NCBI GenBank assembly: GCA_002683405.1
Contig: NYTH01000049.1
Coordinates: 1-60,520, forward strand
Direction: 5' to 3'
Length of the DNA: 60,520 nt
From: Salinisphaeraceae bacterium
Lineage (GTDB): Bacteria > Pseudomonadota > Gammaproteobacteria > Nevskiales > Salinisphaeraceae
Part shown: positions 1 to 60,520 of the stretch, in pieces
Numbering within the stretch: the stretch's first letter is position 1
Layout of the letters: each line of letters starts with the position of its first letter
The notes under the pieces: model-generated
The model's database searches: none
Seen by the model: only the letters and a program-made list of their open reading frames with translations
Told to the model about the DNA's origin: nothing
Made by a program: the position numbers and the translations under genes

Positions 1-94
1 CGACGAGTCATAGCCGTAGCTATGGCGAGGAGGTGCAACGCCGCATGGCGGAAAATGGGGCCGGTATAAGGGCCAGACAGTGTGGCGCACTACA

Positions 95-1135
95 CTAGAC
101 CGGTCTGGAGAACTGGCGCTGCGGCGTTGCCGCCTGAAAGCGCTTGCCCAGAAACAGCGTCCGCAGATAGCGGCTGCGCGCAGCTACCATTTCCACCACC
201 GCGGGGAAAGCCAGCCCGGCCGCCAGTCCCAGCGCCACGTGGACCCAGATGGACGTGATGCCGGTCTGGTACAGACCAATACGGGCCCCGGCGGTGAAGA
301 ACACGTGGAACAGATAGATGCTGTAGGAATACAGGCCGACCACCGCCAGCCACCGCGAGCGCGGACGCGCCATGTACAGACTGAGGCAGAACAGCAGGCT
401 CAGGACCAGCGCGTGCAGGCTGTGCTTGTGCTCCGGCAGCTGCAGCATGAGCACCGTTACAGCGACTCCACCCCACAGCGCCAGCCAGTAGCGGTTGACG
501 CCTATCCGCTGCTCGGGCTCGAAACGACACAGCCACAGACCGAGCAGGAAGAACGGCATCAGGAAGAACGCGCCGCCCAGCGACAGCCAGTCGGTTTCGA
601 TATTCAGCAGGAAAAAACTTGCGAACAGCGCCAGCGTAAGCAGCAGCCCGCGCTCCCGCTTGAGCACGCCCAGCGCTTCAAGCGGGACGATCACCAGAAA
701 CACCAGGAACAGCGCTTCAAGAAACCAGAAGTGGTTGGCCGGCGCCAGGAAGAACATCAGCGGCCCCTGATCGGCCGCGTCGTTGGCCTGTGGCGCCAGC
801 GCACGGACCAGCATGAACAGGGCGCCCACCACGAGAAGCGGAATCAGCAGTCGTCGGGCCTTGCCCTGCAGAAACTGCGCCATGCCCTCCTGAAAGGGCC
901 GGTAGGCGTAGACGAAGCCGGACAGGAAAGTAAACAGTGGCATGCGCAGATAGGCCAGCGCATCGTTCACGTCGCGCAGCATGCCGTCGTCCACCTGCAG
1001 GCCGTCCTGGGGTGAATAGCCGATCACGTGAAACAGCACGAGCAGGATGCAGGCGAGCCCGCGGAGAGTATCGATTTCGAGGTTTCTGGACGCCACGTAG
1101 CGCTCCGGGCCGGGGCGGGCGATTGACCCCTGCAC
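95..1135 (-). CDS. acyltransferase 3 family membrane protein
   Basis: A 346-residue multi-spanning inner-membrane protein. Near residues 18-35 it shows the family signature of an Arg/Glu pair, then LRG, then a histidine in FHV, which fits the acyltransferase-3 (PF01757) N-terminus where the catalytic His lies. About ten hydrophobic segments follow. Members transfer acyl groups to sugars, glycans or lipids at the membrane; the acceptor cannot be told from sequence. It stands alone, about 220 bp downstream of the TonB receptor gene on the same strand. OpgC-like or O-antigen acetyltransferase roles are possible alternatives. Confidence 0.85.
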   Translation of the reverse strand: MQGSIARPGPERYVASRNLEIDTLRGLACILLVLFHVIGYSPQDGLQVDDGMLRDVNDALAYLRMPLFTFLSGFVYAYRPFQEGMAQFLQGKARRLLIPLLVVGALFMLVRALAPQANDAADQGPLMFFLAPANHFWFLEALFLVFLVIVPLEALGVLKRERGLLLTLALFASFFLLNIETDWLSLGGAFFLMPFFLLGLWLCRFEPEQRIGVNRYWLALWGGVAVTVLMLQLPEHKHSLHALVLSLLFCLSLYMARPRSRWLAVVGLYSYSIYLFHVFFTAGARIGLYQTGITSIWVHVALGLAAGLAFPAVVEMVAARSRYLRTLFLGKRFQAATPQRQFSRPV

Positions 1136-1355
1136 CTGCGCATGGCGCAGTCACAGGCGTATCAAAAGCACGCATAACAACTTTCCGGCCCCATAACGCA
1201 AGCGGTTCAAGCCATCAGGCATGACCCAATTGCGCCCTCGCGCGAGAATTTGCCGCAGTGCAGCACCGATGACAACCGGTGCGACTACGTAGGCAATTTG
1301 ACGACAGTCATGATGAACGATTCCTGAATGACACTCGGGTTCGACGGCCGACGCA

Positions 1356-4151
1356 TCAATACGTCAGCTTGAACCCGGCCTCCAGCGTGCGCCCGTACTC
1401 CTCGTACTGGGACGCGAACTGAGCGTCCTGGAAGTAAGCGAAGAACGGCTCATCGTTCAGGTTTACCGCGTTGAAGAACAGCTCGTAGTGCTCACTGAAA
1501 CGATAGCTACCGCGAAAATCCACCTGGAAATGACTGGCCACGTAGCGATCAAAGGCCGGATCATCCAGCTCGTTGATTTCGTCGAAGTAGTCATTGCGGT
1601 AGGCCCCGGACAGATAAAGATTCCAGCCGGCCCGTTCGTAGCCCAGCGCCAGGTTGCCGATCACCTCGGACTGGCGCGGCAGCGGCACCTCGCCGTCACG
1701 GAACGGCAGCGTGGCCTCGCTCTCGCTGAAGGTCACGTTGGCGTTGACCAGCAGGCCGTCCCAGGGCGCGGGCAGCATGACGAACTTCTGGACGTAGTTC
1801 AGTTCCAGCCCGTACAGATCGGCGTCGTCCCCGTTCATGAAGGTCAGCGCCTCGTCGAATCCGGCGAAACGGCCGGGCTGGCCGGCAATATCCGTGGCCA
1901 CCACGAAATCGGTGATCGCCTTGTAGAACAGGTTCGCGGAAATGACGTTCACACCGCCCGGGTAGTATTCAATGCCCAGGTCGATGTTGCGCGAATGCAG
2001 TGGTTCCAGGTCGGGATTGCCGAGCTCGGCATTACGCTCGAACTCGCCGTCATCCTCCTCGATCTCGATCGCCTCGATCGGCGCCGTGGACTCGAAGCTC
2101 GGCCGGCCCAGCGTTTCGGTGTAGGCCGCGCGCAGAATGACGCCGTCGTCCATCACGTAGCGCAGATGCAGGCCCGGGAAGACGTCGGTGTATTTCTTGT
2201 CGGTATCCACCGGCGAGAATACGGCGTCGCCGGCCCCGCCCTCTTCGTCGATGGTGACGCGAGTACCGCGTGAATCGAAGCGGGTCTGCTCCACCCGCAG
2301 GCCACCCAGCACACGCAGGGCGCCGATATCCAGCGAGGCCATGGCGTAGGCCGCGTAGATATCCTCGTCGACCTCGTAGTCCGCCCCCCGGCTCTCGATG
2401 GCCGATTCATCGTCATCCACGGTGAAATTCGCGCGGTTTGCCCCGATGAAGTCATTCACGGCATCCAGACTGGCGATGGGGCCGAAGCTGCCGAGCGGGT
2501 ACTCGATATCGTCCAACGCGAAGTCAGCCAGCGTGAAGTCGCCGCCCAGATCATCGAACACCACGACTTCGGCATCGGATTCCTTGTCGCGCAGCCGCGC
2601 CTTCGCGCCAATCTTCCAGAAGCCGGGGTGACCGCGGAAAAGGATATCGCGCGTCAGGTCGAGCTGCAGCGACGTTTCGGTGCCTTCGGTGAAGTTGTCC
2701 TCGGTGGACAGCTCGTCCAGGGCAAAGCTGGCGGGGTCCAGGAAAGCCGGGCCGGCGCCGATGAGGCGGGGGCGGCGGCGATCCGACAGGTCGTAGGCCA
2801 GATCCAGATCCTCGCCCACCCAGGCCGCGTTCACCGCGCCGCCTTCGTCCTCGTTGCTGAAGGCGTAGGCGCCCACGTAGTCCAGCGTATACAGGCCGAA
2901 GCGGCTCTTGCCGCCGAGCGAGGAGGTGAAAATCTGCTGCACTTCTTCACGGGCTTCCGTCAGCTTCTCGACTTCGCCACCGGTGAAATTGGCGGCCGAC
3001 GGAGTGGCGCTCACCACGTCACCGGCCTCGAAGGCAAAGACGTTGCTGAGCTGGACCTCGTCGTCGCCGAAGTCGCTGAACAGGTTGCGCCAGAACAACT
3101 CGTGATTGGCGCCGGGCCGGAAATCGAAGTTCAGCGCTGCACTCAGCCGCTCGCGCTTGATGCGGTAGTCCCGCTGCTCCGCCTCCTCCAGACCGAGCAC
3201 TTCACCACCGGCGCCGTCACCGATGCCGGGAAAGCCGGCGGTCTCCACGTTGTCGGAGCCGAATTCGCGGTCGAAATAACTCACCGAACCCGACACACCG
3301 AAATTCTCGTAGCCCTCACCCAGGCTCATGACCCGCGCGAAGGACGCGGCGACCTTGGGACTGGTCTCGTCGAACAGGCGGTTATAGCTGCCGCCCACAT
3401 CCAGCGTGACGCGATTGCCCAGGTCAAACGCGGTCGCCGTCTTCAGCTCGATGTTGCCGCCGATGGCGTCGGCATCCATGTCCGGCGTGACCGCCTTGGT
3501 GACTTCGATGCTCTCCAGCAGGTCCGACGACACGACGTCGAGATTGACCTGGCGCGAGCCGTCCTCGGGACCGGGCACGCGCACGCCGTTGATGGTCGTG
3601 CTGTTCAGCGCCGGGTCGATACCGCGGATGATCGCGAAGCGCCCCTCGCCCTGATCGTTGGCCACCGACAGACCCGGCACCCGTCGCAGCGCCTCGGCGG
3701 CGTTCTGGTCGGGAAAGTCGCCGATCGCATCGGCCGACAACACGCTGATCACGTTGCTGGCGTTGCGCTGGCGATTCAGCGCGGCCGCCTGACCGGCGGC
3801 CTGTCCGACCACGAGGACGTTGCTGAGCACCGACACGTCCTCGCCCAGCTTGAAGGCCAGTTGAGCGGATTGCGCGTCCGTCAGCCGCACGCTGCGGGTG
3901 ACCGGGTCGGCGCCGAGATATTCCACGGACACCTCGTAATCACCTTCCGGCAGGCCCGTCAGCCGGTAGCGGCCATCCCGGCCGGTGACGGTCTCGCGGT
4001 CGAGCGACTCGATGCGAATCAACGCACCTTCGAAGCTGGCGGTGCCGCTGACGTCGGTCACGCGACCGCTCAATTCGGCCGCCGACGCCAGACCGGCGGA
4101 AACCGTTGAAACAAGCGCGCCCGCAAGGGCCGTTCTGAAGTAAAAGGCCAC
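1356..4151 (-). CDS. TonB-dependent outer-membrane receptor
   Basis: About 931 residues if started at the GTG at 4151, which follows a purine-rich GGGGGAAAGG stretch and begins a clear signal peptide (AFYFRTALAGALVSTV then ASAAEL). The longer open frame upstream reads into an Arg-rich non-protein stretch and is rejected. Residues about 20-110 form a carboxypeptidase-regulatory-like beta domain. A plug domain follows (NVISVLSADAIGDFPDQNAAEALRRVPG), then a large beta barrel ending in an aromatic residue (KLTY). The plug fits the TonB-Xanth-Caul subgroup. It lies 145 bp downstream of a PhoX-like gene, so uptake of an organophosphate or related substrate is an inference. A GC-rich hairpin (about 4193-4212) lies between the two. 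Confidence 0.9.
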   Translation of the reverse strand: MAFYFRTALAGALVSTVSAGLASAAELSGRVTDVSGTASFEGALIRIESLDRETVTGRDGRYRLTGLPEGDYEVSVEYLGADPVTRSVRLTDAQSAQLAFKLGEDVSVLSNVLVVGQAAGQAAALNRQRNASNVISVLSADAIGDFPDQNAAEALRRVPGLSVANDQGEGRFAIIRGIDPALNSTTINGVRVPGPEDGSRQVNLDVVSSDLLESIEVTKAVTPDMDADAIGGNIELKTATAFDLGNRVTLDVGGSYNRLFDETSPKVAASFARVMSLGEGYENFGVSGSVSYFDREFGSDNVETAGFPGIGDGAGGEVLGLEEAEQRDYRIKRERLSAALNFDFRPGANHELFWRNLFSDFGDDEVQLSNVFAFEAGDVVSATPSAANFTGGEVEKLTEAREEVQQIFTSSLGGKSRFGLYTLDYVGAYAFSNEDEGGAVNAAWVGEDLDLAYDLSDRRRPRLIGAGPAFLDPASFALDELSTEDNFTEGTETSLQLDLTRDILFRGHPGFWKIGAKARLRDKESDAEVVVFDDLGGDFTLADFALDDIEYPLGSFGPIASLDAVNDFIGANRANFTVDDDESAIESRGADYEVDEDIYAAYAMASLDIGALRVLGGLRVEQTRFDSRGTRVTIDEEGGAGDAVFSPVDTDKKYTDVFPGLHLRYVMDDGVILRAAYTETLGRPSFESTAPIEAIEIEEDDGEFERNAELGNPDLEPLHSRNIDLGIEYYPGGVNVISANLFYKAITDFVVATDIAGQPGRFAGFDEALTFMNGDDADLYGLELNYVQKFVMLPAPWDGLLVNANVTFSESEATLPFRDGEVPLPRQSEVIGNLALGYERAGWNLYLSGAYRNDYFDEINELDDPAFDRYVASHFQVDFRGSYRFSEHYELFFNAVNLNDEPFFAYFQDAQFASQYEEYGRTLEAGFKLTY

Positions 4152-4296
4152 CCTTTCCCCCTGATCATTCAAGCCGTGGTGTTCTCCCGAAGGCCGCCAC
4201 GCTAAGGGCGGCAGATGACGTGGCCATGACAGGACGGCCGGCCCGAATGCGCGTTGCGGCCACCGACCGGCAACAAGCCGCGCGCCCGCAGTACGC

Positions 4297-5601
4297 TTAC
4301 GCCGGGACGAAGAAGGGGCCGCGCAGCTCGTAAGTGCGGCCGTCGCTCGGCGCGTCGTCGGGAGCCGGCCCCTGCTGCGAGCTGAAATACAGCCGGCTGC
4401 CGTCGGGCGAGAAGGCCGGCCCGGTGATTTCCGAGGCACGGTGGCCGACGATATTGACCAGCTCGAACGGCTTGACGTCCGGACCGACCACGACCAGGCG
4501 CATCTGCGCGCCGTCCTCGGCCACGAGGATGTCCCCGCCCGGCGAGACGGTCAGGTTGTCCACATCGTCGATCCCCGGGTTGAAGGCCGCCTCGCTGGCC
4601 TTGTCGTAGACCAGGTCTATCCGGGCGCCGTCGATATCCAGGCCCCAGACCCGGTTGTCACCCTTGGTCGTGAAATAGACCATGCCGGCGTGATACCAGC
4701 AGCCTTCGCCGCCGTTGAAACGCTGGGCTTCGGGCAGCTGCAGGCGGGTGGCCGGCTGTATCCGCGCGGGGTCCTCGGCGGCCAGAACCGGGTTGGGCAG
4801 CGGCACGTCCACCCACTCCACGCGGCGCGTGCTGAGCACGTCCCCGCCTTCGACCACCAGCGCCTGGAGCCGGCCACTGCGCAGGTCCGGCCGCCGGCCG
4901 CGCACGAACTCGGCGGGGAGAAATCGATAGAACAGGCCGTCCGGCTTGTCTTCGGTCATGTAGATGAAGCCGTCACGCGGATCCACCGCGGCCGCTTCGT
5001 GCTCGAAGCTGCCCAGGGCGGGCAGCGGCACTGCCAGGCGTTGCCCGGCGGGATCGCATTCGTACACGAGCCCGGCATCGATTTCTTCGCAGGACAGCCA
5101 GGTGCCCCAGGGCGTGGGACCGCCGGCGCAATTGTTCGTCGTACCGCTGCACACGGAGTAGGCGGCCACCAGCTCGCCCGCCGGGCTGAACCGCAGCGCG
5201 CCCACACCACCATGCCGGAAAATATCGACTTCGCTGTTGGACAGATAGGCCCAGCCGCCGTCGGGCATGGCGAAGACCGCACCGCCATCGGGCTGCGGAT
5301 GCCACTTGTAGGCGCTGCCGGGCGCCGGAGCATGACCGGTGCGCGCCACCTCCCGCAGCGTGAAGCCCTCGGGCAGCCACACTTCGGTAGACGGGTCGTT
5401 TGTCACCCGCGTGCGCTGCAGCCGACCGGAGAGATTCGGGATGTTGCTTTTCAGACGCCGCAGATCGGCCGGCGGCGCAGCGCGCGGAGAGCCGCTCTGG
5501 CTGCAGCCCCACAGGCCGGGCCCCACGCCCAGCACCACCGATGCCGCCAGGCTGCGGCGAAGAAAGCGGCGTCTGTTCCAACCGTAAGTGCGTTCGGCCA
5601 T
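4297..5601 (-). CDS. PhoX/DUF839 family protein with Tat-type signal
   Basis: A 434-residue exported protein. The N-terminus has a twin-arginine motif (NRRRFLRRS) and then a hydrophobic stretch ending in GLWGCS, so it may also be lipidated at that Cys. The core carries the PhoX/DUF839 signature GGPTPWGTWLSCEE and repeated beta-propeller-like stretches (GGEGCWYHAGMVYF, ALRFSPAGE). The family includes calcium-dependent alkaline phosphatases, and many members are uncharacterised. The start at 5601 is chosen because the Tat motif follows within ten residues; an in-frame ATG at 5631 is possible but adds no recognisable sequence. It precedes the TonB receptor gene on the same strand. Confidence 0.85.
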   Translation of the reverse strand: MAERTYGWNRRRFLRRSLAASVVLGVGPGLWGCSQSGSPRAAPPADLRRLKSNIPNLSGRLQRTRVTNDPSTEVWLPEGFTLREVARTGHAPAPGSAYKWHPQPDGGAVFAMPDGGWAYLSNSEVDIFRHGGVGALRFSPAGELVAAYSVCSGTTNNCAGGPTPWGTWLSCEEIDAGLVYECDPAGQRLAVPLPALGSFEHEAAAVDPRDGFIYMTEDKPDGLFYRFLPAEFVRGRRPDLRSGRLQALVVEGGDVLSTRRVEWVDVPLPNPVLAAEDPARIQPATRLQLPEAQRFNGGEGCWYHAGMVYFTTKGDNRVWGLDIDGARIDLVYDKASEAAFNPGIDDVDNLTVSPGGDILVAEDGAQMRLVVVGPDVKPFELVNIVGHRASEITGPAFSPDGSRLYFSSQQGPAPDDAPSDGRTYELRGPFFVPA

Positions 5602-5711
5602 ATCCCTCGAACCGCCTCCTGCCCGGCGCATGCTAAAAGCCGGCTAGGCTATGACCCGCAGATGACAGGCCGATGACCCGGCCGTGGGCCCGCATCGGGC
5701 CGGGCGCCTGA

Positions 5712-6563
5712 CTAGAGGTAGGCGCCCGCCAGCCGCTCGGAAACCGACCACAGTCGCGCCTGGCAATCCTGATTGAGGGCTTTCTCGGGCTGTTCGTACT
5801 CGCGCGTTTCGAACAGGAAGCAGCCGCTGCGGCCGGCCATCGCCTCGTCCAGCGCCAGCATCACGAGCGGCCGTGCGCCCTGCTCGGGCGAGATCAGGTA
5901 TAGCTTCTTGAGCGGGGTGATCAGCAGCCTCTGATACCAGTGCGCCGTCGGCCAGATATCGGTGGCGACCCGGCCGGGATGAAACGCGTTGGACGTGACC
6001 CGGCTGTCCGCCAGCTCGCGAGCCAGCATATTGCTGAACCACAGATTGGCCAGCTTGGTGTTGCTGTAGGCCTTGAAGAAACGAAACCGATTCTGCTCGT
6101 AGTTCACATCGTCCAGAAAACCGGGGCCATCGCCGAGCGCCGCCTCCGACGAGGTATGGACGATGCGCCCGCCGTCGCCGGCCTTGAGCGCCGGCAACAG
6201 ATGACGGGTCAACACGAAATGGGCCAGGTGGTTCACCGCAAACGACTTCTCGATGCCGTCGGCAGACAGTTCCAGCTTGAGCGGCGCGTAGCCGGCATTG
6301 TTCACCAGCAGATCGATATCCGGATACCGCGTCGCGATGCTTCGCGCGCAAGCCTGCACGGAGGCCAGCTGATCGAACTGGCAGTCCAGTACTTCGACGA
6401 ACGCCCCGGGCACCCCGGCGCGGATTTCCTTTGCGACCTGCTCGCCCTTGTCGACGTTGCGACAGGGCAGCAACAGACCATAACCGGCCTGCGCAATTGC
6501 CCGGGCACCGACCCGCCCGATACCGCTGGTCGCGCCCGTAATGACCGCAGTGCGCACCCCCAT
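5712..6563 (-). CDS. short-chain dehydrogenase/reductase (retinol dehydrogenase-like)
   Basis: A 283-residue Rossmann-fold oxidoreductase. The cofactor motif TGATSGIG is at residues 10-17, NNAG at about 91-94, and the catalytic Ser of HTSSEA and Tyr-x-x-x-Lys (YSNTK) follow in order. It resembles the WWOX/retinol-dehydrogenase branch of SDRs. Its ATG lies 7 bp after the stop of the BCCT transporter gene, so it is the last gene of a porin-transporter-SDR operon. The substrate is unknown. Given the context it may act on an alcohol or aldehyde related to the transported compound, which is inference only. Confidence 0.88.
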   Translation of the reverse strand: MGVRTAVITGATSGIGRVGARAIAQAGYGLLLPCRNVDKGEQVAKEIRAGVPGAFVEVLDCQFDQLASVQACARSIATRYPDIDLLVNNAGYAPLKLELSADGIEKSFAVNHLAHFVLTRHLLPALKAGDGGRIVHTSSEAALGDGPGFLDDVNYEQNRFRFFKAYSNTKLANLWFSNMLARELADSRVTSNAFHPGRVATDIWPTAHWYQRLLITPLKKLYLISPEQGARPLVMLALDEAMAGRSGCFLFETREYEQPEKALNQDCQARLWSVSERLAGAYL

Positions 6564-6570
6564 CAGCCGC

Positions 6571-8154
6571 TCAGGTTTCGGCAGTCTTCAGCGAGTGCCC
6601 GGCCTTCAGGTCCTGACGCATGCCGATAATGACGCTCAGGCACATCACCAGCAGCAGCAGCGTGAAGGGCAGGCCCGTGGAAACGGCGCCCGCCTGCAGG
6701 GCATCCAGCGCCTGTTTGCCGCCGCCGTACAGCAGCGCGCCGGCGATGGCGCCTTCCATCACGGCCCAGAACACGCGCTGGGCGACCGGTGCATCGAGCT
6801 TGCCGCCCGCCGTGATGCTGTCGATGACCAGCGATCCGCTGTCCGACGAGGTCACGAAGAACACCAGAACAAGGACGATGGCCACAAAGGACGTGATCAT
6901 GGCCCAGGGCAGGTTTTCGAGCATGTGGAAGAACGCCAGCGACACATCCGAAATACCGCCGGCCAGCTGGCCCATCTCGGCCTGCGTCTGCTCGATGGCC
7001 GTGCCGCCGAACACGGTCATCCAGAAAATGGTCACCACCGTGGGCACCACCAGCACCGCGGTGATGAACTGGCGCACCGTGCGGCCCAGCGAAATGCGGG
7101 CAATGAACATGCCCACGAACGGCGACCAGGAAATCCACCAGGCCCAGTAGAACACCGTCCAGCCGTGCAGCCAGGTTTCGTCCTCGCGGCCCATCCAGTT
7201 GCTCAGCGGCAGCAGATTGGCCACATAGGCGCCGGCGGTCCCGGCCGCGTCCGCGAACAGCCCGAAGCCCGCGCCCAGAACGGCCACGAACAGGAACAGC
7301 AGCAGCGCCAGACCCATGTTGATGTTGCTGAGCAGCTTCACGCCGCCATCCATGCCGCGCACCACCGAAATGACGGCCACGCCGGTGACCCCGGTAATGA
7401 CGGCAATCTGCACGTTCAGCCCGTTTTCAATCCCGAACAGGAACTCCAGACCGCCGGCCGCCTGCTTGGCGCCCAGCCCCAGCGAGGTCGCCAGGCCCAC
7501 GATGGTGGCCAGCACCGCCAGCGTGTCGATGATATGCCCCGGCCAGCCCCAGCAGCGCTCACCCAGCAGCGGGTAGAACGCCGAACGGATGGTCAGCGGC
7601 ATATCGTGGTTGTAGGCGAAGTAGGCCAGCGCCAGCCCCACGACGGCGTAGATGGCCCAGGGATGCAGGCCCCAGTGATACATGACCGCCCCCATCGCCA
7701 TGCTGGCGGCCTTTTCCGTATTGGGTTTGACGTCCAGCGGCGTGCCGTACCAGTCGGTGTAGTAGGCCACCGGCTCGGCCACGCTCCAGAACATCAGGCC
7801 GATCCCCATCCCGGCCGCAAACAGCATGGCAAACCAGGAGAACAGCCCGAATTCGGGCTCGGCATCGGCCCCGCCCAGCCGTATCTTGCCCGCCGGTGAC
7901 AGCGCCAGCCCCAGGCAGAAGATCACGAAAAAGTTGCCCGCGATCATGAACAACCAGTCGAAGTTGTTGATCACGACATCCTTTGTCGCGGTCAGCCAGG
8001 CGTTGGCGGTGTCCGGGAACATGATGCTGCCCGTGACAAAGAGCAGCACCAGCAGCGAGCTGATGAAGAAGACCGGATTGTGCAGATCCAGACCGAACAA
8101 CCGGACGTTGTCCTGGCCGGGCTCGAAATCGGTATCGAAAATTTCTTCGGACAT
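6571..8154 (-). CDS. BCCT family betaine/choline/carnitine-type transporter
   Basis: A 527-residue secondary transporter with twelve predicted membrane helices. Family landmarks are MGIGLMFWSVAEP (about residues 95-107), the Trp-rich segment WAWWISWSPFVGMFIARIS (about 335-353) and SSDSGS near 415. BCCT carriers bring in quaternary ammonium osmolytes or related compounds driven by sodium or proton gradients. The C-terminus is short, so there is no obvious osmosensing tail as in BetP. It starts 11 bp after the porin stop and is followed by an SDR gene, giving a tight three-gene operon. The substrate cannot be fixed by sequence. Confidence 0.95.
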   Translation of the reverse strand: MSEEIFDTDFEPGQDNVRLFGLDLHNPVFFISSLLVLLFVTGSIMFPDTANAWLTATKDVVINNFDWLFMIAGNFFVIFCLGLALSPAGKIRLGGADAEPEFGLFSWFAMLFAAGMGIGLMFWSVAEPVAYYTDWYGTPLDVKPNTEKAASMAMGAVMYHWGLHPWAIYAVVGLALAYFAYNHDMPLTIRSAFYPLLGERCWGWPGHIIDTLAVLATIVGLATSLGLGAKQAAGGLEFLFGIENGLNVQIAVITGVTGVAVISVVRGMDGGVKLLSNINMGLALLLFLFVAVLGAGFGLFADAAGTAGAYVANLLPLSNWMGREDETWLHGWTVFYWAWWISWSPFVGMFIARISLGRTVRQFITAVLVVPTVVTIFWMTVFGGTAIEQTQAEMGQLAGGISDVSLAFFHMLENLPWAMITSFVAIVLVLVFFVTSSDSGSLVIDSITAGGKLDAPVAQRVFWAVMEGAIAGALLYGGGKQALDALQAGAVSTGLPFTLLLLVMCLSVIIGMRQDLKAGHSLKTAET

Positions 8155-8165
8155 GGCTTGCGCCC

Positions 8166-9251
8166 TTAAAGATAGAAGTCGATCGACGCGTAGAAGGCGT
8201 TGAAATCACCCTCGTTGACCTGGCCGTTGCGATCCACGAACCCGTCCTGCGTCAGCAGTTCGATGTAGATCCAGCCCGGCCCGTAGTCGTAGCTGAAACC
8301 CGGGGTGGCCGAGTAGATGGTGTCTGCCGGGTTGTCGTCGGTGCGCGGCTCGGCGACGTGCGCGTCCAGATACCAGAACCACTTGCCCTGCCGGTAACCG
8401 AGCTCGAAACCGCCGCGTATGTTTTCAATCTGATCCGGCAGGTTATTGGACGTGCGGAACGGCGTGGGCAGCTCACGCTCCATGCCGAAGACTTCGGCCT
8501 TGGCGTAGAACGCGTCGAACTCGCCGTGATAGTGAACCGCCCAGGCGTGGTGGTCGCCGTTGACCTCCTCTTCGCCGGCCATTGTCAGATCCTGCAGCCG
8601 GCCGGCCTGCGCGGAGAACGACAGCGTCTGGTTGTCCGTGACCGGAATATCCAGGTTGCCCACCACGGTCTGCACCTTGCGATAGGTTTGCGAACTGCCC
8701 CAGTGGCCGTTGTCGTCCACGGTATCGGTGCTGTCCTCGCCCCAGTCGTCGGCGTGGTAGTAGGCCACCTGGTAATCCAGATCACGAAAGGCCGACGACC
8801 ATTTCACGCCCACGTCCATCTGATCGCCGTAACCGGCCTGCAGGCCGTCGCCCGGCCAGAAGTTCACGGTCTTCCACGCGAAGGGAACCTGGCTCTTGCC
8901 CACTTGAAGCAGACCGTCGGCAATATCGAACCCCACCCAGGCCTTGTGCAGGGCGTAATTGTCGCCGGTGGAGTTGTTGGCCGGGTCAGTGAAGCTGCCC
9001 GGCCCGATCCGCAGCTCGGCAGAATAGGACCACTGGTGCTCGCTATCCGGTCCGGCCTTGCCGTCGGCATAGAGGATGACGGCCTCGTCGGCCACGTCAC
9101 CAAAGGTTTCCTCGTCGCGATCGTCGTCATCGACGTAGCGATAATTACCCCATACACCCACGGTAAAGTTGGTTTCCGGCTCGGCCATCACCGGGCCGGC
9201 GAGCATGGCCAGACAGGCCGAAACCGCGCAACCAGCGTGTCTACGTATCAT
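8166..9251 (-). CDS. outer-membrane porin-like protein
   Basis: A 361-residue protein with a signal peptide (MIRRHAGCAVSACLAML then PVMAEPE) and alternating beta-strand sequence rich in Tyr, Trp and Asp. It ends in a typical beta-barrel strand (FNAFYASIDFYL). It looks like the phosphate-selective porin O/P or alginate-porin type, but no specific family motif can be named. The start at 9251 follows GGGGGTTG and begins the signal peptide; the longer open frame to 9335 is not supported. As first gene of the porin-BCCT-SDR operon it probably provides outer-membrane passage for the transporter substrate (inference). Confidence 0.8.
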   Translation of the reverse strand: MIRRHAGCAVSACLAMLAGPVMAEPETNFTVGVWGNYRYVDDDDRDEETFGDVADEAVILYADGKAGPDSEHQWSYSAELRIGPGSFTDPANNSTGDNYALHKAWVGFDIADGLLQVGKSQVPFAWKTVNFWPGDGLQAGYGDQMDVGVKWSSAFRDLDYQVAYYHADDWGEDSTDTVDDNGHWGSSQTYRKVQTVVGNLDIPVTDNQTLSFSAQAGRLQDLTMAGEEEVNGDHHAWAVHYHGEFDAFYAKAEVFGMERELPTPFRTSNNLPDQIENIRGGFELGYRQGKWFWYLDAHVAEPRTDDNPADTIYSATPGFSYDYGPGWIYIELLTQDGFVDRNGQVNEGDFNAFYASIDFYL

Positions 9252-9462
9252 CAACCCCCACAGTCCCACGCGACCGCGGACAGGCCGCACGGAGTTGAAA
9301 CGAAACGATCGCCCGGCGGACGACAGACGCTCCACCGTACGGCAACAAATCCGGAGTTGCCAGCTTGCGCCGCGGGCCGGCCAGCCCGCGCAGGACGCTT
9401 CGGGTTACGCTGTGGCGACGCGATCCGGCCGCTCGCCGGCCCCGGTTTACAGGACATCCCGC

Positions 9463-9939
9463 ATGCAACATCACCGCCCGAAAATCCACTGGCTGGCGCT
9501 TGCGCCGCTGCTCATGCTGACGGGTTGCGCTGCCCTGTCGGAACATTCCACGGGGGTTATCGACGGGGCGCTCACGCCCTGTCCGCCAGCACCGCGCTGC
9601 GTCAGCAGCCAGTCGGACCAGGCCGATCACGCCGTCGCGCCGCTCGCGCTGACCCGCCCGGCCGACCGGGCGTGGGCGGCCATCACCGAGACCGTCCGAC
9701 AAATGCCCCGCACCACCATCAAGACCATCAGCGACCGCTATCTCCACGCCGAGGTGGTCAGCCCCTGGCGCGTGTACACCGACGATCTGGAACTGCTGTT
9801 GCGCCGCGAGGCCGGCCGGCTCGAAGTACGATCCAGCGCCCGGCTGGGCTATTACGATTTCGAGGTCAACCGGGAACGCGTGGAAGCGCTACGCGCACGG
9901 CTCGCCGAACAGGGCATCGTCCGGCCCGCGACACCCTGA
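9463..9939 (+). CDS. DUF1499 family lipoprotein
   Basis: A 158-residue protein with a lipoprotein signal peptide and lipobox LTGC at about residues 18-21. The rest matches the DUF1499 pattern: a Cys-containing CPPAPRCVSSQS segment and then a domain with AWAAITETV and VYTDDLELLL, ending in SSARLGYYDFEVNRERVE. DUF1499 proteins are small envelope proteins of unknown function. The start at 9463 is chosen for the signal peptide, as the open frame extends further upstream without coding character. It is divergent from the porin gene and convergent, with a 4-bp gap, with the next membrane protein. Confidence 0.85.
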   Translation: MQHHRPKIHWLALAPLLMLTGCAALSEHSTGVIDGALTPCPPAPRCVSSQSDQADHAVAPLALTRPADRAWAAITETVRQMPRTTIKTISDRYLHAEVVSPWRVYTDDLELLLRREAGRLEVRSSARLGYYDFEVNRERVEALRARLAEQGIVRPATP

Positions 9940-9943
9940 ACAC

Positions 9944-10423
9944 TCAGTACAACAGGCCCAGCACCGGCCGAAGATGAACCAGCAGTCCGGCGGCGATCAG
10001 CAGCAGCCCCATAGTCAGCGCCAGCAGCGCCAGCGCCACGGCCGCACCGCCTCGCGTGACCCGCACCGACCGCTGCAATTGCGCGCTGTCTTCGCGGGGC
10101 GCCAGCTGCCGGTACTGCGAGCGGCTCAATGCCGGCCAGGTTCGACGCCGTATCGCCAGCAATGACTGATACACGGCCAGCCCGCCCACCGTAGTGAGCG
10201 CCACCGCATACATCACACGCGAGGCCACCTGCATGTAGAACCGGCTGTCGCTGCACCAAAACAGGCTGTTGATGCAGTTCGTGTGATAAGCGCCCGACCC
10301 CGTCCACAAGGCGAGCGCCAGACCGAATAGCACAACAAACGGGCACAACACCCACCAGAACAGCCGCCGCCGCGCCACGGCGTCATAAGGCGCCACCCAT
10401 CCGGAAACCTGCGGCTTGCTCAA
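9944..10423 (-). CDS. hypothetical membrane protein
   Basis: A 159-residue protein with three hydrophobic segments (about residues 20-42, 68-88 and 125-152) and a soluble, Arg-rich loop between the second and third. A pair of Cys residues (NCINSLFWCSD) lies in the probable periplasmic loop. I recognise no family. It is convergent with the DUF1499 lipoprotein gene and ends 4 bp from it. It is the last gene before tRNA-Arg and the integrated island. Confidence 0.7.
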   Translation of the reverse strand: MSKPQVSGWVAPYDAVARRRLFWWVLCPFVVLFGLALALWTGSGAYHTNCINSLFWCSDSRFYMQVASRVMYAVALTTVGGLAVYQSLLAIRRRTWPALSRSQYRQLAPREDSAQLQRSVRVTRGGAAVALALLALTMGLLLIAAGLLVHLRPVLGLLY

Positions 10424-10526
10424 AAGTGACTCTCAGTCGTGCCCTGGGCGGCGTACCGCGCGAGCTCGCAGGCTATACCGTGCCCGCGCCGCTGACCAGC
10501 CGCCGCTGAAAGATCGGGCGAGGCAC

Positions 10527-10555
10527 TGGCACAGACGGTCCGCAATCATTACAAT
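10527..10555 (+). promoter_or_regulatory. possible sigma-70 promoter for tRNA-Arg
   Basis: TGGCAC at 10527-10532 and TACAAT at 10550-10555 with a 17-bp spacer. They are followed by a very GC-rich discriminator (GCGCGCCCGG), which is typical of stable-RNA promoters under stringent control. It lies upstream of both the partial and the complete tRNA copies. The -35 match is poor. Confidence 0.4.
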
Positions 10556-10608
10556 GCGCGCCCGGACGACGCGCGGCTCCCCTGCCCGGTCGCCCATCCA
10601 TGTTAAAT

Positions 10609-10648
10609 GCGCCCGTAGCTCAGTTGGATAGAGCGTGCGGCTACGAAC
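10609..10648 (+). repeat. partial tRNA-Arg copy (5' half only)
   Basis: These 40 bp are identical to the first 40 bp of the complete tRNA-Arg gene at 10714-10753, from the acceptor stem to the anticodon loop (CTACGAAC). After that the match decays, with a few shared blocks (GGTC, GAGTT). The result cannot fold as a tRNA because the acceptor and T stems are missing. It is either a tRNA gene broken by integration and loss of an element in the anticodon loop, or a decayed tandem copy. Confidence 0.8.
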
Positions 10649-10713
10649 TCTTCGGTCATGAGTTAAAATGATCGCGGCAAGGCCAGCAGCCGTTAGGTCA
10701 CAATTAGGTCAAA

Positions 10714-10790
10714 GCGCCCGTAGCTCAGTTGGATAGAGCGTGCGGCTACGAACCGCAAGGTCGGGAGTTCGAATCTTCCCGGGCGCGCCA
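10714..10790 (+). tRNA. tRNA-Arg (anticodon ACG)
   Basis: A 77-nt cloverleaf. The acceptor stem GCGCCCG pairs with CGGGCGC. The D arm is GCTC-AGTTGGATA-GAGC, the anticodon arm TGCGG-CTACGAA-CCGCA with ACG, and the T arm GGGAG-TTCGAAT-CTTCC with one G-T pair. The discriminator base is G and the CCA end is encoded. The ACG anticodon (inosine-modified in bacteria) reads CGN Arg codons. The integrase module begins just downstream, so this is the likely insertion target of the island. Confidence 0.97.
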
Positions 10791-10800
10791 TTAAGGCAAA

Positions 10801-10835
10801 AAGATCAAGGGTTTAGTGCTCTTGGTCTTTTTTTT
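10801..10835 (+). terminator. rho-independent terminator after tRNA-Arg
   Basis: An 11-bp stem of AAGATCAAGGG with CTCTTGGTCTT (three G-T pairs), loop TTTAGTG, followed directly by a run of eight T. It ends the tRNA transcript. Confidence 0.85.
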
Positions 10836-11027
10836 GCTTCGGTGATCTGGCGAGATGAAGGCATTGCTAGGCACGCGAAAGCCATTTCTCATTGACCTAG
10901 CGGCCTCTGCGCCAAGCTCTGGCTTGAATTTCGTATTGTGCCCATCTCGTGCCCGATTTGTGCCAAGGTCGGAAACTGGGCAAAAGAGCGCTAGCCGAAA
11001 ATGACCTTGCGTCCCGTGCCGGGCTTC

Positions 11028-11246
11028 TCAATCTGCTGGCTCATCTACAACCTCAAATAAATCTCCGACTTCGCACCTGAATAGTCTGCAAAGCTTTTCT
11101 ATGGCTTCCAGTTCAACGCGCGTTGCCGTTTCTTTGTAGAGCAGCGTCACCGTATTTCGGTGCAAGCCGGTTTCTCTAGCCACGTCCATAACCTTCATTT
11201 TGTTTTCTCCCATAAGGCGGGAGAGGTGGCACCTAAGCATCCGCAC
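11028..11246 (-). CDS. small XRE-family HTH repressor
   Basis: A 72-residue protein that is almost all helix-turn-helix: MDVARETGLHRNTVTLLYKE is the recognition region, and a CRLFRCEVGDLFE tail closes the domain. It matches the small Cro/C1-type regulators (YozG-like) of phages and integrative elements. It is divergent from the excisionase-integrase genes, and the 141-bp gap holds a near-perfect operator and a strong promoter, so it probably represses the int operon and itself. Confidence 0.9.
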   Translation of the reverse strand: MRMLRCHLSRLMGENKMKVMDVARETGLHRNTVTLLYKETATRVELEAIEKLCRLFRCEVGDLFEVVDEPAD

Positions 11247-11252
11247 GCTCCT

Positions 11253-11305
11253 TTTGTCATTTAGAATGACAAAGTGTTGACCTGCACGTCATATTGGCGT
11301 ACAGT
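11253..11305 (+). promoter_or_regulatory. operator and promoter of the excisionase-integrase operon
   Basis: An inverted repeat at 11253-11273 has 9-bp arms TTTGTCATT/AATGACAAA around TAG. A further half-site ATGACAAA is at 11318-11325. Between them is a good sigma-70 promoter: TTGACC at 11277-11282, 17-bp spacer, TACAGT at 11300-11305. This suits control by the divergent XRE repressor binding on both sides of the promoter (inference). Confidence 0.7.
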
Positions 11306-11387
11306 ATGTCTTACTGGATGACAAAACGGTTCCGTAAAGACCGAAATGTCAGTCTGCAAGGCTAGTTTAACGCAAAGGAGCAAACCA

Positions 11388-11636
11388 ATGAGTGGCGAGA
11401 CCTATTTGACGACTGAGGAACTCTCGGAGCGAATCAAATACGACTGTCGAACGATTCGGGATCGTTTGAAAGATTCTGTGCTGATTGAGGGGAAGCATTA
11501 CTTCCGGCCATTTGGCGGCCGAAAAATTCTGTACATCTGGAGCGCTATCGAACGGGACATGAAGATGGGATCTGCCGAAGTCCAGGCAGAGACTTCCGGT
11601 ATCCCAATGGCGGCCGGAGGGTACTGCAATGTCTAG
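11388..11636 (+). CDS. excisionase-like small DNA-binding protein
   Basis: An 82-residue protein preceded by a good AAGGAG site 8 bp before ATG 11388. It has a winged-helix/MerR-like start (YLTTEELSERIKYDCRTIRDRLKD) followed by a basic wing (FGGRKILYIWSAIERDM), as in excisionases and HTH_17 proteins. It overlaps the integrase gene by 8 bp, and this coupling supports a recombination-directionality role (inference). An upstream in-frame ATG at 11346 lacks a ribosome site. Confidence 0.8.
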   Translation: MSGETYLTTEELSERIKYDCRTIRDRLKDSVLIEGKHYFRPFGGRKILYIWSAIERDMKMGSAEVQAETSGIPMAAGGYCNV

Positions 11637-12882
11637 TATTAGAGGGAGAAGGGATAACGGCCTGCTGTTTTTCGACTTTCGGTACAAAGACCAGCGTTGC
11701 CGAGAGCAGACGATGCTGCCGGATACGAAAACCAATAGAAAGAAGCTGCAGAAGGTGCTCGATAAAATCGACGCCGATATCACCCTTGGCACCTTCAAAT
11801 ACTCCAACTATTTTCCCAACAGCAAGCGAGCGGCCCAGTTCGAGGCGGAAGACGCGCAAGCGCAAAACGCAGCCGATCCCAACTCACCCACCTTCAGCGA
11901 GTTTGTGGAGATCTGGAAGCCTGAAGTCGAGATCGGCTGGCGCAACAGCACCCGCGCAGGTAACGAAAGCATTCTTCAGCGCTACCTGCTGCCCGAATTC
12001 GGAGATAAAAAGGTCAGCGACATCAGCAAGGCTGAAGTCCTTTCGTTCCGCGCCGCAATCGCCAAACTGCCTGGCCGTAACGGGAATGACACGCTGTCGC
12101 CCAAGACGATCAATCTCATCGTCGGATTTCTGACGATGATCCTTACCGAAGCCGCTGACCGCTACCAGTTTATAAACCCGGTACAGAACATCAAGCGTCT
12201 GAAAAATCCTCGAAAGGACATCGAGCCTTTCACATTGGAGGAAGTCCAGAAAATTCTGGCGCATGTGCGCAGTGATTATCGCGACTACTTCACGGTGCGC
12301 TTCTTCACAGGGATGCGAACGGGCGAGGTACACGGGCTCAAATGGTCCAGATTGGACTGGGACGCCCGCCAGATACTGGTGCGCGAAACCGTGCAGCAAG
12401 GTCGCGTTGAATACACAAAGACAGACGGTTCGCAGCGAGAGATCGATATGTCTTCTCTGGTTGAGCGCGCGCTGCGCACCCAATTCGCCGTGACCGGCAA
12501 ACAGCAATACGTGTTCTCTTCCCGGGATGGCAATCCGTTAGATACCAATAACGTGACCAATCGAATCTGGTACCCGTTGTTGCGCTACCTCGACTTGCCG
12601 TTGAGGCGCCCCTACAACTGCCGTCATACCGCCGCGACTCTGTGGCTAGCTTCTGGTGAGAATCCAGAATGGATCGCCCGGCAGATGGGACACACCACCA
12701 CGGAGATGCTCTTCCGGGTTTACTCGCGCTACGTACCGAACCTCACTCGGCGCGACGGCAGCGCCTTCGATAATTTCGTTACCAGTGCCATGAATGGCGG
12801 TGTTGATGCCCAAGTCAATCGACCTGATTACCACGGTTCGGCGAACAAAAGCACTTTCGCCACGCAGGAGGACCGGACATGA
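11629..12882 (+). CDS. tyrosine recombinase / phage-type integrase
   Basis: 417 residues. The N-terminal part (about 1-70) is an Arm-type DNA-binding domain of the DUF3596 kind (SIRGRRDNGLLFFDFRYKDQRCRE). A SAM-like core-binding domain covers about 90-200 and the catalytic domain about 215-400. Catalytic residues are visible in order: Arg of TGMRTGEVHGL, His-x-x-Arg of CRHTAA, His of MGHTTTEM and Tyr of FRVYSRYV. It is intact. It sits next to tRNA-Arg and probably integrated the island there. It overlaps the following HD gene by 4 bp. Confidence 0.96.
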   Translation: MSSIRGRRDNGLLFFDFRYKDQRCREQTMLPDTKTNRKKLQKVLDKIDADITLGTFKYSNYFPNSKRAAQFEAEDAQAQNAADPNSPTFSEFVEIWKPEVEIGWRNSTRAGNESILQRYLLPEFGDKKVSDISKAEVLSFRAAIAKLPGRNGNDTLSPKTINLIVGFLTMILTEAADRYQFINPVQNIKRLKNPRKDIEPFTLEEVQKILAHVRSDYRDYFTVRFFTGMRTGEVHGLKWSRLDWDARQILVRETVQQGRVEYTKTDGSQREIDMSSLVERALRTQFAVTGKQQYVFSSRDGNPLDTNNVTNRIWYPLLRYLDLPLRRPYNCRHTAATLWLASGENPEWIARQMGHTTTEMLFRVYSRYVPNLTRRDGSAFDNFVTSAMNGGVDAQVNRPDYHGSANKSTFATQEDRT

Positions 12883-13808
12883 CAGCCATTAGAGATCTCT
12901 ATAAAAACGAGGGTCGCCGGATTCATGGCGAATACCGCATCCTAGTCATCACGCGAGAACAGCCTTCTACGAAAGGCTGCGTTCGGTGGCAGCTGCGTCT
13001 GAGCGATTACAGCGGATCGCTGGAAGTCGGCTACGAGCCTGCACGGGCCACGACCGTGCCATTGCTTCGGCCGGGCCAGATCGTGCGAGCCGAGCTTTCG
13101 ATAAGAAAGGCCAACAACGGCGCGGGGCCTATTGCCATCTGCTCCATGAAGCAGTTATCCGTATCCGAAATAGCAAATGCCGCGAGACTCATGCCGCTGG
13201 ATAGATGTCCGAAACCTGCGGTAGCAGCGCTGCATGATCTAATCGATTGTGTTGATCGGCTACGCCACGATTCGGTGCGAGACTGCGCCAATCACCTGAT
13301 CGATCAACATCACGAGGGATTGCTGCGCGCGCGCGCAAGCTGGAATCACCATCATGGCTTCCCCGGGGGACTGCTGGTACACACGGTCGCCACAATGAAA
13401 GTGGCCGAATCGATGGCCTGTCATGTCTATCCGCACGATCGCGGCCGAGTGGAGCTGATCATGCTGGGCGCCTTGTTGCATGACCTGGGCAAGATTCGCA
13501 CGCACGGCGGTGGAATGCGCAGCAGTCTCGATAGCGTACTTCGTCACGAGTGGCTAGGTATAGAACTGGCGCGCGATGCACTGGTCAACTTCGGGCGCGC
13601 TTGGCCCATGGGGGCTACCGAAGTGGTCAACATGCTCGAATGGATGTGCACAGACCCCGAGCGCCGAAAGAAAGGGCCCAATTGCGATGCCGAAATTATC
13701 CACTTCGCTGATGTGCTGGATGTAAAACGCCATCATCACGTGGATTCGGCGACTGGGGTGCCACGCTACAAGGCGCTGTACGACCTCAAAACGTCGGACA
13801 TCCTGTAA
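12879..13808 (+). CDS. OB-fold/HD-domain protein (YhaM/TraI_2-like) of the integrase operon
   Basis: 309 residues. An N-terminal beta-rich OB-like domain (about 15-100; WQLRLSDYSGSLEVGY) is followed by an HD domain. Metal-binding motifs are visible as NHHHGFPGGLLVHT (about 156-169) and LLHDLGK (about 202-208), with a later His-rich HHHV. The layout matches YhaM-type 3'-5' exoribonucleases; the HHH motif also recalls the TraI_2 domain of MOBH relaxases. No other conjugation gene is seen, so relaxase activity is unlikely. It overlaps integrase (ATGA) and the next gene (TAATG), indicating one operon. Confidence 0.8.
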   Translation: MTAIRDLYKNEGRRIHGEYRILVITREQPSTKGCVRWQLRLSDYSGSLEVGYEPARATTVPLLRPGQIVRAELSIRKANNGAGPIAICSMKQLSVSEIANAARLMPLDRCPKPAVAALHDLIDCVDRLRHDSVRDCANHLIDQHHEGLLRARASWNHHHGFPGGLLVHTVATMKVAESMACHVYPHDRGRVELIMLGALLHDLGKIRTHGGGMRSSLDSVLRHEWLGIELARDALVNFGRAWPMGATEVVNMLEWMCTDPERRKKGPNCDAEIIHFADVLDVKRHHHVDSATGVPRYKALYDLKTSDIL

Positions 13809-14422
13809 TGGCCGCTTTAGAACCGGGAACCGTTCGGAACGTTCCGAACGGTTCCGAATTCAACAGGGAGACATCGCCGGTCGGTCGGCCACCTCGGCTA
13901 ACAGACAGCCAGCTGGAACATGAGATCGAGCTGCTTCATACCCGCCTGGCGCGGATGCCGACATTGGACGAGATTTCCCGGCATGCCGGCGGCTGCCAGC
14001 GGGCCAGGGCAGTCAAAGCCCGCAAGGCTTTTGCACTGCGCATTCGAGGACAGCAGGCGAAGGGGCTAGTGGCACTGCCTGAAAATCTGCAGATCGAGTT
14101 AAGTGGTCTGCTCAGTCAATGGCTCACACTGGCTCGACAGCAGGTTGGCCCGCTTGTTGACGAGATTACTCACGACTGTGAAGAGCGCGTCACACAGGCG
14201 GAGGAGCTTATGGCTCTCGCCATGGCGCGGCAAATCCAGGTCGAAGAGGAGCGTGAAGCCTTAGCGCAGGACAACGCCAGACTGGAAGAGAAGACTGACC
14301 GTCTGGAAAAGCGCTGTCATAGGCTGGCATTGAGCGAAGCACGCTGGAAGACTAAGGCCGTCGAGCGGTTGGAGCGGCTAACCGTCTACGCAGAGGGCGA
14401 CAGCAAATCCTGTCAAGCATGA
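13808..14422 (+). CDS. KfrA-like coiled-coil DNA-binding protein
   Basis: 204 residues. The N-terminal region (about 25-85) has a helix-turn-helix-like segment (MPTLDEISRHAGGCQRARAVKARKAF) similar to the KfrA_N DNA-binding domain of plasmids. Residues about 130-190 form a long charged coiled coil (EEEREALAQDNARLEEKTDRLEKR). KfrA proteins bind their own operators and help plasmid segregation; here a role in element maintenance is inferred. Its start codon overlaps the HD gene stop, and a 30-bp perfect palindrome lies inside codons 7-16. Confidence 0.7.
   Translation: MAALEPGTVRNVPNGSEFNRETSPVGRPPRLTDSQLEHEIELLHTRLARMPTLDEISRHAGGCQRARAVKARKAFALRIRGQQAKGLVALPENLQIELSGLLSQWLTLARQQVGPLVDEITHDCEERVTQAEELMALAMARQIQVEEEREALAQDNARLEEKTDRLEKRCHRLALSEARWKTKAVERLERLTVYAEGDSKSCQA
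13826..13855. repeat. 30-bp perfect palindrome within the KfrA-like gene start
   Basis: Built from three GGAAC-type blocks (GGAACCGTTC, GGAACGTTCC, GAACGGTTCC), symmetric about 13840/13841 with no mismatch. It lies 18 bp into the reading frame. It may be an autoregulatory operator for the encoded protein, a partition-like site, or an mRNA hairpin that sequesters early codons. Nothing in the protein family requires this codon pattern. Confidence 0.85.
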
Positions 14423-14588
14423 CCTGAGAGCGAGCGAGGCATTGTCTAGCGCCCGCACAAAAATACGTAAGTCGTTGATTTAATTATTTCCGGAGGTGGA
14501 ATCAAAGCACCGACACTACGATTTTCAGTTAGCGGACATTACACCCAAACTAAGCAAATCTGAGCAAAGGTCGGTTCGCGAAAATCTA

Positions 14589-14620
14589 CAAAAATTGCTT
14601 AACAATCAGCGTTAAGCAAT
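14589..14620 (-). terminator. terminator-like hairpin after parDE remnant
   Basis: A perfect 10-bp stem ATTGCTTAAC/GTTAAGCAAT with a 7-nt loop, followed on the minus strand by TTTTT. The stem is AT-rich, so strength is uncertain. It is correctly placed to end the minus-strand parD-parE transcript and could also slow plus-strand transcription from the integrase operon. Confidence 0.55.
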
Positions 14621-14694
14621 AAATGTGGATAAATTTGCCGCTCATCGGTGTACCTGTAGTGTACCTCGGCCCCACCACCGTACTGCGAGCAATA

Positions 14695-15020
14695 TCACAT
14701 CGAGTTTTGGTAGCAACAATGGGAGTAGACCACTCCCAATCCGGCCTCATCATAGACATTCGGCAAATTGCGACCACCGTACGCAATGCGTTCAATTCGC
14801 ACGATCTCATCTAAGATACGGAACAGGATCACGTAATTGCCGTGCACACAGAGCCTGCCCGTCTCACTAATCTCTGGCCGCAGACGTTAGATCAACGGGT
14901 TCCGAGCAATCTCCGAGAATTGCTCCCCGATCTCGGCAATCAACGCGATCGCTCGTTCGGGATTGTCATCAGCTAAGCCTCCGGCAATGTCATCGAGGTC
15001 GGGCTCAACTCCAAGTGCAT
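14695..15020 (-). pseudogene. parE: decayed ParE/RelE-type toxin gene
   Basis: The ATG at 15020 overlaps the parD stop as in intact parDE operons, but the frame is lost after about seven codons and closes at a TAG. In the shifted frame a ParE-type sequence is clear: DLDDIAGGLADDNPERA, then NPLI followed by a TAA stop where the family normally has Tyr, then RLRPEI, VHGNYVILFRILD and IERIAYGGRN. So there is at least one frameshift and one nonsense change. The toxin cannot be made as a full protein while the antitoxin gene is intact. Confidence 0.85.
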
Positions 15021-15310
15021 TACTTCTTCTTCGTTGTTTTGTCCGCCACCGCCTGATACTTCTTCGTCAGGCGTTCAATCATGTCATCCACCGCTTGGCC
15101 AGAGCTCGCGTCTTGGATGGCTTCTTCCCAAAGGTGGCGCAGGTGTTCAATGCCCTGCTTTTGAAAGCTGCGCTTCAGGGTCCAGTCGCGCAAGGCTTCG
15201 CGGATGACTTCACTATTACTGGCGTATTCGCCAGCCTCGACCGCGCCCTTTACGTCGGCCACCATCTGCCGCGGCAGGGCAATACTGATTTTCTCTATGA
15301 CGGGCGACAT
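15020..15310 (-). CDS. parD: ParD-family antitoxin (toxin partner decayed)
   Basis: 96 residues beginning MSPVIEKISIALP. The N-terminal ribbon-helix-helix (ISIALPRQMVADVKGAVEAG, then YASNSEVIREALRDW) is the DNA-binding part, and the C-terminal half is the charged toxin-binding tail ending in KTTKKK. The start at 15310 is chosen because RHH proteins begin just before the strand; the longer frame reads through an operator-like palindrome. ParD normally neutralises the gyrase-targeting toxin ParE and represses its own operon. Here it may persist as a free antitoxin or regulator. Confidence 0.88.
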   Translation of the reverse strand: MSPVIEKISIALPRQMVADVKGAVEAGEYASNSEVIREALRDWTLKRSFQKQGIEHLRHLWEEAIQDASSGQAVDDMIERLTKKYQAVADKTTKKK

Positions 15311-15322
15311 GACAAGGTCTTT

Positions 15323-15341
15323 GGTAGGAATTATTCCTACC
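15323..15341. promoter_or_regulatory. probable ParD operator
   Basis: A palindrome with 9-bp arms GGTAGGAAT/ATTCCTACC around one central base. It lies 13 bp upstream of the parD start, as expected for the autoregulatory site of an RHH antitoxin. Confidence 0.7.
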
Positions 15342-15417
15342 GTATCTGCTGACGCACATATTCGCAACGGGGTCGGCCGGCGGAGGCGCCTGGCGTATGG
15401 GGACATAGCTACCGGGA

Positions 15418-15531
15418 CCACCCAAGCGGCCCTACGCAGGATCCGCCATTTCTCCCGCGGCCACGTACAGCCACAATGCCGGCATATGCGGAAATTTCTC
15501 ACGCTATACCGATACCCGGACCTTCTCGCAT
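15418..15531 (+). repeat. 114-bp direct repeat, copy 1 (truncated SRAP gene start)
   Basis: Matches 16579-16692 across 114 bp with about 15 differences. In copy 2 the segment is the leader and first codons of the SRAP gene. In copy 1 the same codons start (ATGCGGAAATTTCTC) but end at TAG two bases past the repeat. It is a decayed 5' fragment of the SRAP gene, and the PDZ lipoprotein gene lies between the two copies. Confidence 0.85.
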
Positions 15532-15675
15532 AGGAAACACCCTGCCCGCTCTCGCCACGAAGGAAGCGCATGCTGCGCTCTGCAGTTTTGCGCGCTCCGG
15601 CCGATGATATCGATATTGCAGCCGCGACAAATCAGCACTACTCCGCCCAAGCGATACACCTTTTGAGAGAGCACC

Positions 15676-16551
15676 ATGAATACTTCCAGACGCCCAGCCC
15701 CTGACTCATCCCGTGACTCATCCCGCGCCAATCGATCGATCCCTTCGGTCAGAGCGTCGGTCGCTGCGCTTGCGGTCCTGGCGCTTTGCGCCTGCGCTGC
15801 CAATCCGTACAAGCAGTTCTACACCCCGTCTCCACGGGACCTGTCCAGCAACCCTGATGTGACCTTTCTGCAACCGGGCGAGCAGCCGGAGGTCTATTCA
15901 ACCGACGACATGGAGCGGGATGCCAGAGATCTCAGGTCCAAAAACTACGTCGCAATCGGCTCGTCCTCCTTCAACGGCGGCGCAGCCAGCAAGGATGCCG
16001 TTATCCAGCAGGCGAAGGACATCGGCGCCAAGGTTGTCCTGGTTCAGCGCAAATACACAGGCACACAAACCAGCACTATTCCGCTGTTCATTCCCAGCAC
16101 GCAGACATCCCAGACCTCGGGCATGATCTACGGCACCGGGGGCAGCGCGAACTACACCGGCACGACGACAACCTATGGCACCAATGTGGTTCCGATGACC
16201 AGCCAGCAGGACCGCTTTGACCAGGGGGCGCTGTACTTTGTCGAGCACAGGCCCAAGATGAAGTTTGGCGTGAGTTTCGCGCCGCTGACACTCAAGCAGC
16301 GCACGCACCTGGACCGAAACACCGGCGCCTTCGTTGATGTCGTATTCGAAGGTTACCCAGCTTTCAATGCCGAACTGCTGCCCAATGACGTAGTGATCGC
16401 GGTGAACGGAGCGAAGATTTACGGCCCCCAAGACACCATGGAACTGCTGGGCCAGGTGCCCTACGGCGGGAGCGTTGTCTTGACCGTCCTGCGCCGAGGA
16501 GAGCAGCGCGATATCATCATTCGACTGCCTGACAAGGCGCCTGGGGTATGA
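15676..16551 (+). CDS. PDZ-domain lipoprotein of unknown role
   Basis: 291 residues. After a polar N-terminus, a signal helix ends in a lipobox (VLALCAC, about residues 34-40). A middle domain (about 60-180) contains NYVAIGSSSFNGG and a Ser/Thr/Gly-rich stretch. The C-terminal 80 residues form a PDZ fold (GAFVDVVFEGYPAFNAELLPNDVVIAVNG, then GGSVVLTVLRRGEQ). No protease domain is present, so it is probably an envelope adaptor or scaffold. It lies between two 114-bp repeats, which suggests it arrived or was moved by a duplication event. Confidence 0.75.
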   Translation: MNTSRRPAPDSSRDSSRANRSIPSVRASVAALAVLALCACAANPYKQFYTPSPRDLSSNPDVTFLQPGEQPEVYSTDDMERDARDLRSKNYVAIGSSSFNGGAASKDAVIQQAKDIGAKVVLVQRKYTGTQTSTIPLFIPSTQTSQTSGMIYGTGGSANYTGTTTTYGTNVVPMTSQQDRFDQGALYFVEHRPKMKFGVSFAPLTLKQRTHLDRNTGAFVDVVFEGYPAFNAELLPNDVVIAVNGAKIYGPQDTMELLGQVPYGGSVVLTVLRRGEQRDIIIRLPDKAPGV

Positions 16552-16578
16552 CGACGCAACCGCCCGGCAATCACCAGG

Positions 16579-16692
16579 CCATCCAGGCGGCGCTACGCAG
16601 GATCCGCCATTTCTCCCGCGGCTGCGCACAGCCACAATGCAGAAATGTGCGGACGATTCTCACGCTATACCGACACCCGGACCTTCTCGCAT
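16579..16692 (+). repeat. 114-bp direct repeat, copy 2 (leader and first codons of SRAP gene)
   Basis: Direct repeat of 15418-15531, spaced 1161 bp. It contains the 5' leader of the SRAP gene (16579-16644) and its first 16 codons. The intact downstream gene shows this is the functional copy. Confidence 0.85.
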
Positions 16693-17355
16693 CTGCTGGG
16701 CCTGGACACCCCTAACCCGGCGCTGCATCAGAAGTACAACCAGCCGCCGGGGCTTTATTGCCTGGCCGCCGCCAGCGATCCGCACAACCCAGAATCGATT
16801 TCCATGCAGACGCTGTTCTGGGGCTTTACGCCCAGCTGGGCCACCCAGCCGGCCCAGGCCATGATCAACGCGCGCAGCGAGACCGCGGGCACCAAGCCGT
16901 ACTTCAGAAAGGGCTTCGCCAAGCGCCGATGCCTTGTGGCCGCAGACAACTGGTTTGAATGGCAGCGCAGCTGCACCCCTAAGCAGCCTTACGCCCTGGC
17001 ACCGCAGTCCAGCGAGCCGTTCTTTATGGCCGGCATATGGTCGCTGGCGCGCAGCCTTCCCGACGACCATCCGGGCGCGGGACAAAGAACCTTCGCCATC
17101 CTGACCCGTCCAGCCGACCCGCAAATCCAGGATGTACACCACAGAATGCCCGTGGTGCTCACGCCGGCAGGCGCTCGGGCCTGGCTCGAAGCTGGCGAAG
17201 ATCCGGCGGACTTGAAAACGCGACTCGAGCAACACCGCCACGAGCGGTTCCTGACCTGGCCAGTGTCCCCCCGTGTGAACAACCCCGACAACGACGACGC
17301 CGCGGTGATTGATCCGTTGCTGCCCCGTGATGTACCTGCGCCACGGGTCACTTAG
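16645..17355 (+). CDS. yedK: SRAP-domain protein (YedK/HMCES family)
   Basis: 236 residues starting MCGRFSRY, so Cys2 is the residue that crosslinks to abasic sites after Met removal. Other family residues are present: Asn in KYNQPPG, NARSET at about 76-81, Glu in the WFEW active-site motif at about 102-105, and His in HHRMPVV at about 167. These proteins protect abasic sites in single-stranded DNA by forming a thiazolidine crosslink. The length is normal. The first copy of its 5' end is duplicated 1.2 kb upstream. Confidence 0.93.
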   Translation: MCGRFSRYTDTRTFSHLLGLDTPNPALHQKYNQPPGLYCLAAASDPHNPESISMQTLFWGFTPSWATQPAQAMINARSETAGTKPYFRKGFAKRRCLVAADNWFEWQRSCTPKQPYALAPQSSEPFFMAGIWSLARSLPDDHPGAGQRTFAILTRPADPQIQDVHHRMPVVLTPAGARAWLEAGEDPADLKTRLEQHRHERFLTWPVSPRVNNPDNDDAAVIDPLLPRDVPAPRVT

Positions 17356-17464
17356 GAGGGACTAATGATCCGATAATGCTGGTCATTTATGCCTGCCAGC
17401 GTGGGAGATTTATTAGCTCTCTGATAAATACGGCTTATTCGACAAGCTCATTGTGCTCAAAGAC

Positions 17465-17512
17465 GCCGGGGTTTACAATAGTGCGAATATTCGCACTATT
17501 GTAAACCCCGGC
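17465..17512. repeat. 48-bp perfect palindrome upstream of the XRE-ImmA gene
   Basis: Symmetric about 17488/17489, with arms running from GCCGGGGTTTACAATAGTGC inward to GAAT/ATTC. All 24 pairs match. It ends 25 bp before the start codon of the XRE-ImmA/IrrE gene. As DNA it could be an operator; as RNA it would be a very stable hairpin just upstream of the ribosome site. It lacks a T tract on either strand, so it is not a normal terminator. Confidence 0.9.
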
Positions 17513-17537
17513 CGCTTCTTGGTCACGAGGTAGTTCC

Positions 17538-18581
17538 ATGATAGGCACACGCATTAAACAGGCCCGTCAGGCCGCATGCCTCTCGCTGCGCCAGGTGTCG
17601 GAGCGGATTAGCGTTAGCCATACTGCCGTTAGTAAATACGAGCGGGACGAGTTGACACCTAGTTCAACGACGCTAAACCAGCTTGCCAAAGTGCTTGATG
17701 TGACCGTCGACTACTTTCTGCGGCCAGCGCGAATCGAACTAACGAGCATTGAGTACCGCAGCCATAAAGGATTCTCTGAGCAGCTAGCTGCGCGTGTGAT
17801 AGCAGATGTATCTGATCAGGTCGAACGCCAGCTTGAGGTCTACGATTTACTGCCGGGGACGTTGCCTGATTTCCACCAGCCTCAATTGCCCAAGCGAATC
17901 GAAGATCTTGATGAAATAGACGCGCTGGCTACAAAGCTTCGTGAATTCTGGAAGTTGGGTCTCAACCCGATTCCGGACCTCGTGGACACGCTTGAGGAAC
18001 GCGGAGTAATTGTGCTCGTCTCCGACGTATTCGGCGCCAATACTTTTAGCGGACTTTCCGCTTGGGCCGGCAAAGTACCAGTGATTATCGTCAGCAGTGA
18101 ATGGCCTGGTGACCGGCAGCGCTTTACCGCCTGCCACGAGTTGGGCCATCTCATGTTGCACGGTCGGCTGTCAGAACATATAGATGAAGAAAAGGCTTGC
18201 GACCGCTTCGCGGGTGCTTTTCTTGCTCCCCGGCCAGCGGTGCTATCAGCACTCGGAAAAAGCCGCAAATGGTTGGACTATCGCGAACTTATGCTACTTA
18301 AGGACGAATACGGTCTAAGCATGGGAGCATGGCTATATCGTGCAAAAGATTGCGGCGTACTAACAGAGGGCAAGGCGGGTCAACATTTCGGTTTTTTTCG
18401 CAAGCGAGGGTGGCACGAGAAAGAGCCGAGCAACTACCCTAGCGAAACTCCACGCCGCTTCCCTCAAACAGTGTTTCGCGCCCTTGGCGAAAACATCATA
18501 GGGGAATCGAAGGCCATGGAACTGCTCTCCGCCCACCGGCTCGACCTAGTTCGTTTGCAAACCCATGTTATTGGTACATGA
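17538..18581 (+). CDS. XRE-ImmA/IrrE antitoxin (HTH plus zinc metallopeptidase-like)
   Basis: 347 residues. The N-terminal HTH_XRE covers about 5-60 (IKQARQAACLSLRQVSERI, then VSHTAVSKYERDE). A linker precedes a C-terminal ImmA/IrrE (COG2856) domain whose zinc site is CHELGHL at about 199-205. Proteins of this layout are phage-repressor-cleaving regulators or antitoxins. The following PIN gene overlaps by 17 bp, and this pair type is a known toxin-antitoxin arrangement. A short inverted repeat (17408-17429) and the 48-bp palindrome upstream are candidate operators. Confidence 0.92.
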   Translation: MIGTRIKQARQAACLSLRQVSERISVSHTAVSKYERDELTPSSTTLNQLAKVLDVTVDYFLRPARIELTSIEYRSHKGFSEQLAARVIADVSDQVERQLEVYDLLPGTLPDFHQPQLPKRIEDLDEIDALATKLREFWKLGLNPIPDLVDTLEERGVIVLVSDVFGANTFSGLSAWAGKVPVIIVSSEWPGDRQRFTACHELGHLMLHGRLSEHIDEEKACDRFAGAFLAPRPAVLSALGKSRKWLDYRELMLLKDEYGLSMGAWLYRAKDCGVLTEGKAGQHFGFFRKRGWHEKEPSNYPSETPRRFPQTVFRALGENIIGESKAMELLSAHRLDLVRLQTHVIGT

Positions 18582-19041
18582 TGCCAACGTATTAATCGAC
18601 TTGAGCGAGGGCGATTTGCTTGCCGCTTTGTTCGCGGGGCCTTGGCGAATCGTTACTCCTAATGCCTTGTTTTACAGAGAACTGGAAAACAGCCATGCCG
18701 AGTTCATTGACTTTGGGCTGGAATTGCTGGAGGTCCACGGAGAATGGGTACTCCGTTCGACGCAGTGGCACGGCGCTTACCCCAAAACTAGCGCCATGGA
18801 CCGTTTGTGCTTGGCACTGGCGCTGCAGGAAAATTGCCCACTCATAACCGGTGATGCGCAACTGAAAACCGCCGCCGAAGCTGAAGGCTGCACCGTTCAC
18901 GGCACGATCTGGTTAATAGAAAATCTGGTTGAGACGGAAATTGTCTCAAGAGCACAGGCTCTGGCCGGCTACGACGCAATGGAAAACGCTGGCCGCAGGC
19001 TGCCTTTCGGACGTGCCCGTAGGCGCCTTCGCGAGGAATAA
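18565..19041 (+). CDS. PIN-domain toxin-like ribonuclease
   Basis: 158 residues with the PIN-fold order: Asp in LLVHDANVLIDL, a Glu in YRELEN, Asp in SAMDRLCLALAL and Asp in ITGDAQLKTAAE, giving the acidic metal-binding centre. PIN toxins cleave RNA. Partnership with the overlapping XRE-ImmA gene marks it as the toxin of a type II pair. The C-terminal about 25 residues (RRLPFGRARRRLREE) are basic and extend past the domain. The target RNA is unknown. Confidence 0.88.
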   Translation: MLLVHDANVLIDLSEGDLLAALFAGPWRIVTPNALFYRELENSHAEFIDFGLELLEVHGEWVLRSTQWHGAYPKTSAMDRLCLALALQENCPLITGDAQLKTAAEAEGCTVHGTIWLIENLVETEIVSRAQALAGYDAMENAGRRLPFGRARRRLREE

Positions 19042-19373
19042 GCCGAATTACCGCGACGACCGCCCCCGGGTACCGGCTCGACAAGCACCTGATTGCAAGG
19101 CTGTTAGCCACCGGCCAAGCCTCAAAATAGGGTAGCAACACCAGCTCGTTCGGACCATCTTTTTTAATTTAGGATATTGATATCGAGTTACCCAGATGTA
19201 GCGGGCCTTTTGATACGAAAAATCACGGTGCCAGATATCAACAGCGACCAAATAGAAAGAGACTAGGTGTGATATCGGTAGCTTAATTTCTTAATCTTTA
19301 TAGTAAATAGCCCGAAATTTCAGCCGACCGACCGAAGCGATCTGAGTACCGACGTTATGGGGAGATAACGAGC
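19042..19373. other. gene-free stretch before the restriction operon
   Basis: No coding region recognised. From about 19155 it is clearly AT-richer and holds three GATATC sites or their degenerate forms and a TATAGT-type -10 candidate near 19300. It probably carries the hsdR promoter. The final 15 bp contain GGGGAG, the ribosome site for the GTG start of hsdR. Confidence 0.5.
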
Positions 19374-21764
19374 GTGAGCACACTTAATAAAAAAGCACTC
19401 AGCGAACGCGACATCTGCACAAAATTCATCACTCCGGCCTTGCAGGAATCCGGTTGGGATATCCACACTCAAGTCCTCGAAGAAGTCTCGTTTACCGCCG
19501 GCCGCATCATCGTGCGTGGCCGTCTTCATGCTCGCGGTCAAAAGCGTCGTGCTGACTACGTGCTCAGCTTCCAAAAGAATCAGCCCATCGCGGTTATTGA
19601 GGCCAAGGACAACAAGCACAGCCTGGGCGATGGCATGCAACAGGCGCTGGCCTACAGCGATGCGCTCGATACGCCTTTCGTCTTCAGCTCGAATGGGGCG
19701 GGCTTCTTGTTTCACGATCGGACAGGCTTGTCGCCGCAAACCGAAACCACGCTGACGCTGGATCAGTTCCCTTCACCACAGACGCTTTGGGAGCGCTACT
19801 GCCGGTACAAAGGCATCGATATCGAAGCGCGAAAGACTGTCGAGCAGCCCTATTACGACGATGGCAGTGGACGCGCCCCGCGCTATTACCAGTACGTGGC
19901 TATCAACCGCACCGTGGAAGCGGTAGCCAAGGGTCAAGAGCGCATCCTGCTGGTAATGGCCACAGGAACCGGAAAGACCTACACGGCCTTTCAGATCATC
20001 TGGCGCCTGTGGAAGTCGGGTCGCAAGAAGCGAATCCTTTTCCTGGCCGACCGCAACATCCTCGTCGACCAGACCAAGAACAACGACTTCAAGCCCTTTG
20101 GTCAGGCGATGACCAAGGTGACGAATCGCACGGTCGACAAGTCCTACGAGATCTATCTGTCGCTGTACCAGGCTGTCACCGGTACCGACGAAGATAGGAA
20201 CATCTATAAACAGTTCTCGCCGGATTTCTTCGATCTTATCGTCATCGACGAATGCCATCGTGGCAGCGCAGCGGTCGACTCGGCATGGCGGGCCATTCTC
20301 GATTATTTCTCGAGTGCCACGCACATCGGCCTGACGGCCACGCCCAAGGAGACCAAAGAAGTCTCCAATATCGATTACTTCGGTGAGCCGGTCTACACCT
20401 ACTCGCTAAAGCAGGGCATTGAGGATGGTTTCCTAGCACCCTACAAGGTGGTGCGCGTCGATATCGACAAAGACCTTCAAGGTTGGCGCCCCAGCAAAGG
20501 CCAGACCGATAAGCACGGCGAGCTGATCGATGATCGCATCTACAACCAGAAAGATTTCGATCGTAATCTGGTTCTGGAGAAGCGCACCGAAGTTGTGGCC
20601 GCGAAGATCACGGAGTTCCTTGAACGTACCGACCCGTATCAGAAGACCATCGTTTTCTGCGAAGACATCGACCATGCCGAGCGCATGCGCCAAGCCTTGA
20701 TAAACCTCAACCCCAAGCGGGTAGCTGAGAACCGTAAATACGTGATGCGCATCACCGGCGATGAAAACGAGGGCAAAGCCGAGCTCGATAATTTCATCAA
20801 TCCGGAAGAGCGATACCCCGTCATCGCCACTACCAGCAAACTAATGACCACCGGTGTGGATGCCAAGACCTGCAAGGTCATTGCTCTGGATCAACGCATC
20901 CAGAGCATGACCGAATTCAAGCAGATCATCGGCCGCGGCACCCGTATCGACGACGACTACAACAAGCACTGGTTCACGATTCTGGATTTCAAAAAGGCCA
21001 CCGAACTGTTCGCCGATCCGGATTTCGATGGCGACCCGGTGAAGGTGTACGAACCGGACATTGGGCAGCCCATCAATCCCGATGATGAAAATCCAGCGGG
21101 TGAGATCAACGAAGAACCGAGTGATTACGGCGCCGGTGACGGGGAGCCCTGGGCCAATGACGACACTCCGGACAGCGATGACGAAAGCGGCAAGCGCATT
21201 AAGTACGTCGTTGGCGATGTGGATGTGTCGGTCATCGCCGAGCGCATGCAGTATCTCGGCCCGGACGGCAGGCTCATCACCGAAAGCCTCAAGGACTACA
21301 CCCGCAAACGGGTGCTGGAGCAGTTTGCATCGCTGGATGAGTTCCTGCGCCGCTGGACAGATGCCGAGCGTAAGCAAACCATCATCGAAGAACTGGCCGA
21401 TGCCGGCGTGTTTTGGGAAGATCTGATCGCCGACGTGAGGAAGAAGCTGGGCGAAGACCCCGACCCCTTCGATGTGATCTGTCACATCGTATTCGACCAG
21501 CCACCGCTCAGCCGCAAGCAGCGCGCTGAGCAGCTGCGCCGCACCGGCTACTTCGACAAATACGAAGGCGCTGCTCGCCAAGTGCTGGATGCCCTGCTGA
21601 GCAAATATACCGATGCCGGCATTGAACACATCGAAGATGTGAAAGTGCTGCGCCTCGATCCATTCCGACAAATGGGCTCCCCCATCGAGCTGATCGGTGC
21701 TTTTGGCGGCAAGTCAGATTATCTGGAAGCGCTGCAAGACTTTGAAAAGGCGTTGTACAACTAA
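19374..21764 (+). CDS. hsdR: type I restriction enzyme, R subunit
   Basis: 796 residues with a GTG start after GGGGAGATAACGA. The N-terminal nuclease domain has the PD-(D/E)xK signature RADYVLSF, then IAVIEAKD (about residues 57-82). The SF2 motor follows: Walker [10 protein letters not shown] at about 200-208, DEAD-type DECH (VIDECHRG) at about 293, TATPKE at about 322 and IIGRGTR near 520. The C-terminal EcoEI_R-type domain binds the rest of the complex. It is the first gene of an hsdR-HNH-hsdM-hsdS operon and looks intact. The size suits the EcoEI/type IB group. Confidence 0.96.
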
Positions 21765-22589
21765 ATGCTCAACTCATCGGATATCGAACAGGAGCTCGAG
21801 CGGCAAGGCTTTTCCCGAGTCCCAGGCAAAGAAGCGCGAATTCATGAATTCAAGCGCGGGGCCCTCAAGCTTTACGTCAAGACTCCCTCAAAAAAAAGCA
21901 AGACGGGCTACGTCTCCAAAGCGCCCCTGGTCATTCACCCCAAGCACATGGCGCAGCGGACGGAATTGAAAAAGGTTGCGGGCGTCGAGGTTAACTGGGA
22001 CGCGCGCTACAACAACTCCAATCTGCGGGCATTCCCCAAGCATCCGCGGCCCAGTAGCGGCGATCAGTACTACGGTTATGCAGTTGATGTGGCGTCGCTT
22101 GAATCGCTCGTCCGCCTTCTTGAGGTGCTCACGGGCGGAACGAGCGCCCTACTGACTAATCCGCTGGATGACATTGATGCGGCCTCCGATTTGCCGGAAG
22201 ACCCGACTCAGCGCAAGACGCTGATCGAAGCGCGCATCGGCCAGGGGCAATTCCGCAGAGATCTCATCGACTACTGGGGGCAATGTGCTGTCACCGGGCT
22301 TGATGAGCCGCTGCTATTGCGTGCGTCGCACATCAAGCCTTGGGCCAAGAGTGACAATCGCGAGCGACTCGAACCCTGCAATGGCCTTCTACTCTCCGCA
22401 AATCTCGATGCCGCCTTCGACGCCGGCTTGATCAGTTTCGCAAGCGATGGCCGCATTCTCATCAGCAGCGCCTTCACCCAACACGCAGCCGCCGGCATCG
22501 AGACCGATATGCGCCTTAGGAAAATCACAACAACGCATGCTGCCTACCTCGCCTGGCATCGCGACAACGTCTTTAAGGGCAAGGCATGA
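21765..22589 (+). CDS. HNH endonuclease embedded in the type I RM operon
   Basis: 274 residues, ATG immediately after the hsdR stop codon and overlapping hsdM by 4 bp. The N-terminal half (about 1-115) is a basic domain with KRGALKLYVKTPSKKS and YYGYAVDVASLESL. The C-terminal HNH domain of the HNH_2 (PF13391) type shows CAVTGLDEPLLLRASHIKPWA then CNGLLLSANLDAAFDAGLI. HNH_2 proteins occur as defence nucleases. The tight coupling to hsdR and hsdM suggests it works with or is regulated together with the RM system (inference). Confidence 0.9.
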   Translation: MLNSSDIEQELERQGFSRVPGKEARIHEFKRGALKLYVKTPSKKSKTGYVSKAPLVIHPKHMAQRTELKKVAGVEVNWDARYNNSNLRAFPKHPRPSSGDQYYGYAVDVASLESLVRLLEVLTGGTSALLTNPLDDIDAASDLPEDPTQRKTLIEARIGQGQFRRDLIDYWGQCAVTGLDEPLLLRASHIKPWAKSDNRERLEPCNGLLLSANLDAAFDAGLISFASDGRILISSAFTQHAAAGIETDMRLRKITTTHAAYLAWHRDNVFKGKA

Positions 22590-24064
22590 CCATCAGCACG
22601 ACCATCGAATCTATTCAAAAGACCATGCGCAAGGATGCCGGCGTCGACGGCGACGCCCAGCGCATCGGCCAGCTCGTCTGGATGCTCTTCCTCAAGATTT
22701 ACGATGACCGCGAAACCGAGTGGGAGCTATTCGACGACGATTACGTCTCGCCGATTCCCGAAGAGCTGCGCTGGCGTACCTGGGCGGCCGACCCGGAAGG
22801 CATCACCGGCAATGAGCTGAAGGCCTTCGTCGACAACACCCTGTTCCCCGGCTTGCAAAACCTGCAAGCCCGTGGTGATGATTATCGCGGTGTGGCCATT
22901 CGCAGCGTGTTCGAAGATGCCTATAACTACATGAAGTCCGGCCAGTTGATGCGCCAAGTCATCAACAAGCTGCAAGAGGGCATCAACTTCAACAAGATGC
23001 AGGAGCGCCATGCGCTGGGCGATGCCTACGAGCAAATCCTCAAGGACCTGCAAAGCGCCGGCAATGCGGGCGAGTTCTACACCCCGCGCGCGGTCACCGA
23101 ATTCATGGTCAACCGCGCCGACCCCAAGCTGGACGAAATCGTGATGGACCCGGCCTGCGGTACCGGCGGTTTTCTCACCTGCAGCATCGAGCACAAGCGC
23201 AAGCATTATGTGAGCACCCCGCAGGATGCCGCCGTGCTTCAGCGCAGCATCCGGGGCGTGGAGAAAAAGCCGCTGCCGCATCTGCTGGCCACCACCAACA
23301 TGATTCTGCACGGCATCGAAGTACCGGATCAGATTCGTCACGACAACACCCTGGCGCGCCCGCTAATCAGCTGGGGGCCGAAAGATCGCGTGGACGTGAT
23401 CGTGGCCAACCCGCCCTTCGGCGGCATGGAAGAAGACGGCATCGAAACCAACTTCCCGCAAGCCTTCCGCACGCGCGAAACCGCCGACTTGTTCCTTACC
23501 CTGTTCATCCATCTGCTCAAGGATGGCGGCCGCGCCGCCGTGGTGCTGCCAGACGGCTTTCTGTTCGGCGAAGGCATGAAAACCCGCCTCAAGGAAAAGC
23601 TGCTGCAAGACTGCAACCTGCACACCATCGTGCGCTTACCCAACGGCGTGTTCGCACCCTACACCGGCATCAAGACCAACCTGCTGTTCTTCACCAAGGG
23701 CAAGCCCACCGAAAGCATCTGGTACTACGAGCACCCGTATCCCGAGGGCTACAAGAGCTACAGCAAAACCAAGCCCATGCGCTTCGAGGAATTCGCCCCC
23801 GAGATCGCCTGGTGGGGGAAAGAAGCCGACGGCTTTGCCAGCCGGGAGGAAAACGAATTCGCCTGGCAGGTCAGCCTGGAAGACATCAAAGCCCGCAACT
23901 ACAACCTGGATATCAAGAATCCGCATCAGGGCGAGCAGATCAGCCACGACCCGGACGAACTGTTGCAGCAATACGCCGCCCAGCAGCAGGAGATTCAGGG
24001 CATCCGCGACCAGCTCAAGAACATTTTGGCTGAAGCCCTGGCGGGCGGGAGCCAGGCGGGATGA
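22586..24064 (+). CDS. hsdM: type I DNA methyltransferase, M subunit
   Basis: 492 residues. An N-terminal four-helix HsdM_N domain (TIESIQKTMRKDAGVDGDAQ) is followed by an adenine N6-methyltransferase domain with motif I DPACGTGGF at about 190 and motif IV NPPFGG at about 275. Length and order are those of the family. It transfers methyl from S-adenosylmethionine to adenine in the site read by HsdS and joins HsdR for restriction. An 82-bp gap separates it from hsdS. Confidence 0.97.
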   Translation: MTISTTIESIQKTMRKDAGVDGDAQRIGQLVWMLFLKIYDDRETEWELFDDDYVSPIPEELRWRTWAADPEGITGNELKAFVDNTLFPGLQNLQARGDDYRGVAIRSVFEDAYNYMKSGQLMRQVINKLQEGINFNKMQERHALGDAYEQILKDLQSAGNAGEFYTPRAVTEFMVNRADPKLDEIVMDPACGTGGFLTCSIEHKRKHYVSTPQDAAVLQRSIRGVEKKPLPHLLATTNMILHGIEVPDQIRHDNTLARPLISWGPKDRVDVIVANPPFGGMEEDGIETNFPQAFRTRETADLFLTLFIHLLKDGGRAAVVLPDGFLFGEGMKTRLKEKLLQDCNLHTIVRLPNGVFAPYTGIKTNLLFFTKGKPTESIWYYEHPYPEGYKSYSKTKPMRFEEFAPEIAWWGKEADGFASREENEFAWQVSLEDIKARNYNLDIKNPHQGEQISHDPDELLQQYAAQQQEIQGIRDQLKNILAEALAGGSQAG

Positions 24065-24146
24065 GGGCAGCAACTACCGAGGATTTCTCGGCTGTACCAG
24101 CCGAAGTCCGGTCACTGATCCGTGGTGGGTTGGTGGAGAACGGCGC

Positions 24147-25871
24147 ATGAGCGTGGAAAAACTCATCACCGAGAATCTGGAACTGTGGACCGGAGCCGCC
24201 ACGCAGAAAAGTGCCAGCGGACGGGGCAGCAGTTCCAAGCGTGAACTGACCGGCATCAGAAAGCTGCGGGAGCTGATTCTGGAATTGGCGGTGCGAGGGA
24301 AGTTGGTGCCGCAGGATTCTAGCGATGAGCCTGCTGAGCAGCTTTTAGAAGCGTTGGATCAAGGCAAAGTTGTAAGGGGATTCGGCGACTGCCTAATTTC
24401 TGACTCAAACCTTCCTGCGGGTTGGGCAATTGCTCCGCTCACCAACTTTGGCTCATTCGCTGGAGGAAAAACACCAAGCAAGGCGAAGGCGGAGTACTGG
24501 GAAGGCGATATACCTTGGGTGTCGCCTAAGGACATGTCGGCTGATGAAGTCCTCGGTGCTGAGGACCATGTAGCGCAAAGCGCCGTTGATGATGGTCTTG
24601 CACTTCACCCAGCTGGATCGATCCTGATCGTAGTGCGAAGCGGGATACTTCGTCGCAAGCTGCCCGTTGCCATCGCTCGAATCGATTGTACGGTCAATCA
24701 GGATTTGAAAGTCTTGCGTCTGAAAGCCCACGCTTACGGCGAGTATTTACGCCTGATGTTGCTGGGGTTTGAGTCTTTTATTCTTGAGAACCTTACCAAG
24801 ACAGGCGTGACGGTTGAGAGCGTCAAGTTTCGAGAATTTGCCGCTCAGCCTTTTCCAATCCCACCCATCGCCGAACAACACCGCATCGTCCAGAAAGTCG
24901 ACGAACTCATGGCGCTCTGCGATCAGCTGGAGCAGCAAACCGGCGACCAGATTGAAGCCCACGAGCGGCTGGTCGACACCCTGCTCGACACCCTCACCCG
25001 CGCCGCCAACGCCACCGAACTCGCCGAAAACTGGGCCCGCGTCCAGCAGCATTTCGACACCCTGTTCACCACCGAACACAGCATCGACCGCCTCAAGCAA
25101 ACCATCCTCCAACTCGCTGTGATGGGGCGGTTGGTGCCTCATGACCCTGACGACGACTCTGTTCCTTCAATCCTTGAAGGTGTCGCAAGTATGAGAAAAG
25201 ACCTGCGCGCCAAGAAGAAGATCAGCCCGGAGAAGGGAATCGTTGATGACCGGGGTCTCGAAGCCCCTAAGGCGCCGATTCCTCCGAATTGGAAATGGTG
25301 TCGTCTTTCGGATATCGCAACGGTTGTTCGAGGAGGTTCACCACGGCCGGCTGGGGATCCGAAATTTTATGAGGGGGACATCCCATTTCTGAAGGTGGCC
25401 GATGTAACACGCGCAAAGGGAAAGTTTGTCGAGGGTTACACGGCAACTATCAAGGAAGCTGGCCTGAGCAAAACTCGATTCATCGATGTGCGCACTGTCC
25501 TGCTTTCAAATAGCGGGGCAACTTTGGGGATACCTGCAATCTGTGATTTTCCAGCAACGTTCAACGATGGAATCGCTGCGTTTATCTATCTTGCAGACGG
25601 CGTGGACGACGAATTCTTGCACTTGTATTTGCGTTCGAAGACTCAATGGTTCATCGAGTTTGCTTCACGAGGACAGGGCCAACCGAATCTCAATACAGAT
25701 ATCATCCGAGCAACCTGGTTTCCATTGCCGCCCTTGGAAGAGCAGCGAAGGATCGTTGCGAGAGTGGACGAGCTCATGACTATGTGCGATTCACTCGATA
25801 TGCAATTTGGTGAGGCAAATCAAACCTTAGGTCAGCTCGCGAGCGTAGTTGTCGAGCAGGTTGTCCAGTAA
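24147..25871 (+). CDS. hsdS: type I restriction-modification specificity subunit
   Basis: 574 residues from ATG 24147, which has GGTGGAGAA upstream; the longer frame back to 23835 is out of frame with hsdM and not coding. There are two target-recognition domains (about 80-240 and 360-545), each ending in PIPPIAEQHRIVQKVDEL or the matching PLPPLEEQRRIVARVDEL. A conserved coiled coil separates them. The N-terminal extension of about 75 residues contains a LRELILELAVRGKLVPQD motif, repeated at about 325 (LKQTILQLAVMGRLVPHD). Two unlike TRDs recognise a bipartite DNA site. Confidence 0.94.
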   Translation: MSVEKLITENLELWTGAATQKSASGRGSSSKRELTGIRKLRELILELAVRGKLVPQDSSDEPAEQLLEALDQGKVVRGFGDCLISDSNLPAGWAIAPLTNFGSFAGGKTPSKAKAEYWEGDIPWVSPKDMSADEVLGAEDHVAQSAVDDGLALHPAGSILIVVRSGILRRKLPVAIARIDCTVNQDLKVLRLKAHAYGEYLRLMLLGFESFILENLTKTGVTVESVKFREFAAQPFPIPPIAEQHRIVQKVDELMALCDQLEQQTGDQIEAHERLVDTLLDTLTRAANATELAENWARVQQHFDTLFTTEHSIDRLKQTILQLAVMGRLVPHDPDDDSVPSILEGVASMRKDLRAKKKISPEKGIVDDRGLEAPKAPIPPNWKWCRLSDIATVVRGGSPRPAGDPKFYEGDIPFLKVADVTRAKGKFVEGYTATIKEAGLSKTRFIDVRTVLLSNSGATLGIPAICDFPATFNDGIAAFIYLADGVDDEFLHLYLRSKTQWFIEFASRGQGQPNLNTDIIRATWFPLPPLEEQRRIVARVDELMTMCDSLDMQFGEANQTLGQLASVVVEQVVQ

Positions 25872-26961
25872 TGGTAATCGAACAAGGCATCTGGAAAATC
25901 GGCGACCAGTCGCAACAACTGAAACCCGCCGCCCTGGCCGACGAGTCCCTGCTGGAAAACATGGTGATGAAGGACGTCGCCATCCTGAATCCAGACTGGC
26001 TGCTGATCGGCCGGCAGGTGCGCACTAGCTACGACAAGCTGATTGATCTGCTGGCGGTGGATGCCAACGGCTCCATCATCATCGTCGAACTCAAGCGCCA
26101 GAAAACACCCCGCGATGTGGTGGCGCAAGCCATCGACTACGCCTCCTGGGTCGTCAAGCTCAGCGATTCCGACATTGTCGACATCTACCTCGGCTTCGCC
26201 GAAAAATACCAGCAACCACCGCCACCCTGGACGAGGCCTTCCAGGCCAAATTCCGCACCCCACTGGCCGATGTCACCATCAACGACAGCCATCAGATGGT
26301 TGTCGTCGCAACACATTTGGATGCCAGCACGGAACGCATCATCAACTACCTCAACCACCACGTCCAGATCGCCATCAACGCTCTGTTTTTCTCTGCCTTC
26401 GAAGACGCCGGCAACCAGTACCTCAGCCGCGCCTGGATGATCGACCCGATTGAGTCCACCGAACGCGCCGTCACCAAAGCCCGCAAAGAACCCTGGAACG
26501 GCGAGTTCTACGTTTCTTTCCGCCAAGACCGCCCCTGGGAAGACGCCCGCCGCCTCGGCTACATCGCCGGCGGGGGCGGCAGTTGGTATTCCAAAACGCT
26601 CGGCATGCTTTCCGAAGGCGATCGCGTTTGGGTGAATATTCCCGGCCAAGGCTACGTCGGTGTTGGCATCGTCACAGGCGAAAGATGCCGCGCCGAGCAG
26701 TATCGTTTCAGCACCGAGATCGGCGAGAAGACGCTGCTGGAAGTGCCGCTGGTTGAGTCGTATAGCAACCTGAATGCTGACGCCGCTGACGATGAAGCGG
26801 AATACCTCGTTCCCGTCCGCTGGCTGCACACCGTCGACCGCGATAAAGCCTTCTCAGAAGTCGGCCTGTTCGGTAACCAGAACACCGTCTGTAAACCGAC
26901 CACACCAAAGTGGCGACATACGGTAAACCGCCTGAGGTCGGTTTGGAGGGTAGCTGACTAG
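25871..26961 (+). pseudogene. RecB/NucS-like nuclease gene, frameshifted
   Basis: The start overlaps the hsdS stop (TAATG). The first 115 codons encode a nuclease domain with LIDLLAVDANGSIIIVELKR (Asp, Glu-x-Lys of the PD-(D/E)xK fold, as in NucS/DUF91). Near 26216-26221 the frame moves: TLDEAFQAKF and the later 220-residue region continue in another frame and end at 26961. One missing base in a C-rich CCACCGCC run explains it. The two halves together would make about 363 residues. It is either a recent pseudogene, a sequencing error, or programmed slippage; I favour the first two. Confidence 0.8.
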
Positions 26962-27542
26962 ATGGGCAGCTCAACTCCCGGTACGTCGTAAAGCCATAAC
27001 GCCGGTGAAGGCCATACTAGCGCCGGATCAGCACGAGGGAAGCGGGAAAGAGGCTTCTTCCGCAAGCTGCCTCCTCCAGCGGATAGCAATAAGTAGCCCG
27101 CTGTGAAACGTGAGCGTCGTCCGCAGCATGAGTGCCACCGGCTACTGTGGCGGCAATGCTGCTGAAGGCGAGGGCTTTTTCGGAATACTCAGGCTTACGT
27201 GTCAGCCCCTGCCGGTCATGCCAACGAGGATCTCGTTCGTCGACTCAATCAATTCGGCTCTGATCGTGCGCAATTCAGCGCACGCGAGCGCGTATAGCGC
27301 GAATTTTATGTTCATTTGCACGAATTTCCGTCAAAAATATTGATGACAATTAATTTTTACTCATCAAAACAATGGTTTACGATATTTTTTCTCGCACCAA
27401 AGATTGCTCAAAAGACTAAATAATTGCTTCCTATATATACGATAAGTAATTTTTTGCGTATTTTTGCCCGAACGCTCACAGGCCGAGGATTGCTCTAGCA
27501 GAAAGCTCTGGCTTCTAATGTAATCAAGCGCAAAGCAAACCG
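26962..27542. other. gene-free stretch with a strongly AT-rich block
   Basis: No gene recognised. The part from about 27290 to 27480 is very AT-rich for this genome and includes TTGATGA at 27340-27346 and TCATCAA at 27361-27367 as inverted arms, and a TATATATACGATAAG stretch. This looks like horizontally acquired regulatory DNA or a silenced (H-NS-type) region. It lies upstream of a small acidic hypothetical protein. Confidence 0.5.
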
Positions 27543-27980
27543 ATGCTTCTCATGCAACAAATTTCCCAAACCTCTCGCGAAATAGCGCAAGCAATCAGTT
27601 CGGCGGGTGGCCGGGGATATCTGATCGAGGAAGAGCTCGGTCATGATTCGCTCAACGAGTACTGGCAGCAAACCGGCGAGTCCCCGCATGCCTCGCCAGA
27701 TGCCTATGCGGAATCTGTGCTCGCCATTTTTGATGAGATCATCATTCCTGTGATCCTGCCAGAGATTGAGCGTCGCGCAGAGGAAGAGCTCGAGAATTGG
27801 GTGGACGACGGCTGTGATGCCAGCAGCGACCCCTCCGAAATAATCGACTACTACGGCCGTCCGGCGAGCTATAGCGGCCTGAGAACCATGCTGGCGACTG
27901 TCGATCGCGAGCATGTGCGTGCAGCCGCGCATGCGGAGGCGGTAGCGTCACGAGACGAACAGTTTAGTGCGGCCCTCTGA
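27543..27980 (+). CDS. hypothetical acidic protein
   Basis: A 145-residue, Asp/Glu-rich protein with no recognised family. A central helical segment (EIIIPVILPEIERRAEEELENWVDDG) is the most regular part. The plus strand is chosen over the overlapping minus-strand frame because its composition is acidic and helical like a soluble protein, while the other is Arg/Leu-rich. The ribosome site is weak, and an in-frame ATG 9 bp downstream is a possible start. It lies between the restriction operon and a toxin-antitoxin pair. Confidence 0.5.
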   Translation: MLLMQQISQTSREIAQAISSAGGRGYLIEEELGHDSLNEYWQQTGESPHASPDAYAESVLAIFDEIIIPVILPEIERRAEEELENWVDDGCDASSDPSEIIDYYGRPASYSGLRTMLATVDREHVRAAAHAEAVASRDEQFSAAL

Positions 27981-28046
27981 ATACTAAACCGGTGGCGCTG
28001 GATGGATCCGCATGCCTATCGGTCACCACAAGCCTAGCATCACGGA

Positions 28047-28325
28047 TCAGGGCCACTGCTGCCGCTGATGCAACACGCGCAGCACGTAGGCATCGATGTC
28101 GACCAGCTCATAGACCAGGACGAACGGGTATGGGCGGAGCACAAGCTCCCGCGTCGGCTCCACACGCCCGACCCGACCAATCTTGCTGTGTTCATCGAGC
28201 ACGGCTGCCTGGTCCCGGATGCGGGCGATTACCTGGCGCGCCAGTTTTACATCCTCGGCCTCGGCAAAATACTCGAAGATCGCGACCAGGTCGGTCTCGG
28301 CTGGCCGAGTGAATCTGACTGTCAT
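28047..28325 (-). CDS. ParE/RelE-superfamily toxin
   Basis: 92 residues with the compact RelE/ParE fold: N-terminal RFTRPAETDLVAIFEYF, the loop IGRVGRVEPTRELVLRPYPFVLVYEL and the C-terminal YVLRVLHQRQQWP. That C-terminal pattern is typical of ParE-type gyrase poisons and of the related plasmid-stabilisation family. It overlaps the upstream antitoxin gene by 4 bp (ATGA). No truncation is visible, so unlike the pair at 15 kb the toxin appears functional. Confidence 0.9.
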   Translation of the reverse strand: MTVRFTRPAETDLVAIFEYFAEAEDVKLARQVIARIRDQAAVLDEHSKIGRVGRVEPTRELVLRPYPFVLVYELVDIDAYVLRVLHQRQQWP

Positions 28326-28777
28326 TTAACATCTGCGGCCTCTGCCGCGGCCGCGCGCGCATCGAGCCGGGCGAACACGTCATCGATGTCAGAAACCTCC
28401 CCTGCTTCCACAGCAGCCTGGCCGGCAGCCACTTGCTCACGAAACCAGCGATCGTAATCCAGCGCCTGGTGGGCCTCTTTCAATTTCTTCGATGCGTCCG
28501 GCCGGCGAGCCCGGGCCTGGCCCAGTGCCGCCAACTGCCGGGCATCACAGCGCAACTCATGGATCCCGATCTTGTCCAGGTAGCGGATCGCACTGTCGGC
28601 GTTCGCCCAGCGCCGCACCTGGCCGGTTTTCGCCGCCAGCGGAAACTGCGAGCGATTGACCTGGACGACGATCGCCCAGCCCTCGGGCTCAGCAACCAGG
28701 ACCGCGTTGGCGACCGTGCCGGCGCGCACGAGCTTCTTCAGGGTGCTGTGATCAACAGAATCCGTGTATCGGCTCAT
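28322..28777 (-). CDS. antitoxin of the ParE-type pair
   Basis: 151 residues from ATG 28777 (MSRYTDSVDHS). The start is placed downstream of an operator-like palindrome at 28802-28817; an in-frame ATG at 28831 would put that operator inside the gene. The sequence has an N-terminal part with WAIVVQVNRSQFPLAAK and a C-terminal helical tail (HQALDYDRWFREQVAAGQAAVEAGEVSDIDDVF) like the toxin-binding tails of PaaA/ParD antitoxins. It is unusually long for a ParD protein, and the N-terminal domain is not a plain RHH. It is paired by overlap with the toxin. Confidence 0.75.
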   Translation of the reverse strand: MSRYTDSVDHSTLKKLVRAGTVANAVLVAEPEGWAIVVQVNRSQFPLAAKTGQVRRWANADSAIRYLDKIGIHELRCDARQLAALGQARARRPDASKKLKEAHQALDYDRWFREQVAAGQAAVEAGEVSDIDDVFARLDARAAAAEAADVK

Positions 28778-28801
28778 ATCGGGCGCGTCTTTTTTGTTGA
28801 A

Positions 28802-28817
28802 ACTATTCCCGAATAGT
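28802..28817. promoter_or_regulatory. probable toxin-antitoxin operator
   Basis: A palindrome with 7-bp arms ACTATTC/GAATAGT around CC, located 25 bp upstream of the chosen antitoxin start. This is the normal position for an autoregulatory site. Confidence 0.6.
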
Positions 28818-28964
28818 AACAAAGCGGGCAATTCGTCGTTGAGGCTTGCTCGCTCGCTTTGTCATAAGACCGGTTACGCAAATATCTGGTTGTCGATTTC
28901 ACTGCTTACCAGGCGTGTTTTTTGTGACACATGAGTCACTGTTAACAACAAAACGAGGCCAGTC

Positions 28965-29318
28965 ATGTTTTCTATGCCGACCCTACCGACGACCACCCTG
29001 CCCGCCCACCGCGACGAGGCGACCAAGCTCGCCGTCGCCGGGCTGCACAAGCTGGTGGCTTGCGGCCGCGGCGATACGGGCGGTTCCGAAGCGTGTCGCG
29101 CGATCATCCTGGCCTGCTACAACGGCAGCGAAAACCCGCTCGATCTCAGCGAGCTGCGCCGGCTCGATTTTGACTTGACCGTCGCGGCGTTCCACGTAAT
29201 CCACAAAAGCTCAAACCATCTGGATGAAGAGATCCACAACTGGGACCCCGAGCTGACGTCGACGATCCGGGGCTGGGCCGGCGAAGCGCATCAGCGGCGC
29301 CAGGCCGCAGGGGCCTGA
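28965..29318 (+). CDS. DUF7673-like plasmid-type protein
   Basis: 117 residues preceded by ACGAGG. The central part (KLAVAGLHKLVACGRGDTGGSEACRAIILACYNG, described here only by its Gly-Asp-Thr-Gly core) and LSELRRLDFDLTVAAFHVI resemble small proteins found on plasmids and integrative elements that are now grouped as DUF7673. Function is unknown. A small inverted repeat GTGAC/GTCAC at 28924-28939 lies upstream. The next gene begins 1 bp after its stop, so the two are co-transcribed. Confidence 0.6.
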   Translation: MFSMPTLPTTTLPAHRDEATKLAVAGLHKLVACGRGDTGGSEACRAIILACYNGSENPLDLSELRRLDFDLTVAAFHVIHKSSNHLDEEIHNWDPELTSTIRGWAGEAHQRRQAAGA

Positions 29319-29319
29319 G

Positions 29320-29490
29320 ATGCAGGAGTCAAACACCGAGAAGCGCAGCCAGGTCGTCCACGTGCGTGTGGATTCAGACCTCAAGCGCCGGTTCGACGCG
29401 GCGATAAGCCGTGACCCGGAAATGACGGCAGCGCGAAAAATCCGCGAGCTGATGCGCGCTTTTGTCGAGAAAAGTGAGCCAGGCGGATGA
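29320..29490 (+). CDS. small ribbon-helix-helix protein
   Basis: A 56-residue protein with one beta strand VVHVRVDSDLKRRFDAA followed by two helices, ending REL-MRAFVEK. This is the pattern of CopG/Arc-type regulators and plasmid accessory proteins. It starts 1 bp after the DUF7673-like gene. Three palindromic repeats with 50-bp spacing start 29 bp after its stop and are candidate binding sites (inference). Confidence 0.7.
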   Translation: MQESNTEKRSQVVHVRVDSDLKRRFDAAISRDPEMTAARKIRELMRAFVEKSEPGG

Positions 29491-29510
29491 TTTGATCAGC
29501 ATCAGTTAAG

Positions 29511-29660
29511 AATCCATCTGTGCGACCACGCGCAGTCCGCGGGCAACAGGGTGCAAATGACTCATGGGTGTGCGAGCCCGCACAGTTGCCTGACGGCTGT
29601 TCGCTCCACGAATCCAGCTGTGCGAGCTCGCACAGTCCACGGGCAGGCGGACTGTTGATG
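29511..29660. repeat. three palindromic iterons with 50-bp period
   Basis: 16-bp sites begin at 29519, 29569 and 29619. The third is a perfect palindrome (TGTGCGAGCTCGCACA), the second differs at one central base, and the first is degenerate. The first and third 50-bp units also share AATCCA before and GGGCA after the site, so they are copies of a longer unit. They resemble plasmid iterons or parS/RHH operators and follow a RHH gene. Confidence 0.75.
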
Positions 29661-29777
29661 GCGCACGCTTGCCACCCATTCTCGGCTGGCATAGCGGCGG
29701 CCAGCCGGCGGCTCGGGCGGAAACTCGTCCGGGCCCGAGCAGGTGGCTTCGAAATCAACAATCAATATCGGTCTCAT
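29562..29777 (-). pseudogene. truncated DnaQ-like 3'-5' exonuclease start
   Basis: ATG 29777 follows AAGAGG and encodes MRPILIVDFEATCSGPDEF, the first motif (DxE) of DEDD-type exonucleases. After about 24 codons the sequence changes to Arg/Gln-rich non-family sequence, and the remaining catalytic motifs are absent. It starts 17 bp after the metallophosphoesterase stop, so it was the fourth gene of that operon. The break near 29700 is a likely edge of the inserted island. Confidence 0.7.
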
Positions 29778-29793
29778 GGTGTATCACGCCTCT

Positions 29794-30552
29794 TCAGGTC
29801 TCTATACAGATATCCTTGCGGAATCCGGTGTACTCATCGGGATAGCCCATCTGATTGCTCAGCGCCCAGGTGGTCCCGTTTCCGGTGTTAATCCGCTGAC
29901 TGTCCGAGTAATGGTTGTGGCCATAAATCCAGAGCGGCACCGCATCCCCCATCAGGTACTCGAGGTCACTGGTGAAGTACGGCGTCTTCTCGTCACCGCG
30001 GCCGAAGCTCGGATGAATCAGCCTGGGTGAAGGCACGAAGTGCGTGACCACGATCGCCGGATCGTTTTCGTCCAGTTTCGATTCCAGCCACTTGCGACTG
30101 CCGGTGTACCAGTGCGCCATCCCACCGGCCGTGACCACCCTTCCGCCATAGCGGATCATCCGGAAGTCCGCCAGGCGGTTCTGGGCGATAGCGGCCGAGA
30201 CGTATGGCGGCTCGGGCCCCAGCGAGAAATCCGTCCAGAGCGTGCAGCCGAGAAACCGGCGTCCGTCGATGCGGGCCTCATCGTTTTCCAGCAAGTGGAC
30301 GCCCAGGTATTCGGCACAGGCCCGGGCATCGTCGATCAGCAACCCGGCCTCCTGTCGATAAAACTCGTGATTGCCCAGTACATAGATCACCGGCTGATCA
30401 AAGGTCTTACTCGCCCACTCGATACCCTTCACCCCGGCGTGAATATCACCGGCGAGCACCACGACGTCGCAATCGACATCGTTGACGATGCCGGCGTCTT
30501 CCGGAGATTGGTAGAACTCCAGGTGCAGGTCACTCAGTACGCGCAGTCTCAT
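29794..30552 (-). CDS. calcineurin-like metallophosphoesterase
   Basis: 252 residues with the metallophosphoesterase motifs in order: SDLHLEF at 7-13, VLAGDIH at about 33, LGNHEFY at about 59, VTHFVPSP near 168 and YGHNH near 212. These bind two metal ions. Members of this soluble group hydrolyse phosphodiesters or nucleotides; the substrate is unknown. It overlaps the HAD gene upstream by 4 bp and is followed by the truncated exonuclease, in a four-gene operon. Confidence 0.92.
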   Translation of the reverse strand: MRLRVLSDLHLEFYQSPEDAGIVNDVDCDVVVLAGDIHAGVKGIEWASKTFDQPVIYVLGNHEFYRQEAGLLIDDARACAEYLGVHLLENDEARIDGRRFLGCTLWTDFSLGPEPPYVSAAIAQNRLADFRMIRYGGRVVTAGGMAHWYTGSRKWLESKLDENDPAIVVTHFVPSPRLIHPSFGRGDEKTPYFTSDLEYLMGDAVPLWIYGHNHYSDSQRINTGNGTTWALSNQMGYPDEYTGFRKDICIET

Positions 30553-31172
30553 GGCAGTAAATCCAGTAGTGGGCGCAGCGTGGTCAAGCCACGCGGCGGC
30601 TCGCCGCGCCGGTCGATTTGAACAGCCTGCAGTCCGGCATTCCGGGCCCCGCGCACATCGGATCTGGCGCCATCCCCCACCATCAGCAGGGATTGCGGCG
30701 GCAAGCCCAGTGCCTCGCCCGCCGCCCGGAATGCCGCCGGATCCGGCTTCGTGACGCCGAGCGCGGCGCTGACCAGGACGGCTGTTGTCCAGGGTGCAAC
30801 CAGTCCCGCAATCACCGGCCCGTCGACGGCAGGCGCATTGGACAGGATGGCCATGGGGTAGCCGCGCCGCAGCAGCTCATCGAGTACCGGGGCCACGTCG
30901 TCATACAGCCGGTTGGTTTGCAGGCGCTCGTGCTCCATGGCCCGGAACTGTTCCGGTGTCGGGGCGGTATCGGCTTCCCCGATTTGCAGCAGCTGCGCGT
31001 CGGAGAGCTCACCGCGCATCCGGGCCTTGCGCACCGTCCGTTTCTGCTGCCGGTCCAGAGACCGGTGCCAGTACAAGATGCGCCCCTGGGGCTGACCCCG
31101 CATGAGCGTGCCGTAGGCGTCGAAGACCAGGCCCCTGATGCGGCCTGCGTCAATGTTTTGCGGGTCACTCAT
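30549..31172 (-). CDS. HAD-superfamily hydrolase
   Basis: 207 residues. HAD motif I is FDAYGTL at about 17-23 (nucleophile Asp then Tyr-Gly, as in haloacid dehalogenase-like members), motif II is LSNAP near 108, motif III the Lys in TKPDP near 139, and motif IV is MVGDGARSD near 163. It is likely a phosphatase for small phosphorylated compounds. It overlaps the phosphatase gene upstream and the metallophosphoesterase gene downstream by 4 bp each (ATGA), so expression is tightly coupled. Confidence 0.9.
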   Translation of the reverse strand: MSDPQNIDAGRIRGLVFDAYGTLMRGQPQGRILYWHRSLDRQQKRTVRKARMRGELSDAQLLQIGEADTAPTPEQFRAMEHERLQTNRLYDDVAPVLDELLRRGYPMAILSNAPAVDGPVIAGLVAPWTTAVLVSAALGVTKPDPAAFRAAGEALGLPPQSLLMVGDGARSDVRGARNAGLQAVQIDRRGEPPRGLTTLRPLLDLLP

Positions 31173-31975
31173 GGCCGGTTCCAGCCCTCGTCGATGTGGG
31201 CGCCGTCACCGCTCACCGTCCAGACGCGTCCGTTTATGCCCAGCTCGGCGAGGCTCGGCCCGCCGCCCTCGTAACCGGCATTGGTATCCATCCAGCGGGT
31301 ATTGCCCAGGGATATGGGGCTGTCATGGGCGGTGTGCCCGATGTAGACCAGGTCCACGGTATCCACCTGCGGGGAACCGTCGTATGACCACCCATCCTGC
31401 TCATCGAACCGGATTCGCCGAGCCATACTCCGGTCCCAGACCAGCCGCTCCAGGTTTTCCGGTGTATCCGCAGACCAGTGCTCGGGGTCCAGCAGAACCC
31501 GCGTCTCCTGCCAGCTACCCTCGAAGGGCTGCGCATGGATAAGCCCGGCAATGCCGCCGTCGGGCAAGGCCACTTCCATGGCATAGGGCAGACGCGAGAT
31601 ATCGAAGTAGATCGTGTCCTGATCCGACGGCATCAGGTGCAGAAACCACTCGCCTCCGTTTTGCAGCCAGGTGTGAGTAGCGGCCATATCCACCGGCGCC
31701 TGCTCCACCATGTGGGCGCCCTTGAGCAGCATGTAATCGTGGTTGCCGCGGATGGCGTGAAACCAGGGCTGGACCAGGAATTCGGAGACCCGCTCGCTTT
31801 CCGGGCCGCGGTCTACGAGGTCGCCCAGCGAAAACAGCCGATCCACGGACTCATCGAATTCGACATGGGCCAGCAGAATCTGCAGCAGCGAGAAACAGCC
31901 ATGCAGGTCGCCCACGACGAAATCGCGGCCGTCGATATTGGGGTCGAATCGGCGCATCAGTTTAACGGTGCTCAT
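31169..31975 (-). CDS. lambda-type (PrpA/ApaH-like) metallophosphatase
   Basis: 268 residues from ATG 31975. Metal-binding motifs are GDLHG at about 22-26, GDLVDRG at about 49-55 and GNHDYM at about 76-81, and His in GHTAHDS follows, as in bacteriophage-lambda-type Ser/Thr phosphatases and Ap4A hydrolases. The start is chosen because it overlaps the stop of a 25-codon leader ORF with a good ribosome site. It is the first enzyme of an operon with HAD, metallophosphoesterase and truncated exonuclease genes. Confidence 0.88.
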   Translation of the reverse strand: MSTVKLMRRFDPNIDGRDFVVGDLHGCFSLLQILLAHVEFDESVDRLFSLGDLVDRGPESERVSEFLVQPWFHAIRGNHDYMLLKGAHMVEQAPVDMAATHTWLQNGGEWFLHLMPSDQDTIYFDISRLPYAMEVALPDGGIAGLIHAQPFEGSWQETRVLLDPEHWSADTPENLERLVWDRSMARRIRFDEQDGWSYDGSPQVDTVDLVYIGHTAHDSPISLGNTRWMDTNAGYEGGGPSLAELGINGRVWTVSGDGAHIDEGWNRP

Positions 31976-32049
31976 GGCGGACTTGCCCGGCCCCGGACGG
32001 CCAGCGTGGTGAGGGTCAGATGAGAGCGAGTTTCGATTCGGTTGATCAT
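31972..32049 (-). CDS. 25-residue leader ORF coupled to the phosphatase
   Basis: Starts at ATG 32049 after GGAG with a 6-bp spacer. It encodes a short basic, Thr/Leu-rich peptide (MINRIETRSHLTLTTL...) and ends in TGA overlapping the phosphatase ATG (ATGA). The phosphatase has no good ribosome site of its own, so translation is probably coupled through this leader. The peptide has no recognised relative. Confidence 0.55.
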   Translation of the reverse strand: MINRIETRSHLTLTTLAVRGRASPP

Positions 32050-32067
32050 TGATTTCTCCGGTGCAAC

Positions 32068-32094
32068 AAAAAAGCCCTGGCGGTGCCAGGGCTT
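32068..32094 (-). terminator. intrinsic terminator in the phosphatase operon leader
   Basis: A perfect 10-bp stem AAGCCCTGGC/GCCAGGGCTT with a 3-nt loop followed by a run of T on the minus strand. It stands between the upstream leader and the phosphatase coding sequence, so transcripts must read through it. Confidence 0.85.
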
Positions 32095-32230
32095 GAAGAA
32101 ATCGATAATCGGTTTGTTTCAATCCTGGCGGGTTGGCCTGCCAGGTGAAATAGACACAGACAGGCTAGCGGGCGCGAATGACCTCGCGCTCGGTAATGAG
32201 CTTCGCTAGCTGTTTAAGTGTCTGCGTCAT
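32068..32230 (-). promoter_or_regulatory. possible transcription attenuator with 21-residue leader peptide
   Basis: Reading the minus strand: an ORF from 32230 to 32165 (MTQTLKQLAKLITEREVIRAR), then segment 1 CCTGGC (32145-32140), segment 2 GCCAGG (32129-32124), segment 3 CCCTGGC and segment 4 GCCAGGG followed by T's. Pairs 1:2, 2:3 and 3:4 are mutually exclusive, the normal attenuator plan. The peptide has three CGC Arg codons in its last seven but no strong amino-acid run, and its ribosome site is weak. Confidence 0.45.
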
Positions 32231-33273
32231 GAGGCGGAGCCTACCCCGGTGAGAGGGGGTGGCGCAAAAGAGGCTGTCAAGACTTTGGGCAAGAATGATG
32301 GGGAAATGCGTTATGCCGTGTGCGATGCGCTCGTGCGCGAAAAAACGATAACAACGATCAATTGCTCGGTTTCTGCATGAAAATGCCGCGAGTTCGGGCC
32401 GACCTGAGACATGACTGGTTTGGCGTTCACTGAGTTAAGTGAGCGTGTGCAGACCTTCTCGGCCCGTGATGGCTGAGGACGATGTCGTTCGAATGGCTGC
32501 CTTGCCAGTAATGGAAATTCATGCCAAACCCTTCGCCAACTAGCCTGGCTCGCAAGGCGCCAATCGATAGTGGACCAAAAAAAAAAGGGGACGCCAGAAC
32601 CAAAAACCTTGGCACTACCTTGCCGACGAAACGGGTAATGGGTATCACCCGTCGCGGTTGCCCTTTCGATGTCGGCGCATGTTGGCGGCCTTGATGTGAT
32701 TGAGTTGCTTGCTCACATGGGTGGCCTAGTTGGCTGGCAATCCGTTGCGAACCCGTCACGGTTGAAAACCTAGCTGCACTGCGACTGAATCTGGGGATCA
32801 GCTCGCAGCCCACAGCGAACTAGAAATCCAGTTCAGCAACCCGCGCGTCTGGAAACACATCGCGGCATTTCCTGGCGCCACACAATCTCCGCCAGATCGT
32901 CCCGAGGCACGCCACGACAATGGCTTGGTTGTGCCGCGACGTTTCGATTCAGTCTTCTAGCGTCTAACCAATGTTGCGGTAGACGCGATGCTTATGGCCG
33001 ACCCCGCGCTAGGCGCTGAACAAATTTGTGATCTCTTTCGTAAGTGTCCGCGCTAGCGAGACCGAACCCCGCCCTGGATCTAGGCCGAAGCGCTAATTGG
33101 GTTAGTGCCCAGATTGTGCCGCTGACGACCCCCGTCGAGGGTCCCGCCCGCATCGAGACGGTAGCCACGGCTATATTGGCTAGAGAGTAGCCACGTACGG
33201 GCAGACCCTCAATTTGCTAACGCATACAAAGACCTATAGTGACTTGGCAATCACAACGACAGGAGCTTATTTA
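32231..33273. other. about 1 kb with no recognisable gene
   Basis: No frame in it has convincing coding character. Minus-strand 32427-32813 is open for 128 codons but is Arg/Ser-rich with no domain. A run of ten A's near 32574 is followed by GGGGACGCCAG. It looks like decayed DNA at the edge of the phosphoesterase cluster, with the promoter of the ferritin-like gene near its end. Confidence 0.4.
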
Positions 33274-33762
33274 ATGCAAGCTGGAAACCTCAAGGAACTT
33301 TACGTACAGGCCTTGCAAGACATGTATAGCGGTGAGTGCATGTTGGTGGAGGCCCTCCCGGAGATGGCTAGCAATGCCGAGCACGCCGATCTCAAGACCG
33401 CGTTTGACGATCACCTCGAAGAAACAAAAACTCAAATAAAACGCTTGGAGGGCATATTTGGCGAGCTGGGGCAATCGCCCAATGGTGTCAAGTGTGCGGG
33501 CATCGAAGCCTTAACTAAGGAAGGCGAGGCCATCATGTCGGCAGGTCCCAGCAACGTTCGGGATGCAGCGATGATCGCGGTTGCGCAACGCGTGGAACAT
33601 TACGAGATCGCCACCTACGGAAGCCTGTGCACCTATGCCGAACTGCTGGATCGCAGAGGCGACCTGGATAAACTCAAGGAAACCCTGAGTGAAGAAAAGG
33701 AAGCTGACGGGAAGCTCAACTCGATCGCCAAAGAAGTTGTGAACCCGGCGGCTGCGGCATAG
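33274..33762 (+). CDS. YciE/DUF892 ferritin-like stress protein
   Basis: 162 residues from ATG 33274 after AGGAGC. A four-helix bundle of the DUF892 family: NLKELYVQALQDMYSGE has the first conserved Glu/Asp region, HLEETKTQIKRLE the second, and VEHYEIATYG the third. The conserved acidic and His residues form a di-metal site. YciE-type proteins are induced by osmotic and stationary-phase stress in enteric bacteria. The gene has its own terminator and begins a group of stress-type genes. Confidence 0.9.
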   Translation: MQAGNLKELYVQALQDMYSGECMLVEALPEMASNAEHADLKTAFDDHLEETKTQIKRLEGIFGELGQSPNGVKCAGIEALTKEGEAIMSAGPSNVRDAAMIAVAQRVEHYEIATYGSLCTYAELLDRRGDLDKLKETLSEEKEADGKLNSIAKEVVNPAAAA

Positions 33763-33777
33763 CCATGTTATTTGAGT

Positions 33778-33814
33778 AGTCGGGTGGCGACAGCACGTCG
33801 CCGCCTGACTTTTT
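33778..33814 (+). terminator. rho-independent terminator after the ferritin-like gene
   Basis: A 14-bp stem AGTCGGGTGGCGAC with GTCGCCGCCTGACT (two G-T pairs), loop AGCAC, followed by TTTTT. Confidence 0.9.
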
Positions 33815-34095
33815 CAATCATGAAATATGGTAAACGGAGGGCCGCGTATTGCGTAAAAAGCTTTCCAGCGATCTCTCCAGCGCCGGGGACCTTGAAATAA
33901 ACGCAAGCGGCCGTGCTCAGAGGTCTACCTGCACACAAACTTCCCTTAGAGAGCCGCCTGAGACCGGCTTCTCGGTGCTATATGGTTCGCTGGTGAACTG
34001 AGAGGGTTTCGGGGTGGAACGCCCGATATGGCCCGGCCTTGCCGGAATGCAGGCGGTTTCATCTTAATTCCTCGACCAACTTGAGGAGGATAGAA

Positions 34096-34344
34096 ATGGC
34101 AGACAGGGAAGCAAAGCGAATCAAAAACGTAGAGCAGTACGAGGCGCTGCGCGATCAGGGGGCTAGCAAACAAAAGGCTGCTCGAATTGCTAACGCGAAA
34201 AATCCGGGCAAGAAGGGCGGCAAAAATGATCCGTACGAAGAGTGGACCCGCGAAGAGCTTTATCAAAAAGCTCGTGAAATAGGCATTGAAGGTCGATCCA
34301 GCATGAACAAGGCTGATCTCAAGAAAGCTCTTCGCCGGGGATGA
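34096..34344 (+). CDS. DUF7218/Rho-N-like small basic protein
   Basis: 82 residues after a strong GAGGAGG site. The N-terminal half (KNVEQYEALRDQGASKQKAARIAN, then KNPGKKGGKND) matches small lysine-rich stress-associated proteins (DUF7218). The C-terminal half (WTREELYQKAREIGIEG, then MNKADLKKALRR) is a SAP/Rho-N-type helix-extended-helix motif that binds nucleic acid in other proteins. The role is unknown. Its neighbours are the YciE-type, dodecin and membrane stress genes. Confidence 0.75.
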   Translation: MADREAKRIKNVEQYEALRDQGASKQKAARIANAKNPGKKGGKNDPYEEWTREELYQKAREIGIEGRSSMNKADLKKALRRG

Positions 34345-34679
34345 GCGTGCCCTGGAACAAGCGCGAATCGATTGTGAAAACCATCAGCACGAGCGAAGGA
34401 ATTTGCAACAGACAACGGCCTTTGGACTCCGTCTGTAGTAGCACTCCCGGCCTCTCGTTACCCCGAACTGTCATCCTCCGGCCACCGGGCCGCTACCGAT
34501 CGCTGGAGGTATCAACCCTTCTTTCCACTGCTTTATCCAGAAAGCGGGGCTCGAATACGGCCCACAGAACTTACTCGCTGGTGGCAGGTTAATACCCGCA
34601 AAAAGTCCGAGCTAATGCGGATTGTCGAAAACGCATGCGGTTAATAAGCTCTCGATAAGGTTTACAGGGAGGTGAATCA
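34345..34679. other. gene-free stretch
   Basis: No gene recognised. The only long frame (34341-34592) is Ser/Arg-rich without family features. The last 12 bp (GGGAGGTGAATCA) are the ribosome site for the next gene. Confidence 0.4.
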
Positions 34680-34961
34680 GTGCAATTCAAAATCCTGCTT
34701 TTCACATTAATCAGCATTAGCATCGTGAGTTACGTTTGCCACGCATTTATAACCAAGAGAGCCTATGCGACGCCGATTGTGATTGGCGTTATGGGCTTAA
34801 TCTCAGGCTGGGCGTGCGTTTCGGCTTACCCGGGCGCAAATAATATCGCCGTATTCTTATGCGGTTACGGCGCAGTGCATCTGCCGGCTTTAGCCACCCT
34901 GATTCTGGAGCATCGATGGCAGAATAGCGCCGTGCTCGACAGGCATGGGCAAAATCTTTGA
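34680..34961 (+). CDS. small membrane protein, paralog of 58176-58442
   Basis: 93 residues with a GTG start after GGGAGG. Three hydrophobic segments (about 3-22, 30-50 and 55-78) and a basic start. The motif GAVHLPALATLILEHR aligns with AVVHLPALAILLIKRQ in the second small membrane protein at 58 kb, and both have a GW.C.S/A segment in the middle. No family name is known to me. Presence twice in one stress region suggests a shared envelope or osmotic role (inference). Confidence 0.65.
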   Translation: MQFKILLFTLISISIVSYVCHAFITKRAYATPIVIGVMGLISGWACVSAYPGANNIAVFLCGYGAVHLPALATLILEHRWQNSAVLDRHGQNL

Positions 34962-35410
34962 CTCGCGGGGTCAAGGCCGATCAGCAGCCTGCTCGAAGTC
35001 CTCCACTACAGCCCCCTCGGATTGCCGAATCCGGCCCATGCGGGAACAGACCGACTCGTCGTCATGCCGTATGTCTGCAATAGCAAGTGACCATTCGTTG
35101 GTAGCGCTTCGCCTCACCCTTCCCTCGCTTCGGCGACCGCATCACGATTCCGCCACGGCATTCATCCGGCGGTTATCGCGAAGGCTCATCCCTGGCTTAA
35201 CCCCGCTTGGGTGACATTTCAGTGGTCTCACGCGGTCATTGCGTTGGAATCTTTAATTCCATTGAATGACGGTGTGACCAGGGACCTCAGGTCCTGTCCG
35301 GTTCAAGTACAGATCAGGCCGGACCTTGATCCAGGCAAACCAGTATTTCTACCTCGCCGGCTTGATCGCTATCGTGCAAATGCATTGCACAACCCAAACA
35401 GGAGCGAGCC
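34962..35410. other. gene-free stretch with structured dodecin leader
   Basis: No coding region recognised. Close to dodecin are GGACCT (35283), AGGTCC (35289), GTCCGG (35296) and CCGGACCT (35319), which can pair in three mutually exclusive ways in RNA. Further upstream is GGAAT/ATTCC near 35245. AGGAGC before 35411 is the ribosome site. Confidence 0.4.
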
Positions 35411-35617
35411 ATGGCGACTTACGCCAAAACCATCGAGATGAGCGCAGAGTCCCCCAACAATTTTGACGACGCGATAGAGGCCGGCGTCCAGCGGGCGAAC
35501 GATACAATCGAGCATATCAGCAACGTCTGGGTGAAAGATCAGGAGGTTATCGTCGAAAACGGCACCATGACGGGCTACCGGGCCCACCTCAAAGTCACCT
35601 TTCAAACCAAGGACTGA
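35411..35617 (+). CDS. dodecin flavin-binding protein
   Basis: 68 residues, the normal dodecin length. The single alpha-beta-beta-beta fold is visible: YAKTIEMSAESPNNFDDAIEAGV, a Trp in SNVWVKDQEVIV (the residue that stacks on flavin in bacterial dodecins), then YRAHLKVTFQ. Dodecins assemble as twelve-subunit spheres that store flavins or prevent their photochemistry. A short leader with competing hairpins lies upstream. Confidence 0.95.
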   Translation: MATYAKTIEMSAESPNNFDDAIEAGVQRANDTIEHISNVWVKDQEVIVENGTMTGYRAHLKVTFQTKD

Positions 35618-36099
35618 CTGAAGCGGCGAGCGGGATATTTCGGAGCCGGGACACTCGCCTGATCGCATCCTCGTGCGGGCTGAACGGCTTTAAAGTACGG
35701 CCGCGGGTGTCCGCGGGCTCCAGTTGACCGGCCGTGAAAATCCGGCTCACGCGCGGCCGGCCGCTGCAACCATCAGACCGGACAACGTTGGCTACTGCGT
35801 CCGCTCAGGGCGTGCGCTGAACGAACTATCTGCCCGAGCAACATGCCTCCCGACGTGGCCATATGTCCGAATGGTTCGGCATAAGCCTAAATACGCAGCG
35901 CCATTTCTCAGGATAGCCAGCAAAGTTTGTCGGCCGGATCAATCCCGAATACCAACAGTTAATAAGGCACCAAGGCGTTGTATTATTAGCGTTTAAAGAA
36001 CCTTGCCGCATGAAGCCCGGACGGTGCGCAAAGGCAAGCATCATGGATTGAAGGCCGCGCGCGCATCCGCCATGACCAGAATCAAGCTTCCCGCCTATC
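35618..36099. other. gene-free stretch before the sensor kinase
   Basis: No coding region recognised. It probably holds the promoter of the CheR-kinase gene; an AT-rich patch (TTAATAAGG, then TATTATTAGCG) at about 35957-35993 is the best candidate. No obvious ribosome site precedes the GTG at 36100. Confidence 0.4.
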
Positions 36100-39000
36100 G
36101 TGACTGAGCAGCCCCATGCAGATGAGGGGCGCAAGGCCGCCTCTGATGAGCGCCATCTCGACGAGGCGCTTCGCCTCGCCGGTGTTCATATTCAGGCTGA
36201 TTTCAGCGGCTACAAGCGATCAATGCTCTGGCGGCGCGTGCGTCGCAGGCTTTCGTTGGCGGGCCTGCCATCCATGGCCGATTACGTGGAACGGCTGATC
36301 GATGATGAAGCGGAGCTGGAGCGGCTCGCCCACGATCTGCTTATTTCCGTGACCCACTTTTTTCGGGATGACGGGCTGTTCAAGAAGGTTCGCGACGCTC
36401 TCGCGCCGAAGCTGTTCGAGCAAGTCGAGGCGTCCAGTCCCCTTAAAGTCTGGGTGCCTGGCTGTGCCAGTGGAGAGGAGGCCTACAGCCTCGCGATCAT
36501 GCTGGAAGAAGCCATGCTCGTGTCTGGGCGCAGTGTTCCCCTGCAGATTTTCGCGACCGACATCGATGAGCAGGCCCTGCGCATCGCACGCGCCGCGAAA
36601 TATCCCGACAAGATCAGAGACCATGTCAGTGCCCGGATTCTCGAGCGCTATTTCGAACGGGTCGCCTCGCATTTCCGGATCAATCGGGCCATCCGTGATC
36701 ATGTCGTATTTGCTCGTCAAAACGTATTGACCGATCCGCCTTATTCCAACCTGAACCTCATTTCATGTCGAAACCTGCTGATCTACCTCGATCAGAAGAC
36801 CCAGAACCAGGCGCTCGGCATATTTCACTTTGGTTTACGCAAGGATGGCTTCCTGCTGCTGGGCAGTTCGGAGACGGTGGGTGAAAATCGCGATCTGTTT
36901 CACCCGCTGGATACGGTTAATCGCATCTATGTGCGAGCCACTTCCTCGAGGCGGCCCGCAGGCTTCATACGGCTGGGTAGCGCCGGCCAAAACACATCGT
37001 CCAGAAACAATTCGCACGAACCTACGCCTACCACCAGAATGAGCAGCTCTACCGATCTCGACGCCACGCTGCGTCAACTCATGCTGAGCCAATATGTCAC
37101 GCCTTGCGCTGTCATCAACAGCGAGATGGACGTGCTTTGTACCTACGGTGACGTTAGCCGCTTCCTGTCGCTGCCCACCGGAATATCGCGCCTCAACCTC
37201 ATGAGCATGATTTCCGACAGCAGCACACGAAACAAGCTCCGCGTACAGATTCAGAATGCAAGCCGGACCAAAGCGCGCGCCACCGTCGACCCTCGTCCGG
37301 CCAAGGAGGCGACCGGAGCATCCAGTCCTTACCGAATGGACGTCGTGCCATTGACGGCCCCCCCGTCCGTGGAGGGACTATTCCTCGTGCTCTTCGAAAC
37401 GGTGACCGCCTCTGCCGGCAAGGTCGTCTTGCCACAAGGCGGGGATGATTCGCTGGAGGAGCAGCTGGCTGCGGAACTGGAGAGCGTTCACGAGGAACTC
37501 GGGGCCACCATCAAGGCTCTGGAAAGTTCCAACGAGGATCTTCGCAGCTCGAATGAAGAAATCACCTCGATGAATGAGGAGCTACAGTCCACCAACGAGG
37601 AGTTGGAGACATCGAAAGAGGAAATGCAGACGCTCAACGAGGAGCTGGCGACCGTCAACCAGGAACTAAACGCAAAGCTCGCGGAACTCGAAGCGGCCAA
37701 CGAAGATTTCGCAAATCTGTTCACCCTGATCGATGTCGCGGTGGTGTTCGTGGATCACGAGGCGCGTATCAAACGCTTCACGCCAGCCGCGACTCAACTG
37801 ATCAACTTGCGTCCCACCGACATCGGACGTCCGCTCAAGGACATCGCCCTCAATTTTCGTGACCCCGACCTGTTTGAAGCGCTACCAACGGTTATTTCGC
37901 GGGAATCGACGCATCGTGCTCAAATCGAATCGAGCGAAGGCATCAAGTACCTGCGGACTATTCTTCCGCATCGTTCCCTTGACGAGAGCGTCCATGGCGC
38001 CCTGATTCATTTCGAGGATATCTCCGAGCTAGAACATGCCGAAAACGCCGCCCGGCTGAGCGGCCGTCAGGTTCAACTGCTGACCGACTCGCTGCCCGCC
38101 TTGATTGTTTACCTGGATCAGCACAAGCATATTCGCTTTGCCAACAGCACAGCGGCGGCCTGGCTGGGGGATCAAATGCCCCGCCTCATCGGACAATCGT
38201 TCCCGGATGTACTGAGCCGGATTGCCGGTCGGGACATTTCGGCGCACTGCGATCAGGCTCTGGAGGGGGATGCCGTCAATCTTGAGGATACGCTCCGTGG
38301 GCGCGAGGGCGGCAAACGCCATGTTCAGATCACGTTGACCCCGGAGCTTTCAAAGACCACGTCTTTGCCTATCGGCATTCATGTTATCGCGTTCGACACC
38401 ACTGCAAGGCGCCAGGCCGAAACCCTCCGGGCCGAAAACGCCGCACGCTCCGCGCGGCTCGAGAAGGAAGTCTCGCTGGTGGAAATGGCCTCGTCGCTGG
38501 CGCATCAGCTTAATCAACCGCTCACGGCGCTAGGCGGTTACGCCGGCACGATCAACAATCTGGCGCAGAGAAAAGAAGACGCGACCATGCAACTCATGTC
38601 GGAGAAGATACTGAATCACGTCCGCCAGGCAGGCGAGGTGGTCAACAACCTTCGTACCTTCCTGAGTGACCGGAATCCAGTTTTCGAATATATCGAAATC
38701 GACAGCGTGATCCACAAGGTACTGGGACTGACAGAAGCGGCGCGGGAAAATCAGGACGTAAAGACAACGACTCGTCTCCAGTCTGGCCTGCCGGCTATTC
38801 AAGGCAACGCAGTACTGCTAGAACAACTTCTCCTGAATCTGATATCCAACGCAGTAGAGGCCATGCGCAATGCCGATCATCGCGTTCTCGAAATTGGCAC
38901 CCAGGCGGATGACAATGGACTCTTGCTGTGGGTCCGCGATTCCGGTCAGGGCATCGCCGAAAACCGTGTACCCAAGGCCTTCGAGGCGTTCACGACCACC

Positions 39001-39159
39001 AAGCCGGCCAGCCTTGGGCTGGGGCTGGCCATATGCCGTAGCGTCATGGAAGACCATGAAGGCCGCATAAGCCTGCAGTCGTCCGCTTCGCACGGCACGA
39101 CAGTGTCATGCTATTTCCCACTTCCGTCTCGCGCCACCAACACTAGCAATGACCCTTGA
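36100..39159 (+). CDS. CheR-PAS-histidine kinase hybrid sensor
   Basis: 1019 residues, GTG start. A CheR methyltransferase domain covers about 20-285 (GCASGEEAYSLAI near 121; NLISCRNLLIYLD near 220). A Glu/Asn-rich coiled coil with SSNEE and STNEELET repeats spans about 450-540. Two PAS-like domains follow (about 541-650 and 655-770), and a HisKA domain has phospho-His 802 in SLAHQLNQP. The ATPase has N-box NLISNAVEAM near 913 and VRDSGQGI near 946. Relatives are usually CheB-CheR-PAS-kinase fusions; here CheB is encoded separately. It is followed by a FixJ-type regulator and CheB in the same order and strand. Confidence 0.93.
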   Translation: MTEQPHADEGRKAASDERHLDEALRLAGVHIQADFSGYKRSMLWRRVRRRLSLAGLPSMADYVERLIDDEAELERLAHDLLISVTHFFRDDGLFKKVRDALAPKLFEQVEASSPLKVWVPGCASGEEAYSLAIMLEEAMLVSGRSVPLQIFATDIDEQALRIARAAKYPDKIRDHVSARILERYFERVASHFRINRAIRDHVVFARQNVLTDPPYSNLNLISCRNLLIYLDQKTQNQALGIFHFGLRKDGFLLLGSSETVGENRDLFHPLDTVNRIYVRATSSRRPAGFIRLGSAGQNTSSRNNSHEPTPTTRMSSSTDLDATLRQLMLSQYVTPCAVINSEMDVLCTYGDVSRFLSLPTGISRLNLMSMISDSSTRNKLRVQIQNASRTKARATVDPRPAKEATGASSPYRMDVVPLTAPPSVEGLFLVLFETVTASAGKVVLPQGGDDSLEEQLAAELESVHEELGATIKALESSNEDLRSSNEEITSMNEELQSTNEELETSKEEMQTLNEELATVNQELNAKLAELEAANEDFANLFTLIDVAVVFVDHEARIKRFTPAATQLINLRPTDIGRPLKDIALNFRDPDLFEALPTVISRESTHRAQIESSEGIKYLRTILPHRSLDESVHGALIHFEDISELEHAENAARLSGRQVQLLTDSLPALIVYLDQHKHIRFANSTAAAWLGDQMPRLIGQSFPDVLSRIAGRDISAHCDQALEGDAVNLEDTLRGREGGKRHVQITLTPELSKTTSLPIGIHVIAFDTTARRQAETLRAENAARSARLEKEVSLVEMASSLAHQLNQPLTALGGYAGTINNLAQRKEDATMQLMSEKILNHVRQAGEVVNNLRTFLSDRNPVFEYIEIDSVIHKVLGLTEAARENQDVKTTTRLQSGLPAIQGNAVLLEQLLLNLISNAVEAMRNADHRVLEIGTQADDNGLLLWVRDSGQGIAENRVPKAFEAFTTTKPASLGLGLAICRSVMEDHEGRISLQSSASHGTTVSCYFPLPSRATNTSNDP

Positions 39160-39173
39160 CCTACCCAGGGTCA
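39150..39173 (+). other. hairpin between kinase and regulator genes
   Basis: 7-bp arms TGACCCT/AGGGTCA with a 10-nt loop, overlapping the kinase stop codon. No T run follows, so it is more likely to tune relative expression or stability than to terminate. Confidence 0.45.
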
Positions 39174-39238
39174 CCCCTGTCACGCGGGGACGGAGATAAG
39201 GCGTACCTTGCCGGTAAATCCCCCCACCCGGATGGTGA

Positions 39239-39847
39239 ATGGCGACGACCTACGGAGTCGCGCACGTAGTCGACGATGAACCAGAAGTTCTCGAGTCCAT
39301 CAGACATTTGCTCATTGCAAACTGTATTGAATCGATCGGCTATTCTTCCGCCGAGGCGTTCCTCGAACAATTTGACGGGACCGGCCCGGGCTGCCTTATC
39401 ACGGACTTGCGCCTCCCGGGTATGGATGGGCTGCGTCTGATCGAACAAGTCCGACAGCGCTTCCCCGTGCTGCCCACCATCGTCATGACCGGTTACGGCG
39501 ATATCAACAAGGCTCGCTCGGCCATGAAGCGCCAGGCAATTGAATTTCTCCAGAAGCCGTTTAATCCTGCCGACCTCTGCAGCACCGCGCGCGCCGCGAT
39601 TGTGGCTTCGCGCCAGCTATCCAGGACCGCCCATCTATCTCCGGACACCCGCCTGTCGAAACTGCTTACTCCACGCGAATACCAGGTTTTCAACCTGATT
39701 GTAGACGGGTTCAACACCCATCAGATGTCCGAAGCACTTGGCATCAGCAACCGCACCGTCGAGAGCCATCGCGCCAACCTCAGGCACAAGCTGGGTGCGG
39801 AATCGGTCGCGGACCTGGTACTTTTTCACAGCTACTGCCGACACTAG
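39239..39847 (+). CDS. FixJ/NarL-type response regulator
   Basis: 202 residues. Receiver domain with phosphoacceptor Asp56 (CLITDLRLPGMDG), acidic pair DDE at 12-14 and Lys in LQKPF near 106. A LuxR-type HTH follows (LTPREYQVFNLIVDGFNTHQMSEALGISNRTVESH). It is probably the output partner of the upstream CheR-PAS kinase, whose HisKA sequence is of the FixL type. It ends in TAG, and the CheB gene continues in the same reading frame 30 bp later. Confidence 0.93.
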   Translation: MATTYGVAHVVDDEPEVLESIRHLLIANCIESIGYSSAEAFLEQFDGTGPGCLITDLRLPGMDGLRLIEQVRQRFPVLPTIVMTGYGDINKARSAMKRQAIEFLQKPFNPADLCSTARAAIVASRQLSRTAHLSPDTRLSKLLTPREYQVFNLIVDGFNTHQMSEALGISNRTVESHRANLRHKLGAESVADLVLFHSYCRH

Positions 39848-39877
39848 CCCTATTCAATCCATTGCAGAGGAATTTTT

Positions 39878-40945
39878 ATCGTCAACCGCTCCACTGATGA
39901 ACCGCCCGAGCAGGCGGCGGCCCTCGCGATCATTGGCGGCTCCGCGGGCGCCCTGCCCGCAGCCAGACAGATCACCCGACATCTGCGCCCCGGCATGGGT
40001 CTCGCCGTCGTCATCATCGCTCATCTGAGCAGTCGATCCTCGAGCACACTCGATAAGTACGTCAGTCGTGACAGTGGTCTCCCGGCAGCTTTTGCCACAG
40101 ATGGCCAAACACTCGAGGCGGACCATATTTATATTGCGCCGCCCGATCTGCATCTGCTTTTCGATGCGGGTCGCATCCGCTTGAATAGCGGCCCTCGAAT
40201 CAATTACTCGCGCCCCTCTATCGACGTTGCCATGCGATCAGGGGCCGTGCACTTCGGTCCTAGGACAGTGGGCATCCTGCTTAGCGGCATGCTCGATGAC
40301 GGGGCGGCGGGCGTTGAATCCATCCAGGCCTGCGGGGGGAAGACGATCATTCAGGACCCCGAGGAAGCGCCCTATCCAGCCATGCCGCTGAGCGCCATCA
40401 ATGCGATCACCCCGGATCACGTGGCCGACGTGGAAAACATTGGAGCGCTGCTTCTCGAGATTGTGGAGGCCTTCCCGGCTGGCCCGATTACGGTTGATGT
40501 GCCGCAGGCTCTCCAACTGGAGGCGGCACTGGACAGAACCCTCGAGAATGCCCAGAGCAGGCTTGATCAACTGGGCGCGCGGACAAGCTTGGCCTGCCCG
40601 GATTGCGGCGGGCCCCTTTGGGAAATTCCCCGGGATGGCGAAAACGGCTACCGCTGCCATATCGGGCATGCCTACAGCGCTTCGCGGCTTCTCGAAAGCC
40701 AGTGGGATGAGATCGAGAAATCCCTCTGGGTGGCTCTGCGGTCGCTCGAGGAGAAATCCCGCCTTCTGCAGAGGCTTGCAAAGGAAGAAGCCAGCCGCCG
40801 ACCCAACTCACCCCTGACCTCGTTCGAGACCAAAGCCCGGGAAGCCGAAGCGCACACGCAGCAGCTGCGCACACTGTTGTCAAAGATGGTTTTCGAGCCT
40901 GGGCAGGAGGCGGAGCCGCCTGTCCAGTCGCCCGAGTCCACCTGA
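39878..40945 (+). CDS. cheB: CheB-type methylesterase, apparently with an AUC start
   Basis: 355 residues if started at ATC 39878, which lies 7 bp after AGAGG. No ATG, GTG or TTG occurs in frame between the preceding stop at 39847 and ATG 39995. Starting at 39995 would remove the catalytic Ser in IIGGSAGA. Other catalytic parts are AHLSS and LSGMLDDGAAG. The C-terminal half has a zinc-ribbon-like CPDCGG, then YRCHIGHAYS, and a helical tail. It removes methyl groups added by CheR and probably acts on or beside the CheR-kinase, as in non-chemotaxis CheB proteins (inference). Confidence 0.8.
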   Translation: MVNRSTDEPPEQAAALAIIGGSAGALPAARQITRHLRPGMGLAVVIIAHLSSRSSSTLDKYVSRDSGLPAAFATDGQTLEADHIYIAPPDLHLLFDAGRIRLNSGPRINYSRPSIDVAMRSGAVHFGPRTVGILLSGMLDDGAAGVESIQACGGKTIIQDPEEAPYPAMPLSAINAITPDHVADVENIGALLLEIVEAFPAGPITVDVPQALQLEAALDRTLENAQSRLDQLGARTSLACPDCGGPLWEIPRDGENGYRCHIGHAYSASRLLESQWDEIEKSLWVALRSLEEKSRLLQRLAKEEASRRPNSPLTSFETKAREAEAHTQQLRTLLSKMVFEPGQEAEPPVQSPEST

Positions 40946-40970
40946 TTGCAGGCGCAGGCCGCTTTAATGC

Positions 40971-41174
40971 TCAGTGATCTGCGCAATGATCGCAGCAGAA
41001 CACTCGATTATTCTTCTCGGTGCCGTGCCCGACTATTCGACAGCCGCAGGCCTCACACACTGGCGCCATCATGTGAATGGCGCATTCAAAACTGTCGAAG
41101 GTGTGCGTCTGTCCATCCTGGGTGACGGTGAAGGCGCGGTGGTATTCATTGCCACAGCAATCACATTGGGCCAT
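40971..41174 (-). CDS. prokaryotic metallothionein-like protein
   Basis: 67 residues with nine Cys and several His: CDCCGNEYH, SFECAIH, CEACGCRIVGHG and FCCDHCADH. The pattern matches the family annotated as prokaryotic metallothionein (PF02069-related), which could bind zinc or other thiophilic metals, although it also resembles a double zinc ribbon. It is preceded by a good AGGAGG-like sequence (CAGGAGGTACTGAAA) and is convergent with cheB, 25 bp away. Confidence 0.8.
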   Translation of the reverse strand: MAQCDCCGNEYHRAFTVTQDGQTHTFDSFECAIHMMAPVCEACGCRIVGHGTEKNNRVFCCDHCADH

Positions 41175-41306
41175 TTTCAGTACCTCCTGAAGGGTATCGA
41201 ATCAAAAGCCGCCGTATTCGGCAGCAGCGCTTCACCCAGCGGGGCTGTACCCAACCGCACCCGGCGTGAAGGCTGGCTTTCCCGCACTGGCGCATCATGC
41301 AGAGCG

Positions 41307-42296
41307 CTAAAGCGTTGACCCGGCACCGCGCTGGGTCATTAACCGCTCGGCGTGCAGTGCGATCGCGGTGTCCTGAACACCCACGCCAGTGAGATCGCAA
41401 TAGGTAAACTCTTGCCGGCTTTCTCTCCCGGCTGCTTTTCCCACGAGAATGTCACCGAGTTCGAGCGCCCCGGCAGGGTCGAACCCACCATGCTGCACGG
41501 CGGCCCTGAGTTCACCCCGAGCCAGACACTGATGCCGGGCATCGCAAATGAATCTGTCGGCTGCAGCAGCCGCTGCAGCGTCAATCTCCTGCTTGTGTGG
41601 CGCGTCACTTCCCATGGCGGTGATGTGCAGTTCCGGGTGGATCATGTCTGCCTTCAGCAACGGCAGGCGCGAAGGCGTGGTCGTCACGACAACTTGCGAT
41701 CGCGCCACGGCCTGCTTGGCCGGGGCGGGATCTGCCTCTACGCCCGTCAACCGCCCCAGATCGTGGGCGCAGACGGCTGCCTTGTCCGAGTCTCGCGCCA
41801 CCACGAAAACCTGTCGAAACTGTCTGACCAGTTGCAGCGCCTGAATCTGCCAGCGCGCCTGTGAGCCGGCCCCGAAAACCGTAACCGCATCCACTCTCTC
41901 TGGCGCCAGGTGGCGCGCGGCCAGAGCACCGGCCAGCGCCGTCCTCAGACTCGTGAGATAGCCCTCATCGAGCAATAGACATCGCGGCTCGCCGGTAGCG
42001 CCGTCCACCACGACCATAAGCCCGCTTGCGCTCGGCCGACCATGCCTGGGGTTATCGTAAAACCGCGTGGAAAGCTTCACTGCGAATCCACTGAGCCCCT
42101 CGATGTAAGCCGCTTTCACATCGGCCGCGGCGTTCAGGTGATCGAGCTCCAGACCGAGTATGTCCGGCAGGCGTGCTTTGCCCTCGGCGAGTGCGATAAA
42201 GCCATCGCCGATGGTCGCCAGCGAACTTTGGTTCATGGCGACGTGTTCTGTCAGTTCCGATTGGCGTGCGATCAACATATCTACCGACTGAGCCAC
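41307..42296 (-). CDS. eutC: ornithine cyclodeaminase/mu-crystallin family, EutC-like
   Basis: 329 residues. NAD-binding Rossmann fold with VFGAGSQARWQIQAL near 142 and substrate-side residues KAAYIEGLSGFAVKLSTRFYDNP near 60-83, typical of EutC in ectoine catabolism. EutC proteins are thought to process hydroxyectoine or 2,4-diaminobutyrate intermediates; the exact reaction is unsettled in the literature as I know it. Other ectoine genes lie at 44.5, 52.2, 53.5 and 54.7 kb. It could also be an ornithine or alanine dehydrogenase-type enzyme. Confidence 0.75.
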   Translation of the reverse strand: MAQSVDMLIARQSELTEHVAMNQSSLATIGDGFIALAEGKARLPDILGLELDHLNAAADVKAAYIEGLSGFAVKLSTRFYDNPRHGRPSASGLMVVVDGATGEPRCLLLDEGYLTSLRTALAGALAARHLAPERVDAVTVFGAGSQARWQIQALQLVRQFRQVFVVARDSDKAAVCAHDLGRLTGVEADPAPAKQAVARSQVVVTTTPSRLPLLKADMIHPELHITAMGSDAPHKQEIDAAAAAAADRFICDARHQCLARGELRAAVQHGGFDPAGALELGDILVGKAAGRESRQEFTYCDLTGVGVQDTAIALHAERLMTQRGAGSTL

Positions 42297-42536
42297 TCAT
42301 GATGCAAGAATCAGACAGTTCCGCGTGGCCAAGGCCTATGCCGGACACGCGTCATTCATTCATAACACTAGGTCGAACGCCCGCAGCGGCGAATAGGTGT
42401 TGTTGCCCACCCATATCGGCACAAGCCTTGAGGTAGCTACGGGAAACTGGGCATACCCTGACCACTCTCCCCGCAGTAGTGTCGAAGTTGAATCGGCAAG
42501 GCAACGGCAGGCAAATCGCTTGCAGGGAAGTGCAAG

Positions 42537-43760
42537 ATGCTCGAAAAGAAGATGTGTCGGTTACTCGAGTCCTATATAAAAACCGGCACCCTGCAACTGA
42601 GCTTCCCGGACGGCGAAACCCAGAGCATTGGTCAGGGCGAGCCCCATGCCCACATGCTTCTTGAGAACCCCGCAGCATTGCCGCGGATGGCCCGCAATCC
42701 TGATATCAGTATTGGCGAAGCTTACGTGGCGGGTGACTGGCGGCCGGGCGCAGGTGGACTCGAGAAACTATTCGAGCTGTATTACGCCAATGACCGACCC
42801 AGCAGCCCTAGGGGGTTGCGCGCGATGGCGCGGCGAATGAAGGGATTGCTCCAGGAGTTGAACAACAAGACCGAGGCACAGCGGAATATAGCGCGTCACT
42901 ATGACCTTGATATCGACCTTTTTCGCCGCTTTCTTGATCGCAACCTTCATTATTCCTGCGGGTATTTCGAGGCGCCGAATGTCACGCTTGAAGAAGCTCA
43001 GGTGGCCAAATGCAGGCATATCGCTGGCAAGCTCCTGCTCAAGCGAGGGGATCGGGTCTTGGACATCGGTAGCGGCTGGGGCAGCCTGGGCATTTATCTC
43101 GCGCAGGAATTCGCTGTCGAGGTGGTTGGACTCACGCTCTCCGAAGAGCAGTTCAAGGCTTCAAACGCGCGAGCGGTACAGGCGGGCGTAGAAGCCAGGG
43201 CGCAATTTCACTTGCAGGATTACAGAGCCCACCGCGGCACTTACGATGCGGTGGTCAGCGTCGGCATGTTCGAGCATGTGGGGCGTCCGCAATATCAGAC
43301 TTTTTTCGATCATCTCGATCACCTTCTCAAGCCGACCGGTCGAGCACTCATACACACGATTGGCCGAAGCAGCCCACCGTGCGATAGCCAGGGCTGGATG
43401 CAGCGTTATATTTTTCCGGGCGGCTATGTCCCGGCGTTATCAGAAGTGGCACAGCGAATCGAGAAGACCGGCCTGCAAATGTCGGACCTTGAAATCTGGC
43501 GCGTGCATTACGCCGAAACCCTGCGCCACTGGAATCAGCGGTTTCAAAGTCATCGAGGCGATATTGCCGCCAGGCTGGGCGAGCAGTTCTGCCGAATGTG
43601 GGAGTTCTACCTGGTGGGCTCGGCGGCGGTTTTCCGCTGGGGCGATCTGGTTGTCTTCCATCTGCAAATCGCAAAACGCAACGACACCGTACCGCTCACC
43701 CGCAACTATCTCTACGATCCCGCTGCCAACTTCGATCAGCGCTTCGCGGCACTGCCCTAG
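42537..43760 (+). CDS. cfa: cyclopropane-fatty-acyl-phospholipid synthase
   Basis: 407 residues after CAGGGAAG. The N-terminal lipid-binding part (MLENPAALPRMARNPDISIGEAYVAGDW-type segment) is followed by a SAM methyltransferase domain with VLDIGSGWGSLGIYLA near 172-187, GLTLSEEQ, and the C-terminal YIFPGGYVPALSE. It adds a methylene bridge to membrane unsaturated fatty acids from S-adenosylmethionine, a known stationary-phase, acid and osmotic stress response. It belongs to the stress gene group. An in-frame ATG at 42552 is a second possible start. Confidence 0.95.
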   Translation: MLEKKMCRLLESYIKTGTLQLSFPDGETQSIGQGEPHAHMLLENPAALPRMARNPDISIGEAYVAGDWRPGAGGLEKLFELYYANDRPSSPRGLRAMARRMKGLLQELNNKTEAQRNIARHYDLDIDLFRRFLDRNLHYSCGYFEAPNVTLEEAQVAKCRHIAGKLLLKRGDRVLDIGSGWGSLGIYLAQEFAVEVVGLTLSEEQFKASNARAVQAGVEARAQFHLQDYRAHRGTYDAVVSVGMFEHVGRPQYQTFFDHLDHLLKPTGRALIHTIGRSSPPCDSQGWMQRYIFPGGYVPALSEVAQRIEKTGLQMSDLEIWRVHYAETLRHWNQRFQSHRGDIAARLGEQFCRMWEFYLVGSAAVFRWGDLVVFHLQIAKRNDTVPLTRNYLYDPAANFDQRFAALP

Positions 43761-43889
43761 CTCAGGGCGGCGATGATCCGCGTGTGTTCTCGACGGCCTC
43801 TAAACCGTTCACAAACGGTGGCAGCTGAGTGGCATACGCGGGAATATCGGGTCGCGGTCTTGCACGCCCTTGATTGAAAAGGGTCAGAG

Positions 43890-44129
43890 CTACATCAGCT
43901 TGACACCGGCGCTTTCGAGATCCTCCAGCATCCATTCGTAGGATGTTCGATCATCGTAAACGCCAATCTTCAAGCTCTGGCTGGCCTCAAGCGAATCGAA
44001 GCGGCTGCCCTCGAGCGGCACAAGAGCCAGAATCGACCCCGACAAGTAAAGCGCGTGAGCCTCGGGCGATTTTCTAAGGCGGGAGAAATACGCGTGGACC
44101 GTACTCAGTCTAAGTTGGGGTTCAGACAT
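43890..44129 (-). CDS. hypothetical small protein
   Basis: 79 residues after TAGGAGCCCC. Contains LSTVHAYFSRLRKSPEAHALYLSGSILALVPL and ends in WMLEDLESAGVKL. Probably a soluble alpha-beta protein. I recognise no family. It lies between cfa and ectB, with no close partner. Confidence 0.55.
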   Translation of the reverse strand: MSEPQLRLSTVHAYFSRLRKSPEAHALYLSGSILALVPLEGSRFDSLEASQSLKIGVYDDRTSYEWMLEDLESAGVKLM

Positions 44130-44541
44130 GGCTGGGGCTCCTATTTTGGCGTCCTGTCAGCATGACGCGGCGTTCAAAAGTTCTTGGTCCCCTGGGCCGG
44201 CGACTGCGCCGACCGTCAACAAAAGCTTAACAAAAAGCAGCCTCCCCGAAATCCCCACCTAGTACTTTCACGGACGCCGGAATGTCAGCCGAACCCGACG
44301 GTGCCAAGATGGCCGGATTTGCTCTGCGACAGGCAGCCTTTCAGCCTGCACGCCGTCCTCGGCTCCCTACACTGCCGTCGGTTTGGCTCGGGGGTCTCAC
44401 TCCAAGTGTCGCAAGCGAGCCCAGAGCGTGGCGATGTCGAAAACGGTCCCCGGCGCGTAAGCGGGGAAGAACGGCCGCGTGCACGCTATTCCGAATCGCG
44501 AAGGATACCCGCCGCCCAAGTAAGCGGCGCAACCCGATGAT
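44130..44541. other. gene-free stretch
   Basis: No gene recognised. The overlapping plus-strand frames (44184-44540 and 44282-44563) are Arg/Ser/Pro-rich shadows without family features. Confidence 0.4.
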
Positions 44542-45795
44542 TCAGCAGGCTGTTGCAGACTGAATAGCCTCTGCGAGGATATCGAGACCATAATTCAGAT
44601 CCTCAAGCGGACTGATCAGTGGCGGCAAGACTTTCAGGACCTTGTCCTTCTCGCCGGTTGTTTCGATGATCATTCCCCGATCAAAACAGGCGCCAGCGAT
44701 GGCGCTCCCATGGTCTGGGATGCGGCAGTCGAGCCCGTTGAACATGCCTCGGCCCCGTACCTGCGCCTCGAAGCCGTCAGCGTCATCGACGATTTGCTCT
44801 AAGCGTTGTCGAATATGTTGCCCGTGCAGATCCACTCGTCGACTCAGCTCGTCACTGGACCAGAATGTCTCAAGGGCCGCACGCGCGGTTACGAACGCAT
44901 GGTTGTTGCCTCGAAACGTGCCGGTGTGTTCGCCCGCTGCCCAGATGTCCAGGTCAGGCCGGATCAGGACCAAAGCCATCGGAAGCCCCATGCCCGAAAT
45001 CGACTTGGCCAGAGTCACAATATCGGGCTTGATACCGGCTGACTCGAACGAGAAAAACGGACCGGTCCGCCCTACCCCCGCTTGAATGTCGTCAACGATG
45101 AGCAGGATGTCACGCTCTCGGCACACTCTTTCCAGGGCCTGCAGCCAGCGATCGCTGGCTACGTGCACGCCGCCTTCTCCCTGGACCGTCTCGACAATCG
45201 CAGCAGCAGGCTGGTCGATTCCGGAGAATGGATCGTCCAGCAAATGCTCAAGATGCTCTTCGGGCCGTTGGCCATCTGCGAAGTAGCCGTCGAAAGGCAT
45301 GGCGTCGGTAGCGCTCAGCTCCACGCCGGCAGATTGTCTCACTTCACCGTTGCCCGTGACGGCTATGGCGCCCAGTGTCATGCCGTGGAATCCACGGGTG
45401 AAATGCAGGATGCCCGACCGTTGCTTGACCTTCCTGGCCAACTTCAACGCGGCTTCCACCGCGTTGGTGCCAGTGGGGCCGGGAAACTGGACTCGATACT
45501 CGAGATGGCGTGGCTGCAGAACCAGCGCTTCAAACGTTTCCAGAAACTCACGCTTGGCTACCGTGGCCATATCCAGCCCGTGCGCTATGCCACCACCAAG
45601 CAGGTATTCCTGCAGCGCCTCACGCATGACCGGATGGTTATGACCGTAGTTCAGGGCCCCGGCACCGCTGAGGAAATCAAGATACCGCCGACCGCTTACA
45701 TCGCTCATCCAATTGGCTTCCGCGGTGGCGAACGTCGTGGGAAATGACCTCACGTAGCCTCGCACAGACGATTCGAGACGTTGTATCGCTTCCAT
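44542..45795 (-). CDS. ectB: diaminobutyrate aminotransferase, EctB-type
   Basis: 417 residues of the class III PLP aminotransferase family. Landmarks: RYLDFLSGAGALNYGHNHP near 38-55, PGPTGTNAVEAALKLARK near 105-122, GVHVASDRW, LLIVDDIQAG, Lys264 in LAKSISGMGLPMAL as the PLP lysine, and GTFRGNNHAF. These match EctB, which makes L-2,4-diaminobutyrate from aspartate semialdehyde and glutamate for ectoine synthesis. ectA and ectC are not in the window, so this is an orphan copy; it could work with catabolic genes instead of synthesis. Confidence 0.85.
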   Translation of the reverse strand: MEAIQRLESSVRGYVRSFPTTFATAEANWMSDVSGRRYLDFLSGAGALNYGHNHPVMREALQEYLLGGGIAHGLDMATVAKREFLETFEALVLQPRHLEYRVQFPGPTGTNAVEAALKLARKVKQRSGILHFTRGFHGMTLGAIAVTGNGEVRQSAGVELSATDAMPFDGYFADGQRPEEHLEHLLDDPFSGIDQPAAAIVETVQGEGGVHVASDRWLQALERVCRERDILLIVDDIQAGVGRTGPFFSFESAGIKPDIVTLAKSISGMGLPMALVLIRPDLDIWAAGEHTGTFRGNNHAFVTARAALETFWSSDELSRRVDLHGQHIRQRLEQIVDDADGFEAQVRGRGMFNGLDCRIPDHGSAIAGACFDRGMIIETTGEKDKVLKVLPPLISPLEDLNYGLDILAEAIQSATAC

Positions 45796-46194
45796 TGAGC
45801 TCTCTTGTCCGTAAAACAGTGGCGGTTACGGTGCCCAGCAGGCAGGGGGTTCACAATATAGGGCCACCTGTAGCCCGGTCGTGGTCACTGAATAGTGCTT
45901 GGGAAGGCGCGGAGGTGTCTGCGTCGGGTGCGTGCGCACGGTGTTTATCCTGCTTGCGGGGTATGCGCTTGCCCCTAGCCATGCCCAGGCTGTCGCCTAT
46001 GGGCGCAACAGCCTTCACGCCTTAGCCTTGACGCCACAAATTCGCAAGCCGGCTTCCGGGCCGTAAACCAGCCGTTATCAGGCCTTCCGAAGAAAGAGGT
46101 TGTTGAGTGGGGGGTTGGCTTACGGGGACGATTTGCACGCCTTCCGCACAAGCTTGGGCGGCCGATCAATCTCTTTGTGCCGGGATGTCGAGAG

Positions 46195-46272
46195 GTCTCC
46201 TCCGATCCGCCCTTCCTCCCCCAAGGGCGGTCACCTGTTGCCCTGTTCCATGCTGGACAGGGCATTTTTTTT
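46195..46272 (+). ncRNA. candidate small RNA with C-rich anti-Shine-Dalgarno loop
   Basis: On the plus strand, between two minus-strand genes, CTCCTCC at about 46198-46204 precedes a perfect 8-bp hairpin CCGCCCTT/AAGGGCGG (46207-46230) whose 8-nt loop is CCTCCCCC. Next is an 8-bp stem TGCCCTGT/ACAGGGCA (46239-46264) followed by TTTTTTTT. This is a terminator with no plus-strand gene upstream. The C-rich loop could pair with ribosome-binding sites. The 5' end and promoter are not identified, so the start is arbitrary. Confidence 0.5.
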
Positions 46273-46274
46273 CT

Positions 46275-46925
46275 TTATTGGCCGTCGGTCAGCATATCGC
46301 GAGGGTTAAGCTTGCCTGCCGCGACGCACATTTTTACCAGATCCACCACCGTCGCCGCTTCGGTTTTTTCCATCAGATGGCTGCGATGCAGTTCCACCGT
46401 CTTGTACGAGATCCCCAGATCGCGCGCAATATCCTTGTTGGTTTTCCCCGCCACGACGCCGTCGAGCACATCGGCTTCCCGAGGCGTCAACGCCTGGAGT
46501 CGGCGCTGCGTGGCTTCGGTCGCTGCCTTCTCGCGTCGGGTCTCCCGATCCACCCGAATCGCCCTGCGGATGGCCTGGAGCAAATGCTCGTGATCGAAAG
46601 GCTTGACGAAAAAATCCTCGGCGCCGTTTCGCATGGCGCGGACCGCAGTGCTGACGCGACCGTGCGCTGTCAGAAAGATGATGGGTGTCGTGGAATCCAG
46701 CTCACGCAAACGCTCCTGCAGTTCCAGGCCGCTCATATCCGGCATGCGAACATCAAGCAGGATGCACCCGCATCCCAACGGCATTGCTTCCAAAAAAGCC
46801 TGGCAGCCCTCGTACACGCAAACGTTCAACCCGATGGATTCGCATAATGCTTTCAGACTTGCGCTGACATCCGGCTCATCGTCAACAATATAAACAGTGG
46901 GTTCGCTGTTGTGATTTTTGCGCAT
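46275..46925 (-). CDS. FixJ-family response regulator
   Basis: 216 residues. Receiver with acidic pair DDE near 15-17, phosphoacceptor Asp58 in CILLDVRMPDMSG and Lys in FFVKPFDHEHL near 105. LuxR HTH LTPREADVLDGVVAGKTNKDIARDLGISYKTVELHRSHLMEK. About 10 residues follow the HTH. No cognate kinase is adjacent; the hybrid kinase at 56.1 kb is a candidate (inference). The candidate small RNA on the opposite strand ends at its stop codon. Confidence 0.93.
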   Translation of the reverse strand: MRKNHNSEPTVYIVDDEPDVSASLKALCESIGLNVCVYEGCQAFLEAMPLGCGCILLDVRMPDMSGLELQERLRELDSTTPIIFLTAHGRVSTAVRAMRNGAEDFFVKPFDHEHLLQAIRRAIRVDRETRREKAATEATQRRLQALTPREADVLDGVVAGKTNKDIARDLGISYKTVELHRSHLMEKTEAATVVDLVKMCVAAGKLNPRDMLTDGQ

Positions 46926-47400
46926 TGCTGGCCGAGTCTTTCGAAGGCCGCGGATTGTATCGCCCTGCCCGATTGTTCCGTGCTACGGCCTCACCCGGAA
47001 ATGGCTAGGCACTTACCCGTAGCCGTTATCAATCAACTGGCGCGTTTTGCTTGCCCCCTCCCGAAGCACCGGCCGCGGGACCATACAAACCGAGCCAATT
47101 TCGACCAGGCCGTTGGCCGACATCATTCGCGCCAGCGGATTGGCTGTCGCGCGCGGCGATCAAGGACTCTTGCCGGTGTTCAATGGCAGATCAGTCGTCT
47201 TGACAGCGGTGCCTATCACGGCCGATGGATGCCTGGCTATCTCTAATTCATGGAGTCTTGTACGGCAATACCCTGTAAGTCGCTTTCCTGATTGTTCGTC
47301 CCGCATGGGCTTTGTCAAGGTCGCAAAGGTCTGAAACGAAACTCGCCAGGGCCGGCTTCAGACAGAGTTGATCGACACACTCAAGGATGAGGTATCAGGC
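46926..47400. other. gene-free stretch
   Basis: No gene recognised. Two overlapping frames (46911-47246, 47047-47334) have no family features. The final bases (GATGAGGTATCAGGC) form the ribosome site for the alcohol dehydrogenase gene. Confidence 0.4.
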
Positions 47401-48564
47401 ATGAAAGCGCTCACTTGGCACGGCACACATGATGTGCGTCTGGACAACGTCGATGATCCGCAGATTGAGGACAGTCGGGACGCGATCATCAAAGTCACGG
47501 CCACAGCGATATGCGGGTCCGATTTGCACCTGTACAACGGGCTGATGCCCGGGATGGAGCCCGGCGACGTGCTAGGTCACGAATTCATGGGTGAAGTCGT
47601 CGAGACCGGCGCCGCGGTGCCGAATCTGAAGAAGGGTGATCGTGTCGTAGTGCCTTTCACGATCTCCTGCGGTAGCTGCTTTTTCTGCAGCAAGCATCTC
47701 TATTCACTCTGCGATCGCTCAAACCCGAACGCCGATCAGGCGGCCGAGGCCATGGGCCATTCTCCCGCGGCGCTGTTCGGCTATTCGCACCTGCTGGGGG
47801 GCATTTCCGGCGGTCAGGCGGAATATGTCCGGGTGCCTTATGCCGACGTCGGTCCGCTGAAGGTCGAATCGGACTTTAGCGACGAGCAACTGCTCTTTCT
47901 GTCGGACATCTATCCCACGGGCTGGATGAGCGCCGACAACGCAGACATCGAACCCGGCGATACCGTGGCCATATGGGGATGCGGACCGGTGGGCCAGTTT
48001 GCTATTCGCAGCGCCTGGATGCTTGGCGCCGGCCGCGTGATTGCCATCGACAGAATAAGCGAACGGCTTGAGCTGGCCGAAGGCAAGGCAGGCGCCGAAG
48101 TCATCAATTTTGACGAGACTGATGTCTACGAAGCGTTACTTGACATGACACGCGGCTTCGGTCCGGATCGCTGTATTGATGCCGTGGGCGCGGAGGCCCA
48201 TGGCGCCGGTGACCCTGAATACACACCCGCAGCGCCGGATGAATCGCGGCCCAACAGCCCAACGGCGATCAACGTAATGATTCGCTGCTGCCGCAAGGGC
48301 GGGCAGCTGTCGGTGCCGGGGGTCTATACCGACCAGGTGGATGGCTTTTCCCTGAATGCACTTATGAATAAGAGCCTCTCGCTCAAGACCGGGCAAACCC
48401 ACATGCACCGCTACATGAAGCCGCTTTTCAAGACGATCGAAAAGGGCCTCATCGATCCCTCTTTCATCATCACGCACCGACTACCGCTGGCAGAAGCGCC
48501 CGCAGGTTACGAAACATTCAACGCCAAGCAGGATCGATGCGTGAAGGTCGTCATGACGCCGTAA
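47401..48564 (+). CDS. zinc-dependent alcohol dehydrogenase (glutathione-independent type)
   Basis: 387 residues from ATG 47401 ([14 protein letters not shown]). The MDR fold shows catalytic zinc ligands Cys in [12 protein letters not shown] near 38 and HE in LGHEFMGE near 60. The structural-zinc loop is [15 protein letters not shown], and the cofactor motif is [11 protein letters not shown] near 198-207. The long insert with [18 protein letters not shown] is typical of the formaldehyde-dehydrogenase-like branch. It lies 132 bp before the aldehyde dehydrogenase gene, so they may form a two-step oxidation pathway (inference). Confidence 0.88.
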
Positions 48565-48696
48565 AGCCCACCGGTTGGCCCGCAAACCGGGGCCGGGACT
48601 TCACGCCGTATTTCTCTGCCGTCCGCACCATCCGAGCAGCGTGGCCGTGGCCACGCCTGCCACGGGATGAACTCGGCGGCCCAACGGAAAAACCGC

Positions 48697-50181
48697 ATGG
48701 ACAGTTTGAACGAGTTGCAAGCCTCTACGCTTTTCAAGGAGCACGCCTTCATCGGCGGCCGCTGGGTGGATTACGCGGACGACGACAGGATCACGGTGGA
48801 TAATCCCGCGGACGGCCAGCCTGTCGCTCGCGTACCGAACCTGCCTGCAGACTATATCGCCGGCGGTATTGATGCCGCCTGCCAGGCATTCGAGCGCTGG
48901 CAGCGGCAACCGGCCGTCAGCCGCGCTGATCGGCTACTTGGCTGGTACGAGCGGATGCTGGAGCAACGGGAAAAACTCGCCCGCTTGATGACTCTTGAAC
49001 AGGGTAAACCCCTGGCCGAAGCCCGTGCGGAGGTGGAATACGCCGCAAGCTTTTTGCGGTGGTTTGCCGAAGAGGCGCGTCGTGCCCGCGGAACGACCAT
49101 CCCGTCTGAAGAAGCCGAATTTGTCACCGGCTCGGTAAAAGAGCCGGTCGGCGTCGTGGCGCTGGTCACCCCGTGGAATTTCCCGCTGGCCATGATTACT
49201 CGCAAGGCAGCCGCGGCGCTCGCAGCCGGCTGCACGGTCCTTGTCCGGCCGGCGAAGGAAACCCCCTTGAGCGCCCTGGCGCTGGCAGAATTGGGGAGTC
49301 AGGCGGGACTGGATGAAGGCGAGTTCAACGTACTGACCACCCAGGGCGAGCGATTTGTTGAGTGCATGGCCGCGGATGCCCGCGTGCGCGCACTGTCGTT
49401 TACCGGCTCCACGCCGGTGGGCCGAAAGTTGATCGAGCAATCGGCCGGGACCATAAAGAACGTGTCCATGGAGCTGGGCGGCAACGCGCCATTTATTGTG
49501 TGTCGCGACGCCGACCTTTCGCAGGCGGTCGATAGCGCCATCGCAGCCAAGTTCCAGACCACTGGCCAGGATTGTATTGCGGCCAATCGATTCTATGTTC
49601 ACCAGGACCTGTACGAGAGTTTCATAGAGCAATTCTCCGAGAAAATGAATGCCCTGCCGGTGGGTAACGGTCTGGACGAGCAGACCCGCATCGGGCCCCT
49701 GATTCATGAAGGCGCGGTCGAAAAGGCGAAACGGCTGGTGACCGACGCTTGGGAAAAAGGCGCAGACATCAGCGGTCGCGATCAAATTGAGGCGCCGGGC
49801 AAGCGATTTTTCATGCCCACGCTGATAGCAGGCATGAATGAAGGTATGGCCGTGGCCCAGGAGGAAAGCTTTGCGCCTATAGCCCCCGTGGCGCCCTTCA
49901 GCCGTGACGACGAGGTACTGGCGGCCGCAAACACCACCGAATTAGGCCTGGCAGCGTACGTCTGCGGCCGCGATGAGGGCCGGGTCCGGCGATATCTGCG
50001 CGAGCTCGAGTTCGGAATGGTCGGGGTCAATACCATGGATATTACCGGGCCCCACGTACCCTTCGGGGGCATGAAGCAGGCGGGCCTGGGACGCGAAGGC
50101 GCGCACTGCGGAATGGAGGAATTTCTCGAAACCAAATATTTCTGCCTCGGCCCTGCTGATAATGGCCGGGGGCCGGAGTAA
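48697..50181 (+). CDS. NAD(P)-dependent aldehyde dehydrogenase, GabD/DoeC-like
   Basis: 494 residues. The start at 48697 (MDSLNELQAS) matches family length; an in-frame ATG at 48667 adds ten unlikely residues. Motifs: VTPWNFPLAMITRK near 157-170, SFTGSTPVGRKL near 230, ELGGNAPFIV with catalytic Glu, and GQDCIAANRFYV with catalytic Cys. It resembles succinate-semialdehyde dehydrogenases; in halophiles a related enzyme (DoeC) oxidises aspartate semialdehyde during ectoine breakdown. The substrate is not settled by sequence. Confidence 0.9.
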   Translation: MDSLNELQASTLFKEHAFIGGRWVDYADDDRITVDNPADGQPVARVPNLPADYIAGGIDAACQAFERWQRQPAVSRADRLLGWYERMLEQREKLARLMTLEQGKPLAEARAEVEYAASFLRWFAEEARRARGTTIPSEEAEFVTGSVKEPVGVVALVTPWNFPLAMITRKAAAALAAGCTVLVRPAKETPLSALALAELGSQAGLDEGEFNVLTTQGERFVECMAADARVRALSFTGSTPVGRKLIEQSAGTIKNVSMELGGNAPFIVCRDADLSQAVDSAIAAKFQTTGQDCIAANRFYVHQDLYESFIEQFSEKMNALPVGNGLDEQTRIGPLIHEGAVEKAKRLVTDAWEKGADISGRDQIEAPGKRFFMPTLIAGMNEGMAVAQEESFAPIAPVAPFSRDDEVLAAANTTELGLAAYVCGRDEGRVRRYLRELEFGMVGVNTMDITGPHVPFGGMKQAGLGREGAHCGMEEFLETKYFCLGPADNGRGPE

Positions 50182-50213
50182 AAGCAGGCGTCACTGCCCG
50201 GAAGGAGCGTGTC

Positions 50214-50954
50214 ATGAGCCGTACCGCAGTCCTTTATCGAATGGTCATGGAGGACCATCTCTGCCCCTTCGGTCTGAAATCGAAGTCCTTGTTGAAGAGA
50301 AAAGGCTTTGATGTCGAAGACCACCATATGACCAGCCGGGAACAGACCGAGTCCTTCAAGCAGCAGCACAACGTGGATACCACGCCACAGACCTTCATCG
50401 GCGACGAGCGTATCGGCGGTTACGACGAACTGCGCCATTACTTCGGCAAGCACGTCAAGGACGAAGACGAGACCAGCTTCAAGCCCGTGATAGCGATTTT
50501 TGGCACCGCTTTCTTGCTGGCCCTAGCCTGCAGCTGGGCCGCGTTCGGCTCGGCCCTGACGGTCAGGGCCTTCGAATGGTTTATTGCCCTGGCCATGACC
50601 CTTCTCGCTGTTCAGAAGCTTCAGGACGTCGAGAGCTTTTCCACCATGTTCCTGAACTACGATCTGCTGGCTCAACGCTGGGTGCCGTATGGCTATCTCT
50701 ATCCGTTCGGTGAGGCGCTGGCCGGCATCCTGATGGTGGCGGGCACGCTCACCTGGGTGTCCGCCCCGGTCGCGCTCTTTATTGGCAGTGTGGGGGCGAT
50801 CTCTGTTTACAAGGCGGTTTATGTGGACAAGCGAACGCTTCGGTGCGCCTGCGTGGGCGGAGGCAGTAATGTTCCGCTGGGCTTCGTGTCGCTGACTGAA
50901 AACCTCATGATGGTCTTCATGGGCTGCTGGATGGCACTCAAGGGCCTCCTTTAG
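50214..50954 (+). CDS. glutaredoxin-MauE fusion protein
   Basis: 246 residues after GAAGGAGC. The N-terminal glutaredoxin domain (about 5-78) has the redox centre CPFG instead of the usual CPxC, so it is a monothiol type, then TTPQTFIGDERIGGYDEL. The C-terminal part (about 90-245) has four membrane helices of the MauE/DoxX-like type, with LRCACVGGGSNVPLGFVSLTENLMM near its end. MauE proteins support disulfide transfer to periplasmic proteins. This fusion is known in other proteobacteria. Confidence 0.85.
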   Translation: MSRTAVLYRMVMEDHLCPFGLKSKSLLKRKGFDVEDHHMTSREQTESFKQQHNVDTTPQTFIGDERIGGYDELRHYFGKHVKDEDETSFKPVIAIFGTAFLLALACSWAAFGSALTVRAFEWFIALAMTLLAVQKLQDVESFSTMFLNYDLLAQRWVPYGYLYPFGEALAGILMVAGTLTWVSAPVALFIGSVGAISVYKAVYVDKRTLRCACVGGGSNVPLGFVSLTENLMMVFMGCWMALKGLL

Positions 50955-51040
50955 ATGCAGACATCTAGCAGACACCCGGATTCTGATCGCGCTCGGAACC
51001 TCCAGCGGTCCAGCCTGCGGGCAGCATTGGACCGGAGTCG

Positions 51041-52120
51041 GTGCGCCTGGCAACCGCGGGCCCTCTGATGCGCGGCCGCGACCCACACCACACGCTCTTC
51101 TGGCCGGAGGTCACGCTGGCATCGCTGGGCGTGCTGGCGGCCCTGTACGTGGCGCGCAGCCTGATGCTTCCGCTGGTTCTGGCGTTGCTCATCAGCCTGC
51201 TGCTGGCACCGCTGGTATCCCTTCTGGCGCGATGGTTCGTACCGCGAGGGCTGGGGGCGGCGCTCATCATGGTCGCGCTGGCTGGCGTGCTTATATTAGG
51301 TGGATACCTGCTAGCCGACCCGGCCCAACGCTGGATTGACCAAGCGCCCAGGGCCATCAATGAACTCCAGCAGAAGCTGGCGCCCATTACGCAGAAACTG
51401 AACAGCGTCTCTGAAGCAGCGGTGGACGCGACAACCGACGGCCAGGCGACCGAAGACGTCGACGTAGAAACCGGCAGCGGCCTGAGCATGCGCGATGCAT
51501 TTCTTCAGCAGGCGCGGGAGTTCGGACTGGGCTTTGTGTTGTTCTTTTTCCTCTTGTACTTTCTGCTTGCCTGTTCGGATCAGCTCAAGCGGAACCTCAT
51601 GCGCGCCCTCGCCACGGAAAAAAACCGACAGCGCGTGCTGGGCGTTCTGCAGAGCATGCAGCGGCGCATTTCCCGCTACCTGCTTACCATCACGGTGATC
51701 AACTCGGTGCTGGGGGCGCTGGTGGCCCTGCTGACCTGGTGGTTTGACTTGCCGAATCCGCTGCTGTGGGGCGTGGTGGCGGGTACGCTGAACTTTGTCC
51801 CCTATCTTGGCCCGATGGTCACGCTCACAGTTTTGCTGGCCGTAGCGATTACGTCGCTGCCCACAGCCAGCGCTGTCTCCCTGGGGCTGATTTTTTTCGC
51901 ACTGACCTCACTCGAAGGGCAACTGATCACGCCCACTATTGTCGGACGAAATGTGGCGCTAAACCCGGTGTTCGTGTTTCTCGCGCTGATTTTCTGGGGC
52001 TGGCTGTGGGGCGTAATAGGGGCACTGCTGGCGATCCCCATCATGGTGTCCTGCAAGATCGTCTGTGACGAGGTACCCCGGCTCAAGCCGTTGGGCATCA
52101 TGCTCGGCAGAAGCCGCTGA
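51041..52120 (+). CDS. AI-2E/PerM family membrane transporter
   Basis: About 359 residues with GTG 51041 after GGAG (short spacer), or ATG 51068 as alternative. Seven to eight hydrophobic segments and the family pattern YLLTITVINSVLGALVALLTWWF, NFVPYLGPM and EGQLITPTIVGRNVALNP near 295-312. The family includes TqsA and YhhQ-like exporters of AI-2 and sodium/proton antiporters of halophiles (UPF0118). A soluble region (about 75-150) with LQQKLAPITQKLNSVSE precedes the last helices. Confidence 0.88.
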   Translation: MRLATAGPLMRGRDPHHTLFWPEVTLASLGVLAALYVARSLMLPLVLALLISLLLAPLVSLLARWFVPRGLGAALIMVALAGVLILGGYLLADPAQRWIDQAPRAINELQQKLAPITQKLNSVSEAAVDATTDGQATEDVDVETGSGLSMRDAFLQQAREFGLGFVLFFFLLYFLLACSDQLKRNLMRALATEKNRQRVLGVLQSMQRRISRYLLTITVINSVLGALVALLTWWFDLPNPLLWGVVAGTLNFVPYLGPMVTLTVLLAVAITSLPTASAVSLGLIFFALTSLEGQLITPTIVGRNVALNPVFVFLALIFWGWLWGVIGALLAIPIMVSCKIVCDEVPRLKPLGIMLGRSR

Positions 52121-52248
52121 CGGCTTCACACCTGTGAAACGGTTCTCCAGCCTTCCGTAAACCCGGCTTGCGGCGTCGCCCGGCCTCGCCCAGGCAACTC
52201 CGGCAACGGGCATACCCCCGCTCTGGCGCCCGAGACCATTCAGGCTTG

Positions 52249-53163
52249 TCAGCTGGCGTGAATATCCTTCATGTCGAGTGGCCCACAGTTCTGTCTGGCG
52301 GCGAGGAATTCCGGACGCGGCTCCTGACCGCTGTAGGGCTGTGCAAGCGTGTTGTCGACGCTGTTATAGACGAAGAAGAGATTCGATCGCGGCCAGGGCG
52401 ACAGATTCTTGTTCGAGGCATGCAGCGTGTTGCACTCGAACAATAGCAGCGAGCCGGGCCGACCCTTGGGTGCAGTGATCCCGCCCTGATTGGCCAGGAA
52501 TCTGAGGTTTTCGGTATCAGGTACGCCGATTCTCTGCGCCTTGAGCGAGTCCTTCCAGTTGTTTTCCGGGGTCTGCTCGATCGCCGGCACAAAGTACTGA
52601 TGCGAACCGGGAATAAGCATCAGGGGGCCATTGAACTCGTTGTTGTCGGTGAGCATCAAAGACGCGGACAGCGCGCGCATGCGCGGCATGCCGTCCTCCA
52701 CATGCCAGGTCTCAAAATCCGAATGCCAGTTGAAGCCGTTTCCCTGAAACCCGAATTTGTCGTTGATCCGGGATTGGTGAATATAGACATCGCTGCCCAG
52801 CAGCTGCCGCACCATGCCCAGGACACGAGGATCACGGGTCAAGGCGTCAAATCGATCAGACAAGGTGTGCATTGAAAACACCGAACGCAATTCACCCGAG
52901 TCCGGATCGCTGATGACCTCGTCCGAATCCATGAAGGCCTTGTCTTCGGCCATGTCCGCCAGCTCATCGAAGAAAGGCTCGACTCGCTCGCGGGAGAAGA
53001 AGCCCTCGAACCATAGAAACCCATCCCGCTCGTAGCGGGACAACGCCTCTTCATCCAGCGGACCGTCCCAGCGGCTTTCGTTGCGGGCATGGATGACCGG
53101 GTCGCGCCGAAAAAACCGCTCCTGCGGTTTGCCCGTGCGGGTGGGATATACGTCCTGAGTCAT
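52249..53163 (-). CDS. ectD: ectoine hydroxylase
   Basis: 304 residues of the non-heme iron, 2-oxoglutarate dioxygenase family. The metal-binding residues are at His147, Asp149 (NWHSDFETWH) and His248 (CNTLHAS), exactly the EctD spacing. The signature segment FNWHSDFETWHVEDGMP is present. It converts ectoine to 5-hydroxyectoine with oxygen and 2-oxoglutarate. It is divergent from the doeA-eutB operon, so hydroxylation and breakdown genes share one control region. ectABC genes are not adjacent, as is common for ectD outside the cluster. Confidence 0.96.
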   Translation of the reverse strand: MTQDVYPTRTGKPQERFFRRDPVIHARNESRWDGPLDEEALSRYERDGFLWFEGFFSRERVEPFFDELADMAEDKAFMDSDEVISDPDSGELRSVFSMHTLSDRFDALTRDPRVLGMVRQLLGSDVYIHQSRINDKFGFQGNGFNWHSDFETWHVEDGMPRMRALSASLMLTDNNEFNGPLMLIPGSHQYFVPAIEQTPENNWKDSLKAQRIGVPDTENLRFLANQGGITAPKGRPGSLLLFECNTLHASNKNLSPWPRSNLFFVYNSVDNTLAQPYSGQEPRPEFLAARQNCGPLDMKDIHAS

Positions 53164-53457
53164 AAGCTAAAGCGTTCCGGCTGATGCGAATTCAAGGTAG
53201 CCGACGTTCCGCTTCACGATCGCCGCCACCGCTGGCGAACCGAAGCTTGTAACAGCAGCCTGCCGCTTCGCTTGGGGTCTTGCCCCAAGGCATTCTCGGG
53301 TAAGCCGATAGGGCGTTCGCACTTTGCCTATGTTCACGACAATCCCGGCTGCTGGCGCTGCGCGTGCCTAGCGATTCTTACGGGTCATTCCGGGTTTTAT
53401 CGCGGTTCGCCTTTGTTAGCGTGTGCAAACTCATTTTTACGCCCTTGTTGCATCACC
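53164..53457. promoter_or_regulatory. shared intergenic control region of ectD and doeA
   Basis: 294 bp between the divergent starts. No EnuR/MocR gene is present nearby. No operator could be picked out with confidence; the region carries a possible AT-rich stretch with TTGTTAGCGTGTGCAAAC just before doeA. The doeA start lacks a clear ribosome site. Confidence 0.4.
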
Positions 53458-54696
53458 ATGGTTAGCGCTGGATCCGGTTTCTCGCCAGACGAATACGCCC
53501 GTCGTCAAAAGGCCATTCGCGAGCGGATGAGTCAGACGGGTCTGGACGGATTACTCATCACCAATCCGGAAAATATCTTCTACCTGATTGGGCTGGACCA
53601 CATGGGCTACTTCGCGCCCCAGTTTCTGCTGTTTCCCGTGAAGCAGCCTCCGGTACTGATTACGCGAGCCATGGAGTGGGCCGTGGTTCGCGATCAGGTG
53701 CCGAACATCGCGCACATCGGCTATGACGATGGCAGGGCCAGCGCAGGAGACGCGGCCGACACGACCATTCCGCCGTTCGTTACCCGACGGCTGGGGCATC
53801 GACCCTCACCGGAACCCTCGGCTGCCGTGGATGCGAGCATTCGGGCCATTCACGAAGCCGGCCTTGACGCCTCGGCCATCGCGGTAGACCAGCACAGCAG
53901 CTACTTGCCTTACGGCATCGCCGAAGGGATTTTCTCACGCACGCCGCAAGTGGACTGGCAGAACATGGGCAGCGTGGTGGACGATGTCAGGCTGATTCAG
54001 TCGGAACAGGAGTTGGCGTTTACTCGGCGAGCGGCGCGCATCTCCGATGAGATGATCTCCGCAGCGACGCACGAGGCCCGGCCCGGGACCCATCTGCAGA
54101 ACATCATGGCCGGCGTTTACGACGCCTCTTTCCGGGGCGGCGGCACCTATCCGGGCTTCGTGCCGCTGGTCCGGACCGACGACAACCTGCTGCACGAGCA
54201 CGGCACCTGGCAGGATAGCTCACTCACCGAAGACAACACGCTGTTTCTCGAGATGTCGGGATGTGTGCACCGCTATCACGCCCCGATCGGCCGGCTGATG
54301 CGCTTCGGGCCGCGCAATGCCTCCGTGTGCCGGGCCAACGAGATTTGTCAGCAGGCCCAACAGGCAGCCGCAGATACCCTTCGAGATGGCGTCATGGCTG
54401 GCGACGTATACGAGGCCTGGCAAGACGTATTGAACAAGAACGGGCTGGAGCGGTACAGCCGGCATCATTGCGGATACACGGTGGGCATCGGGTATCCGCC
54501 CAGCTGGTCGGGCGGCGGCGTGCCCATGGGATTGCGGCGCGGGTCTCAACTCAAACTCCGTTCAGGCATGGTTTTTCATCTGATGAGTTGGCTTCTGGGC
54601 AGTGCGCCGGGCCACGGTTTCCTGTCGGACACCGTGGTCGTCACCGAAAACGGCTGTGACTTTCTCACCACGATCAATCGCAATGTCCTCCGATAA
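53458..54696 (+). CDS. doeA: ectoine hydrolase (M24 family)
   Basis: 412 residues starting MVSAGSGFSPDEYARR; the upstream open frame to 53272 has no coding character. It is an aminopeptidase-P/creatinase fold (M24). DoeA-specific features are FYLIGLDHMGYFAPQ near 41-55, YLPYGIAEGIF, GGGTYPGFVPLVRTDDNLLHEHG near 220-243, and YTVGIGYPPSW near 340. DoeA opens the ectoine ring to N-alpha-acetyl-diaminobutyrate. It overlaps the eutB start by 14 bp, so both are in one operon. doeB, the expected deacetylase, is missing here. Confidence 0.9.
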   Translation: MVSAGSGFSPDEYARRQKAIRERMSQTGLDGLLITNPENIFYLIGLDHMGYFAPQFLLFPVKQPPVLITRAMEWAVVRDQVPNIAHIGYDDGRASAGDAADTTIPPFVTRRLGHRPSPEPSAAVDASIRAIHEAGLDASAIAVDQHSSYLPYGIAEGIFSRTPQVDWQNMGSVVDDVRLIQSEQELAFTRRAARISDEMISAATHEARPGTHLQNIMAGVYDASFRGGGTYPGFVPLVRTDDNLLHEHGTWQDSSLTEDNTLFLEMSGCVHRYHAPIGRLMRFGPRNASVCRANEICQQAQQAAADTLRDGVMAGDVYEAWQDVLNKNGLERYSRHHCGYTVGIGYPPSWSGGGVPMGLRRGSQLKLRSGMVFHLMSWLLGSAPGHGFLSDTVVVTENGCDFLTTINRNVLR

Positions 54697-55678
54697 TCCG
54701 CCTAGCATGCATCCTGACGCACCACTCGATGTTCAGGACATCAAAGATGCGCTTGGCAGAATCGCCCCGCATCTGGTCGGCACGCCCTGCTTTCCCTGCT
54801 GGGAATTGGAAAGCGGCGAGTCAGCGGGCCCGGTCTGGTTGAAAGCCGAGAGCCTTCAGCGCACCGGTTCGTTCAAAGCGCGCGGGGCACTCAACTGGCT
54901 GCTGACTGCGGCCGCGCATGAACATGAGCCGGGTCTGATCACCGTCTCCGCAGGCAATCACGCGATCGCGCTGGCGTGGGCGGCCCGGCAGAAGCAAACC
55001 TCCTTGATTGTGGTCATGCCCGCCGGCTCCAGTCCGCTCAAGATCGAAGCGACCGAGCGACTGGGGGCGAAGGTCATCGTCGAGGGGGATATCAATGCCG
55101 CCGTGGCTCGCACGCATGAACTGGCGCAGTCCAGTGGCAGAACGCTGGTGCATCCCTACAACGATCTGCGCGTGATGGCGGGCCAGGGAACGGTCGGCTT
55201 GGAATTACTGCGGCAGCTGCCCGACCTCACCCGCATACTCTGCCCCATCGGCGGCGGCGGACTCATCAGCGGTCTGGGCGTCGCGGTGAAGGCCGTTAAA
55301 CGCGATGTGGAGCTGATCGGTGTGGAGCCTGCCGGCGCCGCCACGATGCTCAATGCCTGGTCGAAGCAGGACTGGAAGGCTCGCCTTTGCAGTGTCGACA
55401 CCCTCGCGTCAAGCCTGGCACCCGCGATCGTCGGGGAGCATACCTATGCAGTGAGCCGGCAGGTGGTTGACAACATTGTGACGGTCGATGAAGAGGCCAT
55501 CGCGCGCGCCACGCGTCGACTGGCATTGGGCGCGCGCCTGTATGCCGAGCCCGGCGCGGCTGTGGCGCTTGCAGGGTTGGAAGCCTGTGGTGCTCCGGCC
55601 GAAAGCCAGGGCCAAACCGTCCTGATCATCACCGGCGGCAACATGGAGCCGGCCCTCGCCCGTCGCTTGCTCGGCTAG
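54683..55678 (+). CDS. eutB: hydroxyectoine utilisation dehydratase, EutB-like
   Basis: 331 residues of the PLP threonine dehydratase family, Lys65 in TGSFKARGAL as the PLP lysine. Other features are SAGNHAIALAWAA near 120 and the phosphate-binding GGGGLISGLG near 192-201. There is no ACT regulatory domain. EutB enzymes occur beside DoeA and are proposed to act on a hydroxyectoine-derived amino acid. The start at ATG 54683 lies within doeA; ATG 54707 is an alternative. A threonine dehydratase or racemase role cannot be excluded. Confidence 0.8.
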   Translation: MSSDNPPSMHPDAPLDVQDIKDALGRIAPHLVGTPCFPCWELESGESAGPVWLKAESLQRTGSFKARGALNWLLTAAAHEHEPGLITVSAGNHAIALAWAARQKQTSLIVVMPAGSSPLKIEATERLGAKVIVEGDINAAVARTHELAQSSGRTLVHPYNDLRVMAGQGTVGLELLRQLPDLTRILCPIGGGGLISGLGVAVKAVKRDVELIGVEPAGAATMLNAWSKQDWKARLCSVDTLASSLAPAIVGEHTYAVSRQVVDNIVTVDEEAIARATRRLALGARLYAEPGAAVALAGLEACGAPAESQGQTVLIITGGNMEPALARRLLG

Positions 55679-56091
55679 CCTGTGCAAGGCCAGCGTCCAA
55701 TGGCGGGGCGGTAGGCGTTGCGGAAAACCCGCAAGACCGGCGACGCCGCCAGGCGGACCGTATAGACTCCCGCCGTTATTCCAGCCGCCCCTTGCTGTGA
55801 ACCGTAGGTGAGCTGCTTAAAATGGCGGCCATACCGGCTCAGTGCTCGAGGTCTAACATCGACTATATCCCGCCGGGCCTACTCGGCCCGAAGACCGCCC
55901 ACCCCGAATGTATTGCGGCCGATATGACGTTGCCATTCCGAGTCGCGGCGCACACTGGCACGCAGCGTAGCTGTACGGCATATTAATAGACAAGAAAACG
56001 AGATCGGTCGCGTCCCCCGACCACTCGATACTAAAAACGTGTAGGAGCACTGCGCCCGCACCTAGAGTCCCTTCCAACGTTTAATTAAGAG
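55679..56091. other. gene-free stretch
   Basis: No gene recognised. Small hairpins are TTGCGG/CCGCAA at 55718-55734 and GGGCC/GGCCC at about 55877-55893, without T runs. Minus-strand frames here (55853-56077) have no family features. It probably carries the promoter of the hybrid kinase. Confidence 0.4.
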
Positions 56092-58041
56092 ATGCACGCG
56101 GATACCGCAACACAGCGCGTACAGGGTTTTGACTGGGCGGGCACTTCGCTGGGCCCACGAGAGCAATGGCCGGATGCGCTCAGGGCCAAGGCTGAACTCA
56201 TTCTGAGTCTGCCTGTTCCCGCGGCCCTGTGCTGGGGGCCGGCATTTACCGTGTGCGCCTATAGCGAGCCCTTCCTGCCGATACTGGGCGGCGCACGCGA
56301 GATTCTGGGCCAGCCATGGCTTGAGGCATGGCCAGAAATATCGGAACAGCACACTCCCTGGCTGGAACGGATTCGCCAAGGTGAGTCCTGTTTTTTCGAC
56401 CATCAGAAAGTTTTTTATACCCGATATACCCAAGTCGAGGAGGCCTATTTCTCCTACGGCATCAGTCCGGTAAAAAATGACGCAGGCCAGGTCTTTGGCG
56501 CGGTGTTTGCCGGGCAGGAAATCACCGAGCGAGTCCATACCCAGGCGGCGCTGAACGACAGCGAAACACGCTTCAAGGCCCTGGTTCGTGCGAGTGCCTG
56601 GGCGCTATGGGAAGCCGACCCGCAGGGCAATCTCATTGCGGCCTCCGTGCCCCTGGAGACCCTGACAGGACTCTCCGAAGCCGAGCTGCGCGGATACAAG
56701 TGGATGACCGCCGTGCATCCCGAGGACCGCGATCACTTTCGCACCCACTGGGATAGGGCGAGGGCCCAGAACAGCGATCTCGACGTTCAGTTCCGTATTG
56801 CCGACGCGCGGCGCGGGTGGGTCTGGTGCAACGCTCGGGCAACGCCGCTGCTGGATACCCAGGGCCAGGCGTATCGCTGGACCGGCATGAATATCGACAT
56901 TGACGAGCAGAAACGGGCGGAACAGCTGCTCGAGGAAGCGGTTGCTCAGCGAGACCGGTTCTTCTCGGTTCTGAGCCACGAACTGCGCAATCCGCTTGCC
57001 GCCATCACGGCTACCGTGGACCTGTTGGCTGTAGATTCCAACGCGCAAAACCAGCCAAGCACTCTACCGATTCTCCAGCGTCAGCTTACCCACCTACACA
57101 GACTGGTCGACGATCTGCTCGATGCGTCACGCTTGCAGCAGCGACGCCTTGAACTGCGCTCGGATCCACTTGATCTCGTAGAGGTCATTGAAGCCGCCAT
57201 AGAGGACACCCGCCACGTCTTCGCCAAAGCGGGCCCCGAACTAAAGGCGTCGCTGCCATCGCAGCCGGTTTGCCTGAGTGGCGATCGTGTTCGATTGGTG
57301 CAGGTCTTCGTCAACCTGCTGCGTAACGCCGCCAAGTTCACGCCGGTCGGGGGTCGCGTGACTATCACCATCGAGCTGGACGGTGAATCGGCACGGGTCC
57401 GGATCGAAGATACTGGTGAAGGGATACCGCCCGACGCGATAGAGCACATTTTCGAGCTTTTTCGGCAGGCACAATCCTCGCACAGCAACGCGGGCTTCGG
57501 GATCGGTCTCGCGTTGGCCCACGAAATCACCACCCTGCATGGGGGCAAGATCGAAGCCCGCAGCGCCGGTGTAGGCTGCGGGGCCACGTTCGAGGTGCAT
57601 CTGCCGCTTGACGATCAGTCGGAGTCGGCGGTCGATCACAAGCCGCGCACTCTGCAGATCGACCAGTTCGGGCATCGGGTCCTGCTGGTCGAGGATCAGC
57701 CCGATGTGGCAGAAGCCATGGGTATGCTGCTGGAGACTGTCGTCGCCAAAGTCCACGTTGCCACGAGCGCTGAGCAGGCGTTGGCGCTTTTTCCCCAACT
57801 TGACGTTAATGTCGTGATAACGGACATCGGACTCCAGGACATGAGCGGCATGGAGCTGGCCGGCCGATTGCTCGAAGCGGCCACGCATCGGCCGCCATCG
57901 CTAATTGCCCTCTCCGGGTGGGGCGATGAAAGCACCCGTCGGGCGGCTGAGCAGGCCGGATTCAAGGGCTTTCTTCGCAAGCCGCTGGACCTGGAAGCAC
58001 TGAGAGACCTTCTCTCCGAAATCGACGTCTCGGCGCCATAG
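56092..58041 (+). CDS. PAS-type hybrid histidine kinase with C-terminal receiver
   Basis: 649 residues. The N-terminal PAS-like domain (about 15-150) begins with GFDWAGTSLGPREQWPD, a segment typical of this kinase group. A second PAS with its PAC region (RTHWDRARAQN, then GYVWC-type RRGWVWCNARATPLLD) covers about 160-275. HisKA has His296 in VLSHELRNPLA, and the ATPase has NLLRNAAKFTPVGG near 415 and GFGIGLALAHEI near 470. The receiver domain (about 525-645) has phospho-Asp578 in VVITDIGLQD. The receiver suggests a phosphorelay; a FixJ regulator at 46.3 kb is one possible target (inference). Confidence 0.93.
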   Translation: MHADTATQRVQGFDWAGTSLGPREQWPDALRAKAELILSLPVPAALCWGPAFTVCAYSEPFLPILGGAREILGQPWLEAWPEISEQHTPWLERIRQGESCFFDHQKVFYTRYTQVEEAYFSYGISPVKNDAGQVFGAVFAGQEITERVHTQAALNDSETRFKALVRASAWALWEADPQGNLIAASVPLETLTGLSEAELRGYKWMTAVHPEDRDHFRTHWDRARAQNSDLDVQFRIADARRGWVWCNARATPLLDTQGQAYRWTGMNIDIDEQKRAEQLLEEAVAQRDRFFSVLSHELRNPLAAITATVDLLAVDSNAQNQPSTLPILQRQLTHLHRLVDDLLDASRLQQRRLELRSDPLDLVEVIEAAIEDTRHVFAKAGPELKASLPSQPVCLSGDRVRLVQVFVNLLRNAAKFTPVGGRVTITIELDGESARVRIEDTGEGIPPDAIEHIFELFRQAQSSHSNAGFGIGLALAHEITTLHGGKIEARSAGVGCGATFEVHLPLDDQSESAVDHKPRTLQIDQFGHRVLLVEDQPDVAEAMGMLLETVVAKVHVATSAEQALALFPQLDVNVVITDIGLQDMSGMELAGRLLEAATHRPPSLIALSGWGDESTRRAAEQAGFKGFLRKPLDLEALRDLLSEIDVSAP

Positions 58042-58175
58042 GGCCAGCCGGATATCGGGCGGCAGTTGGCGTCCAGCCGGGCTGAATCTCTAGAACACTG
58101 CGGGGTTTCGCTGATAGGCGATCTATCCCGCTGGTCTCAGGCTGGAGATTTCCCAGCCATAACCCGGGACGCCCC

Positions 58176-58442
58176 ATGACGATCCTCTGGATAGGCCTGC
58201 TCGGCATCGGCGCTACTGTCGTCGCCTATGTCCAATACAGCTTTCTAGTCACCTCTCGCCTGACCGCGGCAGGCATGCTTCTGGCTGTCAGTGCCGGTTT
58301 CGGCTGGGTCTGTGCTGCCTCAACGGCGTCGGCAGCGGCTACGGATTTGCTGATTTTTGCCCTGGCTTTCGCGGTGGTCCACCTGCCCGCGCTGGCAATC
58401 TTGCTGATAAAGAGACAGCGGCACAGGGAGCTGGAGCAATGA
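58176..58442 (+). CDS. small membrane protein, paralog of 34680-34961
   Basis: 88 residues with three hydrophobic segments. The motif FAVVHLPALAILLIKRQ aligns with GAVHLPALATLILEHR of the protein at 34.7 kb. It overlaps the next gene, a stress-type SDR, by 4 bp (ATGA), so it is co-translated with it. No family recognised. An envelope role in stress is inferred from the neighbours. Confidence 0.65.
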   Translation: MTILWIGLLGIGATVVAYVQYSFLVTSRLTAAGMLLAVSAGFGWVCAASTASAAATDLLIFALAFAVVHLPALAILLIKRQRHRELEQ

Positions 58443-59329
58443 GCAGCGAAAAGGACCTGCAGGCGAAATTCTCGCGAGAAGACCAGCGCCGGGAAGCGCA
58501 GCATCAAGATGAGGCGCAACCTGGCCAACGTGATCCCATGGAGCCGCGGCCGGTGAGCATTCGACCGGACTACCGGGGCAGCGGCAAACTCGAACATCAA
58601 GTCGCACTGATCACGGGTGGTGACTCCGGGATTGGCCGCGCGGTCGCCATTCATTTCGCGCGGGAAGGCGCCGATGTGGCACTGGTGTATCTCGATGAAC
58701 ATGAAGACGCGCTAGAAACCGCCAGACGAGTGGAACAGGAGGGGCAGCGATGTCTGCTGCTCAGCGGCGATGCTGCTCAGAGCGAATTCTGCCGGTCGGT
58801 TGTCGAGCAGACCGTGGAGGCTTTTTCACGTCTGGATGTGCTGGTCAATAACGCAGCTCAGCAGTTCCCCACCAGCGATATTCAGGACATCCTTCCCTCG
58901 CAGCTGGAACACATCTTCAGCGTCAATGTATTTGCCTATTTCTACATGCTGCAGGCCTGTCTTCCCCACCTCGGCGAGGGCAGCAGCGTGATCAACTCCA
59001 CCTCGGTCACCGCCTTTCGCGGCAGCGCGCATCTGGTGGATTATTCCGCGACGAAAGGGGCCATCGTGGCATTTACGCGGTCTACGGCGAAGGTGCTGGT
59101 GGAACGGGGTATTCGCGTCAACGCCGTGGCGCCCGGACCGATATGGACCCCGTTGATTCCCGCCACCTTTTCTGCCGAGAAGGTGGACAGTTTCGGCGAA
59201 AATACGCCTATGGGTCGGGCCGGCCAGCCGGCCGAGGTTGCACCGGCCTACGTGTTTCTCGCCTGCGCCGACAGTTCCTACATTACCGGCCAGGTGATTC
59301 ATCCCAATGGCGGAGACACCATGGAATAG
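58439..59329 (+). CDS. stress-type short-chain dehydrogenase (YghA/YhdF-like)
   Basis: 296 residues. A hydrophilic extension (about 1-50, rich in Glu, Gln and Arg, ending RPDYRGSGKLEHQ) precedes the Rossmann domain with TGGDSGIGRA near 60, NNAAQQ near 137, Ser in INSTSVTAF and catalytic Tyr/Lys in YSATKGA. The extension and QQFP motif are those of the general-stress SDR group (YdaD/YhdF in Bacillus, YghA in E. coli), some of which accept glucose or aldehydes. It is coupled to the upstream membrane protein gene. Confidence 0.93.
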   Translation: MSSEKDLQAKFSREDQRREAQHQDEAQPGQRDPMEPRPVSIRPDYRGSGKLEHQVALITGGDSGIGRAVAIHFAREGADVALVYLDEHEDALETARRVEQEGQRCLLLSGDAAQSEFCRSVVEQTVEAFSRLDVLVNNAAQQFPTSDIQDILPSQLEHIFSVNVFAYFYMLQACLPHLGEGSSVINSTSVTAFRGSAHLVDYSATKGAIVAFTRSTAKVLVERGIRVNAVAPGPIWTPLIPATFSAEKVDSFGENTPMGRAGQPAEVAPAYVFLACADSSYITGQVIHPNGGDTME

Positions 59330-59476
59330 CCCTTATTCCAGCCGGCCGCGTCTAATCTCCTTGCTCAGGTGAATTGGATTCCAGATCACGGCGCTACTCA
59401 AATTCGGAGGGACCTCAATTGCTGAAAAAACTGGGTGAATAAATGCTCAAGAAAGCACTGGAAGTCGGATACGATG

Positions 59477-59516
59477 TTACCTAGAATATAGGTGTGCTAA
59501 CCGTGATATTAGGTAA
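59477..59516. promoter_or_regulatory. operator-like inverted repeats over the start of the wHTH gene
   Basis: TTACCTA (59477-59483) and TAGGTAA (59510-59516) are inverted around the GTG start, and ACCTA/TAGGT (59479-59493) makes a nested closer pair. Autoregulation by the encoded winged-helix protein is likely (inference). Confidence 0.6.
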
Positions 59517-59838
59517 TGAGTCTGCTGAGCGAGTGCTTCTGTACCTGGAGTGCTTCAAGCGAGTCTATGCCAGTCAGATCGCCAGAAAGTTCGATTGTCC
59601 GGTGAGCATGATTCAGAACCAACTCAGACGCATGGAGCGGGACAACCTGCTCGAGAGCGTCAAGTTCGGGAACCTAAGAGTCTACAGCTTCAACCCGCGT
59701 TATCCGCTCTTGCCGGAACTGCGGAAGTTGCTCAGGCGTCGGCTGGATCTGATGGACAGAGAACAGTACGAGCGGCTATTCGTCGAGCGGCGCAGGCCTA
59801 GAAAGCAAGGAAAGCCGCTAATGTCGTATGACGGATGA
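59494..59838 (+). CDS. small winged-helix DNA-binding protein
   Basis: 114 residues with GTG start. LGNESAERVLLYLE, then RVYASQIARKFDCPVSMIQNQLRRMERDNLLESVKFGNLRVYSFNPRYP, is a winged helix. Proteins of this type (MLT.LGN/S-start) are often antitoxin-like partners of nucleotidyltransferase genes. Here no such gene follows; the next coding region is on the opposite strand. The C-terminal tail is basic. It may be an orphan regulator after loss of a partner. Confidence 0.75.
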   Translation: MLTVILGNESAERVLLYLECFKRVYASQIARKFDCPVSMIQNQLRRMERDNLLESVKFGNLRVYSFNPRYPLLPELRKLLRRRLDLMDREQYERLFVERRRPRKQGKPLMSYDG

Positions 59839-59914
59839 AGTGATGCACATCATAAGCTCTTTAAGTTAGAGATGGTCAGATGAGCACGACGGCTGCGGAG
59901 ACGTATTTAAGCAA

Positions 59915-60283
59915 TCATTCAAACAGTACTTTCACACGAGGCTTCCCGAGATACACGAAAAGTGGGAAGTAACCCAGTAGGCCAGCGATGAGTGGATATG
60001 TCGTGTACATCGCCAAGGGTGAGTTCAGAGGCAGGAAATACAATGCGGCCAGCAGTTTGGGAGCGCCTGCCAAAAGCACAAAAAACGACAAGAGTCTTGT
60101 GCGGTGACGCGCCCATTCTTTCCGGGCATATAGTCCGAATGCCAACCAGCCCAAGGCCAGGCCGAATATAACCGCGCCAATACGAACACCCCCTTCAAGT
60201 CCAATGGCTGAGCCCAGAAAGGAGAGTGACACAAGGGCGAGAAAGGCGGCCGCCAGATCGATTCCATAATTTCTATTCGCCAT
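59915..60283 (-). CDS. hypothetical membrane protein
   Basis: 122 residues with about three hydrophobic segments (AAAFLALVSLSFLG, VRIGAVIFGLALGWLAFGLYA and PLNSPLAMYTTYPLIAGLLGYFPLFVYLG), ending KPRVKVLFE. No family recognised. It is flanked by the orphan winged-helix gene and the IS3-type element, suggesting an accessory region. Confidence 0.6.
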   Translation of the reverse strand: MANRNYGIDLAAAFLALVSLSFLGSAIGLEGGVRIGAVIFGLALGWLAFGLYARKEWARHRTRLLSFFVLLAGAPKLLAALYFLPLNSPLAMYTTYPLIAGLLGYFPLFVYLGKPRVKVLFE

Positions 60284-60342
60284 ACCTGATCATTAAATAC
60301 GTAGCTTGGGCCTGTTTGAGCGTACAGATGGCCCGAGTCAGC

Positions 60343-60422
60343 GGACTGCCCACGGTACGGAGGACACTTCCGGCCTATGATTGGACTGCCCACGGTACGG
60401 AGGACACTTCCGGCCTATGATT
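60343..60422 (+). repeat. tandem duplicate of the IS left end (2 x 40 bp)
   Basis: Two identical 40-bp units, 60343-60382 and 60383-60422, each GGACTGCCCACGGTACGG... The second is followed by the transposase gene. The first is preceded by C, the second by T. This looks like the terminal inverted repeat of an IS3-type element present twice, perhaps left by a tandem insertion or an abutted-end recombination. Confidence 0.8.
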
Positions 60423-60440
60423 TAGCCATAGGAGGAAGCC

Positions 60441-60520
60441 ATGAACTCACCGCGATATACCCCGGAATTTAAGGAAGAAGCCGTCCGCCAAATTGTAGAT
60501 CGAGGTTACTCGGTTGCCGA
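60441..60520 (+). mobile_element. IS3-family transposase OrfA, start only (window ends)
   Basis: ATG 60441 after GGAGGAAGCC encodes MNSPRYTPEFKEEAVRQIVD, then RGYSVAE, the start of an IS3/transposase_8 (HTH) OrfA. The window stops after 26 codons, so the intactness of the element is not known. The upstream 80 bp hold its duplicated left end. Confidence 0.9.

Follow-up and report, generated by a model that had tools for sequence, protein, structure and literature searches.

The described relatives of the element reported here act through unpaired CU- or C-rich stretches that base-pair with ribosome-binding sites (PMC11722255, PMC5688073, PMC3771888). For the double-hairpin RNAs of Burkholderia (ncS03/05/27/62; RF02278, Betaproteobacteria toxic small RNA), 55-80% of the predicted interactions lie near gene starts, and three of these RNAs have an upstream motif in common, as given in a supplementary figure (PMC5688073). 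The Bordetella RNA S17, which has been described as similar to them (PMC5688073, PMC11722255), has a 67-nt form produced by RNase E; of the 92 genes that are raised, 70 contain complementary sequence at the ribosome site or close to it, and one target was shown directly (PMC11722255). Repression by sX13 of Xanthomonas (RF02232) requires both its own C-rich loops and G-rich motifs in the targets (PMC3771888). Moreover, MmgR of Sinorhizobium (RF00519) is repressed by PhaR, which binds the site CAATTGTGCACCGCAGCATTA in its promoter (PMC12542648; the comparison of PhaR/MmgR sites made below also rests on PMC8401924).

The window analysed here is a stretch of 60,520 nucleotides (60.5 kb) from a Salinisphaeraceae bacterium (contig NYTH01000049.1), and it contains a candidate for such an RNA (Table 1). 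The original prediction had described an orphan plus-strand terminator between two minus-strand genes, a perfect hairpin with a C-rich loop just before it and CTCCTCC in front of the hairpin, and all three features were confirmed. Read directly from the plus strand, the element begins with GTCTCCTCC, followed by GAT; the arms of hairpin 1 are CCGCCCTT (46207-46214) and AAGGGCGG (46223-46230), enclosing the loop CCTCCCCC, and TCACCTGT lies between this hairpin and the terminator. We call the terminator an orphan because the nearest likely plus-strand gene upstream, a cyclopropane-synthase-like gene, ends at 43760; the remaining plus-strand ORFs between that gene and the element, most of which overlap minus-strand genes or the element itself, were taken as chance frames. 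The terminator scan gave two plus-strand sites in 45000-47500, of which the one in the element has the most pairs (10 vs 7), and 2 nt separate the end of its T-run from the stop codon of the response regulator gene.

Table 1. Features of the element and its neighbours in the 60.5-kb window (R1 and R2, covariance models described in the text)
Feature	Position	Strand	Basis
ectB-type diaminobutyrate transaminase	44542-45795	-	TIGR02407 596.7 bits, above cutoff 552.2
Putative small RNA, short form, 78 nt	46195-46272	+	fold z -5.77; R2 29.8 bits; R1 20.4 bits
GUCUCCUCC tail, predicted single-stranded, complement of SD-like GGAGGAGAC	46195-46203	+	sequence, fold; same tail in order-wide family
Hairpin 1: perfect 8-bp stem, loop CCUCCCCC (46215-46222)	46207-46230	+	sequence, fold, shuffled-window test
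Spacer UCACCUGU, aligns in part with the GCACCUU spacer of the family	46231-46238	+	alignments
Intrinsic terminator: hairpin 2 (46239-46264), T8 (46265-46272)	46239-46272	+	terminator scan (10 pairs), fold
FixJ-type response regulator, convergent neighbour	46275-46925	-	NF006900 217.2 bits (below cutoff 255); PF00072, PF00196

The predicted fold (-32.6 kcal/mol), which leaves the tail and the loop of hairpin 1 unpaired, was not equalled in stability by any of 200 shuffles. A stem of at least 7 bp, with CTCC or CCCC in the loop and T6 within the next 59 nt, occurs once in the real window and in none of 30 dinucleotide-shuffled windows, by a criterion that was chosen after the element was known. 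In a longer transcript GAGG (46192-46195) is predicted to pair with CCUC (46199-46202) of the anti-SD stretch, so the 5' tail would be free only if the RNA begins or is cut near 46195.

At Rfam gathering scores the window contains only a tRNA, the sole RNA gene at these thresholds (tRNA-Arg (ACG), 10714-10790, plus strand). Under loose limits the element matched RF02837 (anti-hemB, 25.5 bits), RF02278 (22.6 bits), sX13 (20.0 bits), ar14 (19.4 bits) and suhB/MmgR (17.8 bits), most of which are small RNAs with C- or CU-rich loops in the alignments. With the Burkholderia RNAs of RF02278 it has in common the UCUCCUCC tail, a CU-rich hairpin 1 and a terminator hairpin 2 with a U-run, and its 78 nt fall within their length of about 57-92 nt. 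It differs from them in its score (gathering score 50), in the sequence of stem 1 and loop, and in that no promoter was found; moreover, the Burkholderia and Bordetella RNAs have been shown to be expressed, whereas the element is a predicted RNA. Slower growth upon over-expression is a further mark of the RF02278 RNAs. The top-scoring RF02837 likewise has a C-rich loop and a terminator, and the match lies below its gathering score of 49.5. C-rich loops are also common to sX13 (gathering score 50), which unlike the element has three stem-loops, measures 115 nt and adjoins polA (PMC3771888), while MmgR (gathering score 41) differs in that the element has no PhaR-type site. The original prediction had likened the element to the CcsR and RsaE RNAs: the idea of a small RNA pairing with SD sequences is retained, whereas by covariance model the closest families are RF02837, RF02278 and a family of its own order, and no family named CcsR or RsaE appears among the Rfam matches to the window or the element (compared by family name). 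Literature matches listed for the tail sequence were to unrelated work only.

The RF02837 matches deserve separate mention. Under loose limits this model gave 38 matches in the own genome; among 20 read by eye most were ordinary terminators, and 13 of 14 control genomes also match. At E <=0.05 there were matches in all 61 genomes searched, 12 of them above the cutoff and several with tandem copies about 200 nt apart; at the same limit six of the 14 control genomes match, none above the cutoff. A separate anti-hemB-like RNA with C5-C6 runs was seen at G000:C47:38475-38568 (L103/L135; 44.8 bits, below the cutoff of 49.5).

The search of the 61 genomes with RF02278 yielded sub-threshold matches only (0/61 over the cutoff), and four of the 14 control genomes match too; under loose limits this model also picks up ordinary terminators. 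About one third of the 30 matches read out have TCTCCTCC, a hairpin and a terminator in common. A pattern selected after these first members had been seen (TCTCCTCC, 35-65 bases, T7) was present in 71 of 85 genomes of the order, against 3 of 85 for the reversed pattern. Most of the pattern matches listed represent one conserved RNA, consisting of GTCTCCTCCAGAAAGGCC, a loop, GCCTTTCTCGCACCTTGCCCCC, a second loop and GGGGGTTTTTTT; a second group among them has GATCCC stems. A second subfamily (GTCTCCTCCAGATCCC...) was also observed in the order (L046, L048, L049, L053, L069, L167, L176), most of its members, L048 excepted, having a TGC..GCA(A/G)CA box at most about 60 nt upstream.

A covariance model, R1, was built from 13 sequences (alignment A5, with a few terminators one column off), the seed being limited to this number because MAFFT misaligned the terminators of mixed subfamilies. 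R1 finds a canonical relative in 81 of 85 genomes of the order (E <=0.01), and matches at least 12 of 369 genomes drawn from the class (E <=0.001, with 14 candidates per genome scored), 8 of them outside the order. The covariance-model alignment A6, which superseded A5, contains two short antisense matches that are not family members.

Covariation was assessed on 84 R1 hits in 67 chosen loci (70 distinct rows). Changes on both sides were found for all 14 pairs; such cells numbered 109, where shuffling gave 23 on average, in an alignment fitted to the structure, which favours covariation; when the partner was slid by one column, paired cells fell from 94.7% to 64-66%. The original prediction had looked to covariation of the two stems across relatives, which is found in the family, whereas no orthologue of the locus itself was found in 145 other genomes. 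CCCC or CTCC in loop 1 is limited to 3 of the 70 distinct rows, all from genomes outside the order (L215, L219, L223). These three, from other orders of the class, have a C-rich first loop (CCCCCTCG, CCTCCCTCG) like that of the window element. Both the order-wide RNA and the window element are unannotated.

Many canonical copies are preceded by TTGACA, about 17 bases and TATACT, and then directly by TGCACYGCAACA. In a set of 77 sites (73 outside this genome and 4 in it, close relatives included, with flanks of up to about 1.5 kb), the box occurs within 220 nt upstream in 56 sites in its loose form and in 46 in its strict form (raw counts). The retrieved flanks of 43 sites encode a PhaR signature peptide, in each case on the same strand and upstream. 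The combination of phaR, a TTGACA/TATA promoter and a TGCANYGCAACA box is frequent in the family, not universal, and the window element is without it. The canonical copy of the own genome, on contig 45 (G000:C45:17163-17230; L300 3163-3231, minus strand; referred to below as the C45 copy) scores 70.2 bits and lies just downstream of phaR, with TTGACA-17-TATAGT and a TGCACTGCAACA box upstream of it; the gene ahead of it has both PhaR domains (PF07879, E 1.2e-29; PF05233, E 7.4e-16).

The box of the canonical copies, a predicted site, resembles the MmgR promoter site introduced above. Its short pattern occurred 40 times in seven genomes, against 8 occurrences of the reversed pattern. TGCANYGCAACA boxes were also seen directly before three phasin-like ORFs, named by eye (L290 on G000:C53, L272 in G018 and L259 in G017). 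Pfam returned Phasin_2 for L272 (E 2.1e-4, 21.9 bits, below the cutoff) and nothing for L290 and L259, and other short-box matches lie inside or before unrelated genes. Since short boxes also fall at unrelated genes and phasin support comes from one of the three ORFs, PhaR control of the canonical RNA is something that we infer. No PhaR-linked RNA of this class was among the literature matches listed, most subscription journals lying outside their scope, and no word beginning with PhaR occurs in the main texts of the Burkholderia (PMC5688073) and Bordetella (PMC11722255) papers. The upstream motif of the three Burkholderia double-hairpin RNAs may be the same box.

The relationship of the window element to this family was examined with R2, a model built from the same 84 R1 hits, none of them from this genome. 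R2 places the element at 46193-46271 (E 1.4e-4 in 60.5 kb). When 20 further 20-kb stretches of the own genome were added (460.5 kb in all), the element was the best of six hits, the next reaching 15.9 bits. It was missed by the genome-wide searches with RF02278, RF02837 and R1, since few candidates pass beyond their initial step; direct scans score it. When the 37 hairpin-plus-T-run segments of the 460.5 kb were compared with the C45 copy, the window element ranked first in similarity (64.3, the next 51.2). The two have in common the TCTCCTCCGA tail, CCTCCCC, a CACC..TTGCCC spacer and the start of the terminator; CCTCCCC spans stem and loop in the C45 copy (loop UCCCC) and lies within hairpin 1 of the window element too. 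The window element differs in having another stem 1 and a wider loop (8 vs 5 nt), and unlike the C45 copy it is not beside phaR and has neither the TTGACA/TATA promoter nor the TGCACTGCAACA box. CTCCTCC, CCTCCCC and T6 occur jointly in 3 of 146 genomes: in the own genome the window element and the C45 copy are the only instances, and the matches in the other two genomes look unlike them by eye.

Two further sites of the genome, picked for a pattern or Rfam match, reach comparable R2 scores (G000:C52:43026-43087, 31.8 bits; G000:C33:102361-102425, 27.7 bits). Neither was accepted as another paralogue: at C52 a stop codon immediately precedes the tail, and at C33 the tail runs over the final codons of an open frame ending in two stops. 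We regard them as gene-end terminators preceded by TCTCCTC, either by chance or as RNAs made from 3' ends. Because like scores are reached at these ordinary gene ends, the R2 score by itself is no proof for the window element; a genome of this size thus yields a few chance sites near its level. Taking the similarities together, we suggest with moderate confidence that the window element arose by duplication within this lineage, the alternative being an independent gain of the C-rich loop.

As far as the searched genomes show, the locus appears to be specific to this genome. A blastn search with the element region gave a match in 1 of 146 genomes, the own one, and there was no DNA-level match of the region among plasmids. 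The ectB-type gene is present in 17 of 17 genomes of the family, with the best matches to the window ectB (65% identity) in G010, G013 and G009. Beside these three closest genes neither such a hairpin nor a T6-run was found within 1.5 kb on either side, and a response regulator was found neither in the ORFs listed nor by signature peptides; the upstream-side neighbour reads by eye as an aldehyde dehydrogenase. The original prediction had named loss of the hairpin beside conserved flanking genes as evidence against it: this applies in part, as neither the hairpin nor the response regulator was found beside these ectB genes. A named-genome scan with the response regulator returned 13 loci, all encoding distant proteins, with no near relative. 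The genome holds two ectB-type genes (G000:C49 44542-45795, in the window, and G000:C36 52749-53984), and two copies were likewise found in each of G009, G010 and G013; the window gene most resembles one member of each pair.

Scanning the plus strand of 45000-47500 for sigma-70 promoters gave no match, and a relaxed search gave one poor match about 390 nt upstream of the element. A PhaR-like box had no match in the 60.5-kb window with up to three mismatches allowed, and control of the window element by PhaR was rejected on this ground. The element would either have lost the promoter and box of the canonical copy or never have had them, and so be expressed under other conditions.

Our reading is that the element is probably a genuine small RNA gene, diverged and lineage-specific, of the CU-rich SD-binding class already described. 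In its specific form, according to which the RNA acts in trans, belongs to the double-hairpin, CU-rich class and most likely arose as a copy of the phaR-linked C45 RNA that then diverged, we hold this view with confidence a little above even. In its favour are the R2 score, the sub-threshold RF02837 and RF02278 matches, the similarity to C45, the joint pattern and the fold z; against it stand the missing orthologue, sigma-70 promoter and PhaR-like box, the scores of C52 and C33, the failure of the genome-wide searches to list the element, and the lack of a target excess. The RNA would be transcribed from the plus strand, starting or being trimmed near 46195 and ending at 46272. As a trans-acting, SD-binding RNA it would offer two pairing strands, the tail and the wide loop, which may base-pair at G-rich ribosome-binding sites and so prevent translation, in the manner of sX13 and S17. 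SD complementarity to the tail among 324 crude gene calls was not above shuffles (at least 6 nt, 17 genes vs a shuffled mean of 13.0; at least 7 nt, 5 vs 3.2), and an enrichment of predicted targets was rejected on this ground. The best single tail match, 10 nt (GGAGGAGACC) before an L318 ORF that resembles an enoyl-CoA hydratase by eye, is a lead only.

The element might instead be a silent relic: a small RNA gene that arose by duplication, kept its hairpins, lost its promoter and is now without function. The absence of a sigma-70 promoter upstream, of a PhaR-like box and of an orthologue is in keeping with this. A relic would be expected to decay, so the perfect stem 1, the nearly perfect terminator stem, the intact T-run and an anti-SD tail identical to that of the conserved family count against it, and we judge it unlikely. 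Somewhat less likely still is a stand-alone terminator that keeps stray plus-strand transcription from entering the response regulator gene in antisense, in which case the C-rich hairpin would be a coincidence. The strength of the terminator and its position at the stop codon of the convergent gene agree with such a role, which leaves the C-rich loop of hairpin 1, the GUCUCCUCC tail and the similarity to C45 unexplained.

The arrangement of TCTCCTC, hairpin and T-run at gene ends at two other sites of the genome, together with plus-strand ORFs that overlap the element, could also point to a plus-strand transcript or a small-protein gene that is unannotated and has its 3' end here. We consider this improbable, as the listed ORFs cross the hairpins or stop well before the tail, none ends just before it, and no sigma-70 promoter was seen. 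A minus-strand element with the G-rich strand as RNA, for example an ectB leader or attenuator located downstream of the response regulator gene, is very improbable: the hairpins do fold on that strand (z -4.18) and both neighbours are minus-strand genes, but no T-run follows either hairpin, the ectB start is about 400 nt away and the family matches are in plus orientation.

Returning to the preferred reading of a diverged duplicate, a broader scenario can be sketched, which we regard as possible and hold only tentatively. The order-wide RNA, controlled by PhaR, would be a counterpart of rhizobial MmgR that ties the translation of many mRNAs to the state of the polyester store, and the window element would be its offspring in one lineage, which escaped from PhaR, moved beside the response regulator and ectB genes and enlarged its loop, so as to carry two ribosome-site mimics under a new signal.

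To conclude, the window element, if expressed, would be a lineage-specific addition to the small RNAs that act broadly on ribosome-binding sites, and an example of such RNAs being duplicated and rewired. The order-wide family, which is strongly covarying, present in 81 of 85 genomes and below Rfam thresholds, may matter more. Its frequent adjacency to phaR and its frequent PhaR-like box make a direct link between carbon storage and the control of translation testable.
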